Shown here one piece after another: positions 1 to 46,556 of a DNA stretch of 46,556 nt. The notes below the pieces were generated by a model that was given only the letters and a program-made list of their open reading frames with translations, was not told the origin of the DNA and made no database searches. The position numbers were made by a program, and so were the translations under genes. Positions within the stretch are counted from its first letter, which is position 1. Every line of letters begins with the position of its first letter. Location of the stretch: assembly GCA_021797675.1 (NCBI GenBank), contig JAJZZH010000213.1, positions 1 through 46,556 on the forward strand. Reading direction: 5' to 3'. The DNA is from Bacillota bacterium (GTDB lineage Bacteria > Bacillota > Sulfobacillia > Sulfobacillales > Sulfobacillaceae).

Positions 1-392
1 CAGTTGTCCCCATGCTTTGAGGTTATCCTGGGGATTCCTTCCTACCGTCAGTTGTCCCCATGCTTTGAGGTTATCCTGGGGATTCCTTCCTACCGTCAGT
101 TGTCCCCATGCTTTGGGGTTATCCCGGGGATTCCTTCCTACCGTCAGTTGTCCCCATGCTTTGGGGTTATCCTGGGGATTCCTTCCTACCGTCAGTTGTC
201 CCCATGCTTTGAGGTTATCCTGGGGATTCCTTCCTACCGTCAGTTGTCCCCATGCTTTGAGGTTATCCTGGGGATTCCTTCCTACCGTCAGTTGTCCCCA
301 TGCTTTGGGGTTATCCTGGGCATTCCTTCCTACCGTCAGTTGTCCCCATGCTTTGGGGTTATCCTGGGCATTCCTTCCTACCGTCAGTTGTC
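1..392. repeat. 48-bp tandem repeat array, 8 copies plus a partial ninth
   Basis: Units start at 1, 49, 97, 145, 193, 241, 289 and 337, and an 8-base partial copy begins at 385. The array probably continues upstream of the window. Each unit contains TCCCCA and TGGGGA arms about 16 nt apart that could form a hairpin. Variants come in pairs: copies 1-2 and 5-6 read TTTGAGG, copies 3-4 and 7-8 read TTTGGGG, and copies 7-8 also read GGGC for GGGG. Because 48 is a multiple of three, all plus frames stay open through the array. I read it as a non-coding minisatellite, not a 16-residue protein repeat. Confidence 0.95.
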
Positions 393-645
393 GCCGGAAG
401 GAAACCAGAGTACAGAGACGGGTTGCCTCGGAACCCTTCGATGAAGGAAATGACACACGGCACCGGCAGGACTTTTGAAGTCGCGCCCCCCTGGCGGAAG
501 GGTCTGTGGCAAGAGATTGTCACGGGATCCCGTGGTGGCTTCGGAAGAGCGAACAATTCCAGACGTGCTTGAGAATGCGGAGATCGGTGAGGTTTCTCCG
601 TAGAGATGCGTAGATATGCTTAAGCACGTTATAGCGGGACCGCCC
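393..645. other. Spacer without recognisable gene
   Basis: Only short overlapping open frames on both strands, with no recognisable protein and no clear ribosome binding site. It separates the 48-bp array from the palindrome cluster. Confidence 0.5.
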
Positions 646-854
646 GTTTCGATGTCGAAACCGGTCTGAGATCGAGTCCTGCCGCATTGCCCGGATGACG
701 TGGCTGTACGGAGGGGCTGGGGTTTCGATATCGAAACCCCGGCCGCACGTGATTCGGCGGTTCGCCATGTCGGTCGCGGTTTCGACGTCGAAACCCGCCC
801 GGCTCCGAGGGCGACATGACCGGTGGAGGGCACTGCCAGTTTGGACGTCGAAAC
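646..854. repeat. Four dispersed TTTCGA..TCGAAA palindromes
   Basis: Three perfect 16-bp palindromes and one near copy lie in 209 bp: GTTTCGATGTCGAAAC at 646-661 (central RY variation), GTTTCGATATCGAAAC at 722-737 (palindrome extends to 719-740), GTTTCGACGTCGAAAC at 779-794 (extends to 778-795) and GTTTGGACGTCGAAAC at 839-854. The core GTTTCGA-N2-TCGAAAC is kept while the sequence between copies is unrelated. Start-to-start spacing is 76, 57 and 60 bp. This looks like a set of protein-binding sites and not a duplicated segment; the binding protein is unknown. Confidence 0.85.
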
Positions 855-889
855 CGACGTGTTGGACCTAGGCCGTGACCAACCCTCCC

Positions 890-915
890 TGCATGGGCCA
901 ATATTGGCCCATGCA
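890..915. repeat. Perfect 26-bp palindrome upstream of tnpA
   Basis: The half-site TGCATGGGCCAAT (890-902) is followed directly by its exact reverse complement at 903-915. It lies about 100 bp before the IS200-type transposase. It may be part of the left end of that element or an independent binding site. Confidence 0.9.
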
Positions 916-1000
916 CCCCCGCTAAACCAAGGAGGTTTGCGGCGCGCACTGCATTACCTGCATTACCCTCCGTCCGTCTTGCGCTGATTCTTGTTCTCGT

Positions 1001-1040
1001 GATATCATTAAGCCACTATGAGTGACAAAGAAATGATATC
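1001..1040 (+). promoter_or_regulatory. Inverted repeat enclosing the tnpA start codon
   Basis: GATATCATT at 1001-1009 and AATGATATC at 1032-1040 are exact reverse complements. In the mRNA they would form a 9-bp stem whose 22-nt loop carries the tnpA ATG (1018). No Shine-Dalgarno sequence is visible before that ATG. IS200 transposase is known to be held at a low level by a 5' mRNA structure that hides the initiation region, so a similar role is plausible here. Confidence 0.55.
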
Positions 1041-1470
1041 GGCCTCTAATGCTGTCTATGCGCTTCGGTTGCATGTCGTCTTTGTGACCAAGTACCGTCG
1101 GAAGATCTTAACGCCGGAGATTCTTGATGCCTTGCGAGAGGCTTTCGCCGAGATTCTCGCCGATTGGCGGTGTACGCTCATTGAATTTGGCGGGGAAGCT
1201 GATCATGTCCGTCTTCTGGTGGGGATCCATCCGGCCCTGAACATCTCCACCCTAATCAACAGTCTCAAATCAGCTAGTTCGCGGAGGATGCGGAACCGGT
1301 TTGCCGATCACTTGCAAAAGTTTTCTCCGAAACCGTACTTTTGGCACCGTGCGTATTACGTCGGGAGCGTCGGAGAGACCTCCTTGGATAGGGTGAAGCG
1401 CTATGTCGAGGCCCAAGGGACGAAAGAAAGACCGCGCAAGGCGGCCAAGAATCCGCCGCCGCCCGCTTGA
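1018..1470 (+). CDS. tnpA: IS200/IS605-family Y1 transposase (TnpA)
   Basis: The 150-residue protein has the layout of IS200-type single-strand transposases: an N-terminal strand followed by YRRKIL, the metal-binding segment GGEADHVRLLV, the helix segment INSLKSASSRRMR, the YYVGSVGETSLD segment and a C-terminal RYVEAQG with the candidate catalytic tyrosine. The second histidine of the expected HUH motif is an arginine (His-Val-Arg, codons CAT GTC CGT), one base from a histidine codon. That could impair metal binding, so activity is uncertain. The start at 1018 lies inside a predicted stem-loop. The last residues (KNPPPPA) are low-complexity. Family assignment is secure; function is not. Confidence 0.88.
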   Translation: MSDKEMISASNAVYALRLHVVFVTKYRRKILTPEILDALREAFAEILADWRCTLIEFGGEADHVRLLVGIHPALNISTLINSLKSASSRRMRNRFADHLQKFSPKPYFWHRAYYVGSVGETSLDRVKRYVEAQGTKERPRKAAKNPPPPA

Positions 1471-1471
1471 C

Positions 1472-1496
1472 CCCCTCTCGGCTATCACCGAAGGGG
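1472..1496 (+). repeat. Bulged hairpin, probable right end of the IS200-like element
   Basis: CCCCT (1472-1476), a bulged C (1477) and TCGG (1478-1481) pair with CCGA (1488-1491) and AGGGG (1492-1496) around the loop CTATCA. It begins just after the tnpA stop codon. Right-end hairpins with a single unpaired base are typical of IS200/IS605 elements. It could also act as a terminator, but no T-run follows. Confidence 0.6.
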
Positions 1497-1500
1497 AATG

Positions 1501-2147
1501 CGCGGTCATTATGTTCCAAACCGCAATGCGGCGCCGAGCTCACGCGAACACGTTAATGCGGTGAAACGCCGTATCAGCCCCTCAGCTCCTACCCAGCGGC
1601 CGATCGGTCCGGGTGCGGGAGCCTCATCCACAGCCCCTGCCGCTGATGCCTGCGGCCTCGGGGCCACCCAGCTCAAGTACCAGCCCGGATCCGCCGGCTG
1701 AACGTCCTGAACCAACGCATACGGCGACCATCACGGCGCTCGATGAAGCCATGGGCGATACCCAGACACCTTACATCCCCTTGAAACCCACGCCTGATGA
1801 CCTGTGGACAAACAGCTCTCCAGCCTGATCCACCTTCTTGAGCTGCTCAAATCTCGCCCACGCCCGGATCAGCGGTTGGCTCACCGCGCTGTTTTTCATC
1901 CCGACGGTGCGGGATCACCGCGAGGGATTTCCGGCGATGAAACCGGCATTGACCAACCTGGAATACTTGAACCAGGACTGGGCGACCGGCGAACTGAAGC
2001 TTAGCGTCTACGCACTTTGTAGTGTACGGCCCATGCCCGCCATTCTGGCGTGGTCCACGTTGTCCAAACGCCGCATGCACTGTCCAACTGCCGGCGCGTA
2101 CGCCTCTTCGCCCGAGCAGCCGCGTCGAGACTTGAATCCGTCTCAAG
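1501..2147. other. About 650 bp without recognisable gene
   Basis: Open frames on both strands overlap and give proline- and arginine-rich translations without recognisable domains. A plus frame at about 1838-2150 has a fairly protein-like middle (about 60 residues) but no ribosome binding site and no match I can name. It may be eroded coding sequence between the insertion element and the convergent glycosyltransferase gene. Confidence 0.4.
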
Positions 2148-3341
2148 TTACGGTTGTTTTGCGTTGCGGAAGAACGGATAGGCAAGGTATGGCCTTTTCC
2201 GCCCGACCGCCGTGTTTCGCTTGGCGTTTGGCGGAACCCCCCATTGCTCACCGGAAATCTGCACCTCATCCATCAGCCGGTGGTACTCGACCACTGCCTT
2301 CGCCACGACGCCCGACCAGGTGAAACGTTGTGCACGGGCAAGGCCCATGTGCCTGAGATGGGTTCGCAAGCTTGGTTCAAACAAGATTCGTCGGATGCCT
2401 GAAGCAATACTCAAAACATCGGTGGGATCGACATATACGACCGCATCTCCGGCGAGCTCGGGCAGCGAAGACACGTCGGAGGCCAACACCGGTGTGCCGC
2501 ACTGCATCGCCTCCAAGACCGGCAACCCCAACCCTTCGTAAAGCGACGGAAAGAGGAGCGCCTCGGTTCGATTGTACAGGCCTAACAGTTGAGACTTCGT
2601 CACCTGACCTACGAAATGCACGGAACCAGCCCGCCCCTGCCGATCTGCTATACGACGCAGATCATCTTGCAACGCTTGATACGCGCCGCTCGTAAAAACC
2701 AATTGGTAGTCTTCCGCCGCGTCACGGGTTGCGATACAGAAAGCCTCGACCGTACGGTCGGCATTTTTGCGAAAATCGGCCGGATTGAACGCGAGCACGA
2801 AGGGTTTGTCCGTCGGAAAGCCTTTGGGCAGTGCGTTAAGGCTGATGTCCTTGCGGGGGAAAAAGCATTGGTCGGTCCCCGTACCGATGTTGACGATTTT
2901 ATTCGGATCAAATCCGGCATCAATAAAATCTGTCCGTGTGTTTTCCGAAATCGCCAGCAGACGATGGGCATGACGCAGGACTTGCAGTTTTTGATGGTAT
3001 TGTGCCTTATTCTCGTCGGCCGGCAGGTAGACGTCCGGATATTTGAGCGGGATCGTGTCATAGACGGTAGCGACCAACCGAACCGGCGGCAACGTATACG
3101 AAATAAACGCTTCTAAGGGCGTTTCTGCCGGAGTGGTCAAATGAAATATATCGAGATTGTTGGCCAAAATGAAGTGAGATAATGCCTGTACATACCCTTG
3201 GCTCGTCGGATCCGCGTGCAACAGGAACAGATCCACATCAGGGTGTTCTGCCAGATGGCTTACGAACCCGAACGAATAATTTCCTATGCCTACGGCCGCC
3301 GAAGGACCTTGTGAGAATATCGTGTCCATCCCCACTCGCAT
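2148..3341 (-). CDS. Glycosyltransferase family 4, GT-B fold
   Basis: This 397-residue cytoplasmic glycosyltransferase would transfer a sugar from a nucleotide-sugar donor onto a glycan or lipid-linked acceptor. The N-terminal acceptor domain begins MRVGMDTI and carries a glycine-rich loop (SAAVGIGNYS). The C-terminal Glycos_transf_1 domain contains FNPADFRKNADRTVEAF and the donor-site block LLFPSLYEGLGLPVLEAMQC followed by GTPVLASDVSSLPELAG; its E-x7-E motif is the GT4 hallmark. The roughly 50-residue tail after the domain (VQISGEQWGV onward) is unlike the family. It starts 28 bp after the end of the other GT4 gene on the same strand, so the two are probably co-transcribed. The acceptor is unknown; surface polysaccharide synthesis is inferred from the pairing and the epimerase stub upstream. 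Confidence 0.88.
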   Translation of the reverse strand: MRVGMDTIFSQGPSAAVGIGNYSFGFVSHLAEHPDVDLFLLHADPTSQGYVQALSHFILANNLDIFHLTTPAETPLEAFISYTLPPVRLVATVYDTIPLKYPDVYLPADENKAQYHQKLQVLRHAHRLLAISENTRTDFIDAGFDPNKIVNIGTGTDQCFFPRKDISLNALPKGFPTDKPFVLAFNPADFRKNADRTVEAFCIATRDAAEDYQLVFTSGAYQALQDDLRRIADRQGRAGSVHFVGQVTKSQLLGLYNRTEALLFPSLYEGLGLPVLEAMQCGTPVLASDVSSLPELAGDAVVYVDPTDVLSIASGIRRILFEPSLRTHLRHMGLARAQRFTWSGVVAKAVVEYHRLMDEVQISGEQWGVPPNAKRNTAVGRKRPYLAYPFFRNAKQP

Positions 3342-3369
3342 AATGTTCGCCCTGCCCCCTTCTCCTCAA

Positions 3370-4485
3370 CTACTTTTGTCGAATGCTTTGGCCAACAATA
3401 GCCTCGATGGCCTGAACAAACTCTACGCCCGTGCGCCGCCAATTCCAGCCCTCGGCCACCTGCCGCCCGTGTTGCCCCTTTCGCTTGGCCTCATCGCGCT
3501 GCAGGTAGACGCGCCGCATAACGTTTTGCAGAGCTCCTACGTCGGCCTCGGCCCACAACTGATCCGGCTGGTACAAATCGGTATACCAGACCGGATGGGC
3601 CGGCACCAGTCGATAGGGAAGTAAGTAGCCGCTTTGGGGACCGAGAAACGTGATGTGTCCCCCCCATCCGGTGGCAATCACCGGGAGCCCGCTGGCCATG
3701 CTTTCCAAGTACGGCAGTCCAATCGCTTCGCCCCGGGACGGCAGCACGAAGCAGTCCGATCCCCGATATAACATGGCGACCTCCTCCGGCGACAGATCGT
3801 CGGCAATGATCTGAACATCAGGGGGGCTGGGGTTATCTATCTGACGAGCGATCCTTTCATACCATTCGCTAGGCAGCTGTGCAATATTTCCGCCGTGCGT
3901 CTTGAGAACCAGGCGTACCGGGTCGGTGGCGTTGAACTCCCTTAGAAAAGCTTGAATTAATATGTCGGGCCCTTTTCTATCGGACCACCCAAAGATGGAG
4001 AGAAACACAAATTGCCCCGTACTTCGGCCTAACTCACGGGCCGGCCCCTCGGGGGTAAATAACCGGGAGTCAACCCCATAATGCGCGACATAAATGGGCA
4101 CGGTGACGCCGCCGTCTCTGAACAGCTGACGATTCATTTCGCTGGGAACAATCACCGCGTCACACTGGTTACAAATCGACACGTAACTTGGAGGAGCTTT
4201 TGACGTTTCAAACATCGTGCAGGAAATGACCTTGCGGTAGGTTCCTGGACTGCCGACCGGGTGGAGGGCGAGCAATAGGCGATCGTTGTTCAGGGGTTTT
4301 TGTTGCATGCGCTCAAGACGTCGCAGGGTCGACGCGCTTAAATGATTAGACCTACCGCCGCCCATGACCTCCAATTTTACGTCGACGCCCAAATCTTCCA
4401 TGGCGAACGCAATCTCTCGGGCGGCAGTGCCAAACCCCGAGGGCTCATACAGCACATGTTGAAATACCACCTGCACCTCATTCAC
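3370..4485 (-). CDS. Glycosyltransferase family 4, second of pair
   Basis: A 371-residue GT4 enzyme from a GTG start at 4485, chosen because GGAAGG lies 7 bp upstream and homologous sequence begins there (VNEVQVVFQHVLYEPSGFG). The reading frame is open for 52 or more further codons upstream, but that part resembles the tail of another protein family (see 4489-4698). Visible motifs are the acceptor-domain glycine loop PSGFGTAAREIA, the donor-domain start FVFLSIFGWSDRKGPDILI, and the E-x7-E region SRGEAIGLPYLESMASG followed by PVIATGWGG. Like its neighbour it probably builds a surface glycan. A real fusion with the upstream stub cannot be excluded, because no stop codon separates them. Confidence 0.85.
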   Translation of the reverse strand: MNEVQVVFQHVLYEPSGFGTAAREIAFAMEDLGVDVKLEVMGGGRSNHLSASTLRRLERMQQKPLNNDRLLLALHPVGSPGTYRKVISCTMFETSKAPPSYVSICNQCDAVIVPSEMNRQLFRDGGVTVPIYVAHYGVDSRLFTPEGPARELGRSTGQFVFLSIFGWSDRKGPDILIQAFLREFNATDPVRLVLKTHGGNIAQLPSEWYERIARQIDNPSPPDVQIIADDLSPEEVAMLYRGSDCFVLPSRGEAIGLPYLESMASGLPVIATGWGGHITFLGPQSGYLLPYRLVPAHPVWYTDLYQPDQLWAEADVGALQNVMRRVYLQRDEAKRKGQHGRQVAEGWNWRRTGVEFVQAIEAIVGQSIRQK

Positions 4486-4488
4486 CCG

Positions 4489-4698
4489 CCTTCCGCTCGT
4501 GATCCCCAAATCGCCCAACCACCGATCGGCCAGTGTTTGGTCCAGCGACATTTCTGGTCGCCATCCGGTCTGCTCGACAAATTTGGTCGCGTCGACTGTT
4601 GGCCCACATATCTTGTGGAGCATTCGATGATGTTGGGACAAAGCTCTGCGCTGCTCGGTGACTTCCCACCACTTCCGTAATACCGGTACCCAAGGCGC
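4489..4698 (-). pseudogene. C-terminal stub of a sugar-nucleotide epimerase/dehydratase
   Basis: In frame with, and directly upstream of, the GT4 start, the translation reads ICGPTVDATKFVEQTGWRP followed by EMSLDQTLADRW. This is the characteristic C-terminus of extended short-chain dehydrogenases such as GDP-mannose 4,6-dehydratase and related NAD-dependent epimerases: a D-x2-K segment, then TGWxPE, then the L-xx-TL-xD helix. Only about 65 codons survive, bounded upstream by a TGA at 4699-4701. The Rossmann domain is absent. An ancestral epimerase-GT4-GT4 operon probably lost the rest of this gene by deletion. Confidence 0.6.
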
Positions 4699-4899
4699 TC
4701 AAAGTTCCTTCACTCCTCGTGACAACGTTGCGGTCTGCGTCTTTTCCCAAGAGCATGCCAGGATGGCTGCCGCCTCTGGCTGGCAATCGTGGCCATCCTG
4801 GCGCCGGTTCCAAGGCTCGTAACCGCATCCCTGATGGTTCAACCGGCGGTTTGGGTGCGTTGCCCCAGAATTCTACGGTGCTTTTGGGGCGCGGAACGA

Positions 4900-5699
4900 C
4901 CAGGGCATTGGCGCTTTCGAAGTCGCGGTCGGTCTGGCCGCGCTTGCATGCGTCTCGCTCAGAGACTTCAGCTGGCTTGTCGGGACCTCCTCGAAAACCA
5001 TATTCCCGGCCGAATCCAAAACGGTGATAGGGACTGACCCGGAATGTTGGCCATCCGGGTCTGGCGATCAATAAAGCGGCATTGACCGATTCAAAGGGCA
5101 TCCATCCATCCATCCCAGGAGGCGGTCAGCACCATGCCGGCTCCCGCCTCAATGGCGGCCAGGGTAGCCCCCACCCCGCCCAGGGGAAAGAAGGAATAGG
5201 AATGGATCAGACAGGCCTCCCAGGGCGTGCCAAGGGAGGTGAAAGGCCTCTGATAGAGAAGCTCAGCACCCTCCATGTGCTCAGCTGGGCTGCCGAAAGC
5301 TTCGTCCATTTCCCTGTCCGAGGCGCATGCGAACCAGGGTTTGAGCGTGGGCAGCGCGGATCGCAGGGATTCGAGACGTTCGGTCAAATCCCTGTCGAAC
5401 CGCCGCGCCGCCGGGGCATGCCCCATCCGCGGCTCCCCGTCCCTGGGCGTTGGGTGGGGGTTTCGTGGGCACCGCACCGCCCCCGGCTGGCCGCCGGCGA
5501 AGCGCAGGGTCCCCACCCAAAGACGGTCGGGGGTTAAATAGGCCACGACATTCTTGGCCCGGGTGCCTGCGTGTTGCGACCTCCGTGCCAAGCGGCCGGG
5601 CCTGCGTTGGTTGGTCTTCGCCTCCATTACCGCCGTCTTCTCCGATTGGGTGTGGGCCCAGTCGGTCCATACGCGGCCCGAAGTCAAAACGTTCGTCAT
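4900..5699 (-). pseudogene. Unrecognised ORF interrupted at a GGAT tetranucleotide tract
   Basis: A frame beginning ATG at 5699 runs 202 codons and ends at a TGA (5091-5093). A four-copy GGAT tract on this strand (5100-5115) lies just before the stop. Losing one tetranucleotide would join SWDGWM to PFESVNAALLIARPGWP in the next frame, which stays open for a further 190 codons. The middle part (RRFDRDLTERLESLRSALP, then a hydrophobic stretch SYSFFPLGGVGATLAAIEAG) looks protein-like, while both ends are arginine- and proline-rich. I recognise no family and see no good ribosome binding site. It could be a decayed gene or chance open frame in GC-rich DNA. Confidence 0.25.
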
Positions 5700-6230
5700 G
5701 GGTGCTCACTCACATTCTCGACGTATTTTGGCGGGAGCGGGCGAAGCTTTCTTATCCTATTCAAATCGTTCTCGGCATGCGCCGAACGCACCAAATATTC
5801 GTGGCTCAAGGCGGGATTAGACATCGGAGCAGAGAGTGCAGAAATGATTGAGCGACCGGCATGCCTACCCGATCACCGAAAACGTTGGCGGTGCTGACGG
5901 AACCCCCATCGCCCAACGCACGGTGCCAGGGGGAATCAACGGTGCCAGAGGGAATCAACGGTGCCAGAGGGAATCAAGCGAAGGATATCCGATGGCTCGG
6001 CGAAAGTCCCGAAGGACGATGAGGATTGTGGGGCTGGGAGCCGTACCCGGCGCTAAACTGACCCTCGAGGGCGTACCAGAACCGAGCACGAATCGTCGGA
6101 ACGGCCCGCGTCCTGGGCCATTCAGCAATTGGCGGGGACGAATCTATTCAGGACGCTTCTTGCTGCCGCCAGCTTGGTTCGCCCGGGCCACCTTGGCCAG
6201 TCCGGGATCATCCGCAACTTGCGGACCGAG
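5700..6230. other. Gene-poor spacer before the sulfur cluster
   Basis: No convincing coding sequence. A plus frame at 5848-6267 spans the 19-bp triplication and has no recognisable domain. The segment becomes AT-richer towards 6230, where the dyad cluster in front of the ArsR-type gene begins. Confidence 0.4.
5921..5977. repeat. 19-bp tandem repeat, three copies
   Basis: The unit CGGTGCCAGAGGGAATCAA occurs at 5921-5939 (one A-to-G change), 5940-5958 and 5959-5977. It lies in non-coding sequence. Confidence 0.9.
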
Positions 6231-6234
6231 CTGT

Positions 6235-6270
6235 AATACAGTATTCTATAGAAGTCTTGAATTCTAGACT
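6235..6270 (+). promoter_or_regulatory. Dyad cluster, candidate ArsR-type operator
   Basis: Three overlapping dyads sit just before the regulator gene: AATACAGTATT (6235-6245), TTCTATAGAA (6244-6253) and the near-perfect AGTCTTGAATTCTAGACT (6253-6270, one mismatched pair). AT-rich dyads overlapping the promoter are the usual binding sites of ArsR-family repressors, so self-repression of the downstream gene is likely. The last dyad ends 5 bp before the ribosome binding site of the gene. Confidence 0.5.
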
Positions 6271-6287
6271 ATTGGAGGGCTTCGACC

Positions 6288-6965
6288 GTGGATGCCGATC
6301 GCGCCTTTAAAGACGCCATCTATGGGCAAATCGCCCGCGTGGGGCGAGCCGTAGCCCATCCCCGGCGCCTAGAGTTGCTGGACCTGCTTTGCCAAGGCCC
6401 GGCAACGGTGGAGGTCCTGGCTCGCAAAAGCGAAATGTCCGTGGGGAGTACGTCGCAGCACCTACAGCATCTCAAGGAGGCTCGCTTGGTCCAGGTTCAG
6501 CCCCAGGGGGCGGCCCGTCAGTATCAGCTGAGCGATGCGGCAACCTGCGAACTGTTCCTGAGCCTCAGAAAACTCGCCGAGCGCTACTACGCCGATATGC
6601 GGGCCCTGACGGAAGCGTTCTTGCGGGATCGTGAGACCTTGGAACCCCTGGACGCCGATGCCTTGCAACAACGGATGCAACAAGAGGAGCTCGTGTTGAT
6701 CGATGTCCGACCGGCGGAGGAGTACGCCGCCGGACACTGGCCGGGAGCGCTGTCGCTGCCGCTCGACGCTTTGACCGCTCGGCTGCCGGAGTTGCCGCGG
6801 GATCGAACTGTGGTGGCCTACTGCCGCGGACCGTACTGTGTCTTGGCGCTGCAGGCCGTAACCACGTTGCAGGAACGCGGATTCCAAGCCATCCGCCTGG
6901 CCGACGGGGTCCCTGATTGGCGAGCGGCAGGGCTGCCCCTGAGCCAGGGCAGCGACCCGAAATGA
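6288..6965 (+). CDS. ArsR-family HTH regulator fused to a rhodanese domain
   Basis: The 225-residue protein has an N-terminal winged helix-turn-helix (residues about 15-95: AHPRRLELLDLL, then MSVGSTSQHLQHLKEARLV) and a C-terminal rhodanese domain (about 122-220: ELVLIDVRPAEEYAAGHWPGA, then the active-site loop CRGPYC with a putative persulfide-carrying cysteine). Such fusions are known in bacteria and are thought to sense sulfane sulfur or thiol state. No ArsR-type metal-binding cysteine pair is visible in the HTH domain, so the rhodanese cysteine is the probable sensor. It starts at GTG with GGAGG 9 bp upstream. The next gene encodes a DsrE-like protein and then comes a sulfide:quinone reductase remnant, so it probably controlled a sulfur-oxidation operon. 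Confidence 0.9.
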   Translation: MDADRAFKDAIYGQIARVGRAVAHPRRLELLDLLCQGPATVEVLARKSEMSVGSTSQHLQHLKEARLVQVQPQGAARQYQLSDAATCELFLSLRKLAERYYADMRALTEAFLRDRETLEPLDADALQQRMQQEELVLIDVRPAEEYAAGHWPGALSLPLDALTARLPELPRDRTVVAYCRGPYCVLALQAVTTLQERGFQAIRLADGVPDWRAAGLPLSQGSDPK

Positions 6966-7030
6966 CCGCGAGAACCCGCGCTGGGCTCAGGGCATTGGGC
7001 ACATGAGTCAAATCCGAGAGACGGAGGAGC

Positions 7031-7390
7031 GTGAATCGGACGAACTGCCTATTCATTGTCAACGATCCCCCCTATGGGACCGAACGCGCCTATAACGCAC
7101 TGCGCCATACCAATCAGATGGCAAAACTGCCCGATACCCATGTCAAGCTCTTCTTGATGGCCGACGCCGTCCAATGTGCACGCAAGGGGCAAGTGGTGCC
7201 GCAGGGCTACTATAACCTGGAGCGCATGATCTCCATTGCCCTGCGACACGAGGTCGAGGTGCGCGCGTGCGGGTCCTGTATGGATGCTCGGGCCCTAACC
7301 GATGACGCCCTGATGGCGGGGGTCCATCGCAGCACGATGGACGAATTAGGTCATTGGACGCTCTGGGCCGACAAAGTTCTCGTCTACTGA
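7031..7390 (+). CDS. DsrE-family sulfur-relay-like protein
   Basis: A 119-residue soluble alpha/beta protein of the DsrE/DsrF/YchN family. The N-terminal strand TNCLFIVNDPPYGTERAYNAL, the central segment VKLFLMADAVQCARKGQ and the cysteine loop ACGSCMDARAL are all typical. Members carry sulfur as cysteine persulfide between enzymes; the candidate cysteines are in QCARKG and CGSC. It starts at GTG with GGAGGAG directly upstream, 65 bp after the ArsR-rhodanese gene, and is probably co-transcribed with it and with the degenerate oxidoreductase that follows 20 bp later. The specific sulfur donor and acceptor cannot be told from the sequence. Confidence 0.87.
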   Translation: MNRTNCLFIVNDPPYGTERAYNALRHTNQMAKLPDTHVKLFLMADAVQCARKGQVVPQGYYNLERMISIALRHEVEVRACGSCMDARALTDDALMAGVHRSTMDELGHWTLWADKVLVY

Positions 7391-7410
7391 AATCCATCAG
7401 GAGGGATTGC

Positions 7411-8105
7411 AATGGTACGCATCCTCCACCGGGGCGGGGGTCGGAGGACTGACAGCCGCCCATCGCCTGTGCCGCTGGCTACCCCGGGCGGACACGATCG
7501 TTGTGTTTGATCAGGATTCCACCCACACGCTTGGTCCGTCGCTCTTGTGGTTCGACGGGGACGCGTCAGCCCGACCAAGTCGAGCGCGCCTTAGCCGATC
7601 TGAAAGAGCAGAGGCTTACCATGGTCAATGCGCCAATCACCGCCATCGACCCGCCGGCCAAACGCGTGGTCACCGGCGACATCCGCTGGATCGGCGACGC
7701 CCTCATCATCGCCCTGGGTGCCGCCCTCGATCCAGACGCCGTCCCGGGGAATTTCTATACGGTGGCGGGTGCCGAGGCCGTTTGGCGTCAATGGATCCCG
7801 TTGCATCAGGGCCGCGTCGTCGTTCTCATCAGCCGAGTGCCCTTTAAGGGTCCGGCGGCCCCCTACGAGGCGGCAACGCTCATCGACGGCCTGCTGCGCT
7901 AGCGACGCCGCCGCAAGGACGTCGAGATCGAGCTCTGGGCCGCCGCCGATGGGCGTGGCGTCACGTCAATGAAGCCGTCATCCATGCCTTGCAGCAGCGG
8001 GAGAGCGCCTGCCATCCCAATCAGGCGGTGCCCCGCGTCGACCCAGACGGCCGGCGTCTGCGCTTCGGCGACGGCGTGAAGGTAGCCTACGATGTCTTGG
8101 GGTAG
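7411..8105 (+). pseudogene. Sulfide:quinone oxidoreductase-like flavoprotein, frameshifted and truncated
   Basis: The original start ATG (7411) with GGAGGG upstream gives MVRIL, then the frame changes to GAGVGGLTAAHRL, the FAD-binding Rossmann motif. A second shift near 7555 leads to a long frame with KRVVTGDIRWIGDALIIALGA and FKGPAAPYEAATLIDGLLR, a block typical of SQR and flavocytochrome c sulfide dehydrogenase. A TAG (7900-7902) interrupts it before RRRKDVEIELW. A third shift near 7962 gives VNEAVIHALQQR and DGRRLRFGDGVKVAYDVLG, ending at TAG 8103-8105. The C-terminal membrane-attachment part is missing. At least three frameshifts and one stop make it non-functional. It would have oxidised sulfide and reduced quinone at the membrane. 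Confidence 0.8.
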
Positions 8106-8436
8106 GTTCCGCCCCACTGCGGAGACTTGGGATCGCGTGCATCGGCTCCGCCCGCCGGAGTCAAGCTTTGGAATAGGGCCTGGAAGCCCCGAACGCGAAC
8201 GTGGTTCGCCGATGTCTTGATCGTCATCTCACGCTCGATTGGATGGCCAGCAGATAATCAGAAGACGACGGCGAAACCCGAGTGCGGAAACGGGAGCGCT
8301 CAGGAAAGGACGGACCCATCCCCGAGGATCAGGGCGACCCAGCGTTGACGCTCTCCCGGGGTAGCGGGAAACGGTTGACAATGAAAGCGGATCGGATCGG
8401 CCCAATGCCAAAAGGCATAGGCCCTCCGTTTGCTAC
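8106..8436. other. Spacer without recognisable gene
   Basis: Short overlapping frames only. Probably residual sequence from the deleted 3' part of the flavoprotein gene and other eroded DNA; no domain is recognisable. Confidence 0.4.
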
Positions 8437-8672
8437 AAGCCATCGAGAGTCTCCGCTTTTCGGCCCGTAAAACCGCCGCGTATCGCCGGCGCCTGATGGG
8501 CGACATTGAACGGAAAGTCCAGGTGATGGGAACCAGCATGCCGTCCCCCGAGGAGCAATACATGGAGAGCTACCGCATCCTCGTCGACACCTACAAGGTG
8601 TATTACTCGCTGAATGCGGCACACACCTAAGCCTCCATTGAAGCGATCAAGCATATGCGCATGCAGTGACCA
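8437..8672 (+). pseudogene. Small unrecognised ORF with an in-frame stop
   Basis: The plus frame reads LQAIESLRFSARKTAAYRRR, then LMGDIERKVQVMGTSMPS and MESYRILVDTYKVYYSLNAAHT, where a TAA (8628-8630) interrupts; the same frame continues ASIEAIKHMRMQ to TGA at 8670-8672. Composition is protein-like and mostly helical, but I cannot name a family and see no strong ribosome binding site. It may be the C-terminal part of a decayed gene. Confidence 0.35.
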
Positions 8673-8885
8673 CCGGCTCTCATCGCCCACTGTGCAATTA
8701 CCGCTCTTCATGGGCCAAACGCCCCATCCATTCTTCTTTCGGTTGCAAGCAGACAAAGTTCGTGGAGCTAATGAGCGAGATTCGGGGGCGAGAGTCCCGC
8801 AGGGTGCCACTGAAGATGTCGAAGGGTTGTGCTCGGCTGTCCCAGCGCCGGGATGCTATACTACGATCAAGTGGAGGTGGCTCCC

Positions 8886-9140
8886 ATGGCGGTCGAACGC
8901 GAAGAGATTCAACGCCTCATCGAAACGATTCCCCCGGAACGCTTGCCCATGCTCGACCGTATCGTTCGCTGGCTAGCCAGTGAGGGCGGTGAGCGAGAAC
9001 TGATTTGGGATCCAGACGAAGTCGCCTTGATCCGCGACATCGTGGCGCATGGAAACAACGAGCGGTTTTTCGGCGCCGACGAGGCCGACCGCTACCTCAG
9101 GTATTTGTCCGGCCACGACGAGACGACGCCGGAACCCTGA
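8886..9140 (+). CDS. Small acidic protein, candidate antitoxin
   Basis: An 84-residue acidic protein starting at ATG 8886 with GGAGG about 9 bp upstream; upstream in-frame starts lack this. The N-terminal part (VEREEIQRLIETIPPERLPML then DRIVRWLASEG) predicts two helices of the kind that may dimerise or bind DNA. The C-terminal half (WDPDEVALIRDIVAHGNNERFFGADEA) is acidic and may wrap the partner. Its stop codon overlaps the start of the next gene by one base (TGATG), so translation is coupled. The overlap, size and charge of the pair suggest a type II toxin-antitoxin module with the antitoxin first. I recognise no named antitoxin family, so the role is inferred. Confidence 0.65.
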   Translation: MAVEREEIQRLIETIPPERLPMLDRIVRWLASEGGERELIWDPDEVALIRDIVAHGNNERFFGADEADRYLRYLSGHDETTPEP

Positions 9141-9478
9141 TGTCGCGCATCCGATTTGCTCGGCGTGCTCTGCAGGATTTGTGGGACTATGACCGCTGGC
9201 GCGGGCACCCCAACCAGGGGTGGGATCCGGTCGCCCTCCTCTTGCGCCAGACCATCAGCGTCTATCTGGAACGCTTTCCGACGTACGAGGATTTGCCCTT
9301 TCGCGCCCTGACGATCTGGGATGAGCCAAATGGACGCCTGCTGGACATCGAGCTGAAGCGGGTCCTCATCGCGTTTCGCGGAAAAAGGTTTCGTGTGTAC
9401 GTGGGACCAGGCGTGAACCCGGTGGAGCTTTTAGTTTGGCGGATTCGTCATCCCCGACAACGTCCCATTGAAGAGTAG
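9140..9478 (+). CDS. Small basic protein, candidate RelE/ParE-like toxin
   Basis: A 112-residue basic protein starting at ATG 9140 inside the stop codon of the preceding gene. It begins MSRIRFARRALQDLWDYDRW, the strand-helix start common in the RelE/ParE fold (residues assigned as the structure R-F-x-x-x-A-x-x-D-L). It ends with strand-like segments KRVLIAFRGKRFRVYVGPG and VELLVWRIRHPR, where the last block resembles the V-x-V-W-x-I-x-H C-terminus seen in that fold. An insertion of about 30 residues in the middle is longer than in most RelE proteins, which are about 85-100 residues. The probable action is mRNA cleavage or gyrase inhibition, neutralised by the upstream protein. Assignment rests on gene layout and fold impression. 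Confidence 0.6.
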   Translation: MSRIRFARRALQDLWDYDRWRGHPNQGWDPVALLLRQTISVYLERFPTYEDLPFRALTIWDEPNGRLLDIELKRVLIAFRGKRFRVYVGPGVNPVELLVWRIRHPRQRPIEE

Positions 9479-9833
9479 TCCCGGATGGCTCGATGTGTGG
9501 GCCGCGGCGGGGCCCCCCGTCGTCGTTCATCACCGGGAAAGAATGCCCCTGGCAGCTTGACCGTCCATGCTGCGGTCCGAGACAGACCAACCTCGCTGCC
9601 ATTCGTAAAAAAGGGCCGTCGAAGCCGTCCATGGTTGAAGTGCGACAGGGCGGGCATGTCGCTGTTAACGATCCCGGGAACCAGTGCAACGTGCAATAGT
9701 TCTCAGGCTCAATGGCCGGGTAATGGGGGCAAATCTTCCTCAAGACTATCACGGCAGGTCCGACCTACATGATACGGTAAGGCTATCAAGCACGAGACCA
9801 CAGAGGCCACTATGATGGGTTGGAGATGAGTGC
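9479..9833. other. Spacer without recognisable gene
   Basis: Overlapping short frames on both strands, none with a domain or a convincing ribosome binding site. No terminator-like stem with a T-run is visible after the toxin-like gene. Confidence 0.4.
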
Positions 9834-10720
9834 ATGCTGAATTCTATGCCGCCCGAGTGGAGCCGGCGCGTTCGGGCGCTCCCCGAGTTCACCGACACCC
9901 GCCAGTGGGACTGCCTGCGCCACTGCCGCCATTCGGAAGTCTGGCGTGTGACTTTGGCTTCGGGCGCGATGCTGATTGCCAAACGTGGTGTGGGCGCCGA
10001 GGTGCGGGAAGCTCAGGTTTATCACGACTTACTCGTTCCTCTGGCGTTGCCGCACCCCACCGTCTTCGCGGCACTGCCCGAAGCCGATGCCCAGATTCTG
10101 TTGATGGAAGACCTGGGCCTCGAGACCAGGGTCAGTCGGCCAACGGCCGACCGGTTTGCCGAGGCGGCGCGCACGCTGGCGGACCTGCGACGTCACGCCG
10201 GGTCACGTCTTCTATCGAACGGATTGCCCGCCGCGGTGCACGCGACCTATGCTCTGTCTGCTGACGCCAATAGGGTGTCCGTGCAGCGGGTGATGGATCG
10301 CGCGGTACTCGCCCCGCGGAAAATGCGCAGTTGTGGCTCTGGCTCAATCCCACAATTTGGGTGGCCTCGTTCAGCTTGGCGCTCAACAACTGGTACGTCC
10401 CACTGCGAGATGACGTCTACCAGGATGACCACATTGTGCACGTATTGGCGAGCGAAGGGCTACAGCCCAATCGTTGGACCGAAGCCGATCAGGAACTGAC
10501 CGAGCGCTGGTGGATTCAACACTGGGACCGGGACGAAGAACTGGGGGACTTTGCCAACTTCTTTCAACTGTGGGTGGACATGCGAACGGGATTTTGCCGG
10601 CGCATGACCGCCGAGAGGGCCAATGGACGCCAATGGGATATTCTGGTCGATTCCCTCATCCTCAATGATGTGTCGCAGGGGCCGGACGCCATCTTTGCGG
10701 GGCCCGCAGCCACTCCATAA
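9834..10720 (+). pseudogene. Phosphotransferase-like gene broken by a frameshift
   Basis: From ATG 9834 (GGAG upstream) the first about 160 residues resemble the N-lobe of aminoglycoside phosphotransferase or choline-kinase-like proteins: VWRVTLASGAMLIAKRG with the ATP-binding lysine, then YHDLLVPLALPHPTVFAALP and ILLMEDLGLETR, the hinge. Near 10300-10330 the readable frame changes to NAQLWLWLNPTIWVASFSL and continues to 10720 with protein-like but unrecognised sequence (NNWYVPLRDDVYQDDHIVHV onward). The catalytic HGDxxxxN and DxD motifs of the C-lobe are not visible in any frame. A deletion with a frameshift probably joined two pieces. If an intact relative has this architecture it is not one I know. 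Confidence 0.5.
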
Positions 10721-11378
10721 CCGGGCGCAGCCGGAGCGATTTATCTGTACTTGATTGTGTTGCCTACCTTTGGCTATTCCCTTGATCTCGCAGTCTTGAT
10801 GCGCATACGGGGGACACGAGAAGCATTCTGGGAGGGTTGGCCGACACGACGCCGATCGACGGGGGGCTCAGAGGGCGGCGGTGCCGAAACCTCTGGCGCA
10901 GGAAGCGGTCACGCCCAGTTGGGCGAACTCTACCGTGAGGACTGGCGGTCAATGGGTTGCTTCGTCGCGCCGAGGCGATGTTGAACGGAACGTTCGGACC
11001 GGGACGCGCTCGTCGGCACCTCGAACCGCGGTCTATCGGAAGCCGGAGGTCGGCTCGGTCCCATATCGAGGGGGTCTGAGTAACGTCATGCGGTGGCAAA
11101 CGTCTTGACGCCGACATCCACCCCTTCGAGACCATTGGCCGTGCGGGTCCGATCATAGACGGGATTGGGTACGTCAGTCCTGTGACGGCGAGCGCTTTAT
11201 ATCCCATACTTAAAGGTAGGGGTTTTACGGCGCATTTGATAATAAGGAGGCGTGGGTGGGGAAGAAACTGTTAAAACCCCTTTTCCCTCGGGACGTGCAA
11301 AGCTAAACGGGGTGGCCGGGATGGCGTTCATCGCGTTCGGCCTAGATCGATAGCGACGGCGCGACACGGTGGTGCGGG
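10721..11378. other. Gene-poor spacer with one long inverted repeat
   Basis: No recognisable gene. AGGGGTTTTA (11218-11227) and TAAAACCCCT (11272-11281) are exact reverse complements around a 44-nt loop that contains AAGGAGG (11244-11250). From a GTG at 11256 that site could initiate only a 16-codon ORF (VGKKLLKPLFPRDVQS). It could be the leftover start of a deleted gene or a leader peptide. Confidence 0.4.
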
Positions 11379-12452
11379 TCAGGCCGTGCGGCCACAGCAG
11401 CGTTTGTATTTTTTCCCGCTACCACACGGGCACGGCGCATTACGCCCGATGTGTTTGCGCTTCCCGCGTTTCGCAGGTCGCTCATGGTCAGGCTCCTCGG
11501 ATCCTGACCCGATGCCCAAATAGAGCTCCGCCAAGGGGTAGAACGTTTCGGGTTTGTGAGGGTCCAAGGTGAACGTTTTGGTCGCCAAAGTCGTTGGCTC
11601 AAGGGTCTCGCCTGGCTTGGGGGTACGGACAGGAAATCGGACCTTGTCGGGATCGTCCGGGTGCGCCAATACCAGGTTTAGTAAGCTGACCGCCACCATC
11701 TCTTTAAGACTGTCCGGGGCTAAACGGTCGTAATGCCAGGCATGCAGCAGTGCTTTTTGGAAATATTTCTCTCCCTCTTCAATTTCACCGAGATCGTAAA
11801 GCATTCCACCGATTGAAAAGCACGATTCAACTTGTTCTCCGTCTAGCCGCAGCGATTGCTCAAACGCCGCCATGGCCAGTTCGGGACGCCATCCCGCCCA
11901 ATACAGATTGCCCAAGCGATTCCAAAGATACGCGTCCTGCCCTTCGACTTGTATGCGCTCCAGCAAATGACTTTCACCATCCGTTGCCCATCGGGGCAAG
12001 AAGCCATCGAACAGGCGCAAGGCACCGACCGTCACCAGTCGCTTAGTTTTGAACCGTGCCAGCATCAGGTGCGTGATGATTGAAAGCTGGAATTTGGCAG
12101 GCAGATCCCACTCAGCCGCATCGCAATGCTTGCAGCGAAAATATCCGGTACACTGTATCTGCTCCCCAAGAGTCTTCGAATCGGTCGGATCGGCCCCCGC
12201 TTCGCGCTTGTCGTCAAAATTGACGACGACGAGACCAATGTCATATTGCTCTTTGCGTTGGCAGCGTCGACATACCAGCCAAGCTTTGTGCTGTGGGCGC
12301 CGACGGCTGACCTTGTTCACGTTGTGGGCGACCGTCTTGACATATTTTCCCGGCAGCATATCGACGCTCAATCGCTCTGGCAGACGATCCACCGGCGTTC
12401 CGGTCAACAGACTGACGAGTAATGGGTTGATGCTGCAAGGGTCGCTTGGCAA
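11379..12452 (-). CDS. SEC-C motif protein with two zinc-ribbon-like CxxC pairs and TPR-like repeats
   Basis: A 357-residue protein from a TTG start at 12452, chosen because GGAGGTGAT lies 7 bp upstream; longer frames lack this. It has a CRRC pair near residue 60 and a CKHC pair near 107, probably one zinc site; a helical middle with TPR-like units (AYLWNRLGNLYWAGWRPELAM, then SCFSIGGMLYDLGEIEEGEKY); and a C-terminal SEC-C zinc motif (IGRNAPCPCGSGKKYKRCC). SEC-C occurs at the end of SecA and of many uncharacterised proteins, where it may mediate binding to SecB or ribosomes or simply act as a zinc-binding tag. Function unknown. It stands alone, transcribed away from the AraC gene. Confidence 0.8.
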   Translation of the reverse strand: MPSDPCSINPLLVSLLTGTPVDRLPERLSVDMLPGKYVKTVAHNVNKVSRRRPQHKAWLVCRRCQRKEQYDIGLVVVNFDDKREAGADPTDSKTLGEQIQCTGYFRCKHCDAAEWDLPAKFQLSIITHLMLARFKTKRLVTVGALRLFDGFLPRWATDGESHLLERIQVEGQDAYLWNRLGNLYWAGWRPELAMAAFEQSLRLDGEQVESCFSIGGMLYDLGEIEEGEKYFQKALLHAWHYDRLAPDSLKEMVAVSLLNLVLAHPDDPDKVRFPVRTPKPGETLEPTTLATKTFTLDPHKPETFYPLAELYLGIGSGSEEPDHERPAKRGKRKHIGRNAPCPCGSGKKYKRCCGRTA

Positions 12453-13122
12453 AAGATCACCTCCCCGGAGCTGTCTGGCGGGTAACCGCGCGCTGATCAC
12501 CGATCGGGTGGCCGGTAGCCCCCTCTCCTTCATTGTACCGAACGTGCAGGGCTTGGTGCAGGGTTTGGATCGCGCGATTTGTTTTTTGGGGTGACCGAGG
12601 CGCGAAACTTGTCGAACGTCGGGGTGAGTGAGCCGCCAGGCGATGGGGTCCGGAAACCATGGAAGAGCGGTTACGCACCCCCATGGTCACGGCGGTCAGC
12701 ACCAGATCTTGGCGGATCAGGGGCGGGCCAGTTGATATATCCGCTTCAGTCCTGGGTGAGGATCCGCCGGGTTTGATAGACCGGGGCCGGTCTGAGGGGG
12801 CTCCGCCAGCACCGATAGCCGCGCACCCTTGTGTCGCGGACACTACCGACGAGGTGAACGCGCTCCTGACCCACCGACGTCTTGCCTCGGGCTGATCCAC
12901 CCCCACACGATGCGGGGACAGGCCGAGGCATTGACGTGGCTGACGTCCGGGGCCGTTAGAAAATCGTGCGCAAGGGCTTGCCGTCAGCAGTCAATTCGGC
13001 TACAACTGAGGCAACCACCACGCCTCGGATCGAGGTCAGCGGTGATCCCCGAACTCGTTGCGGACGGATCCGCGTCGGTGGCCGGTGTGAGGCGAGGGTG
13101 GCCAGCAGCAAGGAGAGTTGCC
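12453..13122. other. Divergent spacer between the SEC-C gene and the AraC gene
   Basis: About 670 bp between two divergent genes, so it should hold two promoters; none matches consensus well enough to call. A perfect 7-bp stem AGACCGG/CCGGTCT lies at 12778-12793. The open frame upstream of the AraC start continues to 12829 but lacks a ribosome binding site and family similarity. Confidence 0.4.
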
Positions 13123-14001
13123 ATGACGTTTTCGGTTTCTTTGGCGGGCGACTTTGTTGTTAAACCGGGAGCGCAGCTGCTGGCGCGCCAATTGCCGGAC
13201 TGGGAAATCGTGTACTTTCCCGTCGCCAGTGCGACCGAGTACGAAGTGTTCGGACAGTCCTGGTGTTTAGCCAGACCGTCACTGGTGCTTACGCGTCCCG
13301 GCACGGTGCACTCATATCGATTTGACCGACAGCACTCCACCCGACATCTGTTTGCCCATTTCCGATGTGACCTGTCCATGCACCCTGCCTTGGCCGAGAT
13401 CGCGCCTTGCATGGTTGTGCCAGCTCTGCCGATTCTCTTGGCCGAGCCCGCGTTTAGTCAAGTGATGCGCTTGGCGCACCGTCAAGAGCCCCTTTGGCGA
13501 ATACGTGCATCGGCTTTAATCATGACGATGGTCTATGAATTGGTGGGAACCGCTATCCCGATGTCTCCCGCCAATCCGCGTAATGAGCCGGATCTGCCCA
13601 TCGGAGTCAGACTGGCCCTGTCGTACATTCAACAGCATTTCGCGGAACCGATCGGGGTGGCGGATATGGCCGCCGCGGTAGGATGGAGTCACGCGCACCT
13701 GGCCCGGACGTTTGCCCACTATCTGCATGAACCACCCTCCAAGGTGCTGCTGCAGCACCGCGTGGCCGAGGCGTGCAAATTGCTCCAGGAAAGCCACCGA
13801 ACAATCCAAGAAGTGGCCTATATGGTGGGATTTCGCGACGAATCGTATTTTTCCCGCGTATTTTCCCGGCTTAAGGGGATAAGCGCCTCGCAATATCGGC
13901 AACAACTTGCCAGAGATCGCCATACGTATTACGCCGACTATGTGGATGAAGAACAAACCCATCCGCTAAATCAATATTTTTCGTTCGCAGACGCACCCTA
14001 G
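13123..14001 (+). CDS. AraC-family transcriptional regulator
   Basis: A 292-residue regulator from ATG 13123 with AAGGAG upstream; the frame is open further back but homology starts here. The N-terminal cupin-like effector domain (about 1-150) includes LTRPGTVHSYRFD, a typical segment of AraC sugar sensors. The C-terminal double helix-turn-helix (about 165-265) shows IGVADMAAAVGWSHAHLARTF, then KVLLQHRVAEACKLL, IQEVAYMVGFRDESYFSRVF and the ending GISASQYR, all diagnostic. It lies 529 bp upstream of the ThuA-Gfo/Idh operon in the same direction, so it is the probable activator of block A. Dyads at 14080-14141 and 14477-14523 are candidate binding sites. Confidence 0.92.
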   Translation: MTFSVSLAGDFVVKPGAQLLARQLPDWEIVYFPVASATEYEVFGQSWCLARPSLVLTRPGTVHSYRFDRQHSTRHLFAHFRCDLSMHPALAEIAPCMVVPALPILLAEPAFSQVMRLAHRQEPLWRIRASALIMTMVYELVGTAIPMSPANPRNEPDLPIGVRLALSYIQQHFAEPIGVADMAAAVGWSHAHLARTFAHYLHEPPSKVLLQHRVAEACKLLQESHRTIQEVAYMVGFRDESYFSRVFSRLKGISASQYRQQLARDRHTYYADYVDEEQTHPLNQYFSFADAP

Positions 14002-14079
14002 GCCTGCCTTCTATGCACCTCCCGAAGTGGAAGCCTCCAAAAGCTTAGCAACTTAGCATGAGAGAAGAGCCGCTATATT

Positions 14080-14141
14080 ATCATAAAACTCCATGGTTTA
14101 TGATTTATCATCCATTAATAGAATTCGGAACAGATGATAAA
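14080..14141. promoter_or_regulatory. AT-rich cluster of TTTATSAT inverted repeats
   Basis: ATCATAAA (14080-14087) pairs with TTTATGAT (14097-14104), and TTTATCATC (14104-14112) pairs with GATGATAAA (14133-14141), both exact. The four half-sites share TTTAT(G/C)AT. They lie within an AT-rich island in GC-rich DNA, between the AraC gene and the operon it is likely to regulate. They could be regulator-binding sites or part of an AT-rich promoter. Confidence 0.5.
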
Positions 14142-14476
14142 AATATATTCGATAGATAGATTAACGGGGCCCGAACGACCAAACCGGAGAAGCCATCGAA
14201 CGTGGCCCGACGCATGAGGGGTGGGTGATATCGCGTTGGTCGGCGAGGCTTCCGCGCTGCCGCTGGGGGGGGGGAACCACCTAGACCGCGGAGGGCTTGC
14301 GAAAGGACCCGACGGGACGGCGCTGGAGGGGTGCCAGGGGCAGGCCAATGAATGCCTGGCCCTCGGGCGGAGCGAGCGGTTCCCAACCGGCGCCCCGGGT
14401 TGGGGCAGAACTTCCGGGTCCAGGCCCCCCCGTCGCTACCCCGGCAAGGGGAAATATCCAATCCGAAGGGGGCAAG

Positions 14477-14523
14477 AACCTGGTTACGGGAGGACGCGGG
14501 TCGCCCCGGTTTTGAACCAGGTT
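14477..14523 (+). promoter_or_regulatory. Pair of AACCNGGTT sites at the operon start
   Basis: AACCTGGTT (14477-14485) and AACCAGGTT (14515-14523) are reverse complements of each other, and each is a dyad by itself. Centres are 38 bp apart. The second copy ends 7 bp before the ThuA start codon, where it also supplies the only purine run available for ribosome binding. They may be operator sites, or arms of an RNA hairpin that hides the ribosome binding site. Confidence 0.4.
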
Positions 14524-14530
14524 GAACGCG

Positions 14531-15259
14531 ATGACACGAGTTACAGTGTGGAACGAGTACCGACACGAACGCGATGAGCCGAAGATTCGGCAGGTCTACC
14601 CCCAGGGGATTCATACGGCGATTAAAGAGGCCCTGGAACCGCGGTTTGCCGTGCGCACCGCCACCTTGGACGAGGACGCCGACCATGGACTCAGCGAAGA
14701 CGTCTTGAATAATACGGATGTCCTAACCTGGTGGGGGCACATGGCGCACCAAGAGGTCGACGACCGCGTGGTCGATCGGGTGCGGCAACGGGTTTTGGAG
14801 GGAATGGGGCTGGTTGTGCTGCACTCGGCCCACCATTCCAAGGTGTTCCGCCGACTGATGGGCACAACCTGCAACCTGAAGTGGCGGGAAGACGGCCGCC
14901 ACGAGCGAATTTGGGTCGTCAATCCCGCGCATCCGGTGGCGCGCGAGTTGCCGCTCTGGATCGATTTGCCCCAGGAAGAGATGTACGGGGAAATTTTCGA
15001 CGTGCCGACCCCGGATGAACTCGTATTCATTAGTTGGTTTCCCGGGGGCGAGGTGTTTCGGAGCGGAGTGGGGTACTACCGGGGGCGTGGCCGTATCTTT
15101 TATTTTCGGCCCGGCCATGAGGCGTTTCCCACCTACTACCACCCGCACGTGCAAACGATTCTGCGCAATGCCGTGGCGTGGGCGGCGCCTACGCTGGGTC
15201 CGGCCCCGGAGTTTGAGTGGTCACCGTCTTTGGAGCCCAGAGCCGGCGATCGAGGCTGA
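14531..15259 (+). CDS. ThuA-like domain protein, first copy
   Basis: A 242-residue protein of the ThuA family (trehalose utilisation; class I glutamine-amidotransferase-like fold). Motifs include [59 protein letters not shown], and the C-terminal [20 protein letters not shown] followed by [19 protein letters not shown]. ThuA works with the Gfo/Idh protein ThuB in keto-disaccharide metabolism of trehalose and sucrose in Rhizobiales, and two Gfo/Idh genes follow immediately here. The start ATG 14531 has only a weak ribosome binding site. It probably acts on a 3-keto-glycoside or related intermediate; the exact reaction cannot be told. It opens the block A operon. Confidence 0.85.
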
Positions 15260-15451
15260 CCTGGCGCGGACGACCAATCAACCCGTCCACCAGGTAACCG
15301 ACGAAGAACCAACGACGGCGAAAGCCAAGAGCCGGAGGCCGGGCAGGGAAACGGGGCTGGCCACGGCTTGAATCGGATCATAACCCGCAAGGCGGGGTAC
15401 AGCCCGGGGTCCGCACAGATCGCCAGGGCTGCGTGGAAAGGGGTCTGGAAG

Positions 15452-16534
15452 ATGACGGATACCGTACACGTTGGCGTCATTGGCTGCGGCAATATTGCGA
15501 TGGGCAAGCACCTGCCGGCGCTGGCGGAGATTCCCGGAGTCGCGGTGGATGTGTTTTGCGACGTAGTGGCCGAACGCGCCGAAGCGGCCCGACAACGGTT
15601 TGGCCACGCGACATCCGGTGTGGTTGCGGATTACCGGGCGATTTTGGATCGACCCCTGGATGCGGTGTATGTGTTGACGCCTAACCGATGGCACGCGGAG
15701 ATGACCATTGCCGCGCTCCGCGCGGGAAAGCACGTGCTCTGCGAAAAGCCCATGGCGATTACGGGGCAGGATGCCGACGCCATGGTTGCGGCGGCGGAGG
15801 AGGCCCAGCGCATTCTGACCATCGGATATCAAAACCGGTGGCGGCCGGAGGCGCAATATTTGAAGCGCGTCGCCGAGGAGGGGGCGCTGGGACGCATCTA
15901 TTTCGCCAAAGCCCTCGCCGTGCGCCGTCGGGGGGTGCCCATATACGGCGTGTTTTTGTCCGAAGCGGAGCAGGGGGGCGGGCCGCTCATCGATATCGGC
16001 ACGCATGCGCTCGACCTCACCCTCTGGCTGATGAACAATTACCAGCCCAAAATGGTGGTCGGCACCACATTCCGCGCGCTGGCCGAGCGATCCGGTGAGG
16101 TCAACCCGTGGGGGGTCTGGGATCCCCAGCAATACACCGTGGAAGATGCCGCGTTTGGGTATATCCAAATGACGGACGGCGCGCTGATCTGGCTGGAATC
16201 GAGCTGGGCCCTCAACACGTTGGAGGTCGGGGAGGCGCAAGCGGTCTTATGCGGTACCCAAGGGGGGGCGGATATGCGCCAAGGTGTGCGCATCAACGGC
16301 ACCGCTCACGGCGCGCTGGTCACCCAAATCCCAGATTTAGCGGTTAAACATGCGCAGTACACGGACGTTCCCTTGGAAACCCGGCCGGGCCTGACCGAGG
16401 CCAAGAGCTTTCTTCGCGCGGTGCGCGGAGAGGCGGTGCCCCTAGTGGAGCCCTGGCAGGCGGCGGTGGTCACCCGCGTGCTGGAGGCGATTTACACGTC
16501 AGCCCGCACGGGACAGCCGGTCTGGTTGGCATAA
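15452..16534 (+). CDS. Gfo/Idh/MocA-family oxidoreductase, first copy
   Basis: A 360-residue NAD(P)-dependent sugar oxidoreductase starting at ATG 15452 with AAAGGGG upstream. The N-terminal Rossmann fold shows VGVIGCGNIAMGKHLPAL and the conserved HVLCEKPMA with its catalytic-site lysine. The C-terminal domain has GYQNRWRPEAQYLKR and GGGPLIDIGTHALDLTLWLM, where IGTHALD supplies the typical D-x3-H pair. Family members oxidise or reduce a ring hydroxyl of sugars, inositols or glycosides. It lies between a ThuA gene and another Gfo/Idh gene. It could oxidise the glycoside (often at C3) before cleavage. The stereochemistry and substrate are unknown. Confidence 0.92.
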   Translation: MTDTVHVGVIGCGNIAMGKHLPALAEIPGVAVDVFCDVVAERAEAARQRFGHATSGVVADYRAILDRPLDAVYVLTPNRWHAEMTIAALRAGKHVLCEKPMAITGQDADAMVAAAEEAQRILTIGYQNRWRPEAQYLKRVAEEGALGRIYFAKALAVRRRGVPIYGVFLSEAEQGGGPLIDIGTHALDLTLWLMNNYQPKMVVGTTFRALAERSGEVNPWGVWDPQQYTVEDAAFGYIQMTDGALIWLESSWALNTLEVGEAQAVLCGTQGGADMRQGVRINGTAHGALVTQIPDLAVKHAQYTDVPLETRPGLTEAKSFLRAVRGEAVPLVEPWQAAVVTRVLEAIYTSARTGQPVWLA

Positions 16535-16644
16535 CGCGGCGTTCTCCGACCAGGCTTGCCGGTAGCGGCCTATCGGGTCGGGGGAGCCCAAGGCGCGAAC
16601 CCCAAATCCCAAGTCCCACCCAAGTCCCAAAGGAGGAATTCACA

Positions 16645-17697
16645 GTGCCCCAGACGGATGCCTTGCGCTGTGCCATCATCGGCTACGGCGCGGCGTTTCA
16701 TCAAGGGCGCCAGCACGCGCAGCGCATTACCGCCACCGACGGAATGCGCGTGACGGCGGTGTGTGACATCGATCCCGCATGCGTGGCGGCCGCGCAAGCG
16801 GATTTTCCAGGCATAGCGGGCTTTACCGACGTCGACCAGTTCTTATCCGCCGGGGTGGCGGATTTGGCCGTGCTCGTGCTTCCGCATCATCTGCACGCCC
16901 CGATTGCCGCAGCCTGCCTCCGAGGCGGGCTGGATGTCGTGTTGGAAAAACCGATGGCGCTCACCGTCGATGAGTGCACTCGGCTCATCACCCTGGCCCG
17001 CGAGCGAAAGCGCGTGCTCACCGTGTATCACAACCGGCGCTGGGACGGCGATTTTCGGACCTTGCGGGAGATTATTCAGGCGGGCACGATTGGCGAGGTG
17101 TTTCAGATCGAATACTTTGCCGGCGGCTATAGCCATCCGGGAACGTCTTGGCGGGCGGACAAGGCGGTGTCGGGCGGAGCGTTTTATGATTGGGGCGCCC
17201 ACGTCGTGGATTGGGTGCTGGGCCTCCTGGAGGGACAGCCGATGGCTTCGGTGACGGGATTTTTTCATCACCGGGTGTGGCACGACGTGACCAACGAGGA
17301 CCACGTGCAGGCGGTGATTCGATTTCAGGGCGGGGCGGTGGCCGATATTCAGCAGTCCTTCATCGCCATGGCGGACAAGGCCCGCTGGAGAATTTTGGGC
17401 ACGAAAGGCGCCATTGTCGCGCAGGGCGATCCTCGGAACAACCCCCAGTGCCAACTTCGCGTGGCCCACGGGGCATACCAAGCGGATATCGTCGTGCCGT
17501 ATGCGGAGACGGTCCGCGACGCCTTTTATCCCCGCCTCTATGCGCATCTGACGGCGGGGGCGCCGCTCGATGTCACGCCGGAGTCGGCCCGCCGGGTGAT
17601 TGCAGTCTTGGCCGGGGCCGAAGCGTCGTCGGCTTCTGGGCAGGCGGTGGCCATCCCCTTCGAAGACACGATGACCTTTCCCCACTGCCGCACCTAA
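16645..17697 (+). CDS. Gfo/Idh/MocA-family oxidoreductase, second copy
   Basis: A 350-residue relative of the preceding enzyme, from GTG 16645 with AAAGGAGG upstream. Motifs: CAIIGYGAAFHQGRQHAQRI (cofactor loop, with GYG-A-A in place of the usual GxGxxG), DVVLEKPMALTVDE, HNRRWDGDFRTLREII and SGGAFYDWGAHVVDWVLGLL, in which D-x3-H is the expected catalytic pair. Similarity to the first copy is limited outside these motifs, so it is not a recent duplicate and probably handles another step, for example reduction of the cleaved keto-sugar. It is followed by a ThuA gene after 42 bp, giving the order ThuA, Gfo/Idh, Gfo/Idh, ThuA. Confidence 0.92.
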   Translation: MPQTDALRCAIIGYGAAFHQGRQHAQRITATDGMRVTAVCDIDPACVAAAQADFPGIAGFTDVDQFLSAGVADLAVLVLPHHLHAPIAAACLRGGLDVVLEKPMALTVDECTRLITLARERKRVLTVYHNRRWDGDFRTLREIIQAGTIGEVFQIEYFAGGYSHPGTSWRADKAVSGGAFYDWGAHVVDWVLGLLEGQPMASVTGFFHHRVWHDVTNEDHVQAVIRFQGGAVADIQQSFIAMADKARWRILGTKGAIVAQGDPRNNPQCQLRVAHGAYQADIVVPYAETVRDAFYPRLYAHLTAGAPLDVTPESARRVIAVLAGAEASSASGQAVAIPFEDTMTFPHCRT

Positions 17698-17739
17698 GGC
17701 CCGCGGCAGAGGCCGAACGAGAACAAAGGAGGCAGCGCC

Positions 17740-18360
17740 ATGCGGTGCTTGATTTTGGGTGGGATGACGGAACGCTTTCATCAGTTCTGGGTGAACGGGC
17801 CAGCGATTCGGCAGGCGGTGACGGGCGAGGGCGGGGAGGGGTTCTTGACGGAAGATTTGGCGGTGTTGGCCTCGCCGGAGCTCGACCGCTATGACGTGAT
17901 CATCAATTACACCACCGGACGGGACCTGACCGACGCCGAAGCCGAGGGGCTTTTGGGCTTTGTGCGCGCCGGCCGCGGACTCGTGGCGGTGCATAACGGG
18001 GCGGATACCTTTCGCAGCCATCCGGCGTACCGCGCGCTGTTGGGCGGGAGCTTCGTGCACCATCCCCCGCAGCTCGACATTGCGGTGGAGTACGTCGGCG
18101 AGCATCCCATGCTCAGCGGGCTGGCGCCATTTACCGTCCACGACGAGCTCTATCTCCTCGACTGGGACCCGGACCGGGTTCAGGTGCTGGCCGTCACCCA
18201 CAGCTACGAGGATCGCGAGATTCCCCTGCTGTGGGTGCGAGAAGCCGGACAAGGGCGGGTGGTGTACTGCTCCTTGGGGCATAACCTGGAGACCCTCAGG
18301 CATCCGGCGCTGCAAACGGTGATTGCGCGAGGGGTCCAATGGGCTGGGCGAGTCGGCTAG
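17740..18360 (+). CDS. ThuA-like domain protein, second copy
   Basis: A 206-residue ThuA-family protein from ATG 17740 with AAAGGAGG upstream. Motifs: CLILGGMTERFHQFW, ELDRYDVIINYTTGRDLTDAE, GLVAVHNGADTFRSHPAYRALLGGSFVHHP, DELYLLDWDPDRVQVLAV and GQGRVVYCSLGHNLETLRHPA. These match the short ThuA form better than the first copy does, so the two copies probably act on different substrates or steps. It lies in tight order after two Gfo/Idh genes and 33 bp before the glycosidase-like gene. Cytoplasmic; no signal peptide. Confidence 0.88.
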   Translation: MRCLILGGMTERFHQFWVNGPAIRQAVTGEGGEGFLTEDLAVLASPELDRYDVIINYTTGRDLTDAEAEGLLGFVRAGRGLVAVHNGADTFRSHPAYRALLGGSFVHHPPQLDIAVEYVGEHPMLSGLAPFTVHDELYLLDWDPDRVQVLAVTHSYEDREIPLLWVREAGQGRVVYCSLGHNLETLRHPALQTVIARGVQWAGRVG

Positions 18361-18393
18361 ATTTGCCGCCAATAAGCGAAGGGGAGGGACCCG

Positions 18394-20535
18394 ATGGCTT
18401 GGTCGTTAGCGACTTCGCGCTTACAATTGGATTTCGACGCGCAAGGGCGGATCGCAGGGCTCCATCATCAGGGCTTGGGCACAGCGCTGTGGCAAGGGCC
18501 GCCGGCGAGTCCTTGGCGTCTGGTCTTTCGTACCGAGGATAATCTGGAGTGCATGGTGGATGCCACCGGTCAGCAGGCGCTGGCGGAGGTCAGCGCCGAT
18601 GCCGCGATCTTCGATTACCCCGCACTCGTCTGGAACGGTGTAGGGTTGGCGATTCACGTCACGTATCGCGCCACGGTGGCCGACGATCTGATCCAATGGC
18701 ACATTCAGTTGCATAACAAAAGTTCGTGGACCATCACCGAGGTGTGGTTCCCTTGGTTGCAGCATCTGGGACCGCTCTCCGGCGATGGTTCGGAGGACGG
18801 GCTGCTGTGGCCGCAGGGCTGTGGGCGGCGGGTGACCGGTCCCCTGCAGGCGTTGGCCAGGCCGCACGGGTGGTGGGGATATAACAGCCATGAGCGGCAA
18901 TTGCGGCTGTGGTATCCGGGACAGGCCGCGATGCAGTGGTATGCCTTAAGCGCGGAGTCTGGCGGCGTGTATTTTTCGGTCGCGGAGGATGGATCGTTTA
19001 CTTCTACCTGCCTCAATGTTACGGGCAACCCCGACCCCACGCCGTCGCTCAGTTGTTCTATCGTCAAGTATCCGTTCTTGGCCCCGAAGGGTCGATGGGA
19101 GTCCCCCGCATATCACGTCGCTTTGTATGAGGGCCCCTGGACCGAGGCGGCGCGCCGCTATCGAGCCGCCTCGACGTGGTGGGCGGCCCCCCGCGTGCCT
19201 CCGTGGGTCTTGACCTGGCCGGGGTGGTTATTGATCATCCTGAAGCGACAAACCGGTGAAATCTTTTGGCGGTATGCGGATCTGCCCGAGTTGCACCGGG
19301 ATGCCGCGGCGGGCGGCATCGACACCGTATTCGTGTTTGGGTGGCACCAGGGTGGACATGACCACCGCTACCCGGAATACGACTGCGATCCCGCCATGGG
19401 CGGAGAACAGGGGCTGGTTGACGCCATCGCCGCGGTGCAGCAGGCTGGGGGGCGAGTGGTGCTCTATACCCAAGGACGCATCATGGACCGGACCACCCCC
19501 TTTTATCAGCAGATCGGCCGCCGCATCGCGGCCAAGACCTATTGGGGCGACGACTATGAAGAGCACATCCCGCCCTGGGGGGCCGCCACGCTGCACGATA
19601 AGCGCAGCGGCAACGAACTGCACTTCTCGGTCGCCTGTGCGGCGACCCCGGAATGGCAGCAACAGTTGGAGGATCAGACGCGTCTGGTGCTGGACATGGG
19701 CGCCGACGGCATTCTCTATGACCAAGAAGGCGGGGCGTTCCACTTTTTGTGCTATGACGCGAATCATCCCCATGCGAGCCCCGCTCAGGCGTGGGGAAAG
19801 CCGCGCCTGGACACGTTCAAGGCCATTCGGGCCAGGGCCAAGCAGCGGGATGCCGAGACCGTCCTGGTGGGAGAAAATCTGAGTGACATGATGACGCAGG
19901 TCTTTGACATCATTCATGGAGGGGGTTTTGCCTTTGTGCCGTCCCCCGAGGCCTTCCCCGATTTGTTTCGCTTCGCGTTTCCCGAGGTGGTGATGACCAA
20001 CCGCATCATCGCCGAAGAGGACTTTTATTCCGCGGGCTATGCCTGGGTGCATGGTTTTCGCTTTGACGTGGAAATCGACGGGGCGACCGGGTCCATGCGG
20101 CGATCCCCCGGCCTGACCCGCTTTCTCCAACGCTTGAGGGAGCTCCGGGACCGCTATGCGCCGTGGCTGTTGTACGGCAAGTATCTTAGCCCGACGCCGC
20201 GGGGGTTGGAGGGCCTCGATGCGGTCTACCCAGTGACGGTCGAGGGCACCGGGGCGGTTGTGCGGGGCTTCGCATCGACGGCCGCCGAGGCCGCCGAGCT
20301 TGCGGTCTGTCTTTGGAATGACGGCCAGGCCGACGTGTCGGTTCAGATAGACCGCGATCCGCGGGAGCGGCATGGTGCCGTTCACGTCGTCGGTTCCCAC
20401 CCCGATGCCGATCGGGTGGTGGCTCCGGTTGGCGACACGCTGCGCTGGACGCTGCCGCCTTTGGCGGTCAGCGTCGTGATGGTGTCGGCATCCCCGACCA
20501 GCGCTACGCGGATCCAGGTGGCCAGCAACCCCTAA
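18394..20535 (+). CDS. Large glycosidase-like protein, DUF6259 type
   Basis: A 713-residue protein from ATG 18394 with GGGAGGGA upstream. The first about 260 residues are a beta-sandwich of the kind that precedes glycosidase barrels (LQLDFDAQGRIAGLHHQGLG; HNKSSWTITEVWFPWLQHLG). The central part looks like a TIM barrel: GGIDTVFVFGWHQGGHDHRYPEY, VLYTQGRIMD, and LVLDMGADGILYDQEGG, where the aspartate or acidic residues of YDQE are candidate catalytic groups. A C-terminal beta domain follows. It resembles the DUF6259 family of putative glycoside hydrolases; there is no signal peptide, so substrate must be taken up first. It probably hydrolyses the oligosaccharide handled by the ThuA-Gfo/Idh enzymes. 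Substrate unknown. Confidence 0.75.
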   Translation: MAWSLATSRLQLDFDAQGRIAGLHHQGLGTALWQGPPASPWRLVFRTEDNLECMVDATGQQALAEVSADAAIFDYPALVWNGVGLAIHVTYRATVADDLIQWHIQLHNKSSWTITEVWFPWLQHLGPLSGDGSEDGLLWPQGCGRRVTGPLQALARPHGWWGYNSHERQLRLWYPGQAAMQWYALSAESGGVYFSVAEDGSFTSTCLNVTGNPDPTPSLSCSIVKYPFLAPKGRWESPAYHVALYEGPWTEAARRYRAASTWWAAPRVPPWVLTWPGWLLIILKRQTGEIFWRYADLPELHRDAAAGGIDTVFVFGWHQGGHDHRYPEYDCDPAMGGEQGLVDAIAAVQQAGGRVVLYTQGRIMDRTTPFYQQIGRRIAAKTYWGDDYEEHIPPWGAATLHDKRSGNELHFSVACAATPEWQQQLEDQTRLVLDMGADGILYDQEGGAFHFLCYDANHPHASPAQAWGKPRLDTFKAIRARAKQRDAETVLVGENLSDMMTQVFDIIHGGGFAFVPSPEAFPDLFRFAFPEVVMTNRIIAEEDFYSAGYAWVHGFRFDVEIDGATGSMRRSPGLTRFLQRLRELRDRYAPWLLYGKYLSPTPRGLEGLDAVYPVTVEGTGAVVRGFASTAAEAAELAVCLWNDGQADVSVQIDRDPRERHGAVHVVGSHPDADRVVAPVGDTLRWTLPPLAVSVVMVSASPTSATRIQVASNP

Positions 20536-20911
20536 CGCGGATGCTGGCGGCGTTGCGGGCGGCCTTGGCCGGAATCTGCGGAACGGCTTTGGAAGAATAC
20601 CGGGCTGGTCCCGTGGTCATTCCGGTTCGGAATCCGCGGACGCCCGGGGACAGCGCCCCGGATTTTGGGGCATGAGTTTTCAGGCGGGGTCGAGACCGCA
20701 GCTCCTGGAGCAACGCACCTCGGTCCTGGCGATCGGGTGGCAGCCGATGTCTTGGACTAAGGCGGCCGGTGTGGACCGGGCGTGCGCCATCAGTACCCCT
20801 GGGCGAGGTCCAGGGCGCCTTGAGGGAGACCGCTCACGGCGGTTTGGTGGAACGCGCGTGAGCGGTCCGGCCTGTGCTTTTGGGTCCCCCGGCATGCTGC
20901 CAGGAGATCAC
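20536..20911. other. Spacer, probably remains of a deleted dehydrogenase gene
   Basis: No recognisable domain between the DUF6259-type gene and the dehydrogenase stub. The frame of the stub is open back to 20672, but that translation does not resemble the N-terminal catalytic domain of the family. Confidence 0.45.
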
Positions 20912-21220
20912 GCAGCCCTCGCCCGGCCGAGGGGGCGATGGATGCGCGTGGTGAAGGACCCTACCGCGATTCCGACGCTGACCTTGGTGCAGGGTGAACG
21001 CGAACTCGTCGGATCGCTTAGCCATCTCGCCGGAGAAGATTTTGCCGAAGCGGTGGACTTGTTGCACGACGGTGTCATCCAGGTGGAGACCATCATTTCG
21101 GGACGCTATCCGTTGGCCTGTGCTCCCGCGGTGTTTGAGCGCTTGAGCCAGGGCACCCTGGATGATGCAGTCAAAGTATTGCTGCAGCCCAGCTCAGGAA
21201 CGGGTTCCACCGCGTGCTGA
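20912..21220 (+). pseudogene. C-terminal stub of a zinc-type alcohol/polyol dehydrogenase
   Basis: The frame reads ALARPRGRWMRVV, TLVQGERELVGSLSHLAGEDF, AEAVDLLHDGVIQVETIISG and RYPLACAPAVFERLSQGTLDD then KVLLQPS. This is the C-terminal part of medium-chain dehydrogenases such as sorbitol or threonine dehydrogenase: end of the Rossmann fold, then the returning catalytic-domain helices. The N-terminal zinc-binding domain and nucleotide loop are missing, so it is non-functional. It sits in the operon position where an intact dehydrogenase of block A would have been. Confidence 0.7.
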
Positions 21221-21253
21221 GGAGATCATCGAGGATTGAAAGGAGTCGAGAGG

Positions 21254-22471
21254 GTGAAGATCACCGCCGTGGAAACGATCGGTCTACCCGAGTTTCCGAA
21301 CTTGCTCTGGGTACAAGTCCACACCGACGAGGGATTCACGGGGCTCGGGGAGACCTTCTTTGGGAGTCAGGCGGTGGCTGCCTGGATCCACGAAAGCGCA
21401 GCCCCGGTGTTGCTGGGCCAAGACGCGCTCGCCATCGAACGGCATTGGCAGGCGTTGGTGGGCTTCATCGGGGGGACGGGCACGGGCGCGGAAAACCGAG
21501 GACGCTCCGCGATCGACATCGCCTTGTGGGATATTCTCGGCCAAGCCAGCGGCCAACCCTTGTACCAGTTATGGGGCGGGGCGGTCCGCGAGCGCATCCC
21601 CGTGTACAATACGTGCGCGGGTCCCGACTATACCCGACAGCGCCCGCACCACGCCCATCTGCCGGTGGAAAATTGGGGAATGGGAAGTCACGGCGGTCGC
21701 TATGAAGACCTAGAGGCCTTTCTTCATCACGCCGACGAGCTGGCGGGGAGCTTAGTGGAAGAAGGCTATTTCGGCATGAAAATCTGGCCGTTGGACCTCT
21801 ATGCGGACCAATTCGGCGGCCATGCCTTGCCGGGCTCCAGCCTGAAACAGGCCCTCGAACCGTTCGAAAAAATCCGTCGGGCGGTCGGCGACGACATTGA
21901 AATCCTGGTGGAAATGCATGCCAAGTGGGATCTGCCTGCCGCCAAGGCTATTGCCAAGGCCTTGGAAGCCTACCGTCCCTATTGGTTTGAAGATCCGATT
22001 GCCGCCCGCAGCTGCGCTGCGCTCGCTGATTTTGCCCAATCGACCTGGGTGGCCACGGCGGCCAGTGAAACGTTGGGAACGCGATGGGGATACCGAGACC
22101 TATTAGATCATAACGCGGTCGGCGTGGTGATTTTTGATCCGACGTGGACCGGGGGAGCTTCGGAAGCTCGGCGCATTGCGGCAATCGCCGAGACGTACGA
22201 GCGTCCGGTGGCGGCGCACGACTGCGTCGGGCCGGTCGCCCTGGCGGTGGACAGTCACCTGGCCATGCACGTGCCCAACGTGGCCCTTCAGGAAGTGGTG
22301 CGGGCGTATTATTTTGGATGGTATCAGGACCTGGTGACCACGTTGCCCAGGCTGCAGCAGGGATACCTGTATCCGCTGACGGCACCGGGCCTGGGCCTGC
22401 AATTGCAACCCGACGTGCTGAACCGGGTCGACTGCGACCGTCGGGTGAGTCGCCAGGAATTGCATCCCTAA
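21254..22471 (+). CDS. Mandelate racemase/muconate lactonising-family sugar acid dehydratase
   Basis: A 405-residue enolase-superfamily enzyme from GTG 21254 with GGAG 9 bp upstream. The N-terminal capping domain begins VKITAVETIGLPEFPNLLWV and includes GEDT-like FTGLGETFFGSQAVA. The barrel shows FGMKIWPLD (first acid-base lysine region), EILVEMHAKWD (first metal ligand), YWFEDP (second), AASETLGTRWGYRDLL (third) and PVAAHDCVGPVALAVDSHLAMH, where the histidine is the probable second base. Such enzymes dehydrate sugar acids (galactonate, mannonate, gluconate and others) to 2-keto-3-deoxy acids. It would feed a sugar acid from the block A pathway into the KDG or KDPG route encoded in block B. 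Exact substrate unknown. Confidence 0.88.
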   Translation: MKITAVETIGLPEFPNLLWVQVHTDEGFTGLGETFFGSQAVAAWIHESAAPVLLGQDALAIERHWQALVGFIGGTGTGAENRGRSAIDIALWDILGQASGQPLYQLWGGAVRERIPVYNTCAGPDYTRQRPHHAHLPVENWGMGSHGGRYEDLEAFLHHADELAGSLVEEGYFGMKIWPLDLYADQFGGHALPGSSLKQALEPFEKIRRAVGDDIEILVEMHAKWDLPAAKAIAKALEAYRPYWFEDPIAARSCAALADFAQSTWVATAASETLGTRWGYRDLLDHNAVGVVIFDPTWTGGASEARRIAAIAETYERPVAAHDCVGPVALAVDSHLAMHVPNVALQEVVRAYYFGWYQDLVTTLPRLQQGYLYPLTAPGLGLQLQPDVLNRVDCDRRVSRQELHP

Positions 22472-22549
22472 CGTTACTTTCACAGTTGGTCGGCACCGTT
22501 TTTGAGACGCCAAGTCCCATGCGGGTTTCGCCGCGGCCTGTTGTGGCAC

Positions 22550-22790
22550 CTACTGCGTGAGGGCCGTGTGGTACGGCGCCAAGCCAAAATGCTGAAAGAG
22601 TTTGTCTTGGTCGGCCGTACGTTCGGTGACCCGCAAGACCGGGCGTTCCCGGCGCCCTGGCGCCGGCAGGTCGACGACCAACTTGATGTCTGCCAGGGTT
22701 TCCAGAACCGCGTCGAAGCCGGTGGTGATCCCAGCCGCTCGGATTTCTCAGTGCAAGAGCGAGGCCAAGCCGCAATAGGCGATCCCACCG
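22550..22790 (-). pseudogene. Transposase fragment, C-terminal part (IS1634-like)
   Basis: On the minus strand one frame reads YCGLASLLH, a stop codon, EIRAAGITTGFDAVLETLAD, IKLVVDLPAPG and LRVTERTADQDKLFQHFGLAPYH, ending at TAG 22550-22552. This matches the conserved C-terminus of IS1634-type DDE transposases (alpha-helical LLLLSLL, then LLExLxxI, a V-rich strand and TERTxxQxxLFxxLGL). The rest of the gene is missing on this strand. Fragment class is moderately sure; the exact IS family is inferred. Confidence 0.55.
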
Positions 22791-22799
22791 CCTTTGGGG

Positions 22800-23110
22800 A
22801 CGCCCTGGATCGCTTGCACACGCGCTATACGCAAATGGCCGCCCTGGCGGGCGACCGGATCACGGTGGTCTTTGACCAAAGCAACAAGGTCTGGTAGCGA
22901 GCGTGGTCGGGGGTGAGTAGCTGGGGTGCCCCGCCATCGTCGGGATCTGTTCGCGATTGCCCGGACGGCCTATCGGTTTGTCGATGAGGCCCGCTGACCA
23001 GGGATCCTCGCCTATGTTGAGGATCAAGTGGTCTTTGGCCAGCCGGGCCGGTGGTCACCTACAATCCGGCCTTATGGGACACGGTCAGTTCAGTTGCGTC
23101 AACAGATGGC
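22800..23110 (+). pseudogene. Transposase fragment, central part (IS1634-like), opposite orientation
   Basis: On the plus strand broken frames read DRLHTRYTQMAALAGDRITV followed by VVFDQSNK, matching the VTLVFDKGNNS catalytic-site block of IS1634-type transposases, then RRDLFAIARTAYRFVDEAR, a stop codon, and GILAYVEDQVVFGQPG with VVTYNPALWDT in the next frame, matching the LLAVPLSxYxxVDxxRFPGVxAYRT segment. Frameshifts and stops make it non-functional. Together with the reverse-oriented C-terminal piece next to it, this indicates a rearranged insertion element between the two catabolic blocks. Confidence 0.55.
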
Positions 23111-23563
23111 CAAGGGCCCCCATATGAGCACGTACGAGTTGAGCCAGGTCACTGCGGTCGGAATGTTTCAAGAGACACATGTCTGCGCTTTCGAGATACT
23201 GAGGAAACGTCTGCATGCCATCACTAACTCTTAAACGGGTTGCTTGTTTCTTCCGCTTCGATAAATCCATTGGTTGTTCTAAAACACGTGCTTTAAGGGC
23301 ACGGTTGGCAAAGGCTAAGATGATCAACATGGTCAGTTGTCCTCAAGAGCCACATCGTAATTGTTTTTGTCGAAACTTTGGCTAGCGAAGAGAGACACAC
23401 GCCTTGCTAAAAATATATACTCACGATATACTAATGAAAAATGCCATAGTATTCACTCTGATACGAAATACACACCAAAACAACGGAAAGCGTCAAGAGA
23501 AGGACTTATGCGACATTGCCCACTGCGATAGTAACGACACGATGAGCAAGGGAGTAATAGGCG
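23111..23563. other. AT-richer intergenic region before the first GH38 gene
   Basis: Distinctly AT-richer than the flanks from about 23230. It contains the sigma-A-like promoter at 23404-23432. A minus-strand open frame (23085-23330) lacks a ribosome binding site and recognisable domain. Confidence 0.5.
23404..23432 (+). promoter_or_regulatory. Sigma-A-type promoter for the block B operon
   Basis: TTGCTA (23404-23409) and TATACT (23427-23432) are separated by exactly 17 bp, close to the TTGACA-17-TATAAT consensus. The site lies about 130 bp before the first GH38 start codon, leaving a 5' leader that could carry further control. Confidence 0.6.
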
Positions 23564-26239
23564 ATGGCGTCCAATGTGAGGGAAATACTTATTTACCATC
23601 ATTCTCATCTGGATGTAGGCTTTACGCAGCATTCTTCAACGGTTTGGGGTCGACAGCGCGACTACTTGCGCACGGCTATGGACTTGGCGGAAAAGTATGC
23701 CGAAGGTGCTGAAGGCGAACGCTTCAAATGGACGTGCGAGAGCACCGCGTCCGTCGAAGATTTTTTGCTCCGTGCCTCGTCGGATGAAATCGACCGCTTG
23801 GTCGGGTTGTGCCGCCGGGGTCTGATTGAAATCACGGCCATGTTTGGCAATACGACGCCATTACTCACATTACCGGAATTGGTGGCGAGTTTTCACCCCG
23901 TGATAACGATGCGTCAAGACTTTGGGATTCCGATCACCGCGGCGGTGAATCACGATGTCAACGGACAGTCCTGGATGCTACCGGAGCTATTGAAGGCCCT
24001 CGGCGTTGAATTTTTGCTGATGGGGATTAACAAAGACTTGGCGCGCCCTCCGCTTCCCCGTCCGCGCGGTTTTTGGTGGCAGGGGGCGAATGGTACGGAA
24101 TTGTTGGTGTGGAACGGAGAACACTATGGGTGGGGCCAATATTGTGGGATTCCTCGTGCAGGGTGGTATTCAAAGCCCATCGACCTAGAGTTTTCTCGTC
24201 ATCGGGTAACGGAATATTTAGCGCAGCTTAACGCAGACGCCTATCCTTATGACTTCGCGGTACTTTCAGTGACCAACATGGTGACCTGGGATAACGATAG
24301 TCCCAACGAGGAATTGGTAGCTTTTGTGCGCGAATGGAATCGGCGGGGATGGGATCCTACACTGCGTTTAGTCACTCCGGTGGACATTTATACTCGCCTT
24401 AGGACAGCGTCCCGGCAAACCGTTCCCACCCAGAGGGGCGAATGGACCGACTGGTGGGGTTATGGCGTTGGATCCAGCGCTCGCGAAACGGCGCTCAAGG
24501 GCTGGGCCAGCCGAGTCTGGGAAGGGGCTAGCGTCCTGCGGAGTGTGTCCTCGGCGGGATTGAAGGCCGAGGAACGGCGGGAATTCGAGGGCGGAAACTC
24601 GGACGTCATCCGGAACCTATTGCTGTACAGCGAGCATACGTGGGGGAGCGCCTTCAGCATCTCGGACCCGGATGCGATTGACAGCGTAGGGCAGTGGCAC
24701 ACCAAAGGCGGCTATGCCTACGACGCCGCCGCCGAGGCATGGCGTCTGTGGGTCCTGGCAAGTCGCTCTCTGAGCCAACGCGTGCAGGGGCCGGACCCCG
24801 GCATGCTTCTCTTTAATCCGCTGCCGTGGAAACTTCTCCAGCGCGTGGTTGTGCCGAAACTGGCGGAAAAGAATGGGCGGGGAAGCGTTTGGCCGTTACA
24901 CAACTGGAATCTCGACCTCGAGATGACCAATCCGGTAAGTCCGGTCGCTGTTCGAGAATACGTCGATTATGGATTGGTAGAGTTGCCTGCGGTGGGATAT
25001 CGGACGTTGCCGTTGGCACCTCCCGAACCCGCGCCGTCTGCGAATTTGAAGGTGGACCGTTGGTCGCTAGAGAATTCGATGATCCGACTGAGCATTGACC
25101 CGCGATCAGGAGGCATTACCAGTCTCGTCACGCTATCGGACCAATTCGAGTGGTGCGATCAAACTCACGTTCTCAAAGTGGGAGAATACGTATACCACCG
25201 CGTCGACTCCGTCCATCGCCGACGCCATCTCCAACCGGGGAACCCACCTCGAGATGTGCGGCCTGACCTGGCACTTTGGCAAGGACCTCCGCCACGCGTG
25301 GTGCGGCAAGGGGTGACCCACGGTCCGGGGTTGGTCACGTTTTTCGTGGAATTACAGGCTCATGCGATGAAATCGCTGGAGGTTTCCTACACGCTATACG
25401 AAGCCATGCCCTGGGTTGATGTGCAATACGCGTTTGCCAAGGAAATGACGGCCGATGCGATTGAAGCATTGTACGTAGCCTTTCCCTTCCAACTCTCCGA
25501 GGCGCGCCTGCGCTATGAATCCGGCGGCGCTGTCGTCGAAGCCGAAAAGGACCAATTGCCCATTGCTTGCCGAGACTTTATGAGCGTGCAAGGTTGGATG
25601 GATCTGAGCAACGATGATCGGGGCATCACCCTGGCCCTTCCTGACACTCCGTTAATCTGCTGGGGCGAATTCCCGGTGGGGTCTTACGCCGAACACGCCC
25701 CAGTCGGGTCGTCCTTCTTGCTAAGTTGGGTGATGAATAACTATTGGCATGCGAATTTTAAAGCTAACCAAGCGGGGCGGCTAGTAACCCGGTACCGCAT
25801 CGTGCCGCATTGCAATCCATTCGATGTGGCTGTAGCGGTACAGATCGGCGCTTCGGCGGGGTTGCCTCTGTTTGCGTCGGCGCTAACCTGCGGCGAGGCG
25901 GGGACGTTGGACACACCGACGCGGGATCTCCCGCCAACGCAACAACTGTTGCAGTTGGAACCGAACAGTGTGCGGTTGGTGCAGGTGCGCGCTGTGACCC
26001 AGGACATCCACGAATTAACGTGGCACGTGGATTTGCAACCATTGTGTTCGGTATCGGGAGGTAAAATCCGATTTCCAGCGTTCGGGCCGGTGGTCGCACT
26101 TTGGCGTTGCAGTCTTGATGGAACCACCAAGCTAAGGGCCTTGGCTACGACGGCGGACGGCGCAGGCTTGTGGGATGGTGAAGCTGGGGAAATAGTGTCT
26201 CTGAGAATTCGTTGCCGCTCGCAAGTATCAGAATCATAG
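23564..26239 (+). CDS. Glycoside hydrolase family 38-like alpha-mannosidase, first
   Basis: An 891-residue protein from ATG 23564 with AGGGAG upstream. The N-terminal GH38 catalytic domain shows HHSHLDVGFTQ (zinc ligands His15 and Asp17), AVNHDVNGQSWMLPELLKALG with the likely nucleophile Asp131, GFWWQGANGTELLVWNGEHYGWG and LYSEHTWGSA with a possible fourth zinc ligand. The C-terminal half is a beta-sandwich domain. The motif style (HSHLDVG, NHDVNGQSW) is that of the divergent GH38 group and is unlike the second GH38 protein in this window. It would release alpha-mannose or a related sugar from oligosaccharides; no signal peptide is present. It leads block B. Confidence 0.85.
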   Translation: MASNVREILIYHHSHLDVGFTQHSSTVWGRQRDYLRTAMDLAEKYAEGAEGERFKWTCESTASVEDFLLRASSDEIDRLVGLCRRGLIEITAMFGNTTPLLTLPELVASFHPVITMRQDFGIPITAAVNHDVNGQSWMLPELLKALGVEFLLMGINKDLARPPLPRPRGFWWQGANGTELLVWNGEHYGWGQYCGIPRAGWYSKPIDLEFSRHRVTEYLAQLNADAYPYDFAVLSVTNMVTWDNDSPNEELVAFVREWNRRGWDPTLRLVTPVDIYTRLRTASRQTVPTQRGEWTDWWGYGVGSSARETALKGWASRVWEGASVLRSVSSAGLKAEERREFEGGNSDVIRNLLLYSEHTWGSAFSISDPDAIDSVGQWHTKGGYAYDAAAEAWRLWVLASRSLSQRVQGPDPGMLLFNPLPWKLLQRVVVPKLAEKNGRGSVWPLHNWNLDLEMTNPVSPVAVREYVDYGLVELPAVGYRTLPLAPPEPAPSANLKVDRWSLENSMIRLSIDPRSGGITSLVTLSDQFEWCDQTHVLKVGEYVYHRVDSVHRRRHLQPGNPPRDVRPDLALWQGPPPRVVRQGVTHGPGLVTFFVELQAHAMKSLEVSYTLYEAMPWVDVQYAFAKEMTADAIEALYVAFPFQLSEARLRYESGGAVVEAEKDQLPIACRDFMSVQGWMDLSNDDRGITLALPDTPLICWGEFPVGSYAEHAPVGSSFLLSWVMNNYWHANFKANQAGRLVTRYRIVPHCNPFDVAVAVQIGASAGLPLFASALTCGEAGTLDTPTRDLPPTQQLLQLEPNSVRLVQVRAVTQDIHELTWHVDLQPLCSVSGGKIRFPAFGPVVALWRCSLDGTTKLRALATTADGAGLWDGEAGEIVSLRIRCRSQVSES

Positions 26240-26262
26240 ACTAACTTCCGTGCCCACACAAC

Positions 26263-26526
26263 GCGATCGCTGCGAGAATCCTTGTCGAAGCAGCGGAAAT
26301 GGGGTGATGACTATCGATTAGACGATGTCATCGGAATGCTTCTGGGCATCGGACGCTAGCTGTGGCAATCGTGGGGTTTCAGGCACCGAAATTCGCCCCT
26401 GCCCTCAACGTTTATAACATTGAATTGGCCGCGTACCTATTGGCTTCCATTCCACTGGCGATTCTGTTCATCTTTCTGATGAAGTACTTTATTCAGGGAA
26501 TGACCAGCGGCTCCATCAAAATGTAA
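26263..26526 (+). pseudogene. Stub of a MalG-type sugar ABC transporter permease
   Basis: One frame gives ARILVEAAEMG, which resembles the cytoplasmic EAA loop of carbohydrate permeases, then two stop codons (26305-26310), and after a short unreadable stretch VAIVGFQAPKFAPALNVYN, IELAAYLLASIPLAILFIFL and MKYFIQGMTSGSIKM, ending at TAA 26524-26526. The last part is the typical final membrane segment and terminus of MalG-like permeases (FIFLQRYFVQGITAGAVKG pattern). About 200 residues and the intervening helices are missing. It shows that this locus once encoded a sugar ABC importer. Confidence 0.75.
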
Positions 26527-26599
26527 CCGACGAGTGACACGATAGGGACGACGGGACAACGATGTTTGGTTGATCTGTGAACTGAGAGGGGAGTGCATC

Positions 26600-26644
26600 A
26601 TGAGCATGCTGGGTAACGTCCGAGGGGATATTGCGACTTTATGA
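26600..26644 (+). other. Short 14-codon ORF with a good ribosome binding site
   Basis: ATG 26600 follows GAGGGGAG at a suitable distance and reads MSMLGNVRGDIATL before TGA. It is too short to identify. It is probably the surviving 5' end of a gene deleted along with the permease; a leader peptide is the alternative. Confidence 0.35.
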
Positions 26645-26705
26645 CACCAACGACAGGATCCAACGTCGGAGCCCATTGGAGACCAAGGACGGAAAGGAGT
26701 CTTGC

Positions 26706-27449
26706 GTGCAAGCATGGGTGGTCGGAGGAACGTCAGGTATCGGTGCGGCGACGGTCCAGCTGTTGCGTAAACGGGAAATGTCAGTGATGGTGATGTCCAA
26801 TGACATTCGTTCAGGTCAGCGGTTACGGACGCAAGGGATCTCCTTTGAGAGCATTGATTTGGCGGACAGCGGTGGCGTTATCGGCCAGCGCACCCGGGAT
26901 CTATTGTCGCGCTATGGCTTACCTACCTACCTCTTCATGACGGTGGGCCTCACCTGTGAACAAACCGTGATCGATACCTCGCCAGAGGATTGGTTGCGCT
27001 TAACCCGAGTCAATTTACTGGGCATCGCCGAATTCTGTAACACCGTGGCACGTGCCTGGCAAGACGGCGGACCACAGGCCTGGCAGCGCCACCTGGTTAT
27101 CGTAGGGTCGGTCAATGCCGAACGTCCACTGCCGTCCCAAGGCGTTTATAGCGTGATGAAGGCGGGATTGCACGCCTATGCCAAATGCCTGAGTAACGAT
27201 CTGGCAGCGAGCCAGATTCGTGTCAATGTGGTTGCGCCGGGAGCGATTTGGACGCCCATGCAAGCGCCACTCTTGGCGGACGATAGGGATGGTCAAAAAC
27301 GTCGACGCATAGAACAATCCGCCTTGGTGGCGCGGTGGGGTCAGGCGGAGGAGGTGGCCCAGGTGGCGGTCTGGATCGCCGTGGAGAGTCCCCCTTTCTT
27401 GACAGCAGCTGAAGTGGTGGTGGATGGAGGGTATCGGGTCAAGCGGTAG
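26706..27449 (+). CDS. Short-chain dehydrogenase/reductase
   Basis: A 247-residue SDR from GTG 26706 with AAAGGAG upstream. It has the cofactor loop WVVGGTSGIGAATVQLL, the catalytic serine in VIVGSVNAERP, the YSVMK form of the Y-x3-K motif, RVNVVAPGAIWTPMQAP and the C-terminal AAEVVVDGGYRV. The usual NNAG motif after strand 4 is replaced by FMTVG, so the inner cofactor contacts differ. It lies 37 bp before mannonate dehydratase, where it could act as a mannonate oxidoreductase (UxuB-type SDRs are known in Bacillus) or a mannose or lactone dehydrogenase. Specificity cannot be read from the sequence. Confidence 0.85.
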   Translation: MQAWVVGGTSGIGAATVQLLRKREMSVMVMSNDIRSGQRLRTQGISFESIDLADSGGVIGQRTRDLLSRYGLPTYLFMTVGLTCEQTVIDTSPEDWLRLTRVNLLGIAEFCNTVARAWQDGGPQAWQRHLVIVGSVNAERPLPSQGVYSVMKAGLHAYAKCLSNDLAASQIRVNVVAPGAIWTPMQAPLLADDRDGQKRRRIEQSALVARWGQAEEVAQVAVWIAVESPPFLTAAEVVVDGGYRVKR

Positions 27450-27486
27450 TCGGCGGAACGGGGCGATCACGAGGAGAGGAAGGACG

Positions 27487-28533
27487 GTGGGGATCACGAT
27501 GCTACGGTTTGCGGAAATACTTACGGAACCTCGGCCGGTACCATTTTGGACCATGCTCAAACAATTGGGGGTGACGGAAGTCGTCGGGGTGTTGCCGCGT
27601 CAGCATACGGACTGGCGGCGCGCGACGATTGACCGGCCGTGGGATTACGTGCCGTTGGCCCGGTACCAGCAAATGATTGCGGAAGAGGGCCTCACGTTGT
27701 CGGCGATTGAGGATAATCCGCCGATGGATCACCTGCGATATGGGACGGCCGGGGCCGAAGAAGAATTCGAGGCGGTGGCCACGCTCATCAAGAATATGGG
27801 TCGGCTCGGCATCCCCGTCTGGTGCTATAACTGGGCGGTGGCGATTGGCTGGCAGCGTACGTCATCCCGGTTACGGGGCCGGGGCGGCGCCATCGTCTCC
27901 GGGTACGATCACCGGCAGATGGATTTGGCTCCCCCACCGCCGTTGGGACCGGTGACCGCCGACCGGCTCTGGGCGACCTTGGAATCATTTCTGCGGCGGA
28001 TCGTGCCCATTGCCGAGCAGGCGGGAGTCCGGCTTGCCATGCATCCCGACGATCCCCCGGTCTTGCCCAGCATTCGCAGCGTAGCCCGGATCATGAACAC
28101 CGTCGACGCGTTCGAACGCCTGCTTGCCCTGGTGCCCAGTCCGGCCAATGGCATCACGCTATGCCAGGGGAACTTCAGCCTGATGACCGAGCAGTTGCCG
28201 CAGGTCATCCGCGCGTTGGGAACCTCGGGACGCGTATATTTTGTGCATTTTCGAGACGTGCGGGGTACCCCCGAAAACTTCGTGGAAACCTTTATCGACG
28301 ACGGTCCCACCGACATGGCAGCGTGCATGCGAGCGTACCGCGACCTGGCCTTCGACGGGATCGTGCGTACGGATCATACGCCCACCTTGGCGGGCGACGA
28401 CGCCGAAGTGGCGGGCTATTCTCACTTGGCGCGGTTGCACGCGCTCGGATATCTGGCTGGCCTGCGCGATGCCGTATTTTCCGAGCATGCTCCGGCTAGC
28501 CCAACCCCGGCGAGCGACGGCAGTCGCCCGTAA
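27487..28533 (+). CDS. uxuA: Mannonate dehydratase
   Basis: A 348-residue UxuA-family enzyme that converts D-mannonate to 2-keto-3-deoxy-D-gluconate, with Mn2+ or Fe2+. The recognisable motifs are LSAIEDNPPMDHLRYG, VWCYNWAVAIGWQRTSSRLRGRGG, the metal-site blocks RLAMHPDDPP and ITLCQGNFS, VYFVHFRDVRGTPENFVETF and VRTDHTPTLAGDD. The GTG at 27487 is preferred because GAGGAG lies 10 bp upstream; an ATG at 27499 is the alternative. The protein is slightly shorter than E. coli UxuA (394 residues). It sits between an SDR and an FGGY kinase and precedes KDPG aldolase, which places the route mannonate to KDG to KDPG in this operon. Confidence 0.95.
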   Translation: MGITMLRFAEILTEPRPVPFWTMLKQLGVTEVVGVLPRQHTDWRRATIDRPWDYVPLARYQQMIAEEGLTLSAIEDNPPMDHLRYGTAGAEEEFEAVATLIKNMGRLGIPVWCYNWAVAIGWQRTSSRLRGRGGAIVSGYDHRQMDLAPPPPLGPVTADRLWATLESFLRRIVPIAEQAGVRLAMHPDDPPVLPSIRSVARIMNTVDAFERLLALVPSPANGITLCQGNFSLMTEQLPQVIRALGTSGRVYFVHFRDVRGTPENFVETFIDDGPTDMAACMRAYRDLAFDGIVRTDHTPTLAGDDAEVAGYSHLARLHALGYLAGLRDAVFSEHAPASPTPASDGSRP

Positions 28534-28601
28534 CCCGGCTCGCCGGCGAGGCGCGTGCGGGAAGCATTCAGCAAGGGAAACCAGAGAGGGAAGGCAGGAC
28601 C

Positions 28602-30080
28602 GTGGGAAGCTATCTCGGTATCGATGTGGGGACGACGGCGGTGAAGGTGGGGCTGAGGACCGCGGTAGGAACGTGGATCGCGCGTTCCAGTCTCGTCCCC
28701 GGAGCGGCTTCGGCCGTCGCCCGCGGCGAAATCGACCCCGAAGCCTGGTGGGTGGCTTTACGCGACGCCTTGACGGGCTTGCGCGACGAGATGTCGCTGT
28801 CCGACGTGGTCGCCATCGCGCTGATCGGGAACACCCCGACCCTGGTGCTGGTGGATGCGGCCGGGGAACCCGTCGGTTCCGCGCTATTGTGGAGTGATAC
28901 GCGGGCCCAGCGGGAGGCGGATGAATTGCGGCGAGAACGCTCGCCGGCCGCGTGGATTGCGCTGTATGGGGGGTATCTCCCGGTGTCGGCGGCGTATCCT
29001 TCGGCGAAATTGCGCTGGCTCCAGCGCCATCGCCCCCAGTGGCTCGCCCGCACGGCGCAAATCTTGCAGCCGAAGGATTTTCTGAACTGGCGCCTCACCG
29101 GGGTGATGGCGGGCGATCGGTGGACCTCCAAGGGGTTGGTCCGACTCAGGCCGGAAGACGGCGGGCTAAGTCCCTTGGAGGCGGTCGGCTTGCCCAGCGG
29201 TCTTGCGCCCCCATGTTACCGGCCCATCGATGTGATCGGCCAGGTCACCCCGCGCGCCAGCGCCGCCACCGGGCTGCCCGCGGGCGCGGCGGTGGCGGCG
29301 GGCTGGAGCGATACCCTGGGGGCCGTCTTGTCCCTGGGATTGAGCGACACCGACGGCTTCGTCCTTAGCGGGACCTCCGAGAGTATCGGACTCTTAACCC
29401 GCCGCGGCTTTCCGGCGGCGTCCACCGTGTTTTGCCCGCCGGTGTGGGATTCCGGGTACCACATTCTCTACGGCCCCACGTCGGCGGGGCTCGCGACGGT
29501 GACGTGGGCCAGCGAGGTGCTAGGACTGCCCTTGCTCGACGATGCGCCGGCCGAGATCGCCGACGCGGCGCATCACCCGATCTTCGTGCCGTTCTTGTTC
29601 GGCCAGCGCAGTCCGGGATGGGATGATCAGGTGCGGGGAGCGTGGCTCAACCTGGATTTGCAGACGACCCGCGCCGCGTTGGGATCGGCGGTGTTGGAAG
29701 GGGTGGTCGCCACCGAGCGGGACGTCTTGGAGGCCGCGGAGACGGTGGCCGGGACCCGGTGCCGGCGGATTGCCGTCACCGGCGGCGGGTCCCACAGCGC
29801 CGCGCTGAACCGATGGCGCGCCGCCTACTTGCCGGCGCCGGTGTTCACGGTGGCATCCGAGCCCGTGTGGGGGGCCGCCCAGTTGGCGTATTGGGCCCAG
29901 CACCCGGCGACGTTTCCCGCGCTGGGCCTGGGGCCGCCGCCGATGTGGACCGCCGTGGATCCCGATCCCGCCCTGCAAGCCCGCTACGCCACGTACCGCA
30001 ACGCGCAGCAGGCCGTGTTGACCTACACCGCCGCGCAAGCCGGAGCCGGCGAAGAAGAAGGAGGCAGAGTTCATGGATGA
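28602..30080 (+). CDS. FGGY-family carbohydrate kinase
   Basis: A 492-residue ATP-dependent sugar kinase from GTG 28602 with GGAAGG upstream. N-terminal SYLGIDVGTTAVKVGL is the phosphate-binding start of FGGY kinases; SALLWSDTRAQREADEL and LQPKDFLNWRLTGVMAGDRW form the substrate site; the C-terminal half has LSGTSESIGLLTRRG, FGQRSPGWDDQVRGAWLNL and the adenosine site RIAVTGGGSHSAALNRWRAAYL. It is closest in style to xylulokinases and gluconokinases. The gene order (uxuA, kinase, KDPG aldolase) suggests it phosphorylates KDG to KDPG, a step usually done by a PfkB-type kinase, which is absent here. This role is inferred. It overlaps the aldolase gene by 8 bp. Confidence 0.9.
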   Translation: MGSYLGIDVGTTAVKVGLRTAVGTWIARSSLVPGAASAVARGEIDPEAWWVALRDALTGLRDEMSLSDVVAIALIGNTPTLVLVDAAGEPVGSALLWSDTRAQREADELRRERSPAAWIALYGGYLPVSAAYPSAKLRWLQRHRPQWLARTAQILQPKDFLNWRLTGVMAGDRWTSKGLVRLRPEDGGLSPLEAVGLPSGLAPPCYRPIDVIGQVTPRASAATGLPAGAAVAAGWSDTLGAVLSLGLSDTDGFVLSGTSESIGLLTRRGFPAASTVFCPPVWDSGYHILYGPTSAGLATVTWASEVLGLPLLDDAPAEIADAAHHPIFVPFLFGQRSPGWDDQVRGAWLNLDLQTTRAALGSAVLEGVVATERDVLEAAETVAGTRCRRIAVTGGGSHSAALNRWRAAYLPAPVFTVASEPVWGAAQLAYWAQHPATFPALGLGPPPMWTAVDPDPALQARYATYRNAQQAVLTYTAAQAGAGEEEGGRVHG

Positions 30081-30714
30081 CGCTATCCGGGTGGTGAAGG
30101 CGGCGCGGGTGGTCCCCATCATCCGCACGAACACGGCGGACGAGGCCTACGCCCTGGCGCGGATCGTCGTCGAGGCGGGCGTTCCGATCATCGAACTGAC
30201 GATGACCATCCCGGACGTGCTGGGAGTGGTTGCGGCCTGCCGGCGGGACTTCCCGTCGGCGGTGGTGGCCGTGGGCACGGTGCGCACGGGCGCCGAGGCG
30301 CGCGACGCGATTGGGGCGGGAGCGATGCTGCTGGTTACCTACAAAGCTTCCGAGCCGGTGGCGCAGGTGGGGCGCGATTACGGCATTCCGTACATTCTGG
30401 GAGCCGCCACGCCGACTGAGGTGGACCGCTGTTTAGAGCTCGGCAGCCAGGTGGTCAAGTGGTTCCCGGCCGAGAGCTGGGGGATCGCGGGCCTCAAGTA
30501 CCTGCGCGGCCCCTTGCCGGAGGTCGAGTGCCTGGTCACCGGCGGGATCGCGCTGGATCGCATCGGCGCTTGGTTGGCAGCGGGGGCGGTGGCCGTGGGT
30601 CTGGGCGGCGCTTTGCTGGCTCCCGGAGTGGGGCAGGCGTCCGTCATCACGAGTCGGGTGCAGGCGGCTTGGCGATGGGCCCATGCGGATCAAGTCCGCG
30701 GGGACGGTCCGTGA
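30073..30714 (+). CDS. eda: 2-keto-3-deoxy-6-phosphogluconate aldolase
   Basis: A 213-residue class I aldolase that splits KDPG (and related 2-keto acids) into pyruvate and glyceraldehyde 3-phosphate. Visible are VVPIIRTNTADEAYALARIV, IIELTMTIPDVL with the catalytic Glu41, VGTVRTGAEARDAI (variant of VGAGTVL), GIPYILGAATPTEVDRCLELG and QVVKWFPAES with the Schiff-base Lys129. Start ATG 30073 with AAGGAGG upstream, overlapping the kinase stop by 8 bp, so translation is coupled. Length and motifs fit the KDPG/KHG aldolase family. It completes an Entner-Doudoroff-type lower branch for the KDG made by UxuA. Confidence 0.94.
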   Translation: MDDAIRVVKAARVVPIIRTNTADEAYALARIVVEAGVPIIELTMTIPDVLGVVAACRRDFPSAVVAVGTVRTGAEARDAIGAGAMLLVTYKASEPVAQVGRDYGIPYILGAATPTEVDRCLELGSQVVKWFPAESWGIAGLKYLRGPLPEVECLVTGGIALDRIGAWLAAGAVAVGLGGALLAPGVGQASVITSRVQAAWRWAHADQVRGDGP

Positions 30715-30746
30715 TCCGCGGGCGATAGCAAGCAGGAGGGCGTGAA

Positions 30747-31784
30747 ATGCCACACGGCCGGCGAAAAGCAAAAAGAAGGGGGGGGGTGCGGATGCGAGCC
30801 TTGCAGATTCGAGGGCAACAGGATGTGGCCCTCGTCGATTTGCCCCCGGAAGCCATGGCCGACGGCATGGTCCGGGTGGCGGTCGACCGCGTCGGACTCT
30901 GTGGAACGGACTTTGCGTTGACGGCGGGGACGTTGGGACTCAATGTGCTGCCGGTGGTGCCTGGGCATGAGGTGTTGGGCACGGTGGTCGCGTCCCGCAG
31001 TGCCGCGCTGCGGGTGGGCAAACGGGTGATTTTGGATCCCTTGTTGAATTGCGGCCACTGTCCGGCGTGCGGTCAGGGCCATCCCCAATGGTGTTCCGCG
31101 GTGGGCGTAATCGGGGTGGTGCGCGATGGGGGCGCGCGGGAGGAAATGGTCTTGCCGGCCGAGCGTTGGTTGCCCTGGCCGGCCGAATTGCCGCTCGACG
31201 CGGGGGTGTTGGTGGAGCCGGCGCAGGTCGTGGCCACCATCGTGCAGGCGATGGGGGCGACGGTTCCGGAGCAGATGCTGCTGGTCGGCACCGGGGCGCT
31301 CGGACTGATGCTGGTGCGGGTCTTGCGGCAGCAATGGCCGGCGACCACGCTATGGGTGCATGACACCGTGCCCGAACGCCGCGACCGGGCGCTTGCCCTC
31401 GGAGGACGCGACTGGCATCCCGGGGTGGGCCCCGCCTTGGACGTCGTCGTCGACGGGGTAGGGGCGAGCGACACCCTGGCGCTTGCGGCGGAATCGGTGC
31501 GGGCCGGAGGCCATATCGTCGTTTACGGCGTGCCCAAGGCGGACACCCTGCTCCCGTCGCCCGCGGGGCTCTTTCGCAAGAACGTGCGGATGACCTTTAG
31601 CCGGTTGTATACGCACGATTTTGCCCAGGCGATGGCCTGGGTGGCCAACGGGGTCATCCGCCCCCAGGAGGTGGTGTCGGATCGCCTCGCGTTGGAGGAG
31701 GCGGCGGAGTTCTTGCGGGAGCGGCGATGGAATGCCCCCGCGCGGTGGGGCAAGACGCTGATTCGGGTGCGGGACGGCGAGTAA
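30747..31784 (+). CDS. Zinc-dependent medium-chain alcohol/sugar dehydrogenase
   Basis: A 345-residue medium-chain dehydrogenase. ATG 30747 has GGAGG 7 bp upstream, adding a basic 15-residue leader; ATG 30792 is the alternative start. The catalytic zinc site is GLCGTDFALTAG, GHEVLG and VEPAQVVATIV. The structural zinc site is NCGHCPACGQGHPQWC (four cysteines). The nucleotide loop is LVGTGALGLM with WVHDTVPERRDRAL after it. Related enzymes oxidise threonine, sorbitol, galactitol or aldoses. In this operon it could make mannonate from mannose through the lactone, or handle another sugar acid. The residues that set specificity cannot be read with certainty. Confidence 0.9.
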   Translation: MPHGRRKAKRRGGVRMRALQIRGQQDVALVDLPPEAMADGMVRVAVDRVGLCGTDFALTAGTLGLNVLPVVPGHEVLGTVVASRSAALRVGKRVILDPLLNCGHCPACGQGHPQWCSAVGVIGVVRDGGAREEMVLPAERWLPWPAELPLDAGVLVEPAQVVATIVQAMGATVPEQMLLVGTGALGLMLVRVLRQQWPATTLWVHDTVPERRDRALALGGRDWHPGVGPALDVVVDGVGASDTLALAAESVRAGGHIVVYGVPKADTLLPSPAGLFRKNVRMTFSRLYTHDFAQAMAWVANGVIRPQEVVSDRLALEEAAEFLRERRWNAPARWGKTLIRVRDGE

Positions 31785-31814
31785 GCGCGGCGGCCTAGAA
31801 AGGAGCGTGACCAG

Positions 31815-32573
31815 ATGGGAGAGCCAGCGCCGGTGGTGGTGGTGACCGGAGCGAGCCGAGGCATCGGGCGGGCAGTGGCGGAAGCGTTGGCCCGGGAGGG
31901 TGCCTGGGTGTGGGCCATCGCCCGGGACGGTGGGGCGTTGGCGGATGTGGTGACCGCCATTCGTGAGGCAGGGGGGCGGGCTGACCCGCTGATCTATGAT
32001 CTCTTGGAGATTCAACAGGCCCCCCGCATCGTGGGAGAAATCGTCGATCGCGCGGGCGCGATCGACGGCTTGGTGAATAATGCCGGCACGACGCGCCGCG
32101 GCCCGCTGACCACGATTACCCCCGACGACTATGAGACGGTGATGGGGGTCAATGTGAAGGGGCTCCTGTTTTTCACCCAAGCGGTGGTGGCATCGATGGC
32201 CTCTGGGGGAGCGATCGTCAATCTGGCATCGCTCAATGCGTTTGACGTATTAAAAGGGGCTGGGCTCTATGCGGCCAGCAAAGCGGCGGTGGTGCAGCTG
32301 ACGCGGGCGATGGCCATCGACTTCGCCGACCGCGGCATCCGTGTCAACGCGGTGGCGCCGGGCTTTATTGAAACCGACTTCAACGCCGCGTTGTGGGCGC
32401 GGCCGGAACTCCGCGGATGGGTCACCGCGAATACCCCGTTGCAGCGCCTGGGCCGGCCCGACGATGTGGTGGGCGTGATCCGCTTTTTGCTGAGCCCTGA
32501 CAGTCAGTTCGTGAACGGGGCGGTGTACGTGGTCGACGGGGGATTCCTGCCGACACGGTTGTGGCCGCTGTAG
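31815..32573 (+). CDS. Short-chain dehydrogenase, KduD/UxuB-like
   Basis: A 252-residue classical SDR from ATG 31815 with AAAGGAG upstream. All family motifs are present: VVVTGASRGIGRAVAEAL, LVNNAGTTRRGPL, VNLASLNAFDV with catalytic serine, YAASKAAVVQLTRAMAIDF (Y-x3-K) and RVNAVAPGFIETDFN, ending GAVYVVDGG. Its order after the aldolase and zinc dehydrogenase suggests oxidation or reduction of a sugar acid such as 2-keto-3-deoxygluconate, or the mannonate-fructuronate step; SDRs do both in Gram-positive bacteria. It is more canonical than the SDR at 26706, so the two are likely to have different substrates. Confidence 0.92.
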   Translation: MGEPAPVVVVTGASRGIGRAVAEALAREGAWVWAIARDGGALADVVTAIREAGGRADPLIYDLLEIQQAPRIVGEIVDRAGAIDGLVNNAGTTRRGPLTTITPDDYETVMGVNVKGLLFFTQAVVASMASGGAIVNLASLNAFDVLKGAGLYAASKAAVVQLTRAMAIDFADRGIRVNAVAPGFIETDFNAALWARPELRGWVTANTPLQRLGRPDDVVGVIRFLLSPDSQFVNGAVYVVDGGFLPTRLWPL

Positions 32574-32699
32574 CGGACGCTGAGATCGGGGCGGGGGGTG
32601 GCCGACGGTCGGACCCTGGCCGGGAAACCCGGGGGAGCGCCCCGAAACCGCCTGCAGCAGGTCGGCACGGCCGACGGCAAGAAGGAAGGAGGCAACGTC

Positions 32700-35189
32700 A
32701 TGGATCAAGGGAACGCGCCCCGGGTTCATTTGGTGGGCAACGCCCACATTGACCCGGTGTGGATTTGGACCTGGCGAGAGGGGATGCACGAGGTCTGGTC
32801 GACCTTCCGGGCGGCGGTCGAGCGCCTCGGCGAGCATCCGGAATCCTGTTTTACGGCGAGCTCGGCGGCCTACTATGCGTGGCTCGAGGCCGGAGACCCG
32901 GACCTCTTGGCGGCGATTCAGGACCTGGTCGCCGCCGGGCGTTGGGGCATCGTGGGCGGCATGTGGGTGGAGCCGGACTGCAACCTGCCGAGCGGCGAGT
33001 CGTTTTGCCGCCAGACCCTCTACGCCCAGCAGTTCTTTCGGCGCGCGTTTGGCCGTCCGGCCACGGTGGGCTACAATATCGACTCCTTTGGGCATAACCT
33101 CGGTTTGCCGCAGATTCTCGCCCAAAGCGGGCTACCCTATTACGTCATGATGCGTCCGGGACCGCGCGAAAAGCCACTGCCCGACCCGGTGTTTCGGTGG
33201 CAGGGGCCCGACGGCAGCGAGGTCCTAACCTTTCGCATCGCCGGGGGATACACGTTTTCCGGCGTCGACCAAACCGCGCTGTTGGACCACCTCGCTGCCG
33301 CCCAAACCGTCAGCGCCCAATCGGGGCTGCCGGTCATGGTGTTTTATGGCGTGGGCAATCATGGCGGGGGGCCGACCCGCGCCACCCTGCGCGCCCTAGA
33401 CGACGCGCGCGCCGCCGACCCGCGCTGTGTGTTCAGCACGCCCGAACGCTACTTCCAAGACATATCCCCGCGGGATCGCCAGCGATTGCCGGTTGTCCGC
33501 GATGATCTTCAGCATCACGCCAGCGGATGCTACGCCGTCACCGACTGGGTCAAGGCGGCCAATCATCACGCGGAAATCGCCCTCGGCCAGAGCGAGCAGA
33601 TCGATACGCTGGCGCACGCGTTGTGGGGAACCCCGACCCATCCCGGCGACCTCGCCGAGGCCTGGAAGGCGGTGTTGTTCAACCAATTTCACGACATTTT
33701 GGCCGGGACCTCCTCGGAACTGGCCTACGTCGGGGTGCGCAATTTCTACGGATTTGCCGAGAGCATCGCCGACCGGGTGCATCTCCAGGCCCTGGAGGCG
33801 CTCGCCCGCCAGGTGAATACGGAATCTTCGCCGGAAGGCTCCGGGGTGCCGAGTTCGGTCGAGGATGCCCCGGAAAGCTTTCCCGTGCTGCTGTATAACC
33901 CGCTGGCCTGGCCCGTCCGGCAAGCGGCGGTGGTCGACCGACCAGCGGCGGCGGTGTGGGATGCCGAGGGCCGTGCGGTGCCCAGCCAAGCGCTGCCTTC
34001 GGGAGAAAGCACGCGCTTTGCCGCCCACACGATCTTCCACGCCGAACTCCCGTCGTTGGGTTATCAGGTATATTGGATCAAGCTCCGCGCGGACGCCAGG
34101 CCGCCGCAAACGCGGGCGTGGAAGGGGGAGGCGCTGGAAAATGCCTACTTTAGGATCGGCATCGATGCCACCTCGGGTGCCGTGCAGAGGATTTGGGGGA
34201 CTGGCGCGGAGCGACAATGGGTGGCCGCAGGCGGGTGCCAGCCGGTCGTGCTGGAGGACCGAAGCGATACGTGGTCGCATGGCGTCACCGACTATGGCGA
34301 GGCGGAACAGGCGTGCCGCTTTCTAGGAGCCGAGTGGATGGAATCCGGACCGGTGCGGACGACGCTCCGTTTGCGCTATGCGTGGGGGCAGAGTGCGATA
34401 GCGCTGGACTGGTCCTTGTATGAGGGGGCGCCCTGGATCGAGGTGCGCGGCCGGGTCGACTGGCATGATGGCCAAGCGCTCTTGAAGCTGCGGATGCCGT
34501 GGAACCTCCCGGGACCCGTCAAGACGCACGCCGGCGCGGCCTACAGCGTGATTGCCCGCGAGCCGACGGGCGAGGAGGAGCCGGTGCAGCAGTGGGTGGC
34601 CTCAGAAACCGAGACGGGCTGGGGCGTGGCCTGCACCACCGGTGACCGCTATAGCTATGACGCGCGAGGCTCGGTGCTCCGACTGACGATTCTTCGCAGT
34701 CCCTGGGTTGCGGACCATGGCCGGGGCTGGGCTCCGGGCCATGCCGGATTTTCGCATACCGATCAGGGGCTGCATGCGTTTACGATCCGCCTCCATCCCT
34801 ATGCGGGCACGTGGTCCGGGGCCGATCTGCCAAGGCGGGCCCAGGAGCAGGATGGATCCCCGGCCATCCTGATCGACACCTGCCATCCGGGTCCGTTGCC
34901 ATCGCGGGGGAGCTTTTGCACGGTGACCGGGGACGGGGTGATGCTGTCGGCGGTCAAGCGGGCGGAGGACGGAGAGGGCATGATCTTGCGGCTTTGGGAA
35001 AGCCGGGGACAGGAGACGGCGTGTACGGTCGCGGGGCCCTTGCTCGGCCGCCGCGTCCTCGCGCAGCGCCTTCACCCCCATGCCCTGTGGACGGTATGGG
35101 TTCCCGATGATCCCGCGCTGCCGGCGGAAACCAGGGATATCACCGAACAACGGATGGGTGACGGGAAATCGCATGCTAAATCCCTATGA
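32700..35189 (+). CDS. Glycoside hydrolase family 38 alpha-mannosidase, second
   Basis: An 829-residue GH38 enzyme from ATG 32700 with GGAGG upstream; the frame is open further back but without similarity. The catalytic domain shows NAHIDPVWIWTWREGMHEV (zinc ligands His16 and Asp18), YNIDSFGHNLGLPQILAQSG with the nucleophile Asp128, VFYGVGNHGGGPTR and LFNQFHDILAGTSSEL with the last zinc ligand. The downstream mannosidase core and C-terminal beta domain follow (LYNPLAWPVRQAAVVDR; RTTLRLRYAWGQSAIALDWS). It removes alpha-mannosyl residues from oligosaccharides inside the cell. It is distant from the GH38 at 23564. The ROK regulator begins 10 bp after its stop. Confidence 0.95.
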   Translation: MDQGNAPRVHLVGNAHIDPVWIWTWREGMHEVWSTFRAAVERLGEHPESCFTASSAAYYAWLEAGDPDLLAAIQDLVAAGRWGIVGGMWVEPDCNLPSGESFCRQTLYAQQFFRRAFGRPATVGYNIDSFGHNLGLPQILAQSGLPYYVMMRPGPREKPLPDPVFRWQGPDGSEVLTFRIAGGYTFSGVDQTALLDHLAAAQTVSAQSGLPVMVFYGVGNHGGGPTRATLRALDDARAADPRCVFSTPERYFQDISPRDRQRLPVVRDDLQHHASGCYAVTDWVKAANHHAEIALGQSEQIDTLAHALWGTPTHPGDLAEAWKAVLFNQFHDILAGTSSELAYVGVRNFYGFAESIADRVHLQALEALARQVNTESSPEGSGVPSSVEDAPESFPVLLYNPLAWPVRQAAVVDRPAAAVWDAEGRAVPSQALPSGESTRFAAHTIFHAELPSLGYQVYWIKLRADARPPQTRAWKGEALENAYFRIGIDATSGAVQRIWGTGAERQWVAAGGCQPVVLEDRSDTWSHGVTDYGEAEQACRFLGAEWMESGPVRTTLRLRYAWGQSAIALDWSLYEGAPWIEVRGRVDWHDGQALLKLRMPWNLPGPVKTHAGAAYSVIAREPTGEEEPVQQWVASETETGWGVACTTGDRYSYDARGSVLRLTILRSPWVADHGRGWAPGHAGFSHTDQGLHAFTIRLHPYAGTWSGADLPRRAQEQDGSPAILIDTCHPGPLPSRGSFCTVTGDGVMLSAVKRAEDGEGMILRLWESRGQETACTVAGPLLGRRVLAQRLHPHALWTVWVPDDPALPAETRDITEQRMGDGKSHAKSL

Positions 35190-35199
35190 AGGTGATCGC

Positions 35200-36363
35200 G
35201 TGGGCCTCAGTGCACCGCAGCGGGTCAAGTGGGAAAATGAGCGTCGGGTATTTCAACGCATTCGGCAGCTGCACCCCGTGTCCCGCGTCGACTTGGGTAG
35301 TGAAACCGGCTTGAGTGTGCAGGCGATTGGCGTGATTGTGCGGCGCTTGCTGGATTCCGGGCTGGTGCTGGAAACCGGCCCGACGCCGCGGGGAACCGTG
35401 GGCAAGCAGCCGATTGGCCTCGAGATCAACCCGGACGGCGCGCTGGCGGTGGGATGCAACATTGAGCGCGACCAGGTGGACATCGCGGTGGTGGATTTAG
35501 CTGGCCAGCTCCGGGGGCATCGCACGTTCGCTCTCGTTGAGGGCACGCCGGCGGAGACCGCGTTGCGACAAATCGCCGACGCCGTGAGGGCGGCCATGGC
35601 CGCCGATCCCCTGGGCAGCAAGGTGGTGGGGATTGGGGTGGGGGTGCCGGGGCCGGTCGATGTGGCGACCGGATCCGTCATCCGCCCCCCGCATTTCCCG
35701 GGGTGGGAAACGGTCGCCGTGCGCGACGTGCTGCGGACGTGGCTGGAGCATCCGGTCACGGTGGACAACAGCGCTACGGCCGCCGCGGTCGGCGAGGCAT
35801 GGCGTATGCGGGGGGAACATCCGACCTTTCTCTACTGCCACTGGGGGGTCGGTATTGGCGGCGGCTTGATTCGCGATGCCGAGGTCTACGGCGGGGTGAC
35901 CGGCAACGTGATGGAACTCGGTCATATTCTCGTCAACCCGCACGGGGCGCTGTGCCACTGCGGCGCGATGGGCTGCCTGGAGGCGGAGGCATCTTGGGGG
36001 TCGTTGCAGCGAACGGGCATGAGCTGGGGGGAGCAGGTGGATCTGCAGGATTTGGCGGCAGCCATGGCGGTGCATCCGTGGCTGGCGGCGTGGTTCGAGC
36101 GGGCCGCTCAGTATCTTGGCCAGGCCCTGACCACGGCTGTCAACCTAGTGGATGTCGACCGGGTGATCATTGGCGGCCACCATTTTGAACAGGCCCGGCC
36201 CTGGTTGCTTCCGGCCATTCAAACCTGGCTGGCCGAGCGGGCCTTTCGCCGCCCCGTCCGGGCCGTCCAGGTCGAGGGTTCGGAGCTGGGCGAAAAAGCG
36301 GGGGCCATCGGCGCCGCTACGCTGGTCTTTCAACGCTGGCTACCGCCGACCGACCGCCCCTAG
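35200..36363 (+). CDS. ROK-family transcriptional regulator (XylR/NagC type)
   Basis: A 387-residue regulator. GTG 35200 is preferred because AAGG lies 7 bp upstream; ATG 35173, inside the preceding gene, is the alternative. The N-terminal winged helix-turn-helix covers about residues 12-65 (VFQRIRQLHPVSRVDLGSETG, then VIVRRLLDSGLVLETG). The ROK kinase-like part has GVGVPGPVDVATG, VDNSATAAAVGEAWR, GVGIGGGLIRDAEVYGG and the zinc signature GHILVNPHGALCHCGAMGCLE. ROK repressors release DNA on binding their sugar, so this one likely controls block B in response to mannose or a mannoside. It lacks the DIGGTK ATP loop, as expected of the regulator type. Confidence 0.92.
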   Translation: MGLSAPQRVKWENERRVFQRIRQLHPVSRVDLGSETGLSVQAIGVIVRRLLDSGLVLETGPTPRGTVGKQPIGLEINPDGALAVGCNIERDQVDIAVVDLAGQLRGHRTFALVEGTPAETALRQIADAVRAAMAADPLGSKVVGIGVGVPGPVDVATGSVIRPPHFPGWETVAVRDVLRTWLEHPVTVDNSATAAAVGEAWRMRGEHPTFLYCHWGVGIGGGLIRDAEVYGGVTGNVMELGHILVNPHGALCHCGAMGCLEAEASWGSLQRTGMSWGEQVDLQDLAAAMAVHPWLAAWFERAAQYLGQALTTAVNLVDVDRVIIGGHHFEQARPWLLPAIQTWLAERAFRRPVRAVQVEGSELGEKAGAIGAATLVFQRWLPPTDRP

Positions 36364-36566
36364 GCTCTGCCTAACCGGGGCAGCTTTCCCGGGGAGCCCG
36401 AGCCCGGTGAAGGGTGGTGGATCGCGATCAGGGGAGACGGCCCAACCCGCGGGCCCCGATTGGGGACGGCCGACCTGGTGTGATCGATACGTCGGCTCCG
36501 AGAGCGCAAGCACGACACGTGGCGACGGGCCACGGCTTGCGCCCGGGGTCGAACCGGAGGGTTGAG

Positions 36567-37544
36567 ATGATGACGCAAGGATTGGTCGGTTGGGATATTG
36601 GGGGTACCAAATGTGCGGTGGTCCTGGGCTCCCTGGTCGGGGACGATGTGCGCCTGATAGACCGGCGGCAGTTTCCGACCCCGCCGGGGTTTACGAACAC
36701 GGTGGAGCGATTAAATGATGCCTCGCAAGAGCTGATCGATGCGCATCGAGTGACTCCGGCCGCGATCGGGGTGGCCTGTGGCGGCCCGCTGAATACCCAC
36801 ACCGGGCGTATCCTATCTCCGCCGAATCTTCCCGGCTGGGACGATGTTGACCTCGTCACCCCGCTGCGAGAGCGCTGGGGCGTGCCGGTGGCATTGGAAA
36901 ACGACGCCAACGCGGGTGCGTTGGCGGAGTGGCGGTGGGGAGGCGGGCGGGGATTGGCGCATGTGATATTTCTCACGTTTGGCACCGGAATGGGAGCCGG
37001 ATTGATTTTGAACGGACGACTGTATCGAGGCACCCGGGATTTGGCGGGCGAGATCGGGCATCTGCGACTGGCGGAGTCCGGGCCGGTGGGATTTGGCAAG
37101 GCGGGATCGTTCGAGGGTTTTTGCAGCGGCGGCGGCATAGCGCGGCTGGCGGCGATGCGGTTAGCGGCGTGGCGGCAGGCGGGCAAGGCGAGCCTCTTGG
37201 CCAGCGAGCCCTGGGACCTCAGCGCCGAACGGGTGGGATGGGCGGCGCAAACGGGGGATGTGTTGGCCTGTGCGATCTGGGAGGAGGTGGGGCGACGCCT
37301 CGGCCAGGGGCTCGCGGTGTTGATCGACGTGCTCAATCCCCAGCTCATTGCCCTGGGCAGCATCTATCGGCGCCAACAGGCCTGGATCGAGCCCGCCATG
37401 CGCCGGGCGCTGGCGGCGGAGGCGATTGCAGCGGCGTATCAGGCCTGCCGGATCGAACCCACGGCGTTGGGCGAAGCGATTGGCGATTGGGGGAGCTTAG
37501 CCGTTGCCTATGTTGCGGCGGAGTCCCGCACTAGCCGTCCCTGA
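36567..37544 (+). CDS. ROK-family sugar kinase
   Basis: A 325-residue kinase from ATG 36567 with GGAGG upstream. It carries VGWDIGGTKCAVVLGS (phosphate loop), GVACGGPLNTHTGRILSPPNL, NDANAGALAEWRWGGGRG and FGTGMGAGLILNGRLYRG, followed by GHLRLAESGPVGFGKAGSFEG. The cysteine cluster CxCGxxGCxE of most ROK kinases is absent; the subgroup with GFGKAGSFEGFCSG seems to do without zinc. It would phosphorylate a hexose, N-acylhexosamine or similar sugar with ATP. Its place after the ROK regulator and before a dehydratase makes mannose or glucose phosphorylation possible as an alternative to the oxidative route. Confidence 0.9.
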   Translation: MMTQGLVGWDIGGTKCAVVLGSLVGDDVRLIDRRQFPTPPGFTNTVERLNDASQELIDAHRVTPAAIGVACGGPLNTHTGRILSPPNLPGWDDVDLVTPLRERWGVPVALENDANAGALAEWRWGGGRGLAHVIFLTFGTGMGAGLILNGRLYRGTRDLAGEIGHLRLAESGPVGFGKAGSFEGFCSGGGIARLAAMRLAAWRQAGKASLLASEPWDLSAERVGWAAQTGDVLACAIWEEVGRRLGQGLAVLIDVLNPQLIALGSIYRRQQAWIEPAMRRALAAEAIAAAYQACRIEPTALGEAIGDWGSLAVAYVAAESRTSRP

Positions 37545-38094
37545 GGACCTGGACCGCGGCGTCCATGGTTCGAGCCCAGCATGGAGCCTATGGTGAGGGC
37601 TTCCCCACGCCTACCACGATCACCCACCGCAGGGCGGATTCATCGAACATGCGCACCGTTGGCCTCCAAGCCTTGCAGACCTCGGGTGGGGAACGCAGCC
37701 AACGCATTGGAGAATAATCGGGGGATTTGCGGCCAAAATCGTGAGACTTGACCGCAGGAACCCGCAGGTCATGCCTTGGAAACCGATGTCGGGGGGAGAG
37801 GCGGAGAAGTCGAGGGGCAGCCAGGAAGCCCGCGCGGAAGGGAAGGATGTCACGGTCGGCAACGCCGCCAGGACCCGCGGAGTGTCGGACCGGTGGTCCG
37901 TTGTCGACCGGGAGCTTTGGGCCACCGACGCTTGGGTTGCCGCGTTGGGTGGCCCGGCCCGCTCCGAGCCTGAGACCGATGGTGCAGCGGGGGCACGAGG
38001 CGGTGGCGCGCCGACCCCCGTCTCAAGCTATGGGTTTCGGCGACGAACCTATCCAGGGCGAAGGGTGAAGGGAAGCGAAGGAGGGCGAAATCGC
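37545..38094. other. Spacer of 550 bp in the island
   Basis: No recognisable gene. The frame of the following dehydratase is open back to 37741, but this part is arginine- and glycine-rich with no similarity to the family, and the good ribosome binding site lies at 38080-38084. Probably contains an internal promoter. Confidence 0.45.
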
Positions 38095-39252
38095 GTGCGG
38101 ATTACCGATGTCGAATGCCATGTGATTGGCCACGCATGGAAAAATTGGGTCTTGGTGCGGATGGTGACCGATGCCGGCCTGGAAGGGGTTGGGGAGGCAA
38201 CCTTGGAACATCGGACGCGGGCGGTCGCCGAAGCCGTCAGAGAATTTGCGCCCTATGTCATCGGGAGGGATCCGGCGGATGTTGAGGATCTCGTGCTCAC
38301 GCTCCGGCGCGATACCTATACGCCCGGTATTCTCGTCAATACCGTGCTGAGTGGCTTCGAAACCGCGATGTGGGATATCCTGGGCCAATATCATCGCGAG
38401 CCGGTGTATCGGCTGCTCGGGGGAGCGGTTCGCCAACGCATTCCGGTCTATGCCAATGGGTGGTACCGCGTTGACCGTCACCCGGAAGCATTTGCCGGGG
38501 CGGCCGATCTTGCCCTGGATCGAGGATTTCGCGCGATCAAATTTGACCCGTTTGGGGCAAGCCAAGGGCGGTTGACTGACCCGGCGTTCCGCCTGGCGAT
38601 GGCCCTGATTGAGGCGGTGGCGGACCGCGCCACCCGGCGAAACGCCAAGATTATCATTGAAGGTCACGGTCGGTTTGATCTTCCGACGGCCAAGCGGATC
38701 GCGCGGGCGATCCGGGGCTACGATCCCCTGTGGCTGGAGGAGCCCTGCTATCCCTCCGATCTGCGCGGACTGCGGGAACTGCGGCAGCAAACCGAGATCT
38801 CCATCGCGGCGGGCGAACGGCTGGTCCACCTTTCCGACTTTCGCCATTTGCTTGACGAAGGCGAAGTGGACATCGTCCAACCCGATCCGGCACATGTCGG
38901 AGGAATTCTCGCCGCGCGGAAAATTGCCGCGGTGGCCGAAAGTTTTTGCCGGTCCTGCACCTTTCACAGTCCGCTGTCGCCGGTGACCACGGCGGTGGCG
39001 ATGCAGCTGGCTGCCGTCTGCGCCAATTTTGATATTCAGGAAGACTTTGACCCCTTTAACGCGGCGTGGGTGCACGATATTTTTGGTGCCCCGCCAGCAA
39101 TCGTCGAGGGGACGGTTCCCCTTCCCGATGAACCGGGGATTGGCATCCGGATAAACTGGGATGCGGCGCGCGAGCATCCTTATGACCCCCACTCCCGGCA
39201 ATTGCTGTTTGAGCCCGGATGGGAACACCGCCAGGGACGGCACGCTGAGTGA
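38095..39252 (+). CDS. Mandelate racemase/enolase-superfamily dehydratase, second
   Basis: A 385-residue enolase-superfamily enzyme from GTG 38095 with GGAGG 10 bp upstream. The capping domain includes VRITDVECHVIGHAWKNWVL and VGEATLEHRTRAV. The barrel has FRAIKFDPFGAS (acid-base lysine), IIIEGHGRFDLPTAKRIARAI (first metal ligand), PLWLEEPCYPSDL (second), ISIAAGERLVHLSDF (third) and DIVQPDPAHVGGI, with TFHSPLSPVTT supplying the histidine. The KFDPFG and E-x-H pattern is typical of galactonate- and mannonate-type dehydratases (DgoD/ManD groups). It could give a second KDG-producing dehydratase next to UxuA, on the C4-epimeric acid. It is not similar enough to the one at 21254 to be its duplicate. 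Confidence 0.9.
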   Translation: MRITDVECHVIGHAWKNWVLVRMVTDAGLEGVGEATLEHRTRAVAEAVREFAPYVIGRDPADVEDLVLTLRRDTYTPGILVNTVLSGFETAMWDILGQYHREPVYRLLGGAVRQRIPVYANGWYRVDRHPEAFAGAADLALDRGFRAIKFDPFGASQGRLTDPAFRLAMALIEAVADRATRRNAKIIIEGHGRFDLPTAKRIARAIRGYDPLWLEEPCYPSDLRGLRELRQQTEISIAAGERLVHLSDFRHLLDEGEVDIVQPDPAHVGGILAARKIAAVAESFCRSCTFHSPLSPVTTAVAMQLAAVCANFDIQEDFDPFNAAWVHDIFGAPPAIVEGTVPLPDEPGIGIRINWDAAREHPYDPHSRQLLFEPGWEHRQGRHAE

Positions 39253-39503
39253 ATGTCGGAATTCCCGCAAGCCCGGAGATGATGTCGGGGCGCGATCCGC
39301 CACCGAGCAATCCCGGCTTGTCCGAATCATTCCCCATCGAAGGGGCTTGCGTCGTCGGCGGCAAGCCGGCGAGGAAGGTTGCGGACTGCGCTGCCATGAC
39401 GGGCCTGGCATGCCCATTGCCGTGAGGTTTTAAGACGTCTGCAGAAGATAGGCGTCAAAAGCGGTAAAATAGGCAAGAATCGGTCAGGAAAGGAGCCGTC
39501 GCA

Positions 39504-41738
39504 ATGCCCTCACCCGATCCGACCAAGGAAAAGCGCTCGATCAAAACGCTCGACGGGCAGTTGCTCAAAATCCGGTATCGTCATCCGAATGGCTGGTGTA
39601 TCGGCCAAGCTCTGCTGGACAATGCGTCTGAAACCGTGGTGGGAGAACTTATCGAGATCCCATTGCGCAAGCCGCAGATCTTTTACGGCTACTGGGAGAC
39701 GCATCCCAAGTACGGCCCGCAATTTCACGTACAGGCCGCCCGCTCTCCCGAGCCCTTGGCGGGCCCAGGGATGGTGCGCTATCTGGCCACCGCGCGGTGT
39801 CCGCATTTGGGTCCCAAAACCGCGAAAAAATTGGCCGAGGCCTTTGATGCCGAAACTCTGCAGATTCTGCGGACGGATCCGGAGCGCGTGGCCGTCCTCC
39901 CCGGGGTCAGCTTGGACCGGGCCCGGCAATGGCAGCAATTCTTCGTGGATCAGCAAGGTGCTGACGACATCATCGTATGGCTGCTCCAGTGGGATATCGA
40001 CCCTGCGGTCGCTCGCCGTCTGTATGCGGACTACGGGGCGGGGGCGATGGAGCGCGTTCGGGCCAATCCGTATACGCTGACCCAAGACACCTGGGGCGTT
40101 GGCTTTCGTACGGCCGATCGGATGGCCGTGTCGATGGGCTGGGGTCCGCTCAGTCCCGAGCGGTTGGAGGCAGTCTGGCGTTTTGGCTTGGAGACCGCCT
40201 TGAATCAAGGGGACTGCTATCAGACGACCGATCAACTGACCGAGCAGGGGGTGGCATTACTCGATGATCAGGATGGGGAAGCGGTGCGGAAGGCCCTCGC
40301 GGACATCCGTGAGCGGCTGGGTCGGTTGCCCGATGTCGTGTCCGACAACGATCGATGGCGCCTGAACTGGGTGCATCGTCTGGAAGTACGGTTGGCCACG
40401 GCCTTGCGAAACCATCCGACCGCACAGACCAATGCCGCACCGGTGGACTGGGCATGGCTCGAAACGCAGACCGGGGTGACGTATGCCGGTGCGCAGCGCG
40501 ATGGATTGGCCGGCGCGCTGAACGCCCCGTTTAGCATCATCACCGGGGGCCCGGGTACCGGCAAGACCACGATCCTCAATGGTTTGCTCGCCTGGTTGAT
40601 TCGACGTGAGGGCGTACGCCCCAACCGCATTGCCCTCGCCGCCCCCACAGCTCGGGCAGCCCAACGCATGACGGCGTTGACCGGGCATGACGCTCAGACG
40701 ATTCACCGGCTGTTAAACTGGAGTCCCGCGGAACGGGGATTCACCAAAACGGCGGACAATCCGGTTGAGGCCGACTGGCTAATCATCGACGAGGTGTCCA
40801 TGGTGGACCTGCCGTTGGCGCACGCGCTCTGGCAAGCCACCGCTCCGACCACCCAGGTCCTGTGGATTGGCGACGAGCATCAGCTGCCCTCAGTGGGACC
40901 CGGCAGCATCCTCAAAGACGTCATTCAGAGCGGACGATTCCCCGTCTTTCGGCTGACCCAGAATTTCCGCTCGACCTCAGGGATTACGGTGGCGGCGCAC
41001 GATCTGCTGGCGAACCGGGTTCCGAAATCCAACGCCGATGTGACGATCGTTCGTTACGACAAGGGCGTGGATAAACGAGGGGTGCAACAGGAGCTGGTCG
41101 AACAGATTCGGCAATTGCATCAGCACGGGACGCCCTGGGACGCTATTCAGGTGTTGACGCCAATTCGCCGCGGACTGCTCGGCACGGACGGGCTCAACCC
41201 GCTGTTGCGGGATCTGATGAATCCAGAACGTTCGGGGCAACCGCAGTTTACCGCGAAAGGCGGTCTCGTGTTTCGGGAAGGCGACCGGCTGATGCAGACT
41301 AAGAACGCGTATAGCAAGAACGTGTTCAATGGCGACATGGGCGTCGTCGTGGCGATTCGTCCCGATCTGGCCGAGGACGACGATGACGATCGGCTGTGGG
41401 TGCAATTCCCGGATCAAACGGTGGGGTTTTCAACCGACGAGGCGCAGATGCTTCGCTTGGCCTATGCCACCACCGTGCACAAATCGCAAGGCTCCGAGTA
41501 TCCGATCGTTCTCTTCCCGCTCTTCTACGATGCCTACGTGATGCTGCATCGCAACTTGGTTTACACCGCCCTGACGCGGGCCAAAGAACGTTTGTGGCTG
41601 TACACCGAGGCGGCCGCGTTGTGGCTTGCCCTGCAACGTGGCGACGGAGCCGAGCGACAAACTGGCCTCGTCGAGGCACTGACCATCGAGAACCATTCAT
41701 CTGAAAATATGGTCGAAAGGCCCGCTTCCCAGCGCTGA
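39504..41738 (+). CDS. recD2: RecD2-like DNA helicase
   Basis: A 744-residue superfamily 1 helicase from ATG 39504 with GGAAAGGAG upstream. The N-terminal part has an OB-like segment (SIKTLDGQLLKIRYRHPNGW) and helix-hairpin-helix segments (ARCPHLGPKTAKKLAEAFDAE; VLPGVSLDRARQW), as in RecD2 proteins, which work without RecBC. The ATPase core has Walker A GGPGTGKTT near residue 348, Walker B LIIDEVSMVDLPL near 430, LWIGDEHQLPSVGPGS, LTQNFRST, and the C-terminal TTVHKSQGSEYPIVLFPL with the final ALTRAKERLWLYTE. It probably unwinds DNA 5' to 3' in repair. It interrupts the sugar genes and has no functional link to them. Confidence 0.93.
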   Translation: MPSPDPTKEKRSIKTLDGQLLKIRYRHPNGWCIGQALLDNASETVVGELIEIPLRKPQIFYGYWETHPKYGPQFHVQAARSPEPLAGPGMVRYLATARCPHLGPKTAKKLAEAFDAETLQILRTDPERVAVLPGVSLDRARQWQQFFVDQQGADDIIVWLLQWDIDPAVARRLYADYGAGAMERVRANPYTLTQDTWGVGFRTADRMAVSMGWGPLSPERLEAVWRFGLETALNQGDCYQTTDQLTEQGVALLDDQDGEAVRKALADIRERLGRLPDVVSDNDRWRLNWVHRLEVRLATALRNHPTAQTNAAPVDWAWLETQTGVTYAGAQRDGLAGALNAPFSIITGGPGTGKTTILNGLLAWLIRREGVRPNRIALAAPTARAAQRMTALTGHDAQTIHRLLNWSPAERGFTKTADNPVEADWLIIDEVSMVDLPLAHALWQATAPTTQVLWIGDEHQLPSVGPGSILKDVIQSGRFPVFRLTQNFRSTSGITVAAHDLLANRVPKSNADVTIVRYDKGVDKRGVQQELVEQIRQLHQHGTPWDAIQVLTPIRRGLLGTDGLNPLLRDLMNPERSGQPQFTAKGGLVFREGDRLMQTKNAYSKNVFNGDMGVVVAIRPDLAEDDDDDRLWVQFPDQTVGFSTDEAQMLRLAYATTVHKSQGSEYPIVLFPLFYDAYVMLHRNLVYTALTRAKERLWLYTEAAALWLALQRGDGAERQTGLVEALTIENHSSENMVERPASQR

Positions 41739-42286
41739 GCAAGAACGCGCCGATATGCCGAGGCTGCGCATCGGCGCCAAATGGATCGTAGAGAGGAAGC
41801 ATTCGTGAGGATTGTACGCAGTGCGCCCGGTTTACCGTTTCGATACGCAGGGCCAACGGGAATGCTATGCGGTGCGGATGGGGCGGGTCCATGCGTGGCA
41901 TCCAGCACCATGCCGCAGGGATCCCGAAGCCTGCCCTGGATCGTGTCGCACCGGCAGCCTGGGGGATGCTTCCTACGTCCCCAGCGGTCGGACCAATGGG
42001 CGATTGCAGCTTTCGGGTTATCCTCCTCAAGTTTTGGCGAGAGGCTCCCTTGCATGTGCATCCAAGCGCTGAGAGCAGCCCGGATGCCGCTCCGACCGGC
42101 CGTCGCCGGTCCGGCGGTCGGTCGTCGATTTTGGCTCGACCTCCACCGCAATCCGGAACCCTTGGTCGTCCGCTTGGTTGGCGATGCGCGCGAGCTCTGC
42201 CCTCATTAGCATGCCCTGCCGCTCGGGGCGCCGCCGGGAGCGGCAGATGCGGGACGGTATAGATAGACGAGATAGACGGACAGATG
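41739..42286. other. Spacer before the 12-bp repeats
   Basis: Several overlapping frames on both strands, none with a recognisable domain or good ribosome binding site. The last part (42260-42286) has irregular GATAGAC units that grade into the 12-bp repeat. Confidence 0.4.
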
Positions 42287-42334
42287 GATAGATGGAGGGA
42301 TAGATGGAGGGATAGATGGAGGGATAGATGGAGG
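42287..42334. repeat. 12-bp tandem repeat, four perfect copies
   Basis: GATAGATGGAGG is repeated at 42287, 42299, 42311 and 42323. It lies 73-120 bp before the GH2 start codon and is in frame with it, encoding repeated Asp-Arg-Trp-Arg if translated. Each unit carries a GGAGG, so the array is also a run of ribosome-binding-like sequences. Confidence 0.92.
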
Positions 42335-42406
42335 GATGTCTGGAATCGACCATGTTCATCACGCGTGCCACCCCACCTCAGGAAAGCGGAAGGAGTAGAT
42401 GATACC

Positions 42407-44749
42407 ATGCATCTCAGCCTAAACGGCGACTGGACGCTCTATGCTGCCCCATCAGGCCAGGACTGCTCGACGCCGGTTGAGCTCGCGCAGTCGGCGATGA
42501 CCCGCATCGGAGCGAGCGTTCCGGGGAATGTGGAATTGGACCTGGTTCGCGCCGGCTTGTTGCCGGCAGACCTGTTTCACGGAGAAAACATCCTTGCGGT
42601 GCGTGCGTACGAAGATCATGCGTGGTGGTACGTCACCCGTTTCGACGTGCCGGAAGACATCGTGTCCCAACGCCCGACGCTCCACTTGGCGGGGGTGGAC
42701 GGTTGGGCGGAATATTGGGTCAACGGGACACGGTTGGGCGTTAGCGACAACATGCTGATCGAGCAAACCTGGGATTTGTCCGAGGTGGTCAACGCGGGCG
42801 CCAACACGCTGGCCATTCGCCTGCGGCCAGTACGTGAGCTGGCCTGGTCGAAGCCGGCGGCCCCGTATTGGGCCGGCCTCCTCCCGCTGACCGAAGAAAG
42901 CGTATGGGTACGCAAAGCCCCTCATGTCTATGGGTGGGACATCATGCCCCGGGCGGTTTCAGCGGGACTCTGGGGCGATGTATGGATTGAAGATACGCCG
43001 TCGGTGGCCATCGAGCGGATCTACGTGGCAACCCTCGAGGCAAGCCCCACCCGGGCGACCCTGGAGGTTTCGTACCAGTTGCGCCTTCCGCTGCAGATGG
43101 CTCGATCCAATCGATGTGAACTCCGCCTCCACGCCCGCTGTGAGGATTCACAATGGCACCACCGGTGGATCGTCCAGTTTCCCAGCGGCACCGGTCACGT
43201 TGCCGTGGACCGACCGTATCTCTGGTGGCCCTTTGGCTATGGCAGGCCACAGCTGTACGATCTCGTTGCCGAACTTTGGGTCGGTGCGGAGCGGGTGGCG
43301 GTTCGTCGCGAAACGGTCGGCATCCGCACCGTGTCCCTGGATCGCCGGGACGGCAGCGACTCCGCACCGGGCCAATTTCAGTTTATCGTCAACGGGGTGC
43401 CCGTGTTCGCGCGGGGAACCAACTGGGGACCGATCGATGTGTTTCACAGTCGGGACCGGGCGGGATACCCCCAGCGTCTGGGTTTGCTAAAGGCCTTACA
43501 CGGCAATATGGTGCGACTCTGGGGGGGCAATGTCTATCCCAGCGATGACTTCTATGCCTTCTGCGATCGGGAAGGTATTATGGTGTGGCAAGATTTTGCC
43601 ATGGCGTGTGCGCTCTATCCACAGCATCCGGATTTTCAGGCGGAAATCCGCCGCGAGGTGGTCGCCGTCGCACAGCGCTTCGCCAACCATGCCGCGTTGG
43701 TGCTCTGGTGCGGGGATAACGAAGTCGATCAGGTGGCCTATGCGCGTGGCATTCCCACGCGTCATAATGTGCTCACCCGACGGGTGATCCCCGAAGCCCT
43801 GGCCGAACAGGACCCGCACCGCTCCTATTTGCCGAGTTCGCCGTTCATCAGTCAGGCGGTGGACGATGCGCACAGCCTCAAGGGCATGCCCGAAGTGCAT
43901 CTTTGGGGCCCGCGCAATGACTTTAAGAGCGCGTTTTACACGGGATATTCGGCGCCGTTTGTCAGTGAAATCGGGTTTATGGGCCTGCCGTCGGCGGGAG
44001 CGCTGCGACGCTTCCTGGACCCTGATAAGGTGTGGCCGCCCGACAATCGGCAGTGGCTGGTCCATGCCAGCGACCCCACCGTGGAACCCACATCGCCGTA
44101 CTGGGAACGCGCCCGCAAGACCTTCGACCGCATCGAAGAATATTTCGGAACGATGCCGCCCGCGATCACGGACATCGCGCTGGCGTCGCAAATCGTGCAG
44201 GCGGAAGGTTTCAAATTCGCCATCGAATGGGCGCGCCAGCAAGGCAGCAAGACCGGTTTGTTATGGTGGAGTCTGTTTGACGGATGGCCCCAAGTCTCTG
44301 ACGCGGTGGTGGACTACTATTTGCAAAAGAAATTGGCCTTTGATTATATTCAGAGAGCGCAATCGCCCTTACTCGTGTTGATCGGCGAGCCGACCGTCGA
44401 TCAGGCCTATCCTGTGATTATCTCCAATCACCGCTGCGAACCTTGGCAAGGGCGGATTGTTGTCCGCGACGGAGAGACTCGCCGTGTTCGATGGGAAGGC
44501 GAGGCGCAGGCGGACCCCGGAGCCCTCGCCGAGGTCGCCCGGATCACGGTGAATACAAGTAGCCCAGCGGTCTTGACGCTGCATTGGTCCGTCGGGGAGG
44601 AGCGCTGCAGGAACCACTATGTGGTAGGTAAGCCCCCGTTTTCGTATGCGCAATATTGTGGATGGCTGCCGCATTTGCTGAAGGATCGGGCGGCAGACTA
44701 TCCGGCCGTGGCGGAGGTTCTAGGCAGCGAAGGCGTCTTTCGGGGATGA
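42407..44749 (+). CDS. Glycoside hydrolase family 2 beta-mannosidase
   Basis: A 780-residue GH2 enzyme from ATG 42407 with GGAAGGAG upstream; the frame is open back through the 12-bp repeats, but similarity begins here (MHLSLNGDWTLY). N-terminal sugar-binding domain: PGNVELDLVRAGLLPADLFHG, then LHLAGVDGWAEYWVNGTRLG. The immunoglobulin-like and barrel domains follow: FVNG-like FIVNGVPVFARGTNWGPIDVF, HGNMVRLWGGNVYPSDDFYAF and IMVWQDFAMACALYP. The acid-base site is VLWCGDNEVDQ and the nucleophile region FVSEIGFMGLPS. These are the marks of beta-mannosidases within GH2. No signal peptide. It hydrolyses terminal beta-mannose from internalised oligosaccharides and complements the two alpha-mannosidases. 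Confidence 0.93.
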   Translation: MHLSLNGDWTLYAAPSGQDCSTPVELAQSAMTRIGASVPGNVELDLVRAGLLPADLFHGENILAVRAYEDHAWWYVTRFDVPEDIVSQRPTLHLAGVDGWAEYWVNGTRLGVSDNMLIEQTWDLSEVVNAGANTLAIRLRPVRELAWSKPAAPYWAGLLPLTEESVWVRKAPHVYGWDIMPRAVSAGLWGDVWIEDTPSVAIERIYVATLEASPTRATLEVSYQLRLPLQMARSNRCELRLHARCEDSQWHHRWIVQFPSGTGHVAVDRPYLWWPFGYGRPQLYDLVAELWVGAERVAVRRETVGIRTVSLDRRDGSDSAPGQFQFIVNGVPVFARGTNWGPIDVFHSRDRAGYPQRLGLLKALHGNMVRLWGGNVYPSDDFYAFCDREGIMVWQDFAMACALYPQHPDFQAEIRREVVAVAQRFANHAALVLWCGDNEVDQVAYARGIPTRHNVLTRRVIPEALAEQDPHRSYLPSSPFISQAVDDAHSLKGMPEVHLWGPRNDFKSAFYTGYSAPFVSEIGFMGLPSAGALRRFLDPDKVWPPDNRQWLVHASDPTVEPTSPYWERARKTFDRIEEYFGTMPPAITDIALASQIVQAEGFKFAIEWARQQGSKTGLLWWSLFDGWPQVSDAVVDYYLQKKLAFDYIQRAQSPLLVLIGEPTVDQAYPVIISNHRCEPWQGRIVVRDGETRRVRWEGEAQADPGALAEVARITVNTSSPAVLTLHWSVGEERCRNHYVVGKPPFSYAQYCGWLPHLLKDRAADYPAVAEVLGSEGVFRG

Positions 44750-44813
44750 AACGGCCGATGACCCATGCACCGCCATCTCTTCCCTCCGTCTTACCGCCGC
44801 AAAGAGAGCCTCG

Positions 44814-45065
44814 GGGAGTTTCCCCACCGCCCGGGGAACGCAGCGCTTCGCGACGATTCGGGGGTATCTGCCGACGGCACACAAGCAGGGGCAACCGCTC
44901 GGAGCAGTGCGACGGGCGGTGGTGCAGCCCGTGGGGACTCGACACCGGATAACCCTCGTCACCGACGCTTGCGGCTGCAGACAGTGGGTCGGCGTTGGAC
45001 TCTTCCCCAAGGCGTGTGCCTTGAATTTGTTAGAAGGGCGGCGGGGCTACCCAAAACAGGGATAA
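44814..45065 (+). pseudogene. Transposase C-terminal fragment, IS66-like
   Basis: The plus frame reads GSFPTARGTQRFATIRGYLP then TAHKQGQPLGAVRRAVVQPV, which resembles the C-terminus of DDE transposases of the IS66 group (RFATIRSYLSTARKQG pattern). The next about 40 residues (GTRHRITLVTDACGCRQWVG) are less typical. It ends at TAA 45063-45065 and has no start or N-terminal part. A mobile element once inserted between the mannosidase and trpS. The family is a guess from one short motif. Confidence 0.45.
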
Positions 45066-45086
45066 ATCGCACTCCGGAAAGGTGGT

Positions 45087-45106
45087 GTCGACCGTTGCCG
45101 GTCGAC
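45087..45106 (+). promoter_or_regulatory. Perfect stem-loop upstream of trpS
   Basis: GTCGACCG (45087-45094) and CGGTCGAC (45099-45106) form an 8-bp stem with the loop TTGC, 63 bp before the trpS start. No T-run follows, so it is not a simple terminator. It could be a regulatory hairpin or an end of the adjacent transposase remnant. I find no T-box specifier elements around it. Confidence 0.5.
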
Positions 45107-45169
45107 AAACCGAGGCGAGACCAAGAATCGTGGTACGATGAGGTTGAATTCTTGCTCTTGAGGTGATGG

Positions 45170-46180
45170 ATGTTGCAGCAGGTGGTGTTGACTGGGATCA
45201 AGCCGACCGGACTCCCCCATTTAGGAAATTTAGTGGGGGCCATTCAACCGGCGATCGCTATGTCCTTGGATAACCAGAAGCGGGCGTTTTATTTCATTGC
45301 CGATTACCATGCGCTAACCACACTCAAAGATGCTCAGTTGCTGAAAGCGTATACCCTGCAAGTGGCAGCGACGTGGATTGCTCTCGGCCTGAATCCCTCG
45401 CGGGTGGTGTTCTATCGGCAGTCCGACGTTCCGGAATTGTTTGAGCTCAGCTGGATCTTGGCCTGCTTTACTCCTAAGGGGCTGATGAACAGAGCCCATG
45501 CGTATAAAGCCAGTGTGCAACGCAATGCAGAAATCGGGGAAGGGGACGTTGACGCCGGGGTCAATGTTGGCCTGTATACCTATCCTGTTTTAATGGCGGC
45601 AGACATTTTGCTCATGCAAACGCACTGGGTTCCGGTTGGCGGGGACCAAGTTCAGCACGTTGAAATTGCGCGGGACATCGCACAATATTTTAACCGCCAA
45701 TATCAACGCGCTGTATTTGTGCTGCCGGAGGCCCTGATCGATAAACAGGGTAGGGTGATTCCCGGAGTCGACGGCCGCAAGATGAGCAAAAGCTACAACA
45801 ATACGATTCCTATTTTTGGCCCGTCGGATGCGTTGCGAAAGCGGATCGTTCGGATTCCCACGGATTCCTCTGCCCCTGGAGAACCTAAGGATCCCGAGAC
45901 GTCCACCATATTCCATCTGTTTCGCTTGGTGGCTACGCCGGAACAAACCGCAGACTTTCACGCACAATTCCTGGCCGGCATTGCCTGGAAAGACGCCAAA
46001 GACCAACTCTTTAGCAGATTGGCCCAGCACTTAGCGGCGCCGCGAGAACGCTACCGCGACTTGGTCAAGGATCCTGCCATGATTGAAGGCATATTGGATC
46101 ACGGGGCGGAGCAGGCCCGCGATTTGGCCCAGGACACCATGCGTCGGGTACGGTTGACCATTGGACAAAATTTGCGATAA
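45170..46180 (+). CDS. trpS: Tryptophanyl-tRNA synthetase
   Basis: A 336-residue class Ic aminoacyl-tRNA synthetase that charges tRNA-Trp with tryptophan using ATP. ATG 45170 follows GAGGTGA. The HIGH-type signature is GIKPTGLPHLGN (residues 9-20), and the KMSKS loop is GRKMSKSYNN with KMSKS at 204-208. Other conserved blocks are FYFIADYHALTTLKD, VFYRQSDVPELFELSWIL, YPVLMAADILLMQTHWVPVG and GGDQVQHVEIARDIA. The length is standard. This is a housekeeping gene at the boundary of the accessory island. Its leader may be truncated by the transposase remnant upstream. Confidence 0.97.
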   Translation: MLQQVVLTGIKPTGLPHLGNLVGAIQPAIAMSLDNQKRAFYFIADYHALTTLKDAQLLKAYTLQVAATWIALGLNPSRVVFYRQSDVPELFELSWILACFTPKGLMNRAHAYKASVQRNAEIGEGDVDAGVNVGLYTYPVLMAADILLMQTHWVPVGGDQVQHVEIARDIAQYFNRQYQRAVFVLPEALIDKQGRVIPGVDGRKMSKSYNNTIPIFGPSDALRKRIVRIPTDSSAPGEPKDPETSTIFHLFRLVATPEQTADFHAQFLAGIAWKDAKDQLFSRLAQHLAAPRERYRDLVKDPAMIEGILDHGAEQARDLAQDTMRRVRLTIGQNLR

Positions 46181-46556
46181 GCGGTGTTGCCTGGAACCGT
46201 GGTGTCAGCAGCTGCCCAAAAACATCGACAAACCTATACAACTGCCTTCGTCTGACCTTTGTCTCCCTCCGAAGAGGGGAGAGGCGTTTGGGTGTATCCT
46301 CTTCTCGGCGCGTGGGGGATCCCCTCATCTGGCAAGCCAGCACCCTGCTGATCCCCCTCAGAAACGTCGCCCACCACTGGGGCACTCGCCTACCGTCCTT
46401 GGCGGCAGACGAGAGTGCGCGGTATTCGTCTATGCGCGACGCAGGCTTTAAGTCATCCTGGTATTTCGCAGAATACGTCAAGATGGTCGTTCCAGCGAAT
46501 CCATGGCAACCTGCCATGAATGTATTTTCGCTCTTTATTTCACGTTTGTCTATCTT
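46181..46556. other. Structured non-coding end of the window
   Basis: No convincing gene. Two hairpins are present: TCTCCCTC (46262-46269) pairing with GAGGGGAGA with one bulge (to 46282), and an outer 8-bp stem GGGGGATC (46314-46321)/GATCCCCC (46350-46357) enclosing the inner stem CTGGC (46329-46333)/GCCAG (46336-46340). A minus-strand open frame crosses trpS and is a shadow. The region could hold a terminator, a structured RNA, or the leader of a gene beyond the window. Confidence 0.5.

Follow-up and report, generated by a model that had tools for sequence, protein, structure and literature searches.

ParABS is a well-known kind of system, in which ParB dimers load at palindromic sites, close as CTP-dependent clamps, slide onto the adjoining DNA and are transported by ParA (PMC13245405). 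Sites for ParB can occur singly, in clusters or dispersed (PMC5016525); the ParBs of the Streptomyces plasmid SCP1, for example, recognize inverted repeats of 13 bp and 19 bp that surround the operons encoding them (PMC13245405). How such proteins change their DNA specificity has so far been examined mainly in ParB and Noc, where specificity is set by the recognition-helix region (PMC7383237).

Here we describe a cluster of four palindromes near the left end of a 46,556-nucleotide contig (hereafter, the window) from a draft genome belonging to the family of Sulfobacillus acidophilus. From comparison of sequences we infer that the cluster is very probably a plasmid-type centromere (parS array) bound by ParB. 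The features concerned are as follows.

646-661, unstranded: palindrome 1, GTTTCGATGTCGAAAC, exact match to GTTTCGANNTCGAAAC; putative ParB-binding site
722-737, unstranded: palindrome 2, GTTTCGATATCGAAAC, exact match; grows to a perfect 22-bp palindrome
779-794, unstranded: palindrome 3, GTTTCGACGTCGAAAC, exact match
839-854, unstranded: palindrome 4, GTTTGGACGTCGAAAC, one mismatch to GTTTCGANNTCGAAAC
646-854, unstranded: entire cluster, a putative and orphan plasmid-type parS array (centromere); the same or variant arrays adjoin parAB in relatives
389-637, plus strand: left neighbor, one copy of a dispersed repeat that ends sharply on its 3' side (...CACGTTATAGCGG); outside the system, bounding the cluster segment on the left
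1018-1470, plus strand: right neighbor, a transposase of the IS200/IS605 family (Y1 type; Pfam Y1_Tnp, 1.8e-36); outside the system

Compared with described systems, the locus resembles the plasmid ParABS systems of type I with an HTH-type ParB (KorB OB of RK2, sopC of F, parS1/parS2 of SCP1) in the repeated palindromic sites that lie near parAB in relatives, and in the proteins encoded there, a ParB with ParB_N and HTH ParB domains and a Walker ParA; it differs from those centromeres in the sequence and length of its palindrome and in the lack of an adjoining parAB. Chromosomal parS (TGTTTCACGTGAAACA) is likewise a palindrome bound by ParB and framed by GTT...AAC, but the central half-sites of the window motif differ from it and lie two bases further apart. 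The parS of RepABC plasmids, GTTNNNNGCNNNNAAC, is also a 16-bp palindrome beginning with GTT and ending with AAC; the window motif instead has a pyrimidine-purine center (TA, TG, CA or CG) rather than GC, and its neighbors are not repABC. Neither the site sequence of the window nor the ParB-linked variants of it described below were found in the literature searched.

An exact-match scan located three perfect sites and one near copy precisely where a sequence-only reading of this DNA had placed them. The sites take the form GTTTCGA-YR-TCGAAAC, the central two bases being pyrimidine-purine here and at nearly all sites in relatives. Start-to-start spacings of 76, 57 and 60 bp, showing no helical phase, and flanks that differ among sites outside the 16-letter core (the site at 722 grows to a perfect 22-bp palindrome) bear out the earlier description of unrelated spacers and irregular spacing. 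The cluster had also been described as free of genes, and the overlapping ORFs indeed yield no Pfam family and no convincing gene over it, the closest being the IS200-like transposase; a search of Rfam with window positions 1-6000 gave no match. Several copies of one palindrome are thus grouped in non-coding DNA, as in plasmid parS arrays.

The genome in question is a draft of 4,057,591 bp in 242 contigs, 96.6% complete, of which the window is contig C141. All of its exact copies of GTTTCGANNTCGAAAC lie inside the cluster, against an expectation from base composition of about 0.006 per genome, and allowing up to one mismatch adds only a lone site on contig C100. Because exact copies are confined to the cluster, the motif is not one that recurs in many random copies across the genome, the pattern that the sequence-only reading had named as evidence against a binding region. 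When the window was shuffled 60 times, only one shuffle had any palindrome with 6-bp arms in three copies within 300 bp, and three copies within 1.5 kb were found in none of the 40 control segments (320 kb in total); shuffling and control sequence both support a non-random origin of the cluster.

Among the 101 genomes searched for arrays of the 16-mer (this one and 100 relatives), exact arrays occurred in this genome and in two relatives, G021 and G028, with a lone site in a third, G004; the last contains plasmid CP003180.1 of S. acidophilus DSM 10332, with 100% identity across the compared 8 kb. G021 carries 10 exact copies over two contigs, and G028 four exact and four near copies. In both genomes an array follows the 3' end of a minus-strand parB gene that belongs to a parA-parB operon: about 230 bp away in G028 (array at 1323-1960 of locus L019, parB at 2185-3366) and about 430 bp away in G021 (array at 1301-2221 of L020, parB at 2655-3824). 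The neighbors comprise a ParB (ParB_N and HTH_ParB), a ParA (AAA_31) and a protein with an HTH_36 domain, possibly a replication initiator; G021 additionally encodes a small HTH protein of the excisionase type. Identity between the two ParBs is 58%. The second array of G021, on contig C53, adjoins a reading frame that looks, by eye, like a truncated integrase, rather than parB.

A search of 34 genomes of the family for plasmid-type ParBs identified seven further proteins of intermediate similarity, four of which adjoin arrays of palindromes that are related to the window motif but differ from it, and three of which show no array by the same test. Arrays of GTTCCGANNTCGGAAC flank both sides of the operon encoding the ParBs of G016 (eight sites) and G029 (six sites), an array of 12 GTTTAGANTCTAAAC sites lies beside a ParB of G014, and one of six TGTTCAACNGTTGAACA sites beside a ParB of G008. 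In total, six of nine plasmid-type ParB regions bear an array compared with none of 40 controls of similar length (Fisher p = 6e-6, a nominal value because the nine ParBs are not phylogenetically independent). Of the options raised at the outset, which also included an operator array and a recombination site, a plasmid or phage partition site is favored by this arraying of the same or a variant palindrome beside parA-parB in related genomes, the association expected of a plasmid centromere. ParBs with a common motif also have a common recognition-helix region (HKGKTHVS in G021 and G028; HKSPAYLS in G016 and G029), and other sequences occupy it in G014 and G008. Across these four motif classes, which comprise few cases, the pattern is suggestive of a site sequence that changes jointly with the DNA-binding domain of ParB. 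At the GTTCCGANNTCGGAAC sites of G016 and G029 (L059 3755-9014, L058 4989-9249), the outer flanks vary between sites yet are self-complementary, forming perfect palindromes of up to 36 bp, with the first six flank positions complementary at 50-88% compared with 25% expected; this complementarity suggests a potential for hairpins or cruciforms.

Other collections provided no closer counterpart. A search of 398 genomes of the phylum for the paired motif, within a limited allowed spacing that leaves arrays of the G021 type outside it, returned this genome only, and the paired motif had no match in viral contigs. Plasmid records gave no match to the cluster and only distant relatives of the ParB. 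The 80 loci of ParB relatives in viral contigs included none with the window motif, and the repeated palindromes present at ten of these look unrelated.

Extrapolating from established ParABS biology (PMC13245405, PMC5016525), we infer how such an array may operate. Each GTTTCGA-YR-TCGAAAC palindrome would be a loading site for one ParB dimer, the loaded ParB would spread along the flanking DNA, and a ParA ATPase would move it, with the array-bearing replicons thereby shared out at cell division. Several irregularly spaced sites fit ParB loading because loading needs no fixed geometry between sites. The sequences described offer a testable site for a plasmid partition family of Sulfobacillus-type acidophiles, and the arrays could be used as a marker of plasmid-derived contigs in draft genomes.

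In the window itself the cluster is an orphan between two repeated elements. No parAB was found on the contig, and the gene for a DNA-binding protein that the sequence-only reading had proposed to look for is absent from it. An orthologue of the G028 ParB or ParA was likewise not found elsewhere in the draft, where matches are limited to a chromosomal pair on contig C67 and a distant ParB on C175. We considered the C175 protein as the cognate ParB and rejected it: its orthologues adjoin no arrays, and its aligned identity with the G021 ParB is only about 23%. Because parA-parB was not found in the draft, we classify the locus as a parS-type array and not as a complete ParABS system. To the left, the dispersed repeat, about 250 bp long, occurs at least twelve times in this genome and has further copies in G001, G006, G010, G014 and G025; it may be the end of an element of the IS200/IS605 type, or a non-coding RNA of such an element. 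The cluster begins 9 bp past its 3' boundary. Since every copy examined continues differently past that boundary, the palindromes do not belong to the repeat. To the right, the transposase scores 125.9 bits with the NCBIfam transpos_IS200 model (cut-off 55). Within about 40 bp of the cluster on this side, ahead of the transposase gene, is a perfect 26-bp palindrome, TGCATGGGCCAATATTGGCCCATGCA, at 890-915, possibly the left-end structure of the transposase element; the stretch at 1420-1516 is found again elsewhere in the genome. The contig begins with a 48-bp unit repeated 8.2 times (positions 1-392, 98% matches), which runs into the dispersed repeat. Its part at about 23.5-44.7 kb is 73-83% identical to small contigs from G001, the sister species, and looks like shared chromosome.

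Several observations weigh against reading the cluster as a centromere: the absence of parAB from the contig and of orthologues of the plasmid-type ParB and ParA from the draft, the chromosome-like segment at 23.5-44.7 kb, the lack of an array at three of the nine plasmid-type ParB regions, and an array of the identical 16-mer in a member of the Comamonadaceae that is not near a ParB. The last of these, from Comamonadaceae bacterium 2FH (L018 1577-2119), consists of some ten copies of GTTTCGACGTCGAAAC in alternating, near-identical units of 58 and 59 bp, with one more copy about 1 kb away (584-599), ahead of two small genes; with such units and no ParB found nearby, it was set aside as support. 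We consider it more likely that the array came from a plasmid or integrated element, a piece of which was captured beside IS elements, than that it serves this contig as a centromere.

The best-surviving alternative, which we regard as possible but do not favor, is that the array functions in this strain as a centromere for a plasmid or integrated element whose parAB lies either on an unassembled or unbinned contig missing from the draft or beyond the tandem repeats at the left end. The contig does start inside the 48-bp tandem array, which would break the assembly, and the draft, in 242 pieces and 96.6% complete, leaves room for a missing operon; the three perfect sites point to slight decay, and in relatives only a few hundred bases separate array from parB. 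Against this, what lies within about 250 bp on both sides of the cluster is a repeated element with no par genes, the draft holds no matching ParB or ParA, and the segment at 23.5-44.7 kb resembles chromosome shared within the genus. We think it unlikely that the centromere has been retained on the host chromosome without the corresponding par genes and is bound in trans by a ParB from a plasmid, either resident or incoming; it would then act as a decoy (incompatibility) or, alternatively, let plasmid machinery position chromosomal DNA.

The two repeated elements that flank the cluster, and a gene for a XerC-like recombinase adjoining the G021 array (L020 6-968), could indicate that the palindromes are recombination sites or parts of the flanking repeats, such as IS200-type ends or REP-like elements. 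This is very unlikely: other copies of the dispersed repeat have no palindromes past their 3' ends, the transposase falls far below the cut-off of the REP-associated model (26.9 bits versus 80), and no recombinase was identified beside the arrays of G028, G016, G029, G014 and G008, where parAB is constant.

A further reading, that the array is the organism's own chromosomal parS or a Noc-type site, draws on the site architecture, which is of the ParB-family kind, and on the ParBs of the relatives, whose best match is the nucleoid_noc model; their 97 bits, however, fall short of its cut-off of 315. The chromosomal loci largely refute a chromosomal parS already, and we hold the reading as a whole to be most improbable. 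In this genome the chromosomal parB, on C67, adjoins parA and, by position, an rsmG-like gene, and two copies of TGTTCCTCGAGGAACA lie beside it; almost all of the chromosomal parB loci retrieved across the family (L024, L027, L036-L057) adjoin TGTTCCTYRAGGAACA or a one-base variant, as exemplified by sites at 5885 and 5987 of L027. The 16-mer is absent from the sister species G001. Since the chromosomal parB genes of this genome and of the family carry other sites, the window motif would therefore belong to a different, plasmid-type system. TGTTCCTYRAGGAACA, four bases from the canonical TGTTTCACGTGAAACA, appears to be the chromosomal parS of the Sulfobacillus acidophilus family; the canonical sequence is effectively absent, with only scattered two-mismatch matches and none within two mismatches beside parB.

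An operator bound by a transcription factor for a nearby gene, to which the intergenic position of the palindromes would be suited, is equally improbable given that the next gene is an IS200-like transposase, that four irregular and unphased sites across 209 bp are unlike a simple operator, and that arrays in relatives reach 12 sites and always lie beside parAB.

The half-sites GTTTCGA, GTTCCGA, GTTTAGA and TGTTCAAC, along with TGTTCCTC from the chromosome, form a small natural series paired with ParB recognition helices, with differing spacings between half-sites, that would help to explain how ParB changes its DNA specificity.

Two further features of the contig were observed. A second gene for a tRNA synthetase of the tryptophanyl/tyrosyl type occupies 45170-46180 (the other is on C232) and is 81% identical to the single copy in G021 and G018. 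A RecD2-like helicase encoded at 39504-41738 is 66% identical to another encoded on C175 (L026 1535-3733), beside an orphan ParB gene.
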